51,265 nucleotides of DNA from Pseudolabrys sp. (lineage in GTDB: Bacteria; Pseudomonadota; Alphaproteobacteria; Rhizobiales; Xanthobacteraceae), in NCBI GenBank assembly GCA_009694265.1, contig SHVM01000009.1, forward strand, positions 1 to 51,265, in the 5' to 3' direction. Shown in pieces: positions 1 to 51,265 of this stretch. The position numbers were made by a program, and so were the translations under genes. The notes below the pieces were generated by a model. That model ran no database searches. It was given only the letters and a program-made list of their open reading frames with translations, and had not been told where the DNA came from. How positions within the stretch are numbered: position 1 is the first letter of the stretch; the number at the start of each line of letters is the position of its first letter.

Positions 1-111
1 GGCCGCTGCCGTAGACTGGCAAAAGATTTCGAAGCGACCATCGCCAGCGCCGTTGCTTGGGCGCTCGTCGCTCACATCCGCATCCTCACGCGCCGGATCG
101 CAAGAGCTTGA
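1..111 (+). pseudogene. 3' end of an IS5-family transposase gene (cut by window edge)
   Basis: Frame 1 is open from the first base to a TGA at 109-111 and encodes 36 residues containing RCRRLAKDFE and ending RILTRRIARA. This matches my knowledge of the conserved C-terminus of IS5-type DDE transposases. The 5' part lies outside the window, so an intact element cannot be told from a remnant. The short palindrome gagtcagactc at 130-140 may belong to the element's terminal inverted repeat. The next gene, mtgA, begins 84 bases later. Confidence 0.7.
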
Positions 112-195
112 GATCAAAGGAAATCATTTTGAGTCAGACTCTTAGTGCCGCAGCGACCGCAATTGGCGGCATAGATGGGTTAAAGTCGCCGGGCC

Positions 196-942
196 ATGTT
201 TCGACCCGATAATAATCGCCCCGGCAAACGGTTAAGCGTTGCCTATGACATGCTGCGGCTGCCACGCGTGGCGCGGCCGCTGCGCGCCACCGTTCTTGCC
301 GTGCTGGTCGTGCTGCTGCTGCCTTACCTGCTCACCCCGCTTTATGCGGTCGTGAACCCGGTTTCCACGGTGATGCTGTGGCGGACCATGACAGCTGAGC
401 GGGTCGAGCGCCACTATGTGCCGCTGGTGCGCATTTCTCCAGCGCTGACGCTGGCGGTGATCATTGCCGAGGATGGCCGTTACTGCAGCCATCATGGCGT
501 GGACTTTAAGGAAATCCGCGACGCCATCGCCGATGCCGACGATCTCGACGATTTGCGCGGCGGCTCCACCATCACCCAGCAACTGGCGAAAAACCTGTTC
601 CTCTGGGGCGGCCGCAGCTTTGTGCGCAAGGCGCTGGAATTGCCGCTGGCGCTATGGATCGATCTGGTGCTGTCGAAGCGGCGGGTGCTGGAGATTTACC
701 TCAACATCGCGGAATGGGGACCCAACGGCGAATTCGGCGTGGAGGCCGGCAGCCGCCGCGCTTTTGGTAAACCGGCGCGCGATTTGTCGCCCTCACAGGC
801 GGCGATGCTGGCCGCGGTGCTGCCGAGCCCCGCCAAGCGCGATGCCCATGCGCCAGGTCCCGGCCTGCGCCGGCTTGCGGGGCTTTATGCCGCCCGCTCC
901 ACGCGCTCGCCCGAGGCCGCCCATTGCGTGCGCAAACCTTAA
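196..942 (+). CDS. mtgA: monofunctional biosynthetic peptidoglycan transglycosylase
   Basis: This is a family GT51 glycosyltransferase that polymerises lipid II into glycan strands at the outer face of the inner membrane. It has no transpeptidase domain. A single membrane anchor spans about residues 31-53. The GT51 signatures follow: EDGRYCSHHGVD, with the catalytic Glu near residue 92, then RGGSTITQQLAKNLFLW and EIYLNIAEWG. The length of 248 residues is usual for stand-alone MtgA (about 230-250). The ATG at 196 places the basic cytoplasmic tail directly before the anchor. It runs co-directionally with rpmF, 95 bases downstream, but functional coupling is not evident. Confidence 0.95.
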   Translation: MFRPDNNRPGKRLSVAYDMLRLPRVARPLRATVLAVLVVLLLPYLLTPLYAVVNPVSTVMLWRTMTAERVERHYVPLVRISPALTLAVIIAEDGRYCSHHGVDFKEIRDAIADADDLDDLRGGSTITQQLAKNLFLWGGRSFVRKALELPLALWIDLVLSKRRVLEIYLNIAEWGPNGEFGVEAGSRRAFGKPARDLSPSQAAMLAAVLPSPAKRDAHAPGPGLRRLAGLYAARSTRSPEAAHCVRKP

Positions 943-1037
943 ACTTTGCCCCCTAGCCTTGGGCTACACCATCCTCTATAAGCCCGGCTTCATATCGAAA
1001 TTTGCCGACATCGCGTTTTCTTGAGGAGTTCCTGTCC

Positions 1038-1223
1038 ATGGCTGTGCCGAAACGAAAAACCTCGCCGTCGCGCCGCGGCATGCGCCGCTCCGCCGACGCG
1101 CTCAAGCGGCCGAGCTATATCGAGGACAAGGATTCCGGCGAACTGCGCCGTCCGCATCACATCGACCTGAAGACCGGCATGTACAAAGGCCGTCAGGTTT
1201 TGAAGGCGAAGACCGAAGCGTAA
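1038..1223 (+). CDS. rpmF: 50S ribosomal protein L32
   Basis: This is a 61-residue basic protein of the large ribosomal subunit. It begins [18 protein letters not shown], the invariant L32 N-terminus, which fixes the start at the ATG at 1038 rather than the in-frame codon at 1002. A gagga ribosome-binding site lies at about 1023-1027. The family's C-terminal part ([16 protein letters not shown]) is present. No CxxC zinc motif is seen, as is usual for alphaproteobacterial L32. A small membrane protein gene follows after 20 bases and is probably co-transcribed. Confidence 0.97.
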
Positions 1224-1243
1224 CGCCGGGAGCAAAGCTGGAA

Positions 1244-1660
1244 ATGTTTCTCATCGGCTTTCCCCTGCTGATCATCCCGTTCGCGATCTACAACATCATC
1301 GCCTTCCTGATGCCGGGCGTGAGCTGGACCGCGGCGTCCACCACCGTGCACATGGTGTCGGGCGGCGACTGGTCGATGTCGGCGGGCGACATGCTGATCG
1401 CGCTTGCCGTCCTGCTGCTGTTCGGCGAGATGATGAAATCGACCCGCATCGGCATCCGCACCGTGGTCGATCATGCGCTGTCGCTGATCCTGTTCCTCGG
1501 CATGATGGTCGAATTCCTGATGGTGAAACAGGCCGCCAGCGCGACTTTTTTCCTGCTGCTGGTCATCAGCTTTGTCGATGTGCTCGGCGGCTTCGCGGTG
1601 ACGCTGCGTTCGGCCCAGCGCGACCTTAACGTCGAAGGCATGCCGCATATTTCGTCCTGA
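1244..1660 (+). CDS. small integral membrane protein of unknown function
   Basis: I do not recognise a named family. The 138 residues are strongly hydrophobic, with about four membrane segments (roughly residues 2-24, 47-62, 76-96 and 98-117) and a short polar C-terminus. It begins 20 bases after rpmF and ends 21 bases before the gamma-glutamyltransferase gene, so it is probably translated from the same message as one or both. No catalytic motif or conserved charged pair in the membrane is visible. The ATG at 1244 is preceded by a purine-rich stretch (gggagc). It is probably an inner-membrane protein; its role is unknown. Confidence 0.8.
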   Translation: MFLIGFPLLIIPFAIYNIIAFLMPGVSWTAASTTVHMVSGGDWSMSAGDMLIALAVLLLFGEMMKSTRIGIRTVVDHALSLILFLGMMVEFLMVKQAASATFFLLLVISFVDVLGGFAVTLRSAQRDLNVEGMPHISS

Positions 1661-1681
1661 TCCCCAATTCCGGAATTTAAA

Positions 1682-3265
1682 ATGAGCCGCGATTTTCAGC
1701 TTCCCGGCCGCTCGCCGGTCATCGCCTGCGACGCCATGGCCGCAAGCTCGCATCCGCTCGCGACACTGACCGCCCTCGACGTGCTGCGCGCCGGCGGCAA
1801 TGCGGCCGACGCCGCGGTGGCCGCTTGCGCGGTGCTCGGCGTGGTCGAGCCGCAAAGCACCGGCATCGGCGGCGATTGCTTCTGCATCATCTCGCAGCCA
1901 GACAAGCCGGTATGGGGCTATAACGGCTGCGGGCGCGCCGGCGCCGCGGCTTCGACCGAGGCGCTGCTCAAGCAGGGCGTCAAAGAAATCGGTGCGACTT
2001 CGGCGCATGCGGTGACGGTGCCGGGCGCCATCGAAGCCTGGGATGTCATCCTCAAGGCCCACGGCCGTTTCGGCCTCGACCGCGCGCTTGGTCCCGCCAT
2101 TCGCTTTGCCGAAAGCGGTTTCCCGGTGGCGTCGCGCATTTCCCATGCCTGGGCCAACATGTTGCCGAAACTCGCCGCCAATCCGGGCGCGGTGCGCAAT
2201 TTCCTGTTCGATGGCCGCGCGCCGCTTGAAGGCGACGTCGTCAAACTTCCGGCGCTGGCCGCGACCATGAAAGCAATCGCGCAAAAAGGGGCGCGCGCAT
2301 TCTACGAAGGTGAAATCGCGCAGGATATGGCCAAGACCCTGGCGGCGCTCGGCTCGTTCCAGACTGAGGCGGATTTCACCGGCCATCGCGGTGAAATCGT
2401 CATGCCCATTTCCACCAATTACCGCGGCCTCGACATTCTCGAATTGCCGCCGAACGGGCAGGGGCTCACCGCGCTGGTGCTGCTCAATATCCTGGAAAAC
2501 TTCGACATGGCGGCGCTGGAGCCGCTCGGTCCCGAGCGCTTTCACATCGTGCTGGAAGCCGCCCGCATGGCCTATGCCGTGCGCGACAGCCATATAGCGG
2601 ATCCGGCTCATATGCGCGTGAAGGTGCCGGACCTGCTCGACAAGGCATTCGCCAAAAAGCTCGCCGGGAAAATCGACCTTGCGTGCCGTACCGCGCTGCC
2701 GTCGGCGCCGACGCCTGACAGCGACACGGTCTATCTGACGGTGGTCGATCGCGATCGCATGGCGGTGTCGTTCATCAACTCGCTTTTTTCCAATTTCGGC
2801 TCCGGCATTTGTACGGAAAAGACCGGCATCATTCTGAACAACCGCGGCGGTTGTTTCGTGGTCGATCCCAAGCATCCGAACACGTTCGGCGCCGGCAAGC
2901 GGCCGATGCACACCATCATTCCTGCGCATGCTATGCGCGACGGACGCTGCGAGATGACCTTCGGCGTCATGGGTTCGCACTACCAGCCCATGGGCCATGC
3001 CCAGGTCGTGCTCAACATGTATGACTACGGCATGGACGTGCAGCAGGCGATCGACGCGCCGCGCATCTTCTTTGAAGGAGACGACACCGTGCCCGAGCGC
3101 GGCGTCGCGCCGGCGACGCTCGAAGGCTTGCGCGCCAGGGGCCACAAACTGGTCACCGCTTCGTCGCCCTGGGGCGGCGGGCAGGCAATCGTCATTGACT
3201 GGAAACGCGGCGTGCTGATCGCGGGCTCGGAGCCGCGCAAGGATGGCTGCGCAATAGGCTACTAG
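1682..3265 (+). CDS. gamma-glutamyltransferase family protein (YwrD type)
   Basis: This is an N-terminal nucleophile hydrolase that removes or transfers gamma-glutamyl groups from glutathione and similar compounds. The 527 residues cover both the large and small subunit regions. The expected self-cleavage site is before Thr349, in the context SDTVYLTVVD. Downstream, NSLFSNFGSGI and NNRGGCF match the small-subunit active site region. No secretion signal is obvious, and the sequence resembles the cytoplasmic YwrD-like subgroup more than periplasmic Ggt, so the natural substrate is uncertain. The stop codon TAG at 3263-3265 adjoins IS630 remnant DNA. The C-terminus (RKDGCAIGY) still looks like a normal family end. 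Confidence 0.9.
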   Translation: MSRDFQLPGRSPVIACDAMAASSHPLATLTALDVLRAGGNAADAAVAACAVLGVVEPQSTGIGGDCFCIISQPDKPVWGYNGCGRAGAAASTEALLKQGVKEIGATSAHAVTVPGAIEAWDVILKAHGRFGLDRALGPAIRFAESGFPVASRISHAWANMLPKLAANPGAVRNFLFDGRAPLEGDVVKLPALAATMKAIAQKGARAFYEGEIAQDMAKTLAALGSFQTEADFTGHRGEIVMPISTNYRGLDILELPPNGQGLTALVLLNILENFDMAALEPLGPERFHIVLEAARMAYAVRDSHIADPAHMRVKVPDLLDKAFAKKLAGKIDLACRTALPSAPTPDSDTVYLTVVDRDRMAVSFINSLFSNFGSGICTEKTGIILNNRGGCFVVDPKHPNTFGAGKRPMHTIIPAHAMRDGRCEMTFGVMGSHYQPMGHAQVVLNMYDYGMDVQQAIDAPRIFFEGDDTVPERGVAPATLEGLRARGHKLVTASSPWGGGQAIVIDWKRGVLIAGSEPRKDGCAIGY

Positions 3266-3391
3266 AGCATGATGCAATTAGGTTGGCGCGTATCCTGCGT
3301 TTTTGAAGTAGTTGGCGCATTCTTGTGGTGAGAAGGCTTGGAGAAGCTGACCGATTGCCGCACAGACGGCGTCGACGGTGCGATCTGCCAT
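3266..3391 (-). mobile_element. 3' remnant of an IS630-family element (transposase C-terminus)
   Basis: Read on the minus strand, 3278 to about 3388 encodes DRTVDAVCAAIGQLLQAF followed by a stretch ending NYFKNAGYAPT and a TAA stop. This is the characteristic C-terminus of IS630-type transposases, which typically end in (N)YxxNAGY. Everything upstream of this in the transposase is missing, and the sequence passes directly into EAL-domain coding sequence at about 3392. IS630 elements insert at TA. A TA occurs inside the TAG stop of the preceding gene at 3263-3264, at the expected outer edge of the element. That the edge is exactly there is inference. Confidence 0.75.
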
Positions 3392-4000
3392 GCCAACGAG
3401 ATCATCCCGGTGGCGGAGCGGCTCGGGCTGGTGCGCATGCTGGATTATCGCGTGCTTGAACTGGTGGTGGGGGAACTCACCGCAGAACCTGCGCTTAACG
3501 CCAGCGTCAATGTTTCGCCGGCCTCCGCCATGGATCCCGACTGGTGGGCGGGCCTCGGCGGGCTGCTGCGCGCCAATTCCGGCGCGGCCGAGCGGCTCAT
3601 CATCGAGATCACCGAGACCGCGGCGATCCAGGATGTCGACGACGCGCGCGGTTTCGTTGCCCGTGTGAAAGATCTTGGCTGCCGCATCGCCATCGACGAT
3701 TTCGGCGCCGGCAATACCTCGTTCCGCAATTTGCGCAAGCTCGGCGTCGACATTGTCAAAATCGACGGCGCCTTCGTGCAGAACATCATGAAGTCGAGCG
3801 ACGACCGCGCCTTCGTGCGCACGCTGGTCGATCTGGCGCGCCGGCTCGGCCTCAAGACCGTCGCCGAATGGGTGCAGGATGAGGAATCGGCCCAGCTCTT
3901 GCTGGGCTTTGGCTGCGATTACCTGCAAGGTCAATTGATCGGGCTCGCCACGCCGGAGCGGCCGTGGCTGGACAAAAAAAATCGCGCCGCGAGTGCGTAA
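3392..4000 (+). pseudogene. 5'-truncated EAL-domain (c-di-GMP phosphodiesterase) gene
   Basis: About 200 residues of an EAL domain are readable, from NEIIPVAERLGLVR through EITETAA, AIDDFGAGNTSF, VKIDGAFV and TVAEWVQDEE to the stop. The N-terminal strand carrying the Glu-Ala-Leu motif, which supplies a metal ligand, is absent, as is any sensor or GGDEF domain. Sequence immediately upstream is the IS630 remnant, so an element insertion followed by deletion appears to have removed the promoter and 5' half. A frame starting at a TTG at 3338 stays open through transposase DNA, but the product would lack a catalytic residue. It is probably non-functional. It converges on phaR, 6 bases away. Confidence 0.8.
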
Positions 4001-4006
4001 AAATTC

Positions 4007-4576
4007 TTATTCCTTATTGCCGAGCTTATCGAGCTTCTTCTGCATCTCGTCGAGCTGCTGCTTGAGCTCGTCCATCTCGCTGGACGAGCCTTGCGGCTTG
4101 TCCGCCGCAGACTTGGCTTGGCCGCGCGCGAAAGGCGCGAACATGGCGAAGGTTTTTTCGAACATTTCCATGTTCCGGCGCACCTGGTCCTCGATCGTTC
4201 CGAAGCCGCCGGCGCCGAAGGCCTGGGTGATCTGCTCGCGGAATTTGCCTTGCTGGCTGGTGAGCGAATCGATCGACTGTTCGAGGAAGCTCGGCACCAG
4301 CATCTGCATGCTGTTACCGTAGAAGCGGATCAACTGCCGCAGGAAGGCGATCGGCAGCAGGCTTTGGCCTTCCTTGTTCTCCTGCTCAAAGATGATCTGC
4401 GCCAGCACCGAGCGGGTGATTTCCTCGCCGGTCTTGGCGTCGAAGACGACGAAATTATCGCCCGCCTTGACCATGGTGGCGAGGTCCTCGAGCGTGACGT
4501 AAGTGCTGGTCCCGGTATTGTAGAGCCGCCGGTTGGCGTATTTCTTGATCGTAATCGGCTCTTTTTCTTCAGCCAT
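4007..4576 (-). CDS. phaR: polyhydroxyalkanoate synthesis repressor PhaR
   Basis: PhaR represses phasin and PHB genes and senses polymer by binding granules. The N-terminal DNA-binding/accumulation domain is clear (residues about 8-70: ITIKKYANRRLYNTGTSTYV, then FVVFDAKTGEEITR). The PHB-accumulation regulatory region follows (LLPIAFLRQLIRFYGNSMQ). The C-terminal 30 residues are charged and predicted to be coiled coil (DELKQQLDEMQKKLDKL). The 189-residue length is normal. It is divergent from phaA across 250 bases, the usual arrangement for control of phaAB. It is convergent with the EAL pseudogene downstream. Confidence 0.95.
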   Translation of the reverse strand: MAEEKEPITIKKYANRRLYNTGTSTYVTLEDLATMVKAGDNFVVFDAKTGEEITRSVLAQIIFEQENKEGQSLLPIAFLRQLIRFYGNSMQMLVPSFLEQSIDSLTSQQGKFREQITQAFGAGGFGTIEDQVRRNMEMFEKTFAMFAPFARGQAKSAADKPQGSSSEMDELKQQLDEMQKKLDKLGNKE

Positions 4577-4738
4577 TTTGATCGCTTATCCCCTGCCCAG
4601 AGCTTGAGCATAGCTGCTTTCGCCACCCGCCTGCCACCGTTTTGTCGCGGCGCGGGAGGCCGCCCGCGCACTGCGGCTTCCCTTGCGGAAAGCTCAAAAA
4701 AGGGCCAATTCTCGCGCTTATCCGTGAGGCGCCCGTCA

Positions 4739-4780
4739 TTGACAGGGCTGCCCGGTCTGCCAAACATGCGGCAGTGCCAT
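4739..4780 (+). promoter_or_regulatory. candidate phaA promoter with overlapping inverted repeat (possible PhaR operator)
   Basis: A TTGACA hexamer at 4739-4744 is followed 17 bases later by aaacat (4762-4767), a weak -10. An inverted repeat ctgcc-N8-ggcag at 4757-4774 brackets that -10. PhaR of other alphaproteobacteria is reported to bind TGC/GCA-rich dyads, so this is a plausible operator; it has not been demonstrated here. The remaining 4577-4738 of the phaR-phaA gap shows no other clear signal. Confidence 0.4.
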
Positions 4781-4814
4781 AAAGGCGGCTGTCTTGCCCC
4801 GCAATCGACGTTAA

Positions 4815-6002
<1,188 letters not shown>

Positions 6003-6076
6003 AAGCGCGAAGACACACCAAGGAAATGTGCGTTGAAAGATAAAAAGAAGAAAAATAACTTTGGGAGGAGTGGGAT

Positions 6077-6802
6077 ATGTCTCGCGTTGCATTGGTTACC
6101 GGCGGCACCCGTGGCATCGGTGCCGCGATCGCCAAGGCGTTGAAGGCGGCCGGCTACAAAGTCGCGGCCAATTACGGTGGCAACGACGCAGCAGCGCAGA
6201 AATTCAAAACGGAAACCGGCATTCCGGTGTTCAAATGGGACGTTTCGTCCTTTGAGGCCTGCGAAGCCGGTGTCAAAAAAGTCGAGGCCGAACTGGGCGC
6301 AATCGAGGTGCTGGTCAATAATGCCGGCATCACGCGCGACGCCATGCTGCATCGCATGAAGCCGGAGCAGTGGACCGAAGTCATCGCCACCAATCTCGGC
6401 TCGCTGTTCAACATGAGCCGGCAGGTGATCGAGGGCATGCGAACGCGCAAGTTCGGCCGCATCGTCAACATCTCTTCGATCAATGGTCAGAAGGGCCAGA
6501 TGGGCCAAACCAATTATTCCGCCGCCAAGGCCGGCGAGCTCGGCTTCACCAAGGCGCTGGCGCAGGAAGCCGCGCGCGCCGGCATCACCGTGAACGCCAT
6601 TTGCCCGGGCTACATCAACACCGAGATGGTGCAAGCGGTGCCGAAGGATGTGCTGGAGAAGTCGATCCTGCCGCTGATTCCGATCGGCCGCCTGGGCGAA
6701 CCGGAAGAGATCGCGCGCTGCGTGGTGTTCCTGGCCTCCGACGAGGCCGGCCTGATTACCGGCTCGACGCTTTCGGCCAATGGCGGGCAGTATTTCGCGT
6801 AG
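6077..6802 (+). CDS. phaB: acetoacetyl-CoA reductase
   Basis: This short-chain dehydrogenase reduces acetoacetyl-CoA to (R)-3-hydroxybutyryl-CoA with NADPH, the second PHB step. The nucleotide-binding motif TGGTRGIGAAIA is at residues 8-19. NNAG is present, and the catalytic Ser and the YSAAKAG (YxxxK) motif follow in the order expected. QKGQMGQTNYSAAKAG is typical of PhaB rather than FabG. The 241-residue length is normal. A gggaggag ribosome-binding site lies just upstream of the ATG. It ends 3 bases before the convergent beta-propeller gene. Confidence 0.96.
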   Translation: MSRVALVTGGTRGIGAAIAKALKAAGYKVAANYGGNDAAAQKFKTETGIPVFKWDVSSFEACEAGVKKVEAELGAIEVLVNNAGITRDAMLHRMKPEQWTEVIATNLGSLFNMSRQVIEGMRTRKFGRIVNISSINGQKGQMGQTNYSAAKAGELGFTKALAQEAARAGITVNAICPGYINTEMVQAVPKDVLEKSILPLIPIGRLGEPEEIARCVVFLASDEAGLITGSTLSANGGQYFA

Positions 6803-6805
6803 CGA

Positions 6806-7741
6806 TTAGAAAAACCCCACCGATTCGCATCCCGTTCCGGCTTTGAAGCTGTGCTTGGTGCGCCGCTGCGGGATATCGATGACGTGCATCGATCCGTCGC
6901 CCTGGCAGCCGACGAACAGTTCATCCCCGCGAAATGCGAAATCCATCGGCTCGCTGCCGACTGGCACAGCTGTCTGCGCGCCGAATGAAGCGTCGATCAA
7001 GCTCACCATGTTGCTGTTCAGGCTGCTGACGACGACCAGGCGACCATCGGGGGAATAGCGCGCGATCTGGGCTGCCTTCGGCACGCCTTCGAGACGCACC
7101 TCGCGGGTGACTTTCCCGGCCGCCGTGTCGATCAGGAATAAGACTGGCGCTTCGTCGCTGACCGCGACCACCGTGCGGCCGTCATTGGAGACGGCGATGC
7201 CGGCAAGCGCCTGCGGGGTCTTGATCTTGCCCAGCAGTTTGCGGTTCGGCACATCGATCACCGAGACCGTGGCGTCTTCCTCGTTGTCGGTGTAGAGCCG
7301 CTGCCCGTCGGGCGCGATGGCGAGCCGGTGACCGTTGGTCGAACCGCTCTCGATGGTGTCGATCATCTTGTTGGTTTTCGGATCGATCACCGCCACCACC
7401 GCACTGTTTTCGCAGGTGATGTAGGTCAGCCCATCGGCGCCCAGCCTGACCGTGTGCGGCGCGCTATAGGGGCGCAGGTCGATGTCGCCGGCACGCTTGC
7501 GTTTGAGCAGATCGATGACATGCAGCACGTGTCCGGGGTTTGGGTTGCGGCCGTGGATGCCGTCGCCGAAGATTGGAACATAGGCCAGCCTGGTTTCCGG
7601 GATCACAAGCAATTCGTGAACGGTGCGCTGGAAGCCCTCGATCACAGTCTCCGTTTCATAAGTTTGCGGATTGAGAAACAGGATTTTGCAGCCGATTTTG
7701 TCGACCGCGATCATGCCGCGCACGGCGCTTGAGCTTGTCAT
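6806..7741 (-). CDS. YVTN-type beta-propeller repeat protein
   Basis: The 311-residue protein consists of repeated blades with the pattern (V)xVIDxxxxK, for example AVIDPKTNKMIDTI, VSVIDVPNRKLLGKI, LFLIDTAAGKVTREV and HVIDIPQRRTKHS, so it should fold as a seven-bladed propeller. No signal peptide is seen from the chosen start, so it is probably cytoplasmic. The start ATG at 7741 overlaps the stop of the class II aldolase gene (ATGA, 7738-7741), which argues for translational coupling and against a longer reading from 7807. Function is unknown. The partner genes suggest a role in small-molecule (possibly sugar-acid or aldehyde) metabolism. Confidence 0.85.
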   Translation of the reverse strand: MTSSSAVRGMIAVDKIGCKILFLNPQTYETETVIEGFQRTVHELLVIPETRLAYVPIFGDGIHGRNPNPGHVLHVIDLLKRKRAGDIDLRPYSAPHTVRLGADGLTYITCENSAVVAVIDPKTNKMIDTIESGSTNGHRLAIAPDGQRLYTDNEEDATVSVIDVPNRKLLGKIKTPQALAGIAVSNDGRTVVAVSDEAPVLFLIDTAAGKVTREVRLEGVPKAAQIARYSPDGRLVVVSSLNSNMVSLIDASFGAQTAVPVGSEPMDFAFRGDELFVGCQGDGSMHVIDIPQRRTKHSFKAGTGCESVGFF

Positions 7742-8526
7742 CGCTTGGCCTTCGATTTGCGTTTGGCTGGGGCTGTTTTTGCGGGTTTGGCCTTCGGCAT
7801 GCGCCAATTGCCTTCCGCCTTGTCGAGCCGCACCGACCAGTATTCCCAGGCGCGCGCGACCGGGCCCGGCCGCAGATTATATTCGCCGGCGAGATCTGTC
7901 TCGGCGGCGGTGAGCGGCGACACATTGCCGAGACCGTGTGCCTGGATCTGCATTGCCGCGTTGCGCGCCGTGTAGATGGTGCGGAACGTGAGTTCCTCGA
8001 GCGTCGTGCCGGCCACCGTTGCACCATGCCGGCGCATCAGCACGATCCAGTTAGGGCCCAAAGCGCGCGCCAGCGAGGCGCCTTCCTCGGGCTTGGCCAC
8101 GATCAGATTGGTGTCGCCGAAGTCATCGCGGCTGTCCCAGAACGGCACCTTCGCGCCCAGCGTCGCGCCGAGATGATAGACGGCTTTCAGCTCCATGCCG
8201 GAAATGCAGAACGGCAGGATCGACGGCGCGTGATGGTGGCAGACCGCCATCACCTCCGGCCGTGCCTTGTAGATTTCGCCGTGGATGACACGCTCGCCAT
8301 AGAGTCGCATCTCGACCGGCTTGACGATCTGCGAATCGAGCGTGAATTCGAGAATATCCTCCGCCTGCACCAGCTCCGGCCCGCGCGAATACGACATCAG
8401 ATAGCGGCCCGGATCGGCCGGATGCCGCATGGTGACGTGGCCGAAGGCATCGAGCACGCCTTCGTTGGCGATCATGCGGTTGGCGCGCGCGAGCAGCTCG
8501 CGGGCGGCGTCGAGTTTGCTTGGCAC
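7738..8526 (-). CDS. class II aldolase/adducin family protein
   Basis: The fold is that of the zinc-dependent L-fuculose/L-ribulose-phosphate aldolase or epimerase superfamily. Expected metal ligands are visible in CHHHAPS and in the later RRHGATV. The family N-terminus LLARANRMIANEGVLDAFGHVTMRHP is intact, and the acidic residue in GEIYKARPEV is in place. The C-terminal 20 residues are Lys/Ala-rich. The protein has 262 residues, longer than simple sugar-phosphate aldolases and typical of the broad decarboxylase/aldolase subgroup. Its substrate cannot be told from sequence. It lies 23 bases downstream of gloB and overlaps the beta-propeller gene by 4 bases. Confidence 0.87.
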   Translation of the reverse strand: MPSKLDAARELLARANRMIANEGVLDAFGHVTMRHPADPGRYLMSYSRGPELVQAEDILEFTLDSQIVKPVEMRLYGERVIHGEIYKARPEVMAVCHHHAPSILPFCISGMELKAVYHLGATLGAKVPFWDSRDDFGDTNLIVAKPEEGASLARALGPNWIVLMRRHGATVAGTTLEELTFRTIYTARNAAMQIQAHGLGNVSPLTAAETDLAGEYNLRPGPVARAWEYWSVRLDKAEGNWRMPKAKPAKTAPAKRKSKAKR

Positions 8527-8549
8527 CGGCGTTCTCCCTGCTCTTTGGC

Positions 8550-9317
8550 CTAGAACTTGTTCTTCCGCGCGCGGATTTCGGCGAACACCTGCGCCGGCTG
8601 TTTGCCCGTCATGCCGATGCTGGCCGCGACCTCCGGCAGATCGGCACGCAGGAAGGGGTTCGCCAGTTTCTCATCGCCGATGGTGACGGGAATCGTCGGC
8701 TTGCCTTGCGCGATCTGCTCCTTTACCTGCGCTTCGCGCGCGGCCAGCGCCGCATTATTCGGCTCGATGGTGCGCGAGAATTTTATATTGGCGGCGGTGT
8801 ATTCATGCCCGCAATAAATCCTGGTGTCGTCCGGCAGATCGCGCAATTTGGTGAGCGAGCGCCACATCATTCCGGGCGTACCTTCGATCACGCGGCCGCA
8901 GCCGATGGAGAACAGCGTGTCGCCCACGAAGGCGAGCTTGGCGGCGTTAAACCAATAAGAAATGTGGCCATTGGTGTGGCCCGGCGTCTCGATCACATTG
9001 GCGGAAAGTTTGCCGACCGACACCTTGTCGCCCTCGCGTACGGTCAGGTCCACCGCCGGAATCTTCTCGGCTTCCGCCGCCGGCGCCACCACGCGGCATT
9101 TGTATTTTTCTTTCAGCTCTATGATGCCGTCGGTGTGGTCGGCGTGGTGATGGGTGACCAGGATGTCGGTGAGTTTCCAGCCGGTGGCCTTGAGCGCGGC
9201 CTCGACGGCAGCCGCTTCCGGCGCATCGATGGAGGCGGTGGCCCCGCTTTCCGGGTCATGCAGCAGCACCCCGTAATTGTCTTTCAGGCAAAGAAACAGG
9301 CGGGTTTCCGCAGGCAT
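8550..9317 (-). CDS. gloB: hydroxyacylglutathione hydrolase (glyoxalase II)
   Basis: This metallo-beta-lactamase-fold enzyme hydrolyses S-lactoylglutathione to lactate and glutathione, the second step of methylglyoxal detoxification. The dinuclear metal motif THHHADHTDG is at residues 55-64, with further ligands in ETPGHTNGH, VGDTLFS and CGHEYT. The C-terminal glutathione-binding segment (NPFLRAD) is conserved. The length of 255 residues is typical. It is first in a three-gene minus-strand operon with the class II aldolase and beta-propeller genes. It is divergent from a methyltransferase gene, an arrangement I recall from related genomes. Confidence 0.96.
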   Translation of the reverse strand: MPAETRLFLCLKDNYGVLLHDPESGATASIDAPEAAAVEAALKATGWKLTDILVTHHHADHTDGIIELKEKYKCRVVAPAAEAEKIPAVDLTVREGDKVSVGKLSANVIETPGHTNGHISYWFNAAKLAFVGDTLFSIGCGRVIEGTPGMMWRSLTKLRDLPDDTRIYCGHEYTAANIKFSRTIEPNNAALAAREAQVKEQIAQGKPTIPVTIGDEKLANPFLRADLPEVAASIGMTGKQPAQVFAEIRARKNKF

Positions 9318-9454
9318 AGGCTTGATCCTTGGGCTTGATCTTCTTGAACGAATGTCAACGGCGTTAACCGTACCACGCGGATGAATTGCCGTGTATGTGG
9401 CAGGCGTGAAGAGAGCTACGCGATTTGGCGCGGCCTTCGTGCTAAATTCGGCGC

Positions 9455-10180
9455 ATGTCGATCGACGTTGTGGACCTGCGCAACTTCTATGGCCAGCGCC
9501 TGGGCGTGGTGGCCCGCCGTTTCGTCGGCCGCGGCATTCGCAGCCTGTGGCGCGATACCGCCGGGCAGCGCGTGCTCGGCATCGGTTATGCCACGCCCTA
9601 TCTCGGCCTGTTCCGCGAGGAGGCCGAGCGCTGCCTTGCCTTCATGCCGGCCGGGCAGGGCGTGGTGAAATGGCCGACCACGCGGCCGGCGCTCTCGGCC
9701 CTGGTGGACGAGAACGAGCTTCCGCTGGTCGATAGCGCGGTCGATCGCGTGCTGCTCGTGCATGGTTTGGAAATGACCTACGACCCGGCCGTGCTGTTGC
9801 GCGAAGTGTGGCGGGTGCTGGCGGCGGGCGGGCGGCTGCTGGCGGTGGTGCCGAACCGGCGCGGTCTGTGGGCACGCATGGACACCACGCCATTCGGTCA
9901 TGGCCGACCCTATTCACGCACGCAGATCAATCAGCTGCTGCGCGAGACCTGGTTTACCCCGACCGGGTGGAGCGAGGCGCTCTATGTGCCGCCGGTCGCG
10001 CGCGGCTGGTTTTTACGCTCGGCGGTGGCGTGGGAGCGCACCGGCGCGACGCTGTCGGCGCCATTCGCCGGCGTGCATCTGGTGGAAGCGACCAAGCAGG
10101 TCTATCGCGCGATCCCGGCGCGCCGCGAAAAGCGGCGGCTGGTTCCGGCGCTGGAGCCGGCGCTGTCACCTGGCACGTGA
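9455..10180 (+). CDS. class I SAM-dependent methyltransferase
   Basis: The 241-residue protein has a divergent Rossmann-type methyltransferase fold. GQRVLGIGYATPYLGLF corresponds to motif I, LPLVDSAVDRVLLVHGLEM to the motif II/post-I region, and REVWRVLAAGGRLLAVVPNR to motif III. The last segment resembles the SAM-methyltransferase 11 family. The substrate is unknown. It is divergently transcribed from gloB, and a palindromic repeat (type B) fills the gap to the convergent DUF4167 gene. The ATG at 9455 has only a weak ribosome-binding site. Confidence 0.85.
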   Translation: MSIDVVDLRNFYGQRLGVVARRFVGRGIRSLWRDTAGQRVLGIGYATPYLGLFREEAERCLAFMPAGQGVVKWPTTRPALSALVDENELPLVDSAVDRVLLVHGLEMTYDPAVLLREVWRVLAAGGRLLAVVPNRRGLWARMDTTPFGHGRPYSRTQINQLLRETWFTPTGWSEALYVPPVARGWFLRSAVAWERTGATLSAPFAGVHLVEATKQVYRAIPARREKRRLVPALEPALSPGT

Positions 10181-10203
10181 ATTAAAGAATCAGAATTCTC
10201 AAT

Positions 10204-10282
10204 CGCTCGTCCCCGCGAAAGCGGGGACCCAGCTTTTTCTGAGATCGAAGCTCTGGATTCCCGCTTACGCGGGAATGAGCGG
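10204..10282. repeat. interspersed palindromic repeat, type B, copy 1
   Basis: Two GC-rich hairpins face each other. The left one is gtccccgcgaaagcgggga followed by cccag; the right one is ctggattcccgc ... gcgggaatgagcgg. The copy lies between the convergent ends of the methyltransferase and DUF4167 genes. A nearly identical copy is at 24077-24143 and a half copy at 42288-42313. It resembles the BIME/REP-type elements common in Rhizobiales. Confidence 0.85.
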
Positions 10283-10290
10283 GGTGCGGT

Positions 10291-11133
10291 TCAATCCGGT
10301 TGACGCGGCGGCTCGTCGCCGCCTTCGCTTGGGCCGGTAGGCGCCGCGCCTTGCGGAGCGGCGTTGCCGAAATTATCCGGACGCTGGAAACCGCCGCCCG
10401 GGCGATGACGCCGGCGGCGGCGATGTCCGAAACGATCCTGACCGCCGCCCCGCTCGTGGCCGTTGGGCCCGTCGGTCTGGTTGCCATTGGGGTCGGCAAT
10501 CGGCTGCGGCTGGCCGCCCCCGGTGATGAAGGCCGGCAAACCCGTCACGTCCGGCGCGGCGTTGTTGCCGGTTTGGCTCGGCTGCACATAGGGCTGATGC
10601 TGGGGCTGCTGCTGCGGCTGATGTTGCGGCTGTTGTTGCGGGCGGGGCTGATGCTGGTCGCGCGGCGGAAACGGCTGTGCATCGCGCGGAATAAACGGCT
10701 GCGGCTGCGGCTGTGCCTGCGGCGGCTGCGGCGTGTAGCTCGGCTCGTTCTGGCCCGAGAAAGGCTGGCCGTCGTCGCCGTCGTCGTCAAAATTGTCGTC
10801 CGCCGCGCCTTGCGGCGTGGCCTGCTGGCCCTGCGGGTTCTGCTGATTGTTGTAATAGGGGTTCTGCTGGCGGAATTGTTCCTGCGCGACGGCGATCAGG
10901 CGGAAATAATGTTCGGCGTGCTGGTAATAATTCTCAGCCGCCACCGGATCGCCGGAGCTCTGCGAGTCGCGCGCGAGCTGGATGTATTTCTCCGCGATAT
11001 GCGAGGCGGTGCCGCGGATTTTCACGTCGGGCCCGTTCGACTCGTAGACCCGTATGAGCGGATTCTGGCTTTTGCGGTGATTGTTATTATTATTATTGCT
11101 GCGTCCCCGCATGCGTTTTTGACCGTTTCTCAT
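10291..11133 (-). CDS. DUF4167 domain-containing protein, Gln/Asn/Pro-rich
   Basis: The conserved DUF4167 segment lies at the N-terminus (about residues 15-80: NPLIRVYESNGPDVKIRG and HIAEKYIQLARDSQSSGD, then AENYYQHAEHYFRL). Before it is a short basic stretch with six Asn in a row. The remaining 190 or so residues are low complexity, rich in Q, P and H, and end in a Gly/Arg-rich tail, so the protein is probably disordered and may bind nucleic acid. Function is unknown. The start at the ATG at 11133 (MRNGQKRMRGRS) is preceded by an aaaagg ribosome-binding site. A longer reading from 11253 would translate a 15-bp DNA repeat and is unlikely. Confidence 0.85.
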   Translation of the reverse strand: MRNGQKRMRGRSNNNNNNHRKSQNPLIRVYESNGPDVKIRGTASHIAEKYIQLARDSQSSGDPVAAENYYQHAEHYFRLIAVAQEQFRQQNPYYNNQQNPQGQQATPQGAADDNFDDDGDDGQPFSGQNEPSYTPQPPQAQPQPQPFIPRDAQPFPPRDQHQPRPQQQPQHQPQQQPQHQPYVQPSQTGNNAAPDVTGLPAFITGGGQPQPIADPNGNQTDGPNGHERGGGQDRFGHRRRRRHRPGGGFQRPDNFGNAAPQGAAPTGPSEGGDEPPRQPD

Positions 11134-11190
11134 GATGTGCCTTTTCGCAAACCTCTCGCTTCGCTTCACCGCGGCGTTTCCGCCGATTGA

Positions 11191-11250
11191 TTTCCGCACC
11201 AAGTCTTGTCGCACTAAGTCTTGTCGCACCAAATCTTGTCGCACTAAGTC
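11191..11250. repeat. 15-bp tandem repeat, about 3.8 copies
   Basis: Three consecutive units of the form ttgtcgcacYaaRtc occupy 11206-11220, 11221-11235 and 11236-11250. A diverged partial unit precedes them. The array sits 60-120 bases upstream of the DUF4167 start codon, so it lies in that gene's promoter or 5' leader. Confidence 0.9.
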
Positions 11251-11557
11251 CATACGAATTGCACGGCGCGACCGGACTTGCCTCTAGCTGTCCGCGCGAA
11301 CGATCGATCGTTTTCGTTTCAGTATCGCGATTGCTACAGCAACCCCAAAGTTGCAGATTTAGCCGCGATCTTGCCGCGGCGTTGCCAACCTCTCGTTACG
11401 CACATCCTCAAAGTTTAAAAATGTGATGCGCCCAACCGGTGAAGCATCCAAACCCGTATCTGGCGATTTCGATTGCCGTCTTTTTTCGGCGCTTCGTCAT
11501 CGGCTTTGCGCCGTCGCCTCACAGAGCGTCTTGGCTCCGGGGTTTCGTGGCGATGCA

Positions 11558-11582
11558 CCCTCACGGGTCGATTCCGTGAGGG
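11558..11582. other. perfect 9-bp hairpin with T-arm-like loop
   Basis: ccctcacgg at 11558-11566 and ccgtgaggg at 11574-11582 enclose the 7-base loop gtcgatt. There is no T-run, so it is a poor intrinsic terminator. The inner five pairs and loop resemble a tRNA T-arm, but no cloverleaf or CCA end could be built around it. It could be part of a structured RNA or a protein-binding dyad. Confidence 0.35.
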
Positions 11583-11670
11583 GAAGCTAGTCGTTTCCGC
11601 ACCACATTCCAAGCGGTTTTTTCGGCCCAAACGAGCCCTGCGCTTTTCGCCACGTCGCAATGCGGCCTAC

Positions 11671-12576
11671 TCATGGTAGTACATTTGGCAGGATACTTGC
11701 GCCCAATGCGCGCGAGATTCCGGCCAAATCATTGCGCGCGGCGCCGGCCGTCAATCCAGCATTGGTAAACAGCGTATGGACCGCCGATTCCTGGCCCGCG
11801 CCAAGTTCCACGATCAGCCGGCCGCCCGGCGCCAGCAGGCGGCGGGCCTCATGGGCAATGGCGCGGTAACCATTCAGACCGTCACTGCCGCCATCTAGCG
11901 CCAGGACTGGATCGTAGTCGCGCACCTCCGGCGCAAGCGTAGCGATATCGCCGCGCGCGATATAGGGCGGGTTGCTCATAATCAAATCGAACGGCCCCGG
12001 CAGGCCCGCGGCGATATCGCATTCGACGAATGAGCAACGGGATGCGAGGCCGTGGCGTTCGGCATTGGCGCTTGCGATGTCCAAAGCCGGCCGGCTGATA
12101 TCGGTGCCGGTGCCGCGCGCGTTAGGCAATTCGCTGAGCAGCGCAAGCAGCAGCGCGCCCGATCCGGTGCCGATGTCGAGAATGCGCAAACCCTCCATCC
12201 GCAAGTTCTTCATGCCCAAGCCGCCGCGCACGACAAAATCGAGCGCGGCTTCGATCAGCGTTTCGGTTTCCGACCGCGGCACCAGCACGGCCTCGCTGAT
12301 GCGCAGCGGCAGGCTCCAGAATTCCTTGACGCCGAAGATGCGTGCGACCGGCTCGCGCTTGAGCCTGCGCGCGCCCAGCGCATCGATTGTCTTGATCTCC
12401 CCGGCGCTTAGCGCGCGTTCGCCGTTGGTGATCAGCGCGGCGCGATCGATGCCGAGGGCATGGGCAACCAGCAGGCGCGCGTCGGCGTCGGCGGAATCGA
12501 TCCCGGCCTGGCGGAATTTTTCGGCCAGCGCCTGCCGCGCCGTGGTGATCGTTCGCGTGGCGGCGGCCAGCATCAC
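11671..12576 (-). CDS. prmC: release factor glutamine methyltransferase
   Basis: PrmC methylates the Gln of the GGQ motif in release factors RF1 and RF2. An N-terminal helical domain (about residues 1-90) precedes a Rossmann methyltransferase domain. SAM-binding [15 protein letters not shown] is present, and the substrate-glutamine motif NPPY begins at Asn202 in [11 protein letters not shown]. The protein has 301 residues. Its start overlaps the prfA stop by 4 bases (12573-12576), so the modifying enzyme is coupled to its substrate's gene. This pairing is standard in bacteria. Confidence 0.96.
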
Positions 12577-13655
12577 GTCGCGCCTTCGGCGGCGAGCAGC
12601 TCGGCCTGATGCTCGGTTACCAGCGCATCGATGAGTTCGCTCAATGCCACGCCTTCCATGATCTGCGGCAATTTGTGAAGCGTGAGATTGATGCGGTGAT
12701 CGGTCACGCGGCCTTGCGGAAAATTATAAGTGCGGATTCGCTCCGAGCGGTCGCCCGATCCGATCTGTCCGCGCCGGTCCGCGGCGCGCTCGGCATCGAG
12801 TTTGCTGCGCTGCGCGTCGTAAAGCTTGGCGCGCAGCATCTTCAGCGCCTTGGCCTTGTTTTTATGCTGCGAGCGGTCTTCCTGCACGAACACGATGATG
12901 CCGCTCGGCAAATGCGTAATGCGGATGGCGGATTCGGTCTTGTTGACGTGCTGGCCGCCGGCGCCCTGCGCGCGCATAGTGTCGATCTTGAGGTCGTCGT
13001 CGTTGATCTTGATGTCGACGTCCTCGACCTCGGGCAGCACCGCGACGGTTGCCGCCGACGTATGGATGCGGCCGGAGGCTTCGGTATCGGGTACGCGCTG
13101 CACGCGATGTACGCCGGATTCGAATTTGAGCTTGGCAAACACGCCGCGGCCATGGACCTCGGCGATGACTTCCTTGAGGCCGCCTTTGGTGCCTTCGCTC
13201 ATGGACAGGACTTCCGTCTTCCAGCCCTGCTGGGCGGCGTAGCGCTCATACATGCGGAACAAGTCGCCGGCGAATAATGCTGCCTCGTCGCCCCCGGTGC
13301 CGGCGCGGATTTCGAGGATGGCATCGTGATCGTCCATCGCATCCTTGGGGATCAAGGCGAGACTGATTTGCCGCTCCAACTTGTCCTTGCGCGCCTGCAA
13401 TCCCGGCTTCTCGCTTTCCACCAGCTTGCGCATTTCGGCGTCGGAGGACGGGTCGGCGATCAGCGCGTCGAGGCCGTCGATCTCGGCGGAGACGGCGCGA
13501 TAGGCCTTGATCGCGTCGATCACCGGACCGAGATCGGAGAATTCGCGCGACAGTTTGACGTAGTCGTCACGGCTCAAATTGGTCGCAAGCTCGCTTTCCA
13601 CCAGCGAATGGCGGGAGAGCAGGGCGTCAAGCCGGTGCTGCGGAAGTGAGATCAA
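12573..13655 (-). CDS. prfA: peptide chain release factor 1
   Basis: RF1 recognises UAA and UAG stop codons and triggers peptide release. The GGQ motif ([14 protein letters not shown]) is present. I place the start at TTG (13653-13655), which overlaps the ptsP stop as TTGA and is preceded by gagggg. This gives a protein of 360 residues with the GGQ glutamine at position 235, exactly as in E. coli RF1. No ATG is available near this point. A reading extended to 13883 would overlap ptsP by over 200 bases and looks like an artefact. Confidence 0.95.
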
Positions 13656-15919
13656 AGCTGCAGCCCCTCGGCCGCCGCAAAGCTCTCGAGCTTGTGGCGG
13701 ATCGACACGCTGCCGACCGGCTGCTCCAGGCAGGGCAAAATGGTGGCCTCGCCCTTTTTGCAATCGAGATCGAGCAGTAAGGCCTTGACCGGTCCGACTG
13801 CCGACGGCGACAGCGACAACGAGCGGTAGCCGATAATCGCCAAGGCCAATGCGCCGATCGGCTGCGAGGCAAGCTCGCCGCACAGCGCCACCGGCTTGCC
13901 GTGCTTGCGCGCCTTGTCGGCGATGTCCTTGAGCGCGCGCAGCACCGGCGCCGACAGCGGGTCGAAACGCTGCGACACGCGGACATTGCCGCGATCGGCG
14001 GCGTACAGGAATTGCATCAGGTCGTTGGAGCCGACCGAAAGGAAATCCACCCGCTCCAGCAGCTCGTCGAGCTGGAACAGCAGCGACGGCACTTCCAGCA
14101 TGGTGCCGATATGCACCCGCTCCGGTAGCGCGTGACCGTGCCGTCGCAAATGAGTCAGCTCGACCTCGACCAGCGACTTGGCCTTGTCGAATTCCTCGAC
14201 CATGGCGATCATCGGGAACATCAATCGTAATTCGCGCCCGCCCGCGGCGCGCAGCAGCGCGCGCACCTGGCTGCGCAACAGGCCTGGACGATCGAGCCCG
14301 AGCCGGATCGCGCGCCAGCCGAGCGCCGGATTTTCCTCCTCGAAATTGCGCATATAGGGCAGCACCTTGTCGCCGCCGATATCGAGCGTGCGGAAGGTCA
14401 CCGGCCGCTTGTCGGCGGCGTCGAGCACCGTGCGGTACAGCGCGAGCTGTTCGCCGGTGCGCGGCAGCGTGTCCGCCACCATGAACTGCAATTCGGTGCG
14501 GAACAGGCCGATGCCGGCGGCGCCGGTTTCATCGAGGTGCGGAAGATCGATGGTGAGACCGGCATTGATCATCAGCGCGATCTTCTGACCGTCCTTGGTG
14601 ATGCAGGGCTGGTCGCGCAGCGCGCGGTATTGCGCCTGCCGTCGGGCGCGCAGTTTCACCCGCTCGCCATAGGCCGCTTCGATATCCTGCGGCGGGCGCA
14701 TATGCACATGGCCGGTCGAGCCGTCGACGATGACGGCGTCGCCCGGCTCGACCAGGCCGGTGGCATTGGTGATCTCGCCGACGGCCGGAATGCCGAGCGC
14801 GCGCGCCACGATCGATACATGCGAGGTCGGCCCGCCTTCCTCCAGGATCAGGCCGCGCAATTTTTTGCGGTCATAGTCGAGCAGCGCCGCCGGACCCATG
14901 GAGCGCGCCACCACGATCGCATTGTCCGGCAATTGCTCTTTGCCCGGCGCATGATCCTGGCCCATCAGCACCCGCATCAGGCGGTTGGCGAGGTCGTCGA
15001 GATCGTGCAGACGGTCGCGCAGATAGGGGTCGGAGGCGCGCAGCATGCGCGCGCGCGTATCCGACTGCACGCGTTCAGCGCCGGCTTCGGCGGTGAGACC
15101 CGTCGACACCGCTTCGCTGATCCGGTGCAGCCAGCCCTGGTCGTAACTGAACATGCGATAGGCTTCGAGCACGTCGCGATGCTCGCCGCCGTCGGCCACG
15201 TCGCGGTGCTCGACCATGCGGTCGAGATCGGCGCGCAAGGTGGCGATCGCGGCATCGAGACGCTTGAGTTCGCGCGGCACGTCGTCGGCGATCACATTGG
15301 TGATGACCACGCGCGGCTCGTGCAGAACGACGTGGCCGAGCGCGATGCCGTCGGACAGCGACGTGCCGGTGACATGTATCGTATGGCGCGCGACTGGCTC
15401 GGCGCCGGGCCGCGCGAGCGAGGACAGTTCGCCCGAGGCGATCATCTCGGCGAGCACCATCGCCGTCGTTTGCAAGGCTTCTTCTTCCTCCTCGGTGTAG
15501 GTGCGGCGCGCGCGGTTCTGCACCACCAGCACGCCGAGCGTATTGCCGGCGCGCAACACCGGCACGCCGAGGAAGGAGTGGTAGATTTCTTCGCCCGTTT
15601 CCGGGCGGAACGAGAAGGCGGGGTGGTTCTGCGCGTCCGACAAATTGATCGGATTGGCTTCGCTGGCGACCAGACCGACCAGGCCCTCGTCGGCTTTCAG
15701 CACGGTCTCGTGCACCGCTTCGCGCTTCAAGCCCTCGGTGGCGTATAGCTCAAGGGTTCCGTCCACGCGCAAAACGTAGACAGAGCAAACCTCCGCCACC
15801 ATGTTGGCGGCGATCAGGACGACCACCTTGTCGAGGCGATCCTGCGCGCTGACCGGCTCCGCCATGACTTCGCGAAGCCGGCGCAACAGCACGCGCGGAC
15901 CGCCGAGCGCGCCACGCAT
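13652..15919 (-). CDS. ptsP: phosphoenolpyruvate-protein phosphotransferase, nitrogen PTS (EI-Ntr)
   Basis: EI-Ntr takes phosphate from PEP and passes it to NPr in the regulatory nitrogen PTS. An N-terminal GAF domain (about residues 20-160) is the hallmark that separates PtsP from sugar EI (PtsI). The phosphorylated histidine is His367 in [20 protein letters not shown]. The C-terminal PEP-binding barrel shows [29 protein letters not shown] and [18 protein letters not shown]. It has 755 residues, normal for PtsP. It is followed by prfA with a 4-base overlap. NPr and EIIA-Ntr genes are not in the window. Confidence 0.96.
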
Positions 15920-16018
15920 ATTGAAGTCCTTTAAAGCGGCTGCGAATCCGGCGTCCGCAGCCCTTATGCAGGCTATAGCGAATGGGGCGGCTCAGGGGCA
16001 AGCCAAAGCGTATGTCCA

Positions 16019-16126
16019 CGTCATTCCGGGACCGCCCGGAAGGGCCGGACCCGGAATCCAGATGCTAATTCGGCACCTGCTTCTGGATTCCGGGTTCGCG
16101 CGCATGGCTCGCGCCCCGGAATGACG
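16019..16126. repeat. interspersed palindromic repeat, type A, copy 1
   Basis: The outer arms are cgtcattccggg and its complement cccggaatgacg. The inner arms are cccggaatccag and ctggattccggg. It lies downstream of lysC, between lysC and ptsP. A second copy with the same four arms is at 19216-19322. Confidence 0.88.
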
Positions 16127-16148
16127 AGGAGGAGCGGGGAGAGGAGAG

Positions 16149-17402
16149 CTACGCCTTATCCAGCCCGTACAGCGTATGCAGCGTGCGCACCGCCAGGTCG
16201 GTCTGGGCGGCATTGATCAGCACCGAAAACTTGATCTCGGAGGTGGTGATGGCGAGGATATTGATCTTGTGCTCGGACAGCGCCTTGAACGCCTTGGCCG
16301 CCACGCCGGCATGGCTGCGCATGCCGATGCCGATGACCGAAACCTTGGCGACACCGGTGGCGCCATCCATCCGCTCATAGCCGATGGCGCCCTTGGCCTT
16401 CTCGATGGTGACGCGGGCGCGCTCGTAGTCGGCCGACGGCAGCGTGAAAGTGAGGTCGGTGGTGGCGCCGTCGGGCGAGACGTTCTGCACGATCATGTCC
16501 ACATTGATGCTGGCGTCGGCGAGCGGGCCGAAGATCGCGGCGGCGACCCCGGGCTTGTCCTGCACGCGGCGGATCGAGATCTGCGCCTCGTCCTTGGAAA
16601 AGGCGATGCCGGTGACGGTTTGCTGTTCCACGATGTCTCCTTCGTCGCAAATGAGTGTGCCGGACGGGGCTTTGCGCGGATCGATGTCCTCCGGCTTCTC
16701 GAAGCTTGAACGCACGAAAATGCGCATGTTGTGCACCATGGCGAGTTCGACCGAGCGCACCTGCATGACCTTGGCGCCGAGCGAAGCGAGTTCGAGCATT
16801 TCCTCGAACGCGATCTTGTCCATGCGGTGCGCCCGCGGCGCCACGCGCGGATCGGTGGTGTAGACGCCGTCCACGTCAGTATAGATGTCGCAACGCTCGG
16901 CCTGGATGGCAACGGCAACCGCGACCGCCGAAGTATCCGAGCCGCCGCGGCCGAGCGTGGTGATGCGGCCGGTGTCCTTGTTCATGCCCTGGAAGCCGGC
17001 GATCACGGCGACTTGGCGGTGTTCCTTGAAACGCTTGATCAGTTCGGCGCCATTCACATCGAGGATGCGCGCGGAGGCGTGCGCATTGTCGGTGAGGATC
17101 GGCAATTGCCAGCCCTGCCAAGAGCGGGCATTGACGCCCATGCCTTCCAGCACAATGGCGAGCAACCCGGCGGTGACCTGCTCGCCGGTTGCCACCACCG
17201 CGTCGTATTCGCGCGCGTCATGCAGCGGGGCCGCCTGCTGCGACCACTCGACCAGTTGATTGGTCACGCCGGACATGGCCGAGACCACGACGGCTACGTC
17301 ATAGCCGGCGTCGACCTCGCGCTTGACGTGGCGCGCCACGTTGCGGATGCGGTCGAGATCGGCGACCGACGTTCCGCCAAATTTCATAACCAGGCGAGCC
17401 AT
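16149..17402 (-). CDS. lysC: aspartate kinase
   Basis: LysC phosphorylates L-aspartate, the committed step to lysine, threonine, methionine and diaminopimelate. The kinase domain begins MARLVMKFGGTSVADLDRIR and contains GRGGSDTSAVAVA. Two C-terminal ACT domains (from about residue 265), with SIRRVQDKPGVAAAIFGPLA and KVSVIGIGMRSHAGVAAKAF, are the expected allosteric feedback sites. The start ATG at 17402 gives 417 residues, normal for monofunctional aspartokinase. A longer frame to 17555 lacks family homology. It is divergent from ubiG. Confidence 0.96.
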   Translation of the reverse strand: MARLVMKFGGTSVADLDRIRNVARHVKREVDAGYDVAVVVSAMSGVTNQLVEWSQQAAPLHDAREYDAVVATGEQVTAGLLAIVLEGMGVNARSWQGWQLPILTDNAHASARILDVNGAELIKRFKEHRQVAVIAGFQGMNKDTGRITTLGRGGSDTSAVAVAVAIQAERCDIYTDVDGVYTTDPRVAPRAHRMDKIAFEEMLELASLGAKVMQVRSVELAMVHNMRIFVRSSFEKPEDIDPRKAPSGTLICDEGDIVEQQTVTGIAFSKDEAQISIRRVQDKPGVAAAIFGPLADASINVDMIVQNVSPDGATTDLTFTLPSADYERARVTIEKAKGAIGYERMDGATGVAKVSVIGIGMRSHAGVAAKAFKALSEHKINILAITTSEIKFSVLINAAQTDLAVRTLHTLYGLDKA

Positions 17403-17554
17403 AAGTTTTAGAACCTGACATTCACGGACGCGCCAAAAAGCGCTAACAAGCGGCCGGCGCGAGCATGAGGCGCAGGCCGCAAAAGGCGCGTATACATACC
17501 GGCGGGGTGGTTCACCTGCAACTTTGGCCGGCGTCGTTAAGCGAGATGGTTTCA

Positions 17555-18319
17555 ATGGTTAACACGAAAGCCCGTGCCAGCAGCGTGGATGCGGCCGAAG
17601 TGGAGCGCTTTTCGCGCATGGCCTCCGGCTGGTGGGATGCGCGCGGGCCGATGGCGGCGTTGCACAAGCTCAATCCGGTGAGGCTTGCCTATATCCGCGA
17701 CAAGGCAACGGCGCGCTTTGCCCGCGACCCCAAGAAGCTCGACTGCCTCAAAGGCCTGCGCATGCTCGATATCGGCTGCGGCGGCGGCATTTTGTCGGAG
17801 CCGCTGGCGCGGCTCGGCGCGCAGATGGTGGGCGCCGATCCGGCGGCAGAGAACATCGCGGTCGCCGGCGCGCATGCACAGGAGAACGGCGTCGCGGTCG
17901 ATTATCGCGCCACCACGGCCGAGGATCTTGCCGCGGCACACGAGCGCTTCGACGTGGTGCTGGCCATGGAGGTGGTCGAGCACGTCGCCGATGTTGGGTC
18001 CTTCGTTGCGACCTGCGCCTCGATGGTGAAGCCGGGCGGATTGATGATCGCCGCGACCTTGAACCGCACGCTGAAAAGCTTCGCGCTCGCCATTGTCGGC
18101 GCCGAATATGTCTTGCGCTGGCTGCCGCGCGGCACGCACCAGTGGGACAAGTTCGTCACGCCGAACGAGCTGGAGCTCGCCTTCGAGCACAGCGGCTTGC
18201 AAGTGACCGGCGAACGCGGTGTGATCTACAATCCGTTTGCCGACCGCTGGCAATTGTCATCCGACATGGATGTGAACTACATGCTGGTGGCGTCACGGTC
18301 TCAGGGAAAAGAAAAGTAG
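17555..18319 (+). CDS. ubiG: ubiquinone biosynthesis O-methyltransferase
   Basis: UbiG performs both O-methylations in ubiquinone synthesis. [20 protein letters not shown] and [14 protein letters not shown] are the conserved N-terminal family block. [19 protein letters not shown] is the SAM-binding motif, and [26 protein letters not shown] and [11 protein letters not shown] complete the family pattern. I chose the ATG at 17555 (254 residues) because gcgag lies 9 bases upstream. An ATG three codons earlier (17546) is also possible but has its purines too close. The downstream DMT transporter gene begins after 9 bases. Confidence 0.95.
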
Positions 18320-18328
18320 CGTTATAAA

Positions 18329-19213
18329 ATGCTCTGGGCCGTCTTTACGCTGATCGCCGCCGCGGCGCAGACCGCGCGCAATGCCATGCAGCGCGAATTG
18401 ACCGCCAGCCTCGGCACGGTCGGCGCCACCCATGTGCGTTTCCTGTTCGGCTTTCCGTTCGCGCTGATCTTTCTCGCGGGCGTCGTGATCGCGACTGGCC
18501 AAGACCTGCCGCAGACACCGCTTGCATTCTGGCCCTGGGTTGTCGCCGGCGCGCTCGGGCAGATCGCCGCCACCGCGCTGATGCTGTCCGCCATGGGCGA
18601 GCGATCCTTCGTCGTCGCCTATGCCTATATCAAGACCGAGCCGGTGCAGGTTGCGCTGTTCGGGCTGATTTTTCTCGGCGACCACATCACCCCGCTGTCG
18701 GCGGCCGCGATTCTGATCGCCACCGCCGGCGTGATCGTCATGTCGCTCAAGCCGGGCTCTGCCAGCGCCGGCACGATGCGCTCGACGCTGATCGGGCTCG
18801 GCGGCGGCACCATGTTCGCATTGTCGGCGATCAGCTATCGGGGTGCTATTCTCGCGCTCCAGCATCCGGATTTCGTACTGGCGGCGACCTTCACCCTCGC
18901 GATCGGGCTGGTGGTGCAGGCCGCGCTGCTGTCGCTCTATCTTGCGCTGCGCGATCCGCAGGTTCTACGCGCCATCATGCACGCCTGGAAGCCGTCGCTG
19001 TTTGCCGGTTTCATGGGCGCCTTCGCCTCGCAATTCTGGTTTCTTGCCTTTGCCATCACCACGGCGGCGAACGTGCGCACTTTGGCGCTGGTCGAGGTGC
19101 TGTTCGCGCAAGGCGTGACGCGATTCATCTTCAAACAGCCGACCACCAAGCGCGAAGGTGTCGGCATCGTGCTGGTGGTAATTGGCGTCGCGCTCTTGGT
19201 CTGGGCGTATTAA
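18329..19213 (+). CDS. DMT-superfamily (EamA) membrane transporter
   Basis: The 294 residues form about ten hydrophobic segments arranged as two similar halves, as in EamA/RhaT-type exporters. The second half ends in the typical ALVEVLFAQGVTRFIFKQ and IGVALLVWAY. The substrate is unknown. It begins 9 bases after ubiG, so it is probably co-transcribed. A palindromic repeat (type A) separates it from the convergent DUF1178 gene. Confidence 0.88.
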   Translation: MLWAVFTLIAAAAQTARNAMQRELTASLGTVGATHVRFLFGFPFALIFLAGVVIATGQDLPQTPLAFWPWVVAGALGQIAATALMLSAMGERSFVVAYAYIKTEPVQVALFGLIFLGDHITPLSAAAILIATAGVIVMSLKPGSASAGTMRSTLIGLGGGTMFALSAISYRGAILALQHPDFVLAATFTLAIGLVVQAALLSLYLALRDPQVLRAIMHAWKPSLFAGFMGAFASQFWFLAFAITTAANVRTLALVEVLFAQGVTRFIFKQPTTKREGVGIVLVVIGVALLVWAY

Positions 19214-19215
19214 TT

Positions 19216-19322
19216 CGTCATTCCGGGGCGCAAGCAAAGCTTGCGAACCCGGAATCCAGAAACACACCCAATCATTTCATCTGGATTCCGGGTCCGGCGC
19301 TGCGCGCCGTCCCGGAATGACG
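19216..19322. repeat. interspersed palindromic repeat, type A, copy 2
   Basis: It has the same four arms as the copy at 16019-16126 (cgtcattccggg, cccggaatccag, ctggattccggg, cccggaatgacg) with different loop sequences. It fills the space between the convergent DMT transporter and DUF1178 genes and may act as a bidirectional terminator or mRNA 3'-end stabiliser (inference). Confidence 0.88.
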
Positions 19323-19330
19323 GAAGACCG

Positions 19331-19780
19331 TCAATTCCGCTCGTCCGGCAAAATCGGCAGCGGGTGGAATTCGATGCCTTCCTCGGCCAGGTCCTTGGCA
19401 TCTTTCGGTGAGGCCTCGCCATAGATCGAGCGATGCTCGGTCTCGCCATAATGCATCTTGCGCGCTTCCTCGGGAAATTTCGGTCCGACATTGTCCGCGT
19501 TCTTGGTGAGATGCTCGCGCAGCTCCTTGAGCTTGGCGCGAAATTCATGCTCCTGCGGCGAGATCATAGCGACTGTTGTTTTTTCTTGCGCCGTTTCGGG
19601 CGCCTTGCGTTTTTTCGACGACGAAAGCCGCGGCGCCATGATCGCCTTCTCGACCTTGGCCGAGCCGCAATGCGGGCAGGTCACCAGGCCGCGTTTGGCC
19701 TGCTTGTCGAAACCCGCGGAATTCGGGAACCAGCTTTCGAATTCGTGGCCCTGCTCGCAAATCAGCGCGTAATGAATCAT
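19331..19780 (-). CDS. DUF1178 family protein
   Basis: The 149-residue protein begins MIHYALICEQGHEFESWFP, the DUF1178 signature, followed by a CPHCGSAKVEKAIMAP zinc-ribbon-like segment. The Cys near the start and the CPHC pair could bind a metal. The middle is Lys/Ser-rich, and the C-terminal half (FRAKLKELREHLTKNADNVG, RKMHYGE) is conserved in the family. Function is unknown. Its ATG overlaps the stop of the carbon-nitrogen hydrolase gene (19777-19780). It is the last gene of the grxC operon. Confidence 0.9.
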   Translation of the reverse strand: MIHYALICEQGHEFESWFPNSAGFDKQAKRGLVTCPHCGSAKVEKAIMAPRLSSSKKRKAPETAQEKTTVAMISPQEHEFRAKLKELREHLTKNADNVGPKFPEEARKMHYGETEHRSIYGEASPKDAKDLAEEGIEFHPLPILPDERN

Positions 19781-20652
19781 TCCGCGCTCCGCACCACATG
19801 CAGATGCGCCGGCTCGGCTATCGGCTCGACAATCTCGAAACGCCGTCCGTGTTGCAGTGATGGAATGCGCGCGCGCGCCTTCGCCACTTCCGCCAGATCG
19901 ATCTCGGCCATCACCACGCCCGGTTCGGTGCTTCCTTCCGCCAGGATGCGGCCCCAGGGATCGACAATCAGCGAATGACCGAAGGTCTCGCGGCCGCTCT
20001 CATGCTTGCCGCCTTGAGCGGCGGCGAACACGAAGCAGCCGTTCTCGACCGCGCGCGCCCGCACCAAGAGATGCCAATGCGCCTCGCCGGTCTGCTGGGT
20101 GAAGGCGGATGGAATTGCCAGCATGGTGGCGCCGGCTTCGGCCAGCGCGCGGTAGAGCGCTGGAAACCGCAGATCGTAGCAGACCGTCAATCCCAGCCGG
20201 CCCCAGGGTAGATCGGACAGCACCGCCTGCTCGCCCGGCCGGTAGCTGCGCGACTCGCGATAGCTCTCGCCATTGGCGAGGTCGACATCGAACATGTGGA
20301 TCTTGTCGTAGCGCGCGGCGATCCGACCCTTCGGGTCGATCAGGAACGAGCGGTTAGCGGCTTTTTCGGACGATAGCTTGATCGCCAGTGATCCGACGTG
20401 AATGGTAATGCCGAGCTTGCGCGCGAGCTCGCGCAAGGTGGCCAGAGAAGCGTCGGCGTCTTCCTCCACGATCGCGGCGAACAGCCGCTCGCGCTTGATC
20501 TCCATGATATTGGTCATTTCCGGCGTGAGCACGTAATCCGCGCCGGCGGATTTCGCTTCGCCGATCATGGCTACTGCGGCCTCGAGATTGGCGGCGGGCG
20601 CCAGTCCCGAGCGCATCTGGATCATCGCGGCCTTGAAGCTCGCTGCCGTCAT
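19777..20652 (-). CDS. carbon-nitrogen hydrolase (Nit/omega-amidase type)
   Basis: This nitrilase-superfamily amidase has its catalytic triad in view: Glu in LTPEMTN, Lys in DKIHMFDVDL, and Cys in TVCYDLRFPALYRALAEAGA. The YDKIHMFDVD and CYDLRFP context matches Nit1/Nit2-type enzymes, which hydrolyse deaminated glutathione or alpha-ketoglutaramate. The choice between these cannot be settled here. The start at the ATG at 20652 gives 291 residues and overlaps the glutaredoxin stop (20649-20652, ATGA). Linkage to glutaredoxin fits a glutathione-repair role. Confidence 0.92.
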   Translation of the reverse strand: MTAASFKAAMIQMRSGLAPAANLEAAVAMIGEAKSAGADYVLTPEMTNIMEIKRERLFAAIVEEDADASLATLRELARKLGITIHVGSLAIKLSSEKAANRSFLIDPKGRIAARYDKIHMFDVDLANGESYRESRSYRPGEQAVLSDLPWGRLGLTVCYDLRFPALYRALAEAGATMLAIPSAFTQQTGEAHWHLLVRARAVENGCFVFAAAQGGKHESGRETFGHSLIVDPWGRILAEGSTEPGVVMAEIDLAEVAKARARIPSLQHGRRFEIVEPIAEPAHLHVVRSAE

Positions 20653-20927
20653 GCGAACGGTCCTTGCCCGGCGAGCAGCGCGTCGAGCCTGCCGGCGCGT
20701 TCGAGCGCGTGCAGGTCGTCGTTGCCGCCGACATGCACGGGGCCGATGAATATCTGCGGCACGGTCATCCGTCCATTCGCCCGCTTGATCATCTCGTTGC
20801 GTTGCTCCCAATCGCCGTCCAGGCCGATTTCGGTGAAGGAAACACCCTTCCGGCTAAGCAGAGCCTTGGCGGCGCTGCAATAGGGGCAATACCGGGTGGT
20901 ATAGATTTCGACCGGGGGCATGAGCAT
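20649..20927 (-). CDS. grxC: glutaredoxin 3
   Basis: This small dithiol glutaredoxin has the redox motif CPYC in VEIYTTRYCPYCSAAKALL. The glutathione-binding elements are MTVPQIFIGPVHVGGNDDL, with the cis-Pro in TVPQ. The 92-residue length is normal for GrxC. It is first in an operon with the carbon-nitrogen hydrolase and DUF1178 genes, each joined by a 4-base overlap. An ATG two codons downstream could also serve as start. Upstream lies the comF remnant on the same strand. Confidence 0.95.
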   Translation of the reverse strand: MLMPPVEIYTTRYCPYCSAAKALLSRKGVSFTEIGLDGDWEQRNEMIKRANGRMTVPQIFIGPVHVGGNDDLHALERAGRLDALLAGQGPFA

Positions 20928-20951
20928 TCCGCTGCAATTTCGAGCATGAGT

Positions 20952-21229
20952 TTATATGGTGACCCGCAGCGGCGTGACAACCCGGGCGAATACCAGCACG
21001 TCGACATGGGAAGCGCCCCCCGCAGCAGCGCACGGGCACAGGTATCGACCGTGGCGCCGGAGGTCAGCACGTCGTCGATCAGCGGCTCGCGGCAGGACAG
21101 GCAGAGCGGCGGCAAGACCACGTCAAGCGCCAGCCGCAACGCAGCGCACAATCCGCCGCAAATCCGCGCGCGGCGCGGGGGCGCCTCAGTTTGTTCATGT
21201 TCTTGGCTTGCCGACACAAGCTCGTTCAT
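20952..21229 (-). pseudogene. comF: comF-like phosphoribosyltransferase remnant (internal deletion and frameshift)
   Basis: The N-terminal part reads LALDVVLPPLCLSCREPL, typical of ComF. It joins at about 21080 to IDDVLTSGATVDTCARALL, the PRPP-binding loop near the family C-terminus. About two thirds of the gene, including the second half of the zinc finger and the core, is missing. After a run of six C (21016-21021 on the + strand) the family's C-terminal sequence HVDVLVFARVVTP continues in another frame to a TAA at 20952. That base run suggests a one-base indel. It lies upstream of grxC, where comF is found in related genomes (recalled, not checked). Confidence 0.8.
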
Positions 21230-21246
21230 GCTGCTAAGATTAACAG

Positions 21247-22113
21247 ATGTCATCGAGCCCGGCCATATTCGACCGTTCCCTGCTGCGCGCGCGGCAGCAG
21301 CGCGCGCGGGCGCTGGGGCCTGAGACCTTTCTGATCGATCGGGTCGCCGACGAACTGGGCGAGCGGCTGTCCGCCGTGCTGCGTCAATTCGAGCGCGCCG
21401 CCGATCTCGGCACGCCGACCGATGCGGTGCGCCGCGTGCTGGCCGCTGGCGGGAAAGTCGGGACCATCGTCGATCGCGTGGCCATCGACGAGGAGGCGTT
21501 GCCGTTTGCAGACAATTCGCTCGATCTGGTGGTGTCGGCGCTGTCGCTGCAATTCGTCAATGATCTGCCCGGCACGCTGATCCAGATCCGCCGCGCGCTG
21601 AAACCAGACGGACTGCTGCTGGCGGCGCTGATCGGTGGCGACACACTCACCGAGCTGCGCGAATCTTTCGCGCAGGCCGAAAGCGAGATCGAGGGCGGCG
21701 TCTCGCCGCGGGTCGCGCCATTCGCCGATGTGCGCGAACTCGGCGCGCTCCTGCAACGCGCAGGACTAGCTTTGCCGGTGGCCGATTCCGATCGGCTTAC
21801 GGTGCGCTACCCAACCGTGTTCGCGCTGATGCGTGACCTGCGCCGCATGGGCGCGGCCAATATGCTGAGCGAGCGGCGGCGCACGCCGCTCAAGCGCGCG
21901 ACCTTGGCCAAAATGACAGAGATTTATGCCAGGCGTTTCGCTGATGCCGACGGCCGCTTGCGCGCGACTTTCGAGATCGTCTGGCTATCGGGCTGGGCGC
22001 CGCATGAGAGTCAGCAAAAGCCGCTCAAGCCGGGTGCCGCCGCGCAGCGGCTCGCCGATGCGCTCGGCTCACAGGAAATATCGACGGGAGAAAAGGCCGG
22101 CGAATCTAATTGA
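21247..22113 (+). CDS. SAM-dependent methyltransferase, NDUFAF5/BioC-like
   Basis: The protein has 288 residues. It starts IFDRSLLRARQQRA, a motif typical of NDUFAF5-type proteins, with a weak SAM motif around ERAADLGTPTDAVRRVLAAGG. DNSLDLVVSALSLQFVNDLP and RALKPDGLLLAALIGGDTL follow, then MRDLRRMGAANML and FEIVWLSGWAPHE. The mitochondrial relative hydroxylates an arginine in complex I, so a role in respiratory complex assembly is possible, but this is inference. Its 3' end overlaps the convergent Flp pilin gene by 8 bases. It is divergent from comF. Confidence 0.88.
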   Translation: MSSSPAIFDRSLLRARQQRARALGPETFLIDRVADELGERLSAVLRQFERAADLGTPTDAVRRVLAAGGKVGTIVDRVAIDEEALPFADNSLDLVVSALSLQFVNDLPGTLIQIRRALKPDGLLLAALIGGDTLTELRESFAQAESEIEGGVSPRVAPFADVRELGALLQRAGLALPVADSDRLTVRYPTVFALMRDLRRMGAANMLSERRRTPLKRATLAKMTEIYARRFADADGRLRATFEIVWLSGWAPHESQQKPLKPGAAAQRLADALGSQEISTGEKAGESN

Positions 22114-22285
22114 AAATATTCACGACGCTCGCCCACGTATTATTCACCGATCCGCCGAGGGTGGTGATGGCCGCGACCAGGGCGCTGGCGATGCCGGAAG
22201 CGATCAAGGCATATTCGATGGCCGTCGCGCCTTCCTGCGCAGGCAGGAAGCGGCGGATTTGACCTTTCGGTTCGAAGCGGCGCAT
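22106..22285 (-). CDS. Flp-family type IVb pilin
   Basis: This 59-residue pilin precursor has the prepilin peptidase site QEG/ATAIEY, with Glu at +5, and a hydrophobic helix after it (YALIASGIASALVAAITTLG). Flp subunits form bundled tad pili for surface attachment. I chose the ATG at 22285 because agga lies just upstream and the leader is then 19 residues. An ATG at 22324, overlapping the mutT stop, would add 13 residues. No tad/cpa assembly gene is in the window, so the pilin must use machinery encoded elsewhere. Confidence 0.9.
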   Translation of the reverse strand: MRRFEPKGQIRRFLPAQEGATAIEYALIASGIASALVAAITTLGGSVNNTWASVVNIFN

Positions 22286-22320
22286 CGGGGCATCCTGTTC
22301 AGGAAACGTGTTGGCCGGCA

Positions 22321-22725
22321 TCACAGCAGCGCGATCAAATGGGACACCAGCGGAACGTCCGCCGGCGGCATCTCGTAGTCCCGCAGCCGGTTCGGTTTCA
22401 CCCAGGCGAGAAGCTGTGCTTCCCTGGCGGTGACCGTTCCCTGCCAGCGCCGGCAGACATAGAGCGGCATCAGGAGATGAAAGTCCGGATAACTGTGGCT
22501 CGCAAAAGTGAGCGGCGCGAGACAGTCTTCGCTAACGGTGATTCCCAACTCCTCCTTGAGTTCCCGTATCAAGGTTTGCTCGGGCCGTTCGCCATCATCG
22601 ATCTTGCCGCCGGGAAACTCCCACAAGCCCGCCATCGTCTTGTCCGCGGGGCGCTGTGCGATGAGCACGCGGCCGTCGGCATCGACGAGGGCGCAGGCGG
22701 CAACAAGAAGAATTTTGGCGCTCAC
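22321..22725 (-). CDS. mutT: 8-oxo-dGTP diphosphatase (MutT/Nudix)
   Basis: This Nudix hydrolase removes oxidised dGTP from the nucleotide pool. The complete Nudix box GGKIDDGERPEQTLIRELKEELGI is split across the expected loop-helix-loop. LLVAACALVDADGRVLIAQRP is the usual N-terminal strand, and LLAWVKPNRLRDYEMPPAD near the end is typical of MutT. The start is uncertain: GTG at 22725 gives 134 residues and fits the family, while TTG at 22752 gives 143. The stop adjoins possible Flp pilin start codons, so the two may be co-transcribed. Confidence 0.92.
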   Translation of the reverse strand: MSAKILLVAACALVDADGRVLIAQRPADKTMAGLWEFPGGKIDDGERPEQTLIRELKEELGITVSEDCLAPLTFASHSYPDFHLLMPLYVCRRWQGTVTAREAQLLAWVKPNRLRDYEMPPADVPLVSHLIALL

Positions 22726-22820
22726 AGCCCTACGTGCCTCGACGATAGCCAAGCCTTGGTTAAGAGGACTTCAACAGTAAGACGCCGGCAGGGCCACCTG
22801 CCACAAGGGTAAACGAACTT

Positions 22821-24056
22821 TTAAGAACGGTAGTCGCCATTGATGGCGATATATTCCTTGGTGAGATCGCATGTGAGCACGCGGTCGCGGCCTTTTCCCA
22901 GCCCAAGCGCGACTTTCAGGTAGATCTCGGGCTTTTTCATTGCCGCGCTGACCTTGGCCTCGTCATAGCCGGGATCGCGCGCGCCCTTGTGCGCGACGCG
23001 GATGCCGCCGAACCAGATTGATAATTTATCGCGGTTAGCCGGCTCGCCGGCTTTGCCGACCGCCATCACCACGCGGCCCCAATTGGCGTCCTCGCCGGCA
23101 ATCGCGGTCTTCACCAGCGGCGAATTGGCAATCGACATGGCGATGCGCCGCGCCGAGGCTTTCGACACCGCGCCTTCCACCACAATTTCCACCAGCTTGC
23201 GGGCGCCTTCGCCGTCGCGCGCGACCTGCTCGGAAAGATTCCCCAGCACCTGCTGCAGCGCTTTCTTGAAAGCCTTGAGGCGCGGATCGGTGGCGCGCGC
23301 AATGCGCGCTGCGCCCGCCGCTTTGCCAGTCGCGAACATCATCAGTGTGTCGGAGGTCGAGGTGTCGCCGTCGATGGTCACCGCATTGAAGGTGTCGGCG
23401 ACGCCGTCCTTGAGCAGCGCCTGCAGCGCCGGCGCCGCAATCGCGGCGTCGGTGAAGATGAAGGAGAGCATGGTCGCCATGTCGGGCGCGATCATGCCGG
23501 CGCCTTTGGCGATGCCGTTGATGGTCACCGTCGCCTTGCCGATACGCGCTTGCGCGGTCGCGACTTTCGGAAATGTATCGGTGGTCATGATCGCTTGTGC
23601 CGCGGTGAAGAAGTCTCCGGCGTGGGCGCGCGTGGCCAGCCCCTGCATCACCGGCACGAACTTGGAGGCGTCAAGCGGTTCGCCGATCACCCCGGTGGAG
23701 GCGAGGAAAATCTCGAATGGCTTGAGGCCCGCCGCCTTGGCGGCGGCATCGGCGGTGAGCTTGGCCGCGGCGCGCCCGCTTTTGCCGGTGAAGGCATTGG
23801 CGTTGCCGGAGTTGACCACCAGCGCGCGCGCTTTGCCGGATTTGAGATGGTCGCGGCACCACTCGACCGGCGCCGACGGGCATTTCGATTTGGTGAACAC
23901 GCCGGCCACGGTGGTGCCGGCATCGAACAACGCCAGCAGAACGTCGGTGCGGCCGGCATAGCGGATACCGGCTTGCGCCGTGGCCAGCCGCACGCCGGCA
24001 ATCGCCGGCATGTCCGGCACGTGCTGGGGAGCGAGGGGGGAGACTGAGGCGCTCAT
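22821..24056 (-). CDS. argJ: bifunctional glutamate N-acetyltransferase/ornithine acetyltransferase
   Basis: ArgJ transfers the acetyl group from N-acetylornithine to glutamate, closing the cyclic arginine pathway. The self-cleavage site is in [16 protein letters not shown], between Ala and Thr, about residue 195-200; the new N-terminal Thr is the nucleophile. [27 protein letters not shown] and the C-terminal [11 protein letters not shown] are family signatures. The start at the ATG at 24056 gives 411 residues; a TTG six codons upstream lies at the edge of a palindromic repeat and is less likely. Parvulin and secA lie upstream. Confidence 0.96.
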
Positions 24057-24076
24057 AATGATGGTGGCTACCAATT

Positions 24077-24143
24077 CCGCTCGTCCCCGCGCAAGCGGGG
24101 ACCCAGGCTTAGACTGGATTCCCGCTTGCGCGGGAATGAGCGG
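24077..24143. repeat. interspersed palindromic repeat, type B, copy 2
   Basis: It is a near-identical match to the copy at 10204-10282: ccgctcgtccccgcg ... gcggggacccag, then ctggattcccgc ... gcgggaatgagcgg. It lies between the stop of the parvulin gene and the start of argJ, both on the minus strand. It could therefore separate two transcripts or process a joint one. Confidence 0.88.
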
Positions 24144-24155
24144 TTTATGCGCCGC

Positions 24156-25064
24156 TCACTTCTTCGCCGGATCGGCCGGTGTCGCCGGCTTGTCCATGCG
24201 CTCGATCTTGGCCTCGGCGCGCAGCTTGGTGACCAGCTCGGCCTGCGCCTTGCGCGTCACATATTGCTCGATCTGCGGCTTGACCTCATCGAACTTAGGC
24301 TGCGGCTTCACGCGCATTTCCTCGACCTTGATCACGTGCCAGCCGAACTGGGTTTTCACCGGGCCCGAATTTTGGCCTTTCTCCAGACCAAAGGCCGTAT
24401 CGGAGAATTCCGGGACCATCTGCTCCTTGGCGAAAAAGCCGAGATCGCCGCCATTGGCCTTGCCGGACGGATCTTCAGTCAGCTCGGTTGCGAGCTTGGC
24501 GAAATCCTCGCCCTTCTTCAGGTGCGCGATCACCGCCTTCACCTTGTCCTCGGCTTCCTTGCTGGCTTTTTCGTCGCCGGCGGCGGCACGGAAGAGAATG
24601 TGGCGCGCGTGGACTTCCTTCTCCTCGCCCATCTGCTTGACGGCATCGTCATAAACCTTGTGCATTTCGGCGTCGGTCAGCGCTTCCTTGCCGACCGATT
24701 GCAGCAGCGCTTCCATCAGCAGCTTGTTGCGGGTGAAGGCGAGCTTGCGCTTGAATGCGGGGGTGTCGCCGAGTTTCTTGGTCTCGGCGGCCTTCGACAC
24801 CAGGATCATGTCGGCCAGGAACTGCACCAGATAGTCCTGCTTGGCCTCCGGCGACATCGGCGGAATCTGCCCGGCCTCCTCCTCGGCAACCGCGAGGTCG
24901 CTCTGGCGGATTTCGGTGCCGTTGATCTTGGCCACCAGCGGGTCCTTGTCCTGGGCACGCAACGGGGCAGCCGTCACCAGCAGCAGCGCCAGACTGGTGG
25001 CGAGGGTAACGGCAAGGAAACCGGCAAGCAAACCGGACTGCCGGGCGAAGTGGGAAAGGGTCAT
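24156..25064 (-). CDS. periplasmic peptidyl-prolyl cis-trans isomerase (parvulin, PrsA/PpiC type)
   Basis: This is a folding catalyst for exported proteins. A signal peptide occupies about residues 1-38 (hydrophobic core LLAGFLAVTLATSLALLLV, then PLRAQ). A SurA-like helical region follows, then a parvulin domain at about 135-245: ARHILFRAAAGDE, FAKLATELTEDPSG, GGDLGFFAKEQMVPEFSDTA and FGWHVIKVEE. The tail is Lys/Pro-rich. The ATG at 25064 has aagga 6 bases upstream. The protein has 302 residues. It is divergent from secA, its functional upstream partner in protein export. Confidence 0.93.
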   Translation of the reverse strand: MTLSHFARQSGLLAGFLAVTLATSLALLLVTAAPLRAQDKDPLVAKINGTEIRQSDLAVAEEEAGQIPPMSPEAKQDYLVQFLADMILVSKAAETKKLGDTPAFKRKLAFTRNKLLMEALLQSVGKEALTDAEMHKVYDDAVKQMGEEKEVHARHILFRAAAGDEKASKEAEDKVKAVIAHLKKGEDFAKLATELTEDPSGKANGGDLGFFAKEQMVPEFSDTAFGLEKGQNSGPVKTQFGWHVIKVEEMRVKPQPKFDEVKPQIEQYVTRKAQAELVTKLRAEAKIERMDKPATPADPAKK

Positions 25065-25381
25065 GATCAATCCTTGGACATGAAGGGCCCGCTACACCGC
25101 GGACGGCGGCGGACTTGTCACCCAACAACCACGGCTTTGCAATGGCGTAGTGGCTGCCAGACTTAACGTCCGCGTGACCACCCATTTAAGGCCGCGGCAA
25201 GCCGCCAATTGACAATAAACCGACCCCCTCCTATCTCTCGCTTAACCTCGGCTGATTGCGTTTTACAAGCGCCCTCGGCGTCGAATATGCCCGAAAAGTG
25301 CCGTATTTCCGGAACGCCGGAAGCAACATCCGGCTGCGGCGGCGCGCTAGAAGCGCCCCGGTATAATTTAGGAGTTCGTCG
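25065..25381. other. 317-base divergent promoter region, parvulin/secA
   Basis: No gene is visible. It contains the candidate secA promoter (25209-25237), an inverted repeat cgccggaag...catccggc near 25313-25334, and a taggag ribosome-binding site ahead of the secA ATG. The signals for the parvulin gene are not clear beyond its ribosome-binding site. Confidence 0.6.
25209..25237 (+). promoter_or_regulatory. candidate sigma-70 promoter for secA
   Basis: TTGACA at 25209-25214 is a perfect -35 hexamer. After a 17-base spacer comes tatctc at 25232-25237 as the -10. This would leave a leader of about 140 bases before secA, enough for regulation. No secM-like upstream reading frame was recognised. 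Confidence 0.55.
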
Positions 25382-28180
25382 ATGATCGGCGCTGTCGCCC
25401 GCAAGCTGTTTGGCTCCGCCAATGAACGGCGGATTCGCAGCTATCAGCCGCGGGTCGATGCCATCAACGCCATGGAATCCGAAATCGCGGCACTCTCCGA
25501 TGACGCGCTCAAGGCGCGCACCGCCGAACTCAAAAAACAAGTCGCCGACGGCACCTCGCTCGACGATATTCTGGTGCCGGCCTTCGCCACCGTGCGCGAG
25601 GCGGCCAAGCGCACCATCGGCCAGCGCCATTTCGACATGCAGTTGATCGGCGGCATGATCCTGCATGAGGGCAAGATCGCCGAGATGAAGACCGGCGAAG
25701 GCAAGACCCTGGTTGCAACCCTTTCGGTCTATCTCAACGCGCTGTCGGGTCGCGGCGTGCATGTGGTGACCGTCAACGACTATCTCGCCAAGCGCGACGC
25801 GGAATGGATGGGGCAGATCTATAATTTCCTCGGACTGACCGTCGGCAATATTGTGCATGGGCTCGACGACGAGGAACGCAAGAAATCCTACGACTGCGAC
25901 GTCACCTACGGCACCAATAACGAGCTCGGCTTCGACTATCTGCGCGACAATATGAAGTACCGCATGGAGGACATGGTCCAGCGCGGCCACATCTACGCCA
26001 TCGTCGACGAAGTGGACTCCATCCTGATCGACGAGGCGCGCACGCCGCTGATCATTTCCGGCCCGCTCGACGACCGTTCTGAATTTTATAACACCATCGA
26101 CAGCTATATCCCGGCGCTCGACAAGACCGATTTTGAGGTCGACGAGAAGCAGCGCACAGTGACGCTGACCGAAGCCGGCATGGAGAAACTCGAGCAGCGG
26201 CTGCGCGCGGCTGACGAGCTCAAGGGTGAGTCGCTCTACGACGTCGAGAACGTCTCCGTCGTCCACCACGTCAACCAGGCGCTGCGCGCCCACAAGCTGT
26301 TCCAGCGCGACAAGGACTACATCGTGCGCGGCGGCGAGGTGGTCATCATCGACGAATTCACCGGCCGCATGATGCCGGGCCGGCGCTATTCGGAAGGGCT
26401 GCACCAGGCGCTGGAGGCCAAGGAGCATCAGCCGATCCAGCCGGAGAACCAGACGCTCGCCTCGATCACTTTCCAGAACTATTTCCGCATGTACGAGAAG
26501 CTCTCGGGCATGACCGGCACGGCGCTTACCGAGGCCGACGAGTTCATGGACATCTATGAACTCGAAGTGCTGGAAGTGCCGACCAACATGCCGCTGGTGC
26601 GCATCGACGACGACGACGAAGTCTACCGCACGGCAAAAGAGAAATACCGCTCGATCATCACATTGATCGAGGACTGCAAGCTGCGCGGCCAGCCGGTGCT
26701 GGTCGGCACCACGTCGATCGAGAAATCCGAGCAGCTCGCCGAAATGCTGCGCGAGGCCGGCTGGGAGGCGCACGACTTCACCGACCCCAATGCCTTTGCC
26801 GCGCTCTATTCCGGCGACGACGGCGCCACCAAGACCAAGGTGTTCGCCATCCTCAACGCCCGCTACCACGAGCAGGAAGCCTTTATCGTCTCGCAGGCCG
26901 GCGTGCCAGGCGCCATTACCATCGCCACCAATATGGCCGGCCGCGGCACCGACATTCAGCTCGGCGGCAATGCCGACATGCGCATTCGCCAGGAAATTGC
27001 CGATATCGAGGATCCGCGCGCGCGCGAGAAAAGTTCGCAAGCCGATGAAATCCGCAAGCAGATCGCGCGCCTGAAAGAAAAGGCGCTCGCCGCCGGCGGT
27101 CTGTTCGTGCTCGGCACCGAGCGGCACGAGAGCCGGCGCATCGACAACCAGTTGCGCGGCCGCTCCGGCCGTCAGGGCGATCCCGGCCATTCCAAGTTCT
27201 TCCTGTCGCTGGAAGACGACCTGATGCGCATCTTCGGCTCCGACAAGCTCGACGGCATGCTGACCAAACTGGGCCTGAAGGAAAACGAAGCGATCATCCA
27301 TCCGTGGATCAACAAGGCGCTGGAAAAGGCGCAGCAGAAGGTCGAGGCGCGCAACTTCGACATCCGCAAGAACCTGCTCAAATTCGACGACGTGATGAAC
27401 GACCAGCGCAAGGTGATCTTCGAGCAGCGGCTCGATCTGATGCGCGACGAGGCGGTTGATGAGACCGTCGCCGACATGCGCCATTCGGTGATCGACGAGC
27501 TGGTCGCCAAGCATATCCCGGCCAACGCCTATGCCGAACAGTGGGACGTGGCCGGTCTGGATACCGCGCTGCGCGAAGTGCTGACGCTCGAACTTCCGGT
27601 GCAAGACTGGGCGAAAGAGGAAGGCATCGCGGACGAGGAAATGCGCGAGCGCATCGAGCGCCGCGCCGACGAATGGATGGCGGGCAAGGTCGCCAAATGG
27701 TCCCCCGATGTCATGCGCTATGTCGAGAAATCGATTTTGCTGCAGACGCTCGACCATCTCTGGCGCGAGCATCTGGTCATGCTCGAGCACCTGCGCCAGG
27801 TGATCGGTCTGCGCGGCTATGGCCAGCGCGATCCGCTCAATGAATACAAGGCGGAGGCTTTCAGCCTGTTTGAGGCGATGATCTCGCATTTGCGCGAGGC
27901 GGTCACTGGCCAGCTCATGCGCGTTGAGATCGTGCAGCCGCCTTCGGACGAGGACGCCGCCAAGCTTCCCTATATGGAAGCCCACAAGGTCAATCCCGAT
28001 ACCGGCGAGGACGAAATGGCGCTAGCTCCAGCGCCAAAGACGCCGGCGCTCGCCGGCAACGGTACGCAGGTCGAGCGCAATCCGAACGATCCTGCAAGCT
28101 GGGGCAAGGTCGGCCGCAACGAGGAGTGCCCGTGCGGCTCCGGCAAGAAATACAAGCACTGCCACGGCCGCTTCAGCTGA
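25382..28180 (+). CDS. secA: preprotein translocase ATPase SecA
   Basis: SecA is the motor that pushes preproteins through SecYEG. In order: Walker A in [12 protein letters not shown] (about residues 101-112), [13 protein letters not shown] (Walker B, about 209), the preprotein cross-linking domain, NBD2 with [24 protein letters not shown] and [10 protein letters not shown], and the helical scaffold and wing. The C-terminal linker ends in a [14 protein letters not shown] zinc-binding motif that in other bacteria docks SecB and ribosomes. It has 932 residues, normal for alphaproteobacteria. The last 60 or so codons are duplicated at the end of the next gene. The ATG is preceded by taggag. Confidence 0.98.
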
Positions 28181-28220
28181 CACTTGTCGCGTCGCGCCAT
28201 CGGTTCGACGCGATGCAACG

Positions 28221-28253
28221 ATCTGGCGCGGATCGTCAAATTCGCCAGATTTT
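28221..28253 (+). terminator. possible intrinsic terminator after secA
   Basis: An 8-bp stem, atctggcg (28221-28228) paired with cgccagat (28243-28250), is followed by a short T-run. The 14-base loop and only four T make it weak. If it works, the next gene would need its own promoter in the remaining 65 bases. Confidence 0.35.
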
Positions 28254-28319
28254 GTGCGCCGTGCAGACGAGGAATACCGACCCTAGTCGCCGTTATGGTC
28301 CAGCCCAGAGTCGCCATCC

Positions 28320-30548
28320 ATGCCGCCGTCCGCCGATCCGCAATTCCGGAAAGCTCTCCGTGATCTGGAAGCGGCTGTCGCTCTGCAGGACCAGGGACTC
28401 GCCATAAAGGCGGATCTGCAATTTCAAAAGGTGCTCAAGAAGCATCCCGACTATTTCGATGCGCTGCACTTGTACGGGCTTTTCAAGTATCAGCGGGGGC
28501 AGTTCGATGACGCCCACCGGCTGATCGCGAAAGCCTTGAAAGTCAACCCCCGCTCGGCCAATGCCCTGAACAGCTTCGGTGTGGTGCTGCAAGCACTCGG
28601 GCGGCCCGCGAACGCGCTGGCCGCGTTCGAAGGGGCGCTTGCGATAAATTCAAATCTCGTGCCCGCGCTCAGCAACCGTGGCTGCGCGTTGAATACATGC
28701 GGTCGCTTTCAAGACGCGCTCGTCAGTCTCGATCGCGCGCTGGCGATCGATGCGCGCTACGTCGAAGCAGCCGTCAATCGCGGCGCCGCGCAACTTGCGC
28801 TCAGGCGCAACGCCGAGGCGCTAGAGAGCTACGACCACGCGCTCAAGCATGCGCCGAACATGGCCGACGCCTGGTTCGGACGCGGCAATGTTCTTTATAT
28901 TCTCAAGCGCTATGGCGAAGCGGCCGTCGCCTATGACAAGGCATTCACGCTAAATCCCCAATTATCCAGCGCGGAAGGTGCGCGCCTGCATAGTAAGATG
29001 CTTGCCGCTGATTGGAGCCATTTCGATACAGAATGCGCGCACCTGCTTTCAGCGGTACGCGGCGGCAAGCTCGCAGCGTCCCCATTCGTGCTGCTTTCGA
29101 TGCCCGCGACGGCCGAGGATCAGTTTGAGAACGCGAAGCGCTACAGCGCATCAAAGCCCCCTGTATCCGACAAGCCACTTTGTCACGGCGAAAAATATGC
29201 GCACGGAAAGATCCGGCTGGCCTATTTGTCGGCCGACTTCGATCTTCACCCGGTCGCGCATTTGTTGGCCGGAATGTTCGAGCAGCATGATCGCTCGCGA
29301 TTTGAGACATTCGCTATATCTTTTCAGCCCGACAGGCCGGGCGAGATGCTGACCCGGCTGAAAGCTGCGTTCGACCGGTTCATTGACGTTTCAAACCGCG
29401 GCGATTTCGAGATAGCGCAGTTGCTGCGCTCGCTTGAAATCGATATCGCGGTGGATCTCATGGGCTACACCATGAATTCGCGGCCGGCGATCTTGGGCTG
29501 CCGCCCCGCGCCGATCCAGGTGAGCTATCTGGGCTATGCCGCGACGATGGCTGCAAAGCACATCGATTATATTGTCGCCGACCGTATCGTCTTGCCGGAC
29601 GAAGAACGGAAATACTTCACCGAGAAAGCGGTCCGCTTGCCACATACCTTTATGGTGAGCGACTCCAAGAGGCTCATTTCAGCACATACGCCGAGCCGCG
29701 CGGACTGCGGCTTGCCGGAGAACGGTTTTGTTTTTTGCGCCTTCAATAACGTCTATAAGATTCTGCCGAAAACGTTTGATATATGGATGCGCTTGCTGGG
29801 GCGCATCGATAATGCAGTGTTGTGGCTGAACAGCGCGGATCAAAGCGCGGTCCGGAATCTGCGCCGGGAAGCGGAAAATCGCGGTATCGATCCGGCGCGA
29901 CTGGTCTTTGCCGAGCGCGTGCCGCGGAATGAGGATCACCTAGCACGTCATCGGCTGGCGGACCTGTTTCTCGATACGCTGCCTTACAACGCTCACAGCA
30001 CCGCCAGCGATGCATTGTGGGCTGGCCTTCCGATTGTGACGTGCACCGGAACGAGCTTCGCCAGCCGCGTGGCCGCGAGCCTGCTCTATGCCGTTGGCTT
30101 ACCGGAATTGGTCACCGCCACTCCACAAGCCTACGAGGCGCTGGCCTTCGAACTTGCTACGTCTCCGCCAAAGCTTGCGGAGTACAAGCAGAGGCTGGCG
30201 ACAAACCGGTTGGTTGCGCCCTTGTTCGACACCGCGCGCTTTACGCGGCACATCGACGCCGTTTTTGGCGTGATGATCGATCGCCATCGGGCCGGCAAAG
30301 CTCCGGACCACATGGATCTTGGCGAGCAAACGTCCTCCGCAGATTACATGGAATCGTCCAAGGCGGGTCCGGCCGGCGAGGCAGCGATGGCCCCGGCACC
30401 GGCTCCGAGCGTGTTCGCGGCCGGCAATGGCGCGCAGACCGAGCGCAATCCGAACGATCCCGCAAGCTGGGGCAAGGTCGGCCGCAATGAGGAGTGCCCG
30501 TGCGGCTCCGGCAAGAAATACAAGCATTGCCACGGCAAGTTTGTCTGA
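28320..30548 (+). CDS. TPR/GT41 (O-GlcNAc transferase-like) protein with a SecA-type C-terminal zinc tail
   Basis: Residues about 20-215 contain around five to six tetratricopeptide repeats (for example [21 protein letters not shown]). Residues about 295-660 form a GT41 glycosyltransferase domain of the SPINDLY/OGT type: [68 protein letters not shown] and [20 protein letters not shown]. Such enzymes move GlcNAc or another sugar to Ser/Thr of cytosolic proteins. The last 60 or so residues copy SecA's tail, ending [17 protein letters not shown]; residues 708-739 are identical to SecA. The sugar, targets and role of the tail are unknown. Base composition is less GC-rich than secA, which may indicate acquisition. 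Confidence 0.9.
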
Positions 30549-30576
30549 TATTCGCCGCGCCGGCATCTCGGCATGA

Positions 30577-30609
30577 AAAACGCCGGGCATCCCCCGGCGT
30601 TTATTTTTG
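30577..30609 (+). terminator. intrinsic terminator after the TPR/GT41 gene
   Basis: A perfect GC-rich stem (acgccggg / cccggcgt, loop of a few bases) is flanked by A's on the left and tttattttt on the right, at 30577-30609. It is the clearest intrinsic terminator in the window. It should end the secA-GT41 transcript before the monooxygenase gene. Confidence 0.85.
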
Positions 30610-30657
30610 CAGATTGTGCAATACTATCGCTTGCTCGCCGCGTTCACGGGTTTCGCA

Positions 30658-32424
30658 ATGACAATGGTCGACGATCGCAAGCGCGTTACGCCGCCGTCCG
30701 ATGCCGAAGGCTGGCTCGCGGCGTTCGCATCCGCTTTGCAATTGCAAGATGCCGCGGCGGCGGCATTGTTTTTACCGGATGGACTCTGGCGCGACGTGTT
30801 GGCGTTTACCTGGAGCTTGCAGACCATGGCGGGCCAGCGGTCAATCGAGGCGACGCTGCGCCAGACAATCGTGCGGACAAAGCCCGCAAATTTCCGTTTT
30901 CCGGCAAGACGAACGCCGCCGCGATGGGTCAGCCGCGCGGGCACCGAGACAATCGAGGCTATCTTCGAGTTCGAGACCGCGTTCGGCCATGGCAACGGTG
31001 TTGTGCGCCTGGTTCCCGATCCGAAACTACCCTCGCGTCTGCTCGCCTGGACGCTTGTGACAACGTTGCAGGAACTCAGAGGACACGAAGAGTCTTTCGC
31101 AATCCGCGGCGCCTGCGCGGACGACAATACGCGCGACTTTGGCGGTGCAAACTGGCTCGATCGTCTCAATGATGCGCGCAGCTTTGCCGATCGCGACCCC
31201 ACGGTCGTTGTTGTCGGCGGCGGTCAGGCCGGGCTCTCGATTGCCGCGCGTTTGCATCAGCTCGGGATCGATACGCTGATCATCGACCGGCACCAGCGGA
31301 TCGGCGACAATTGGCGCAAGCGGTATCATTCGCTGTCGCTGCACAATGAAGTGCATGTGAATCATCTGCCCTATCTGCCGTTCCCGCCAACTTTTCCGAC
31401 CTATATTCCGAAGGACAAGCTGGCCAACTGGTTTGAGTCCTACGTCGAAAGCATGGAGCTGAATTTCTGGACCGGGACCGAGCTGGTCGACGGTAGCTAC
31501 GATGCAAAGCGCAAGCATTGGACTGTCACGCTGCGCAAATCGGACAGCAGCACCCGCGTCATGCGCCCGCGTCATCTCATCTTTGCGACCGGCGTGAGCA
31601 GTATTCCCTATACGCCTGAGCTGCCCGGTCTCGGTTCGTTTGCCGGCGCGGTCGTGCATTCGGGCGATTACGCGGACGGCGGCCAATGGAAGGGCCGCAA
31701 GGCTTTGGTGCTGGGAACCGGCACCAGCGGCCACGACGTTGCCCAGGATCTTTTTTCACGTGGCGCCGATGTCACGCTGATCCAGCGCAGCAAGACTTAT
31801 GTCGTGAGCCTGAAAGAGGCGCAGAGCGTCTACGCGATTTATTCCGAAGGCATTCCGTTCGAGGATTGCGATCTGCTGGCGACCTCGTTTCCTTATCCGG
31901 TTCTGCAGCGCGCCTATCAGCTTTCAACCGCGCAGGGCCGCCAGGTCGACAAGGCGCTTCTCGATGGCCTCACGGCACGCGGTTTCCGGCTGCATTTCGG
32001 GGAGGACGATACCGGCTTCCAGATGATGTATTTGCGGCGCGGCGGCGGATATTATTTCAACGTCGGATGTTCCGATCTGATTATTTCCGGCCAGATCGGC
32101 CTGCTGCAATATGCCGACATCGAAACATTTGTCGCGCAGGGAGCAAAGCTGCGCGACGGTCGGGTGATGCCGGCCGACCTGCTGGTGCTGGCGACCGGCT
32201 ACAAGAACCAGCAGGAGGTCGTTCGCGCATGCCTTGGCGACGCGATTGCCGATCGCGTGGGTCCGGTCTGGGATTTCGATGAGGGCGGCGAATTGCGTAA
32301 TATGTGGCGGCAAACCGCGCAGCCGGGCCTCTGGTTTACCGCCGGAAGCCTGGCGCAATGCCGGATTTATTCGCGCTATCTGGCAATCCAGATCAAGGCG
32401 ATCGAAGAAGCGCTGTTGAGCTAA
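30658..32424 (+). CDS. flavin-containing monooxygenase-like FAD/NADPH oxidoreductase with N-terminal NTF2-like region
   Basis: Residues about 15-150 look like an NTF2/SnoaL-type domain (WLAAFASALQLQDAAAAALF, FEFETAFGHGNGVVRL). A group B flavin monooxygenase follows, with the FAD-binding VVVVGGGQAGLSIAARL near residue 183. The FMO signature FxGxxxHxxxY appears as FAGAVVHSGDY, the NADPH-binding motif as LVLGTGTSGHDVAQDL, and ATGYKN lies near the end. Such two-part proteins occur among bacterial YUCCA-like enzymes; the substrate is unknown. I chose the ATG at 30658 (588 residues) because an upstream TTG lies inside the terminator. Its stop overlaps the convergent GIY-YIG gene. Confidence 0.88.
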   Translation: MTMVDDRKRVTPPSDAEGWLAAFASALQLQDAAAAALFLPDGLWRDVLAFTWSLQTMAGQRSIEATLRQTIVRTKPANFRFPARRTPPRWVSRAGTETIEAIFEFETAFGHGNGVVRLVPDPKLPSRLLAWTLVTTLQELRGHEESFAIRGACADDNTRDFGGANWLDRLNDARSFADRDPTVVVVGGGQAGLSIAARLHQLGIDTLIIDRHQRIGDNWRKRYHSLSLHNEVHVNHLPYLPFPPTFPTYIPKDKLANWFESYVESMELNFWTGTELVDGSYDAKRKHWTVTLRKSDSSTRVMRPRHLIFATGVSSIPYTPELPGLGSFAGAVVHSGDYADGGQWKGRKALVLGTGTSGHDVAQDLFSRGADVTLIQRSKTYVVSLKEAQSVYAIYSEGIPFEDCDLLATSFPYPVLQRAYQLSTAQGRQVDKALLDGLTARGFRLHFGEDDTGFQMMYLRRGGGYYFNVGCSDLIISGQIGLLQYADIETFVAQGAKLRDGRVMPADLLVLATGYKNQQEVVRACLGDAIADRVGPVWDFDEGGELRNMWRQTAQPGLWFTAGSLAQCRIYSRYLAIQIKAIEEALLS

Positions 32425-32708
32425 GCGCGCATCGTCATGCGTCTGGCGGCGCGCTTGTCTTTGATAGTGAGCGCCAGCTTCTTTCTGAACTTGCGGTCGC
32501 GCTTCAAGTGCCACTCGCGGCTCATGGCTGCGCGGCGGGTCGGGAACCATTCCGAATGCAACAGCACCCAGGCGCGCCCGCGCGTCGTGCGCGCACCCTT
32601 GCCGGTGTTGTGCTGCTTGAGACGCCGCATGACATCGTTGGTCCAGCCAACATAGGTCAGGTGGCGGGTTTCGGCGCGGCTGCCGAGGACGTAGACGAAG
32701 CAATCCAT
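32421..32708 (-). CDS. GIY-YIG endonuclease-domain protein
   Basis: This 95-residue single-domain protein has the motif as FVYVLGS ... LTYVGWTNDVMRRLKQHNTG. Arg in the next helix, and Glu in SREWHLKRDRKFRKKL, stand where the catalytic residues are expected. It belongs to the UPF0213/YhbQ-like small group, whose cellular role is not firmly known; DNA repair has been proposed. Its stop codon overlaps that of the convergent monooxygenase gene (32421-32424). It lies 30 bases upstream of nothing on its own strand, so it is probably monocistronic. Confidence 0.88.
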   Translation of the reverse strand: MDCFVYVLGSRAETRHLTYVGWTNDVMRRLKQHNTGKGARTTRGRAWVLLHSEWFPTRRAAMSREWHLKRDRKFRKKLALTIKDKRAARRMTMRA

Positions 32709-32738
32709 GTGTCGGGCATCGATCCTGGGGAGGCGCGG

Positions 32739-34295
32739 CTAGCGCGTGCCGGCGAAGCGGTTGTCGAACGAACCAACCGGGACCACCGGCGCCGCGCCCG
32801 CCAGCAGACCATTATTGCTGGCCGGCGGCGCCGCCGAGAACGCGGTGCGCATCTGCCGCTCGGGCGCGCGCGGTGGCTCATCCCTGTCGGCCTGCTTCAC
32901 GGCGCGCGGCTTCGGCGCGGGTTCCGGAACATTTTCCGCGACCGCCTTGGGCTTCGCCGGCGCGATGTCGCGCGGCTTGGGATGCGGAATGCCAGCGGAG
33001 GCGGTGCGGAACGTGATGTCGCTTTTAGACTTTGCTGCGGCCGTTTCGGTCTTGCTGCCGCGCCAGTCGACCGGCTCGCTCACAGTTGCAGGCTGGGCCG
33101 GCTTGGCTTCGGTATTCTCGCTGCTAAACAGATTGCCCAGCAGTCCCGCGATCGTGGTCGGTTGCTCTTGCGTAACGGGCGCTTCGCCTTCCTTCGGCTG
33201 CGGCATCGGCACGCTCGCCATCACCACCGGCGCGCTCGTCGCCGACTCCGCTTGCGGCGGCGTCTCGAGTTTTCTGGCCGGCGGATTGGATGTGCGCGGC
33301 AACGCGCCGGGCGTCGAGGCAACCTGGAAGACGCGGCCGCTGCCGTCGTACTGATCTTGCGCGGTGAGCTTGGACGCAAACACCGGGTTCATGCCGCCGT
33401 CGAGACCATGGCGCGCTGGCGCCGTTGAGACGTTGCGAGCGATATATTCGGCCATCTGGAACTGCTCGCTCCGTCGCTTTTCGAGCACCGCATCGGCGAT
33501 GGACGGATCGAGCTTGTAGACTGGGCATTTGCCCTTCGCATCGAACTTGAACGGCTTCGAGGAATTTTCAGGCTGGGCCGGGTCGAACACGTAGCGCTTC
33601 TCGCAGAAGGCAACCTTCGGCTCCTGCTTGGTGGCTTCGAAATGGTCGTAGCCTTCCTTGAGCATCTTCCAGAACGCAAAGTTCGGATTATTGCGGTGCT
33701 TGGCCATGTTCAACGCGGTCATGCGGAACGGAAAGGCCTCTAACTGGAAAGCGCTCTGCCCGCCGAAAAACGACTCGCGCGCCAGCGCGTAGATTTCCTG
33801 AATCTGCTCGTCGGTCATGGCGTAACAGCCGCGCGAGGAGCAGTCGCCATGCACCATCAACTCCGAGCCGGTGTAGCCCCAGGCGCGGTCATAGGCGTTC
33901 GGAAAGCCGGTATTGAAGGCGAGGTAGTAAGTGGAAGCCGGATTCATTTGCCCGGGCGTGATGGTGTAGAAACCCTCGGGTGCCTGGCGGTCGCCTTCCT
34001 TTTTCTTGGGGCCAAGATCGCCCGACCAGCGGCAGATCGGATAGGTCTTGAGCAGCGCGTATTGGCCGTCGCGGTTCTTTTTCCAGATCTCCATCTCCGC
34101 TTCTTCCTTGAAGATGCGGGCGAGGATCGGAGAATCCTTGTCCATGTGCTTCGCCTCGATCTCGGCGAGCGTTTTTTCGGAAAGCGGAGCCTGCGAGCGG
34201 CCGGTGGGGATGCTGTCGGGGTTGCAGCCGGCAAGCGTCATCGCCGCGGCCACAGCCGCGCACGCCAGCAGCGCTCGTACGGTGGGTCGTTTCAA
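32739..34295 (-). CDS. L,D-transpeptidase (YkuD) family lipoprotein
   Basis: This secreted murein-modifying enzyme cross-links or anchors peptidoglycan stem peptides. A lipoprotein signal is clear: MKRPTVRALLACAAVAAAM, then the lipobox LAGC with Cys23 or so. The YkuD catalytic core is HGDCSSRGCYAMTD, with His149 and nucleophile Cys157. The catalytic domain covers about residues 60-240, in the YafK/ErfK style. The C-terminal 250 residues are Pro/Ala/Lys-rich and probably disordered, perhaps spanning the periplasm. It has 518 residues, longer than usual because of this tail. A 186-base gap separates it from accA upstream. Confidence 0.92.
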   Translation of the reverse strand: MKRPTVRALLACAAVAAAMTLAGCNPDSIPTGRSQAPLSEKTLAEIEAKHMDKDSPILARIFKEEAEMEIWKKNRDGQYALLKTYPICRWSGDLGPKKKEGDRQAPEGFYTITPGQMNPASTYYLAFNTGFPNAYDRAWGYTGSELMVHGDCSSRGCYAMTDEQIQEIYALARESFFGGQSAFQLEAFPFRMTALNMAKHRNNPNFAFWKMLKEGYDHFEATKQEPKVAFCEKRYVFDPAQPENSSKPFKFDAKGKCPVYKLDPSIADAVLEKRRSEQFQMAEYIARNVSTAPARHGLDGGMNPVFASKLTAQDQYDGSGRVFQVASTPGALPRTSNPPARKLETPPQAESATSAPVVMASVPMPQPKEGEAPVTQEQPTTIAGLLGNLFSSENTEAKPAQPATVSEPVDWRGSKTETAAAKSKSDITFRTASAGIPHPKPRDIAPAKPKAVAENVPEPAPKPRAVKQADRDEPPRAPERQMRTAFSAAPPASNNGLLAGAAPVVPVGSFDNRFAGTR

Positions 34296-34481
34296 ACGCG
34301 ATACTCCCCGAACGGGCGGGCCCCCATTGAGACATCGTTATCCTTAAGATGTGGCGTCCGCAAGGCAAACAAGTCAGCCCCGAGCCAGCGCCAAGCCTAT
34401 GGTGAAGCAAAGGTAAACGCCCGAGCCAAGTTCGGGCCTGGCGTGCGGCAAGCCCGGCTTTACTGCCGAATTACCACTCGC

Positions 34482-35450
34482 CTAGCCGGTGATGCGGCCC
34501 ATGGTGCGGCCCATCGTGAGGAACTTTTCCCGCCGCTGGTTGCGCACCGCGTCTGGGCTCAGTCCGCGCAATTCGGCGAGCGCGCTGGCGATCGCCTCGC
34601 CGGTGGCGGCGATGGCGGCCTGCGGATCGCGATGCGCGCCGCCGGTCGGTTCCACCACCACGGTGTCGATGACGCCGAAGCGCACCATGTCCTGGGCGGT
34701 GATCTTCATGTTGGTCGCCGCTTCCTGCGCCTTGGCGGTGTCGCGCCACAGGATCGAGGCGGCGCCTTCCGGCGAGATCACGGAATAGATGGCGTGCTCC
34801 AGCATCAGCACGCGGTTGGCGGTGGCGAGCGCGATGGCGCCGCCGGAGCCGCCTTCGCCGAGGATCACCGCGATGCTCGGCACGCCGAGCCCGAGACATG
34901 CGTCGGTCGATCGCGCGATGGCTTCCGCCTGGCCGCGCTCTTCCGCGCCGATGCCGGGATAGGCGCCGGCGGTGTCGACCAGCGTGATCAACGGAATGCC
35001 GAAGCGGTCGGCCATCTCCATCAGGCGCACCGCCTTGCGATAACCCTCTGGCCGCGCCATGCCGAAATTATGCTTGAGCCGGCTCTCGGTATCGGAGCCT
35101 TTCTCGTGACCGATGACGCAGACGCTCTCGCCGCGGAAGCGGCCGAAGCCGCCGACAATGGCCGGGTCGTCGCCGAATTTTCGATCGCCGGCCAGCGGCA
35201 TGAAATTGCCGATCAGTCCGGCGATGGTGTCGAGGCAATGCGGCCGCTGCGGGTGGCGCGCGACCTGCGTTTTCTGCCAGGGCGTTAAATCCGCATAGAG
35301 CTCCTTGAGCGCCAGCGCGGCCTTGACTTCAAGCTTGTTGATCTCATCGCCGACAGCGACCGCGCTGCCGGTCTCGGCCATAGCGCGCAATTCTTCGACC
35401 TTGGCCTCCAGTTCGGCCACCGGCTTTTCGAAATCGAGATAGCTGCGCAT
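34482..35450 (-). CDS. accA: acetyl-CoA carboxylase carboxyltransferase subunit alpha
   Basis: AccA with AccD transfers carboxyl from biotin to acetyl-CoA, giving malonyl-CoA for fatty acid synthesis. The N-terminal helix pair ([20 protein letters not shown]) is typical. The core shows [66 protein letters not shown] and [22 protein letters not shown]. It has 322 residues, normal. It is downstream of xerD on the same strand with 95 bases between. The other subunits are not in the window. Confidence 0.97.
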
Positions 35451-35545
35451 GGGGTCCGGCTGTTGTGATGATCGGGGCGAAATGACGTGGACGAAGCCTC
35501 TAAGTCAAGCAATCGGGTTAATATGGTTCTTGACGCCGGTGGTGG

Positions 35546-36553
35546 CTAGCCATCCGTGAGCGGGTGCAGGTCGCGCACCAGCGCCTTCAGCCGTTCTTCC
35601 AGCACATGGGTGTAGATCTGCGTGGTCGAGATATCGGCATGTCCAAGCAAAGTCTGCACCACGCGCAAATCGGCGCCGTTATGCAGCAGGTGGCTGGCGA
35701 AGGCATGCCGCAACACATGCGGGCTCAGGCGCTCCGGCGCGATACCGCCAGCTTGCCCAAGGGTTTTGAGTTCGCGGGCAAAGTGTTGCCGGGTGATGTG
35801 GCCCTGCTCGCCGAAGGACGGGAACAGCCATTTCGATGGGGCTTGATTTGAAGACTCTTGTTTTGAAGATTCTTGTTTTGAAGATTCTTGGCGCTCCGTC
35901 TCGGCGCGCAGTTTGAGATACTCGGTCATGGCGCGTTTGGCCGCCTGATTGAGCGGCACCAGCCGTTCCTTATTGCCCTTGCCGCGCACCACCAGCATGC
36001 GTTGATCGCGCCGCGCGCTCGATGCCGGCAGCGCCACCAGCTCGGATACGCGCAAGCCCGTGGCATAGACCAATTCCAGCAGGCACAGCAGCCGCGCCGC
36101 GCGCAGGCGCTGAGCCGGCGGCGGCTTGGTGTCTTCAGCGTTGGCGCGCGCCTGCGTCAGCAGACCGTCGACTTCGGCGATGGAGAGAATTTTGGGCAAT
36201 GTGCGCGCGCGTTTGGGTCCCTCCAGCACCGCGGCCGGATCGTCGCCGCGTTTTCCTTCCGCGTAGAGGAAGCGATAGAGCTGGCGCACCGCCGACAAAC
36301 GCCGCGCCAGCGACGACGCCTTGAAACCGCGCTCGGCGAGACTTGAGAGAAAACCGCGCAAGTCATCGGTGGAAGCAATGGCGATAGTGCGGCCGGCCGC
36401 GCGCAGATGCGCGACAAGATCGTCGAGATCGTTGCGATAGGCGTCAAGCGTGTTCTTGCCGGCGCCGCGCTCGGCCGCCTGCATGTCGAGGAACAATTCG
36501 GCCAGCGCTTGGTCGGATGTTTTTGGCCGGCGGGTATGATCTCGGTTGCGCAT
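35546..36553 (-). CDS. xerD: tyrosine recombinase XerD
   Basis: XerD with XerC resolves chromosome dimers at dif. The N-terminal core-binding domain (ELFLDMQAAERGAGKNTLDAY) and the C-terminal catalytic domain are complete. The catalytic residues lie in ATGLRVSELVAL, GKGNKERLVPL, LSPHVLRHAFASHLL, LLGHADISTTQIYTHV, with Tyr314 as nucleophile. It has 335 residues, about 20-30 more than usual. Part of the excess is a (SKQES)n insertion encoded by a 15-bp DNA repeat at 35842-35890, between the catalytic Lys region and the His/Arg box. The ATG at 36553 lies in a palindromic repeat (type C). Confidence 0.95.
   Translation of the reverse strand: MRNRDHTRRPKTSDQALAELFLDMQAAERGAGKNTLDAYRNDLDDLVAHLRAAGRTIAIASTDDLRGFLSSLAERGFKASSLARRLSAVRQLYRFLYAEGKRGDDPAAVLEGPKRARTLPKILSIAEVDGLLTQARANAEDTKPPPAQRLRAARLLCLLELVYATGLRVSELVALPASSARRDQRMLVVRGKGNKERLVPLNQAAKRAMTEYLKLRAETERQESSKQESSKQESSNQAPSKWLFPSFGEQGHITRQHFARELKTLGQAGGIAPERLSPHVLRHAFASHLLHNGADLRVVQTLLGHADISTTQIYTHVLEERLKALVRDLHPLTDG
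35842..35890. repeat. 15-bp tandem repeat within xerD
   Basis: Units cttgatttgaagact (35842-35856), cttgttttgaagatt (35857-35871) and the same again (35872-35886) are followed by a partial cttg. They encode a (S-K-Q-E-S)-like repeat in XerD without breaking frame. The stretch is about one-third GC inside a GC-rich gene, so it looks like a late insertion or expansion. Confidence 0.93.
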
Positions 36554-36622
36554 GATCTTATCCGAAGACCGGTTCCCACCCTCGGATCAAGTCCGAGGAC
36601 ATGCTTTTCGGGATCATGCGCC
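36547..36622. repeat. interspersed palindromic repeat, type C, variant copy at xerD start
   Basis: The outer arms gcgcatgatc and gatcatgcgc enclose ttatccgaagaccggttccc and a central stem ctcggatcaagtccgag. It fills the whole gap between the xerD start and the upstream 50-residue gene. It includes the xerD start codon at 36551-36553. It is related to the copies at 40337-40388 and 47194-47244, with a different centre. Confidence 0.8.
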
Positions 36623-36625
36623 GCG

Positions 36626-36778
36626 TCAACGCTGATGCTTGAGAAATTGGTCTTGCGGAATGTTCACGGTGATTTCGCGCGGCTGGTACTTCACGAATGT
36701 CGCGAGCGAAAACACGGCGACATAGGCCAGCCCGCCGAGCAGGCCGAAAAAAACGAGAAATCTGAATAGACTCGGCAT
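36626..36778 (-). CDS. conserved 50-residue single-pass membrane protein
   Basis: The product begins MPSLFRFLVFFGLLGGLAYV, a hydrophobic helix at about residues 5-25. It then has a short periplasmic or cytoplasmic tail with KYQPREITVNIPQDQF and ends KHQR. I recall a similar small protein between xerD and aroK in many Rhizobiales, though a search was not possible. The ATG is at 36778 and the stop at 36626-36628. It would be transcribed toward xerD. Function is unknown; position conservation is the main support. Confidence 0.75.
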   Translation of the reverse strand: MPSLFRFLVFFGLLGGLAYVAVFSLATFVKYQPREITVNIPQDQFLKHQR

Positions 36779-36932
36779 GATCGAAATCCGGCAAACGCCC
36801 GCGCGCCACGCGCCAAGCGAAATCTAGCGAAAGCGAGTTACGACCACGTTCCTTAACCGCTGACAAGACCCGCTCTCGCGGTTGTCTCAATTACTGGTAT
36901 ATGGAACCGTTGCGTTGATTTGGAACCCTAGC

Positions 36933-37535
36933 ATGATTAACACCGCCGATCAAAAAACCGCGGAAAATGGCCTGGAATTGGCTCTGCCGGGGCCAATCGT
37001 GCGCGCGCTTGGGAATCGCTCCGTCGTGCTTGTCGGCATGATGGGCGCCGGCAAGTCGTCGATCGGCCGCAGGCTTGCGACGCGGCTCAATGTCCCGTTC
37101 GTCGATGCCGATAGCGAGATCGAAAGTGCCGCTGGCATGTCCATCCCGGAGATTTTCGCAAAGCACGGCGAGCCCTCTTTCCGCGCCGGCGAAGCGCGCG
37201 TGATCGCGCGGCTTCTCGACAGCGGTCCTTGTGTGCTGGCGACCGGCGGTGGCGCCGTCATGGATCCGCTAACCCGCGCGCTCATCGGCGAAAAAGGCAT
37301 TTCAATCTGGCTGAATGCCGATCTCGACGTGCTGGTGAAACGCACCAAGCGGCGCAACGACCGGCCGCTGGTGGAAAAGATCAAGGAGCTGATGCCTCTG
37401 CGCGAACCGTTTTATGCGCTGTCCGACATCGTCGTGTACTCGCGCGACGAGCCGCACGACACGATTGTCGACGAGATCATGGGCGCGCTGGCAAAGCGTC
37501 TCGACGCCGCGGCCGGCGGGGAGAAACAGCCATGA
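36933..37535 (+). CDS. aroK: shikimate kinase
   Basis: AroK phosphorylates shikimate at O3 in the aromatic amino acid pathway. Walker A is GMMGAGKSS at residues 35-43. Shikimate binding is seen in FVDADSEIE and in ATGGGAVMDPLTRALI. The lid Arg lies in RRNDRPLV. I chose the ATG at 36933 (200 residues); TTG at 36882 would add a segment without family similarity. The N-terminal 25 residues are an extension relative to E. coli AroK. The stop overlaps the aroB start (ATGA, 37532-37535). Confidence 0.95.
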   Translation: MINTADQKTAENGLELALPGPIVRALGNRSVVLVGMMGAGKSSIGRRLATRLNVPFVDADSEIESAAGMSIPEIFAKHGEPSFRAGEARVIARLLDSGPCVLATGGGAVMDPLTRALIGEKGISIWLNADLDVLVKRTKRRNDRPLVEKIKELMPLREPFYALSDIVVYSRDEPHDTIVDEIMGALAKRLDAAAGGEKQP

Positions 37536-38710
37536 CCGCGCCCAAGAGTACGCCCAAGAGCACGCCTAAGAGTACGCCCAAGATCGCGCCAACGCGCCAT
37601 GCCGAGCCCATTGTGGTGCCGGTCGCGCTGGCTGAGCGCGCCTATGACATCGTCATCGGCCGCGGGCTCATTGGCTCGCTTGGCGCGCGCATCAAGACGC
37701 TGCGCCCCGGCGCCAAGGTCGCGATCGTCACCGACGAGACCGTGGCCAAGCATCATCTCGCAGCCTGCGAGGCCGCGCTTAAATCCGCCGGCATCGAAAG
37801 CTCGGCGATCGTCGTGCCGCCAGGCGAGGGCTCCAAGGACTTTACGACGTTTGCAACCGTGTGCGAGGCGATCATCGCGGCGCGCATCGAGCGCGGCGAT
37901 ATCGTGGTCGCGCTCGGCGGCGGTGTGATCGGCGATCTTGCCGGCTTTGCGGCGGCGAGCGCGCGGCGCGGGCTTGACTTCGTGCAGGTGCCGACGTCGC
38001 TGCTCGCGCAGGTCGATAGCTCGGTCGGTGGCAAGACCGGCATCAACTCCCGTCATGGTAAAAATCTTGTCGGCGCGTTCCATCAGCCGATTCTGGTGAT
38101 CGCCGATACCGCGCTGCTCGATACGTTGCCGAAACGCGAATTCCGCGCCGGCTATGCCGAGGTCGCCAAATACGGACTGCTCGGCGACGCCGCGTTTTTC
38201 ACCTGGCTGGAAGCTAACTGGCAAGAGGTGTTTGCCGGCGCGCCAGCGCGCGAGCATGCCATCGCGGTCTGCTGCCGCGGCAAGGCGGCCATCGTCGCGC
38301 GCGACGAGCGCGAGACCGGCGAGCGTGCGCTGCTCAATCTCGGCCACACCTTCGGTCACGCGCTGGAAGCGGGTGCCGGCTTTTCGCAGCGGCTGCTGCA
38401 CGGCGAAGCGGTGGCGCTCGGCACCGCGCTGGCATTCGAATTCTCCGCCCGCAAGGGACTGATCGGGGCCGACGTGGCCGCGCGCGCGCGCGCTCATCTA
38501 GCGGCGGCCGGTCTGCCTACCCATCTCAAGGATGTCCCCGGCGGCGTACCGGGCATCGACGCGTTGATGGACCTGATCGCTCAGGACAAGAAAGTGAAAC
38601 GCGGCAAGCTCACATTTATTCTGGTGCGCGGCATCGGGCAGGCGTTCATCGAAAACGACGTCGATCCGGCGCAAGTGCGCGCGTTCCTGGCAGGGCAGTT
38701 ATCGGGATGA
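37532..38710 (+). CDS. aroB: 3-dehydroquinate synthase
   Basis: AroB cyclises DAHP to 3-dehydroquinate using NAD and a metal. PPGEGSKDFTT, ALGGGVIGDLAGFAAA, VPTSLLAQVDSSVGGKTGIN, FRAGYAEVAKYGLL and the metal-binding NLGHTFGHALEAG and LHGEAVALG are all present. It has 392 residues. The first 20 or so residues carry a TPKS-type tandem repeat (DNA unit of 12 bp at 37541-37588) that is not part of the enzyme fold. The ATG has ggggag upstream and overlaps the aroK stop. Confidence 0.97.
   Translation: MTAPKSTPKSTPKSTPKIAPTRHAEPIVVPVALAERAYDIVIGRGLIGSLGARIKTLRPGAKVAIVTDETVAKHHLAACEAALKSAGIESSAIVVPPGEGSKDFTTFATVCEAIIAARIERGDIVVALGGGVIGDLAGFAAASARRGLDFVQVPTSLLAQVDSSVGGKTGINSRHGKNLVGAFHQPILVIADTALLDTLPKREFRAGYAEVAKYGLLGDAAFFTWLEANWQEVFAGAPAREHAIAVCCRGKAAIVARDERETGERALLNLGHTFGHALEAGAGFSQRLLHGEAVALGTALAFEFSARKGLIGADVAARARAHLAAAGLPTHLKDVPGGVPGIDALMDLIAQDKKVKRGKLTFILVRGIGQAFIENDVDPAQVRAFLAGQLSG
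37541..37588. repeat. 12-bp tandem repeat at the start of aroB
   Basis: Four units of the form cccaagagtacg occupy 37541-37552, 37553-37564, 37565-37576 and 37577-37588, the last diverged. They encode P-K-S-T repeats, in frame, before the AroB domain. Confidence 0.9.
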
Positions 38711-38723
38711 GTGTAGCGCAACG

Positions 38724-40043
38724 ATGAGCGACGCGATCGTCAATCTGCTGCTTGCTTTATTGATGCTTGCCGCCAACGCTTTTTACGTTGCCGCTGAGTT
38801 CGCGCTTGTGAAGAGCAGGGGCTTCCGCATCGACGCCATGGCGGGGGAGAACCGCTTCGGCGCCCGCCTGCTGCAAAAAATGATGGGCAACATCGAAGCC
38901 TATCTTGCGTGTTGTCAGCTTGGCATCACCATGGCCTCGCTCGGCCTTGGCTGGGTCGGCGAACCGACCGTCTCCGCATTGCTGAAGCCGGTTCTGGCGC
39001 CGCTCGGCATGCCGGACCAGGCTTTGCACTTTACGTCGTTCCTCTTCGGATTCCTCCTATTCTCCTCGCTGCATATCGTCATCGGCGAACAAGTGCCCAA
39101 GACGCTGGCGATCAGGGAACCGGTGCCGGTATCGCAATGGATAGCCTATCCGCTCCACGTCTCCTTCCTCGTCTTCTATCCGTTGAACTGGCTGCTCAAT
39201 TCGGCGTCGCGCTCGATCCTGCGTCTGCTCGGCGTGCGGGAAAACTCGCAACAGGAAATCCTGACCGATGTCGAGATCGAGGAGCTCGTCGAGGCGTCGG
39301 CCGAGCACGGCAATATCGAGGAAGGTCAGGCAGAATACATCCAGAATGTTTTCCGGTTCGGTGAGCTCGAAGTCTCCGACGTGATGATCCACCGCACCGC
39401 CATGATCACCTTGAACGCCGACGATTCGCCCGAGGACGTGGTCAATGCGGTGATCGCTTCGCCGGTCACGCGTCTGCCACTCTGGCGCGGCAACCCGGAG
39501 AATATTGTCGGCATACTGCATGTGAAGGATTTGCTGCGCGCTCTGCATGCGGTCGACGGCGACGCCTCGAAAGTCGACATCGCATCGCTGATGGCGCCGC
39601 CCTGGTTCGTGCCCGAGACAAGGCCGGTGGCGGAGCAGCTCAAGGCGTTCCGCCGCCGCAAGACGCCTTTCGCGCTGGTGGTTGACGAATACGGCGAAGT
39701 CGAAGGCCTGGTGACGCTCGAGGATATTCTGGAGGAAATCGTCGGCGACATCACCGACGAGCACGATGTCGCCTTGCCGGGCGTGAGGCGCCAGCCGGAC
39801 GGCTCGGTCAATGTGGACGGCGCGGTGCCGATCCGCGATCTCAACCGGGTCATGGGATGGAATTTACCGGATGAGGAGGCGACCACCATCGCTGGCCTCG
39901 TCATCCATGAAGCGCGCTCGATTCCGGAAATGGGGCAGAGCTTCACCTTCCACGGCTTCCGCTTTCGCGTGCTTCGCCGCTCGCGTAACCGTATTACGGC
40001 CCTTCGCATCCAGCCGCTGCCGCGCAAGCCGAAGGCGAAGTAG
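38724..40043 (+). CDS. CNNM/CorC-family membrane protein (DUF21, CBS pair, CorC/HlyC domain)
   Basis: This is a hemolysin-family protein of the type linked to magnesium or cobalt efflux. A DUF21 membrane domain with about three to four helices covers residues 1-190 (LLALLMLAANAFYVAAEFAL, then QLGITMASLGLGWVGEPTV). A CBS pair follows at about 205-340 (VSDVMIHRTAMITL, DEYGEVEGLVTLEDILEEIVGDI). A CorC/HlyC domain ends it (SVNVDGAVPIRDLNRVMGW). It has 439 residues, normal. It starts 13 bases after aroB, so it is probably co-transcribed with aroK-aroB. Ion specificity cannot be read from sequence. Confidence 0.93.
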   Translation: MSDAIVNLLLALLMLAANAFYVAAEFALVKSRGFRIDAMAGENRFGARLLQKMMGNIEAYLACCQLGITMASLGLGWVGEPTVSALLKPVLAPLGMPDQALHFTSFLFGFLLFSSLHIVIGEQVPKTLAIREPVPVSQWIAYPLHVSFLVFYPLNWLLNSASRSILRLLGVRENSQQEILTDVEIEELVEASAEHGNIEEGQAEYIQNVFRFGELEVSDVMIHRTAMITLNADDSPEDVVNAVIASPVTRLPLWRGNPENIVGILHVKDLLRALHAVDGDASKVDIASLMAPPWFVPETRPVAEQLKAFRRRKTPFALVVDEYGEVEGLVTLEDILEEIVGDITDEHDVALPGVRRQPDGSVNVDGAVPIRDLNRVMGWNLPDEEATTIAGLVIHEARSIPEMGQSFTFHGFRFRVLRRSRNRITALRIQPLPRKPKAK

Positions 40044-40046
40044 GCC

Positions 40047-40322
40047 TTAAACCCCGCCTTCGCCCGGCGCGGTTGCGTGGATGGCGAGCGCGTGGATGCC
40101 GGAGGCCAGCTCATCGACAAGAATACCATTGATCATGCGATGGCGTTCGAGCCGGGTCTTACCTTTGAAGGCGTTCGACACGATATAGACCCTGAAATGA
40201 GTTTGCCCGCCCTCGCGGTGGCCGGCATGGCCTTCGTGCTGGTGGGATTCGTCTTCCACATTGAGGCTTTGCGGCGCGAAAGCCGCGGTCAACTTCTGTG
40301 TGATGAGATCGGCGGTTCGCAT
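40047..40322 (-). CDS. BolA family protein
   Basis: BolA proteins partner monothiol glutaredoxins in iron-sulfur cluster handling and affect cell shape under stress. The 91-residue protein shows ITQKLTAAFAPQSLNVEDES at the start and THFRVYIVSNAFKGKTRLERHRMINGIL, including the conserved His and the FxGxxRLxRHR motif. An HQHEGHAGH insertion between them could bind metal. It is convergent with the CorC gene (3 bases apart). It is divergent from the DnaJ-domain gene across a type C palindromic repeat. Confidence 0.93.
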   Translation of the reverse strand: MRTADLITQKLTAAFAPQSLNVEDESHQHEGHAGHREGGQTHFRVYIVSNAFKGKTRLERHRMINGILVDELASGIHALAIHATAPGEGGV

Positions 40323-40336
40323 GCCATTCCGGCATA

Positions 40337-40388
40337 GCGCATGATCCCGAAAAGTGGAAACCGGTTTTCGGACAAGATCATGCGCAAA
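40337..40388. repeat. interspersed palindromic repeat, type C, copy 2
   Basis: gcgcatgatcccgaaaagtgg and ccggttttcgg ... gatcatgcgc form an imperfect dyad. It lies in the divergent gap between the bolA and DnaJ-domain genes, so it is upstream of both. It is nearly identical to 47194-47244. Confidence 0.88.
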
Positions 40389-40477
40389 AGAAGGGGTCTC
40401 TTCGCGGTGGAATTAACGATATTGCACCACAGTCAAGCCTTGAAGCCGTCACCCGCAACGGCGCATAGTGTTCGGTC

Positions 40478-41089
40478 ATGAAATCCGACCTGAAATCCAA
40501 CGCGTCATTATTCGATAAAATCCGCGTCAAACCGGACAAGGACCGCCGGCCCAAGAGCCCTGGGCCGGCTTGCGAATGGCATGGCTGCAAGGAGACGGCA
40601 ACTAATAAGGCGCCCAAGGCGCGCGGTACCGAGAAGGCCTATTGGAACTACTGCCTCAAGCACACGCGCGAATACAATCAGTCGTACAATTTTTTTGCCG
40701 GCATGAACGATGCGGCTGTGCTGGCCTTTCAGAAGGACGCCCTGACCGGCCATCGGCCGACCTGGAAAATGGGCACCGGCAAGCAAAAAATTCGTCCCGA
40801 TCTGGGTGCTCTCGGACCCGGCGACGATCCGTTTGGGCTGTTCGGCGAGGGTGCGCGCACCGAGCAGAAAAAGCAGACCGAGAAGCGTCAGATCCGCAAC
40901 GCCGAGCGCAAGGCGCTCGATCGGCTGGGTCTCGATGTCGGCGCCACCCCGCAGCAGGTGAAGGTCCGCTTCAAGGAACTGGTGAAACAGTTCCATCCGG
41001 ATGTGAATGGCGGCGACCGCTCCACCGAGGACCGGCTGGTCGAGGTCATTCAAGCCTACAATTACCTGAAATCGGCCGGCTTCGGCTGA
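40478..41089 (+). CDS. DnaJ-domain protein
   Basis: The 203-residue protein has its J domain at the C-terminus (about 148-203: ALDRLGLDVGATPQQVKVRF, then KQFHPDVNGGDRS with the HPD tripeptide). The N-terminal 110 residues hold a conserved segment with CEWHGCKE, YCLKHTREYN and QSYNFFAGM, whose Cys and His could bind metal. J domains stimulate DnaK; the N-terminal region would select clients. I recall it beside bolA and cobS in related genomes. It is the first of the genes running toward cobS. Confidence 0.92.
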   Translation: MKSDLKSNASLFDKIRVKPDKDRRPKSPGPACEWHGCKETATNKAPKARGTEKAYWNYCLKHTREYNQSYNFFAGMNDAAVLAFQKDALTGHRPTWKMGTGKQKIRPDLGALGPGDDPFGLFGEGARTEQKKQTEKRQIRNAERKALDRLGLDVGATPQQVKVRFKELVKQFHPDVNGGDRSTEDRLVEVIQAYNYLKSAGFG

Positions 41090-41298
41090 GCCCTGACAGA
41101 TTGCCGAAAGCAACCCAGCCCCGCCTTTCCGGCAGGTCCGCCAATAGCTATCTCATTGATATCATTGATGGTGTTATTCGCTGCGGCTGGGTTTTTCGCA
41201 ACCATTTGGTCTGCTAAGTTGCCGCCGCCATCAGCCGGACCGTTACTGAGTCGGACCGTATCACGGGCTTCGGGCGTGCCCTGAGCCACGGAGGATTA

Positions 41299-42285
41299 AT
41301 GACTGCCGCAGTACAAGAAGTTTCCGAGCTCCCTGACATGAAAGTGTCGATCCGCCAGGTTTTCGGCATCGACAGCGACATGGAAGTGCCGGCCTATTCC
41401 AAACCCGACGAGCACGTGCCCGAGCTCGACCCGGATTACCGCTTCGACCGGCCGACCACGCTCGCCATCCTCGCTGGCTTTGCCAAGAACCGCCGCGTGA
41501 TGATCACCGGCTATCACGGCACCGGCAAGTCCACCCATATCGAGCAGGTGGCGTCGCGGCTCAATTGGCCCTTGGTGCGCGTCAATCTCGACAGTCACAT
41601 CAGCCGTATCGATCTGATCGGCAAGGACGCCATCGTCATCAAGGACAATCAGCAGATCACGGAATTTCGCGACGGTATTCTGCCGTGGGCGCTCAAGCAC
41701 AATATCGCGCTCTGCTTCGACGAATACGACGCCGGGCGGCCGGACGTGATGTTCGTGATCCAGCGCGTGCTGGAAGTCGCGGGCAAGCTGACGCTGCTCG
41801 ACCAGAACAAAGTGATCAAGCCGCATCCGTCATTCCGCCTGTTCGCGACCGCGAATACGGTGGGTCTGGGCGACACCTCCGGCCTCTATCACGGCACCCA
41901 GCAGATCAACCAGGGCCAGATGGACCGCTGGTCGATTGTCTCGACGTTGAATTATCTGCCACATGACAACGAGGTGGAAATCGTGCTGGCCAAGGCCAAG
42001 CACTATCGCAACGAGAAGGGCCGCGACATCGTCAACAAGATGGTGCGGGTCGCCGACTTGACGCGCAACGCCTTCATGAACGGCGACATCTCGACCGTGA
42101 TGAGCCCGCGCACGGTGATCACTTGGGCGGAGAATTCCGAAATCTTCAACGATATCAGCTTTTCCTTCCGGCTCACCTTCCTCAACAAATGCGATGAGCT
42201 GGAACGGCCGATCGTGGCCGAGTTCTATCAGCGCTGCTTCGGAGTCGAACTGCCGGAATCCTCGGTGAATGTGGCGCTGTCCTAG
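41299..42285 (+). CDS. cobS: cobaltochelatase subunit CobS
   Basis: CobS is the AAA+ ATPase of the aerobic cobaltochelatase CobN-CobS-CobT, which inserts Co2+ into hydrogenobyrinate diamide for B12. Walker A is [10 protein letters not shown] at about residues 72-81, Walker B is [10 protein letters not shown], and [11 protein letters not shown] is the sensor segment. The family C-terminal [22 protein letters not shown] is intact. It has 328 residues, normal. The ATG has a strong ggagg ribosome-binding site. A half palindromic repeat (type B) lies between it and cobT. cobN is not in the window. Confidence 0.96.
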
Positions 42286-42287
42286 TT

Positions 42288-42313
42288 GTCGTCCCCGCGA
42301 AGGCGGGGACCCA
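42288..42313. repeat. half copy of palindromic repeat, type B
   Basis: Only the left hairpin is present, gtccccgcgaaggcggggac with cca after it, between the cobS stop and the cobT start. It could form a hairpin in the cobS-cobT message. Confidence 0.8.
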
Positions 42314-42332
42314 TAACCCCGGTGCTGCGATA

Positions 42333-44228
42333 GTGGTCTCCAACATCAAGTCAAAACCCTCGTCGAAGGAATCGCCGACCGAGCCGTTCAAGCGGGCGGT
42401 CACCGGTTGCTTGCGCGCGCTCGCACGCAAGCCCGAGCTGGAGGTTTCCTTCGCGGCCGAGCGTCCCGGCCTGATGGGCGGCAAAGTCCGCCTGCCGGAG
42501 CCGCCGCGCAAGCTGAGCAAGACCGAGGCTGCGATCGTGCGCGGCAATGCCGACTCCATTGCGTTGAGAATTGCTTGCCACGATCCGGCGGTGCATCGCC
42601 GCCTGCAGCCGGCCGGCCAGCAGGCGCGCGCGGTCTTCGAAGCGGTCGAGCAGGCGCGCGTCGAGGCCATCGGGGCGCGGCGCATGGACGGCGTCGCGAT
42701 GAATCTCACCGCCATGCTGGACGAACGCTTCCACCGCGGAAAATTCGACGACATCACCGATCGCGCCGATGCGCCGATTGAGGACGCCCTCGCCTTGATG
42801 GTGCGCGAGCGTCTCACTGGCATGGCGCCGCCGCCGGCCGCCAAAAAGCTGGTCGAGCTCTGGCGCTCGACCATCGAGGACCGCGCCGGCAAAAATCTCG
42901 ACGCGCTCGAAAACCTGGTCGAGGACCAGCGCCACTTTGGCGATGCGGTGCACGATCTGCTCGACGCGCTTGAAATGGGCGAGGACCGCAGTAGCGATTC
43001 CGACGACGAAGACGAAGAGGGTGAGGACGAGCGCCGCAAGCAGGAATCGGGCGAGGACGGCGATGCCGCCGACAGCGACGACATGCAGCGCATGAGCACG
43101 GAGGACAGCCAGGTGTCCGCCGAGGACATGCCCGATGCCGCCGCCGAAGCCGTCGATGCGCCTTCCGCCGACATGGCCGACGACAGCGACATGGGCGATG
43201 CCGAGACCCCGGGCGAGCCGCAGCGGCCGCGCCAATTCGGCGCCAACGAGCCGCGCGGGCCGGATTACCGCGCCTTTACGCCCAAGTTCGACGAGACGAT
43301 TGCGGCCGAGGAACTGTGCGAGCCGGAGGAACTCGATCGGTTGCGCAGCTATCTCGACAAGCAGCTCTCGCATTTGCAGGGCGTGGTGGCGCGGCTCGCC
43401 AACCGCCTGCAACGCCGGCTGATGGCGCAGCAGAACCGCTCCTGGGAGTTCGATCTGGAGGAAGGTCAGCTCGATCCGGCGCGGCTGTCGCGCATCATCA
43501 CCGATCCGCTGCATCCGCTCTCGTTCAAGTCCGAAAAGGACACGCAATTCCGCGACACCGTGGTGACGCTGCTGCTCGACAATTCCGGCTCGATGCGCGG
43601 GCGCCCGATCACGGTGGCCGCCACCTGCGCCGATATTCTGGCGCGCACGCTCGAGCGCTGCGGCGTCAAGGTCGAGATTCTCGGCTTCACCACGCGGGCC
43701 TGGAAAGGCGGCCAGGCGCGCGAGCACTGGCTCACCGCTGGCAAGCCGGCCAATCCCGGCCGGCTCAACGACCTGCGCCACATCATCTATAAATCGGCCG
43801 ACGCGCCCTGGCGGCGCGCCCGCAAGAATCTCGGGCTGATGATGCGCGAAGGGCTGCTCAAGGAGAACATCGACGGCGAGGCACTCGACTGGGCGCACAA
43901 ACGCCTGCTGGGCCGCTCCGAACAGCGCAAGATCCTGATGATGATCTCCGACGGCGCGCCGGTCGACGATTCCACGCTCTCGGTCAATCCCGGCAACTAT
44001 CTCGAACGCCATCTGCGCTGGGTGATCGAGGACATCGAGACGCGTTCGCCGGTCGAGCTGATCGCCATCGGCATCGGTCACGATGTCACGCGCTATTACC
44101 GCCGCGCCGTCACCATCGTCGATGCCGAGGAGCTCGGCGGCGCCATGACCGACAAGCTCGCCGAATTGTTCGAGGAGAACGCCGCCCCCGATCAGCCGGC
44201 GCGCCGCCCGCGCCGGCGCGTCGTTTGA
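42333..44228 (+). CDS. cobT: cobaltochelatase subunit CobT
   Basis: CobT works with CobS as the chaperone-like part of aerobic cobaltochelatase. The N-terminal CobT domain (about residues 10-220) is followed by a very acidic Asp/Glu/Ser linker at about 220-300. A C-terminal VWA domain with the MIDAS motif [10 protein letters not shown] begins at about residue 415. It has 631 residues, normal for CobT. The start is GTG at 42333; no ATG fits nearby. Its stop overlaps the next gene as TTGA (44225-44228). Confidence 0.96.
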
Positions 44229-45271
44229 CGCTTTCCCGCCGGCGTTGGGTTATCGGCGGTTCGCTGTTGGCCGCGCTGCTGATCGTGGCGGGCTCGTTCG
44301 CGATTGCCGAAGCGCTGCGCACCGGCAAGGCGCCGGCGCGCATCGCGATAGAAGCCACGCCAATCGCGTCGTTCGACAATCGCGACCCGTCGAAAACGCG
44401 TTTCGGCGTTCTGGAATTCCGCGGCGGGCTCGTGCTCAAATCGAAATACGAGTCCTTCGGCGGCATATCCGGTCTCCATGTCGAGCCCGATGGCGCCCGC
44501 TTCATCGCGGTCACCGATCGCGGGTCCTGGCTGCGCGGCCGCATCGTCTATCAGGACGGCAAACCCGCCGGCATCACCGAGGCCGAGATGGCGCCGATGC
44601 TGGGCGCGGACGGCAAGCCGTTGGCGGCGCGCGGCTGGTTCGACGTGGAATCGCTCACCGAACGCGACGGCATGTTCTATGCGGGCATCGAGCGGGTCGA
44701 GCAGATTGTGCGTTTCGACTATCGCCGCCACGGCCTGCTCGCGCGCGGCGAACCGATTGCGGTGCCGCCGGATTTCAAATCCCTCGCCAGAAATAAGAGT
44801 CTGGAATGCCTGACGTCGCCGCCCAAGGGCTCGCCGCTCGCCGGCAACCTCATCGTCGTCACCGAGCAGAGCCTTGACGGCGCCGGCAATCATCGTTCGT
44901 TCCTGATCAAACACGATCAGGGCGGCGATGAGGTCGAGCGTTTCAGCGTCAAGCGCAGCGACGACTACGACATCACCGATTGCACGATCTTAGCCCCCGG
45001 CGATCTGCTGCTGCTCGAGCGGCGTTATTCGCAACCGCGCGGCGTCGCCATGCGCATTCGGCGCATACCGCTTGGCCTCATCAAACCGGGCGCGCTGGTC
45101 GACGGCCAAGCGCTGATCGAGGCCGATCTCGGCCACCAGATCGACAACATGGAAGGCATCTCCGTACACCGCAACGCGCATGGCGAAATTATTATCACGG
45201 TGATGTCGGACGATAATTTCTCCGTGATCCAGCGCAATCTGCTGCTGCAATTCGCGCTGGTGGGGGAGTGA
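44225..45271 (+). CDS. exported esterase-like activity of phytase family protein
   Basis: A hydrophobic N-terminal signal or anchor (about residues 7-29) precedes a domain of the phytase-like beta-propeller type: [32 protein letters not shown]-like [31 protein letters not shown] and [24 protein letters not shown]. The family name comes from weak similarity to phytases; the true substrate is unknown. It has 348 residues. The start TTG at 44225 overlaps the cobT stop. It is convergent with rpmB across a repeat and hairpin region. Confidence 0.85.
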
Positions 45272-45277
45272 GCTTCG

Positions 45278-45440
45278 TGTCCCGGGCGATTGGAGCGAGG
45301 GCGTTGGCCCGAGCGGAATGAGACCCGGGACCCAGCGCAAGAATCTTCACATCAGAAAATAGAAACGCCGCCTTGCGGCGGCGTAAAATCTCTCCTGGAT
45401 CCCGGATCACTGCTCGCTTAACGCTCGCTCATCCGGGAAA
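45278..45440. repeat. interspersed palindromic repeat, type D (composite)
   Basis: The left part is tcccgggcg ... acccgggacccag. The right part is ctggatcccgga ... tccggga. It shares the cccag/ctggat core with types A and B. A terminator-like hairpin sits between the two parts. It occupies the convergent gap between the phytase-like gene and rpmB. Confidence 0.7.
45350..45384 (-). terminator. intrinsic terminator for rpmB
   Basis: acgccgcc (45365-45372) and ggcggcgt (45377-45384) form an 8-bp GC-rich stem with a 4-base loop. On the minus strand it is followed by tttctattttct, a good T-rich tract, so it should stop transcription coming from rpmB. Confidence 0.75.
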
Positions 45441-45446
45441 CGCAGC

Positions 45447-45755
45447 TCAGCCCGCCGCCGCCGGTTCCGCGGCTTTGGCCTGCTTCTTGGCGATGGCGCG
45501 CTTGAGATCGAGCATCTTGGGCGCGAGCTCCGCGTCCTTGGCCTTGAGCAGGAAGGCGTCGAGCCCGCCGCGATGGTCAACGGTGCGCAGCGCATTGGCC
45601 GACACGCGCACCCGCACGCTGCGGCCAAGCGCGTCGGAGATCAGCGTGACGTTGCGCAGGTTCGGCATGAACCGGCGCTTGGTCTTGACGTTGGAGTGGC
45701 TCACTTTGTGCCCGACCAGGGGTTTCTTCCCGGTCAGATCGCAACGCCATGCCAT
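45447..45755 (-). CDS. rpmB: 50S ribosomal protein L28
   Basis: L28 is a 102-residue component of the large ribosomal subunit. It begins [22 protein letters not shown], with Trp in place of the more usual Arg at position 3. [39 protein letters not shown] follows the family. The alphaproteobacterial C-terminal extension (Lys/Ala-rich) is present. A promoter with good hexamers lies about 75 bases upstream and an intrinsic terminator follows. Confidence 0.97.
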
Positions 45756-45828
45756 GGCTCATCCCTCATATAACGCCGGCGCAAGCACAGCACCGGTATG
45801 GTTATTCATCTTGGGTAAGATGGCCGGA

Positions 45829-45857
45829 CGTATAAAGAGAGGGGCCGGGTGCGTCAA
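45829..45857 (-). promoter_or_regulatory. sigma-70-type promoter for rpmB
   Basis: On the minus strand TTGACG (45857-45852) and TATACG (45834-45829) are separated by exactly 17 bases. This would place transcription start about 70 bases before the rpmB ATG. Confidence 0.65.
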
Positions 45858-46010
45858 GCCGAGCATTTGAGCCGGTTTTTACCGAATTGGGCGCGGCCGT
45901 TAAGCAGCGCCGCCGGCCCGCTTCGATCCCGCTGAACCCACGGTCACGCGAAAATCACAGATTCGACTTAATGAACGCTGACGAGACTGCAACATTGCGT
46001 TGCTGGTGAT

Positions 46011-46925
46011 ATGACAGTCGTCCGGCCGCGGGCTTTTGCCCCGTGCCGCTGCGCAGGAGGATGGAGCTTCGTGCTGGCGTTGCGGCAAGCCCTGCGATGC
46101 ATGCTGGCGGCGGGCGCGCTGGCCTTTCCCTTGATCTTGACCGCGCCGGTTTGGGCGCAGGGCAAGCTTGAGGCGCATTACAGCGTGACGCTGGCCGGCA
46201 TTCCCATCGGCAAGGGCAGCTGGGTCATCGATATCGCCGACACCCATTTCACCGCGGAAGGCAGTGGGACCACCACCGGCCTGATGCGGGCCTTCACCGG
46301 CGGTCAGGGTACCGCCGCCGCGCGCGGTGCGCTGCAAGCCGGCCGTGTCATGTCGTCGAGTTACGCGGCCACCATCAGCACCAGCAAGAAAACCGACGAG
46401 ATCCGGCTCACGATCAACAGCGGTAATGTCAAGGATTCCAAGATCGATCCGCCACGGGAAAATGATTCCGAGCGCGTACCGGTCACCGAGGCGCATCAGC
46501 GCGGCATACTCGATCCGATGGCCGCATCGCTGCTGCGCGTGTCCGGCAGCGGCGCTCCGCTGTCGGCCGAGGCCTGCCAGCATACGCTGGCGATATTCGA
46601 CGGGCGGCTGCGCTATGACCTGCAACTTGTCTTCAAGCGCATGGACAAGGTGAAGGCGGATAAAGGCTATGCCGGTCCGGTCGTGGTCTGCGCGGTTTAT
46701 TTTGCGCCGATCGCCGGCTACATCCCGTCGCGCGCGGCGATAAAATACATCGCCAAGCTGCGCGACATGGAAGTCTGGCTGGCGCCGATCGCGGGCACGC
46801 GTGTCTTGGTGCCGTTTCGTGCGCAAGGCCCGTCGCCGGTTGGCAATGTTGTGATGGAGGCCACTCAATTCGTTTCAGTCGCAGGCCCGGCCCGCGCATC
46901 GGCCAATGGGACGAAGACGCAATAA
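46011..46925 (+). CDS. DUF3108 family exported protein
   Basis: The 304-residue protein carries a signal region at about residues 20-50 (ALRCMLAAGALAFPLILTAPVWAQ). The DUF3108 domain follows: LEAHYSVTLAGIPIGKGSWVIDI, GILDPMAASLLRVSG, CQHTLAIFDGRLRYDLQLVF and VVVCAVYFAPIAGY. The family is predicted to form a beta-rich periplasmic or envelope protein of unknown function. Divergent from rpmB and followed by the helicase gene. The basic N-terminal 20 residues before the signal are unusually long, so a start further in is possible. Confidence 0.85.
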   Translation: MTVVRPRAFAPCRCAGGWSFVLALRQALRCMLAAGALAFPLILTAPVWAQGKLEAHYSVTLAGIPIGKGSWVIDIADTHFTAEGSGTTTGLMRAFTGGQGTAAARGALQAGRVMSSSYAATISTSKKTDEIRLTINSGNVKDSKIDPPRENDSERVPVTEAHQRGILDPMAASLLRVSGSGAPLSAEACQHTLAIFDGRLRYDLQLVFKRMDKVKADKGYAGPVVVCAVYFAPIAGYIPSRAAIKYIAKLRDMEVWLAPIAGTRVLVPFRAQGPSPVGNVVMEATQFVSVAGPARASANGTKTQ

Positions 46926-47265
46926 GCGCAATGACGACGCTTGACTCTGTCCGGGCTACTGCTCTTGGGCTCGTTAACGTTTGCATGCGGTTCAAGACCG
47001 GCAAATTCTGCCTAGGCTACTCGATCTTGTGGGAGAAGGCAGAGGCAAGGCCAGATGTCGCCGTGAACGAACGCATACAACCCCCGAGTCAGCGATTCGG
47101 GCGCGTTTCGTTCCAGACTCGTTCTAATGCTTAACCGCCACCATGTTTTCCGTCGCATTGTGATACAGAAGCCCGCCCTGCCAAGGGCATAGCGCGCATG
47201 ATCCCGAAAAGTGGGCACCGGTTTTCGGAAAAGATCATGCGCAAACAAGTACGTCCGGACGCGTA
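46926..47265. other. 340-base intergenic region before the helicase gene
   Basis: No gene is visible. The last 75 bases hold a type C palindromic repeat (47194-47244) that ends 21 bases before the helicase start codon. The middle is unremarkable, and no clear promoter hexamer pair was found. Confidence 0.6.
47194..47244. repeat. interspersed palindromic repeat, type C, copy 3
   Basis: gcgcatgatcccgaaaagtgg and ccggttttcgg ... gatcatgcgc match the copy at 40337-40388 almost base for base. It lies just upstream of the helicase gene. An ATG inside its right arm runs to a stop after nine codons, so it is not the helicase start. Confidence 0.9.
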
Positions 47266-50436
<3,171 letters not shown>

Positions 50437-50438
50437 GC

Positions 50439-50717
50439 TTGGACCGTCAGCGCATCGACAAATGGCTCTGGCACGCACGCATGGTGCGCACCCGCAGCGA
50501 CGCCGCCGCTCTGGCGGAAGCCGGCTACGTGCGCATCAACGGCAAGCGTAAGGCCGCCGCCAGTCAGCCAGTGCGGATCGGTGACGTGGTGACGCTGGCG
50601 CTCGACCGCTCCGTGCGGGTGGTGAAGGTGGAAGGGTTTAGCGAAAAGCGTGGCGACGCATCCGCTGCCCGCGCGCTTTACAGCGATTTGTCAAAGCCAT
50701 CCGCGGCCAAGAATTAG
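50439..50717 (+). CDS. S4-domain RNA-binding protein (Hsp15-like)
   Basis: The 92-residue protein has an S4 domain: QRIDKWLWHARMVRTRSDAAALAEAGYVRINGKR, then VRIGDVVTLALDRSVRVVKV. In E. coli the related Hsp15 binds stalled 50S subunits carrying nascent chains. The TTG start at 50439 is 2 bases after the helicase stop, so they are co-transcribed and possibly linked in RNA quality control. No ATG is available before the domain. Confidence 0.93.
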   Translation: MDRQRIDKWLWHARMVRTRSDAAALAEAGYVRINGKRKAAASQPVRIGDVVTLALDRSVRVVKVEGFSEKRGDASAARALYSDLSKPSAAKN

Positions 50718-50801
50718 CCCGCGGCGGGGATATCGGCTTCGCTTGCAGCCGATTTATCGATACGATAGGCAACACAGCAGAATTGAAGGCCGGAGCGTTG
50801 G

Positions 50802-51140
50802 ATGACCTACATCGTCAACGAAAGCTGCATTAAATGTAAGCTCATGGACTGCGTCGAAGTGTGTCCGGTGGACTGCTTCTACGAAGGCGAAAATATGCTG
50901 GTGATCCACCCGGACGAATGCATCGATTGCGGTGTTTGCGAGCCGGAATGCCCGGTCGACGCAATCAAGCCGGATACCGAGCCCGGCCTGGAGAAATGGC
51001 TGGAATTGAACACCGAATACGCCAAGGTCTGGCCCAATATCACGGTAAAACGGGATCCGCCGCCCGACGCCAAGGAGTGGGAAGGCGTCCCGGACAAATT
51101 CAAGAAATTCTTTAGTCCCGAACCTGGAACCGGCGACTAG
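50802..51140 (+). CDS. fdxA: seven-iron ferredoxin (FdxA type)
   Basis: This 112-residue electron carrier is predicted to hold one [3Fe-4S] and one [4Fe-4S] cluster, as in Azotobacter ferredoxin I. The first motif has Cys9, Cys17 and Cys21 in [18 protein letters not shown]. The second is [12 protein letters not shown] with Cys40, 43, 46 and 50. The long C-terminal extension ([19 protein letters not shown]) is typical of the 7Fe group. The ATG follows a weak purine tract. It is probably an independent unit after the S4 gene. The 125 bases after it hold no visible gene. Confidence 0.95.
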
Positions 51141-51265
51141 CCCTGAAGCCGCCCGGAACAGCTTACCGCTCGTGGTGTTTACGGGCCTTCCCGCGTTCCC
51201 CGGCGTTAACCGATTCGCCAATTTTGCAGAATTGCTACCCCTGAATTGCGCTTTTGCGGCACCAT

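Follow-up and report, generated by a model that had tools for sequence, protein, structure and literature searches.

The C-terminal tail of SecA was found in a second gene, which lies directly downstream of secA and encodes a putative protein O-glycosyltransferase, O-GlcNAc-transferase-like and of family GT41. The window, i.e., the whole stretch of Pseudolabrys sp. DNA analysed, has 51,265 nucleotides (contig SHVM01000009.1), and its features are listed in Table 1. The fusion is confirmed, i.e., tetratricopeptide repeats (TPR), Glyco_transf_41 and SEC-C were recognized by Pfam in one ORF. As for its meaning, we see about an even chance that a GT41 enzyme acquired the SecA tail, that the tail was later kept SecA-like by recombination, and that it docks at SecB and/or the ribosome exit.

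Table 1. Features of the secA and GT41 genes and of their two tails (positions in the window).
Feature	Position	Strand	Description	Basis
secA	25382..28180	+	932 aa, own C-terminal tail	intact ORF, Pfam
SecA C-terminal tail	27971..28180	+	linker from YMEAHK, then metal-binding motif	
96-bp motif block in secA	28073..28168	+	3 synonymous differences to 30441-30536	
secA-GT41 intergenic gap	28181..28319	+	139 nt	
TPR-GT41 glycosyltransferase with SEC-C tail	28320..30548	+	742 aa	intact ORF, Pfam
Tetratricopeptide repeats	28422..28961	+	about residues 35-214	Pfam
GT41 catalytic region	29196..30251	+	two stretches	Pfam
Appended SecA-tail copy in GT41	30345..30548	+	YMESSK to stop; lacking in the G022 orthologue	
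96-bp motif block at the GT41 end	30441..30536	+	near-identical to the secA block	
SEC-C motif in GT41	30483..30539	+	residues 722-740	Pfam PF02810
Terminator-like stem	30578..30602	+	10 bp, T run, 30 nt past the GT41 stop	

Between the two 96-bp blocks (32 codons), exactly three mismatches were counted, i.e., CCT/CCC, AAC/AAT, and CAC/CAT, all of them synonymous. This recount agreed with the initial annotation, which had reported three synonymous mismatches and the same 32 C-terminal residues in both proteins. The weaker similarity that it had traced back to YMEAHK and YMESSK, over about 60 residues, was seen over about 67 residues with gaps. The linkers of the two tails differed at 36 of 90 aligned bases, and the motif had no amino-acid change. 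The homology to SecA covers the linker too, as 30345-30543 aligned with the secA gene of the relative G060 (205 bases, 82%). The SEC-C motif scored 37.3 bits in the GT41 protein and 37.5 bits in SecA (cut-off 20.4), and the four presumed metal ligands, Cys726, Cys728, Cys737, and His738 (CxC...CH), were all kept. The tail also aligned with SecA peptides of solved structure, i.e., 1ozb_I, 1sx0, and 1tm6, with which it shares the linker and the 13-residue motif, near-identical to that of the neighbouring SecA. Of these, 1ozb_I is a SecA peptide complexed with SecB (PMC6620043). The copy described here differs from the SecA tail in that it sits on a glycosyltransferase and in that its linker has lost the YMEAH..TGEDE element, which is conserved across the SecAs of the genus. 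This decay counts against docking.

The remainder of the protein was, as initially annotated, a TPR protein with a GT41 domain. Glyco_transf_41 (PF13844) scored 269.9 bits against a cut-off of 25, with several TPR models ahead of it. By alignment to human OGT chain 7yea_A, the catalytic-site His and Lys of GT41 enzymes are present as His310 (FDLHP) and Lys480 (FNNVYK); their human counterparts we take to be H558 and K842. In phmmer search, the protein matched XcOGT (GT41, PDB 2jlb; E 2e-81) and human OGT (E 1.6e-101), and all three have TPR and a Glyco_transf_41 catalytic region. The matches stopped 5 and 13 residues short of the ends of the XcOGT and human OGT chains, respectively, and the SecA tail is an extra of the present protein relative to both.

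The feature had initially been drawn from 28015 to 30548. Its end was retained, but position 28015 lies inside secA and the gene begins at 28320. The lower GC claimed for the GT41 gene was borne out, i.e., 0.598 against 0.617 in secA, and GC3 was 0.705 against 0.832. The gap between the genes holds a weak terminator-like stem of 6 bp (28228-28245), and its folding energy is ordinary (z -1.2). No sigma-70-like promoter was found in 27900-30750 by a scan with the E. coli type consensus. Terminator-like sites in the same interval were at chance level (3 seen, 2.8 expected).

An assembly error joining two secA ends is very improbable. In a genome of 119 contigs (2.49 Mb, 91% complete), two gene ends almost identical over 96 bp might be misjoined during assembly, but the copies can be told apart by their motif, linker, last codons, and 3' flank. 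In genome-wide profile searches, the two SEC-C matches were those of secA and the GT41 gene, with no further ones at E <= 1, and the Glyco_transf_41 matches, in two stretches, were confined to the GT41 gene. From 32471 onward, the sequence again resembles the region beyond secA in relatives. Furthermore, a genome of the same genus, G022, independently has a GT41 gene beside secA.

This G022 orthologue (73%) begins 16 nt past secA and is tail-less, ending in ...PDHISVPA*. The SecA tail is therefore probably a later addition to the GT41 gene. The fusion point lies no more than about 15 codons from where the orthologue stops, and the reading frame is kept through the entire tail. Accidental fusion is the main rival of the docking explanation. 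If the 3' end of secA were a recombination hot spot at which GT41 DNA entered, the tail might be a useless by-product, e.g., the former secA end, pushed aside together with its stop and terminator and joined to GT41 in frame by coincidence. In the 15 relatives with flanks examined, the genes downstream of secA do differ from one genome to another, and in G004 a degraded further secA end lies 7.8 kb past secA, behind unrelated genes and out of frame with them. The 10-bp terminator-like stem also follows the GT41 tail and not secA, while stems of at least 8 bp were found 23-61 nt 3' of secA in 7 of 36 relatives, although any gene end may bear one. The loss of SecA-conserved linker residues points the same way. 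Against such a scar stand the frame kept throughout the tail, a metal motif free of amino-acid change next to a widely diverged linker, and the recurrence of SEC-C on related enzymes; we regard it as possible but rather doubtful.

The likeness of the motifs was compared with that of 703 tail pairs, which are not independent of each other. In 318 other pairs the linkers were at least as diverged, and each of these had at least 8 motif differences. Because none of the 318 fell below 8, the motif blocks were probably made alike by recombination or gene conversion after the tail was acquired. Motif against linker within the pair gave a Fisher p of 0.0016 with rounded multiple-alignment counts and of 0.02 when identical-residue codons were counted conservatively by hand. 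The strong support for homogenisation comes from the test on all motif differences. Synonymous sites taken alone, the comparison proposed initially, supported it weakly, as 10 of 666 secA-secA pairs also differ at three or fewer synonymous motif codons. Linkers of secA evolve fast as well, with a synonymous difference of 0.48-0.70 between the local secA and six relatives. Both points, and the fact that gene conversion can yield an identical motif without any function, count against docking.

The initial annotation had proposed that the 3' end of secA was duplicated and fused, or was kept alike by gene conversion. Tail addition and recombination were upheld by the tail-less orthologue and by a 96-bp block far more alike than the linker, but the adjoining secA is at most a candidate source. 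The GT41 linker is nearer to the secA of G060 (26/96 differences), G024 (29/96), and G027 (30/96) than to that of its neighbour (36/90). It is conceivable, though unlikely, that the fusion arose elsewhere from the secA of another lineage, was transferred in, and recombined with the resident secA via the shared motif, which would account for a linker of outside origin next to a motif like the resident one. The nearer linkers, the low GC3 of the GT41 gene, and a linker synonymous difference of 0.66, above the whole-secA values for G060, G031, and G022 (0.32-0.38) although within the fast range of secA linkers, agree with such an origin. So does G022, which shares the GT41 gene yet is not close to the window's SecA in the SecA tree. 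On the other hand, the linker is short and gapped, and no donor was found. A recent GT41 transfer between this locus and G022 was rejected, because the dS of the GT41 gene (1.14) exceeds that of five neighbouring genes (0.50-0.69).

No further GT41 gene with a SEC-C motif was found at 172 places in genomes of the order and class or at 100 in genomes of the family. The initially envisaged counterexample, i.e., many unrelated GT41 proteins with SEC-C tails, was thus absent from the genomes searched. Two candidates were rejected. The alignment of the G009 GT41 to residue 738 crosses stops and no SEC-C was found in that genome, and G177:C2 aligns unbroken to residue 719 on a contig without SEC-C match. 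In tblastn of the whole protein against plasmids, no match went past residue 672 among the best 30 of 169 matching records; nine records outside those 30 have a best place of at least 60% identity. A partial literature search (titles and abstract starts of open-licence papers) yielded no paper on a SecA tail carried by GT41 or by any other glycosyltransferase. The fusion is known from a single genome and there is therefore no conservation to show selection, which also counts against docking.

For the preferred reading, the following course is suggested. The TPR-GT41 gene right after secA would have gained a copy of the SecA tail, with flexible Pro/Ala linker and metal-binding motif, and recombination between the near-identical 96-bp ends would presumably have kept it SecA-like. 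The enzyme would modify Ser/Thr of proteins caught by the TPR superhelix. The tail, as a separate metal-bound docking module, may keep the enzyme at SecB, close to the ribosome exit, or both, and some of the nascent or SecB-held proteins would be modified there. That the enzyme is recruited to SecB or ribosomes is a plausible proposal. It agrees with what has been published on the tail in isolation, and the genome does encode SecB. The SecA tail works when transplanted, because SUMO carrying either the tail or just its metal domain co-sediments with ribosomes, and uL23 antibodies recognize crosslinked products formed by the SUMO-tail fusion (PMC6620043). A further reading, which we consider quite improbable, is that the tail does not select targets but acts as a competitor of SecA at SecB or ribosomes, or as a regulator of its own GT41 enzyme. 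The linker of the SecA tail has been proposed to be autoinhibitory, with the metal domain relieving it (PMC6620043), but this would need the substrate groove of SecA, which the GT41 protein should lack.

The recruitment proposal is not wholly new, as a 2021 review considered that proteins bearing a SecA-like metal domain might belong to the accessory components of Sec (PMC8076867). YecA/AscA and YchJ likewise carry such a domain on a non-SecA protein and are termed chaperone-like or of unknown function (PMC8076867). Here, by contrast, the domain belongs to an enzyme, as part of a linker-bearing tail copy beside secA. Docking by the tail, if real, would explain how a cytosolic bacterial O-glycosyltransferase finds its substrates and would tie protein glycosylation to Sec targeting. 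To our knowledge, the targets of bacterial GT41 enzymes are mostly unknown. The locus also offers a natural experiment, i.e., the same enzyme with and without the SecA tail in two related species, next to the same gene.

SEC-C tails were also found on GT4, GT2-like, and FkbM methyltransferase enzymes of the same bacterial family, in a sample drawn from genomes with GT41, and some of these genes adjoin GT41 genes. FkbM enzymes are often encoded in glycan clusters. The glycan-type loci are L128, L136, L172, L179, and L194, and no secA was noticed within the stretches around them. Their enzymes, of which GT4 and GT2-like are glycosyltransferases, end in SEC-C as the GT41 protein does, but no SecA linker was seen. 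The recurrence of such tails is as expected if docking such enzymes is useful. That the GT4 and GT2-like cases bear the metal motif only, and that SEC-C occurs on many unrelated proteins, counts against docking. As a tentative extension, SecA-type metal tails may be a transferable docking tag that was added again and again in this family to enzymes of glycan modification (GT41, GT4, GT2-like, and FkbM-kind methyltransferases). Cytosolic protein glycosylation would thereby reach export substrates that are nascent or held by SecB; in the present case the tag would come from a secA end and lie beside secA. If so, the Sec targeting machinery would have a glycosylation branch. Compared with their own secA, the motif of L128 and that of L127, an ORF of no assigned identity, differed at 9-10 of 57 bases.

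The SecA-type tail that the initial annotation had described on the GT41 gene adjoining secA is real. The domains lie in one gene, placed 139 nt after secA and sharing a 32-codon end with it, and all three domain types of the protein, i.e., tetratricopeptide repeats (TPR), Glyco_transf_41, and SEC-C, exceeded the Pfam cut-offs. Among solved structures, human OGT and XcOGT were the nearest relatives of the enzyme part, and SecA tail peptides of the C-terminal end. In the alignment with human OGT, His310 and Lys480 stood opposite a His and a Lys that we take to be H558 and K842. The genome search found only two SEC-C motifs in the window's genome, i.e., in secA and the GT41 gene, and a single gene with GT41 matches. 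A SecB gene is present. Between the GT41 gene and ldt, a gene with flavin-monooxygenase-type matches, below the NCBIfam cut-offs, was located at 30607-32424; blastn with 30549-32459 gave no match among the secA loci of the 17 relatives compared.

Loci carrying GT41 genes, secA ends, or SEC-C motifs (G, genome compared; L, stretch fetched from such a genome)
Feature	Locus	Position	Remark
secA	window	25382-28180	
GT41 gene, 742 aa	window	28320-30548	TPR, Glyco_transf_41 region, terminal SEC-C motif (Pfam)
Tail-less GT41 gene adjoining secA	L035 (G022)	C26:20149-22190	
Degraded second secA 3' end	L118 (G004:C1:476000-495000)	487365-487465	
Radical SAM/SPASM-type, C-terminal SEC-C	L151, L145		Pfam
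Radical SAM/SPASM-type, C-terminal SEC-C	L152, L153		likeness to L151
GT4 with SEC-C	L128 (G1018)	7063-8388	1.9 kb past a GT41 gene
GT2-like enzyme with SEC-C	L136 (G1024)	424-1284	
FkbM methyltransferases ending in SEC-C	L172 (G341), L179 (G855), L194 (G1084)		
FkbM-like ORF ending in SEC-C	L184		by eye
Methyltransf_24 methyltransferase ending in SEC-C	L198 (G1080)		
SEC-C ORF cut by contig end	L127 (G988)	3-440	at most 1.3 kb from GT41 gene
SEC-C ORF cut by contig end	L129 (G973)	about 7200-7300	at most 1.3 kb from GT41 gene

Base comparison bore out the three synonymous mismatches reported for the shared ends: the last 32 common codons differed at three bases, all third-position C/T. Three synonymous changes of three are too few as proof of selection. 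The linkers upstream of the motif were homologous yet diverged (36 of 90 aligned bases), with a synonymous difference of approximately 0.66 against 0.16 in the motif, and likeness fell off again immediately past the motif, from the last three codons onward. Among 703 pairs from 38 tails (36 genus secA genes, the window secA, and the window GT41 gene), the motifs of the window pair differed by 3 bases, whereas the minimum was 8 in the 318 other pairs with linkers at least as diverged. Both window copies also carried identical residues at species-variable motif positions. Because of this likeness and these shared residues, the two motif blocks were probably made alike through gene conversion or other exchange after the tail had been acquired. 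By synonymous codons only, the motif pair was unexceptional (three or fewer differences in 10 of 666 secA pairs), and secA linkers are fast as well, i.e., 0.48-0.70 synonymous difference between the window secA and six relatives. The GT41 linker was nearest to secA of G060, G024, and G027, rather than to the adjoining secA, so the donor may have been the own secA, its ancestor, or secA of another lineage. Of the earlier proposal of duplication from secA or gene conversion, later exchange is favored by the unequal divergence of motif and linker, and duplication from the own secA is one of several possible origins.

A tail-less GT41 orthologue (73% identity) adjoins secA in G022, a relative of the same genus with many genes around secA in common with the window. 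It terminates ...PDHISVPA*, and the window gene reads PDHMD at the equivalent point, then continues as the tail. The likely start of the G022 gene lies 16 nt past the secA stop, and this short gap suggests co-transcription of the two genes in G022. G022 was alone among the secA ends of 36 relatives, some with short downstream flanks, in having a GT41 match of at least 120 residues beside secA. In the SecA tree, G022 clustered with G011 and G062, and the window was near G060, G027, G031, and G066 (moderate support). The window-G022 dS of GT41, 1.14, was above that of secA, argJ, accA, the surA-like gene, and ldt (0.50-0.69); a recent swap as the cause of the shared position was therefore rejected. 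The common position reflects either an ancient GT41 gene that was lost in some lineages or independent arrivals at a hot spot. In G022, the gene 3' of GT41 looked ribosome-hibernation-like by eye, and a similar gene was found immediately after secA in G061.

The fusion may instead be an accidental in-frame event at the secA 3' end, with the motif kept alike by gene conversion; this is the main rival explanation. This end has the appearance of a recombination hot spot: the downstream genes differ among the 15 relatives read, and in G004 a second, degraded secA end lies 7.8 kb past the intact gene. The G004 copy suggests repeated recombination at this end in the genus. Downstream of the GT41 tail there is a 10 bp terminator-like stem, and a similar stem stands just past secA in 7 of 36 relatives, but terminator-like sites in the region were at chance level (3 vs. 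2.8 expected). The degraded copy stands behind a permease-like ORF (by eye), and its nearest sequence was the G029 secA end (95% over 82 nt).

A docking function of the GT41 tail is plausible by analogy. According to PMC6620043, SUMO carrying the SecA tail, or just the metal domain, co-sedimented with ribosomes, modification of the cysteines that bind the metal in the tail fusion disrupted this co-sedimentation, and antibodies to uL23, at the exit, recognised crosslinked products of the fusion. SecB binding by the metal domain is cited there from earlier work. The review PMC8076867 raises the possibility that SecA-like metal-domain proteins are accessory Sec components. By the same logic, the tail should address the GT41 enzyme to SecB and/or the ribosome exit, where the enzyme would use its TPR superhelix and GT41 domain to modify proteins that are nascent or held by SecB. 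What was observed is the presence of the tail and of the ligands, and every later mechanistic step is what we infer. A known enzyme family and a known mobile docking motif are joined here in a combination and genomic setting of which the literature listings searched gave no description.

An old, general fusion, with many GT41 proteins carrying SEC-C away from secA, had no example among the places compared in genus, order, class, and family. SEC-C matches occurred in 38 of 43 genus genomes, own included, and in the 36 also searched for GT41, no SEC-C place overlapped a GT41 place except the window's (by eye). GT41 matches were found in 66/397 order and 71/385 class genomes (own counted in each); SEC-C scans of the other 65 and 70 gave 208 places against 172 GT41 places, without fusion and with the closest pair 5.7 kb apart. 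At least one GT41 match was present in 129 of 391 family genomes, 80 of which were scanned for SEC-C. No fusion occurred among 100 of the listed GT41 places and 117 SEC-C places, and in the closest pair compared, 101 bp apart in G988, the SEC-C motif belongs to an ORF of its own that runs along the opposite strand. In the phylum (67/398 genomes with GT41), none of the matches listed extended beyond residue 705 save the window's. These order, class, family, and phylum GT41 searches scored two candidates per genome. A conserved neighbourhood was seen in seven genomes of genus g28 (G278, G877, G897, G914, G929, G956, and G978), where the GT41 gene and a secA-sized SEC-C ORF lie 11.5-12.2 kb apart on opposite strands.

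Eighty stretches, mostly with frames unlike full SecA, were fetched from 325 SEC-C places of order, class, and family. As a mobile motif would lead one to expect, many of the ORFs were unrelated proteins: Pfam identified radical SAM/SPASM enzymes, and inspection by eye suggested UPF0149-like proteins, repeat proteins, and others. Several, however, were glycan-type enzymes, namely the GT4, the GT2-like enzyme, and the methyltransferases of the table. The likeness of L198 to rhamnosyl O-methyltransferase was under that model's cut-off. L128, L136, L127, and L129 belong to another genus of the family (g416), and GT41 genes were also present at three of these four loci. In L128 and L127, the motif occurred without the SecA linker and differed from the own genome's secA at 9-10 of 57 bases, which makes these tails older or independent.
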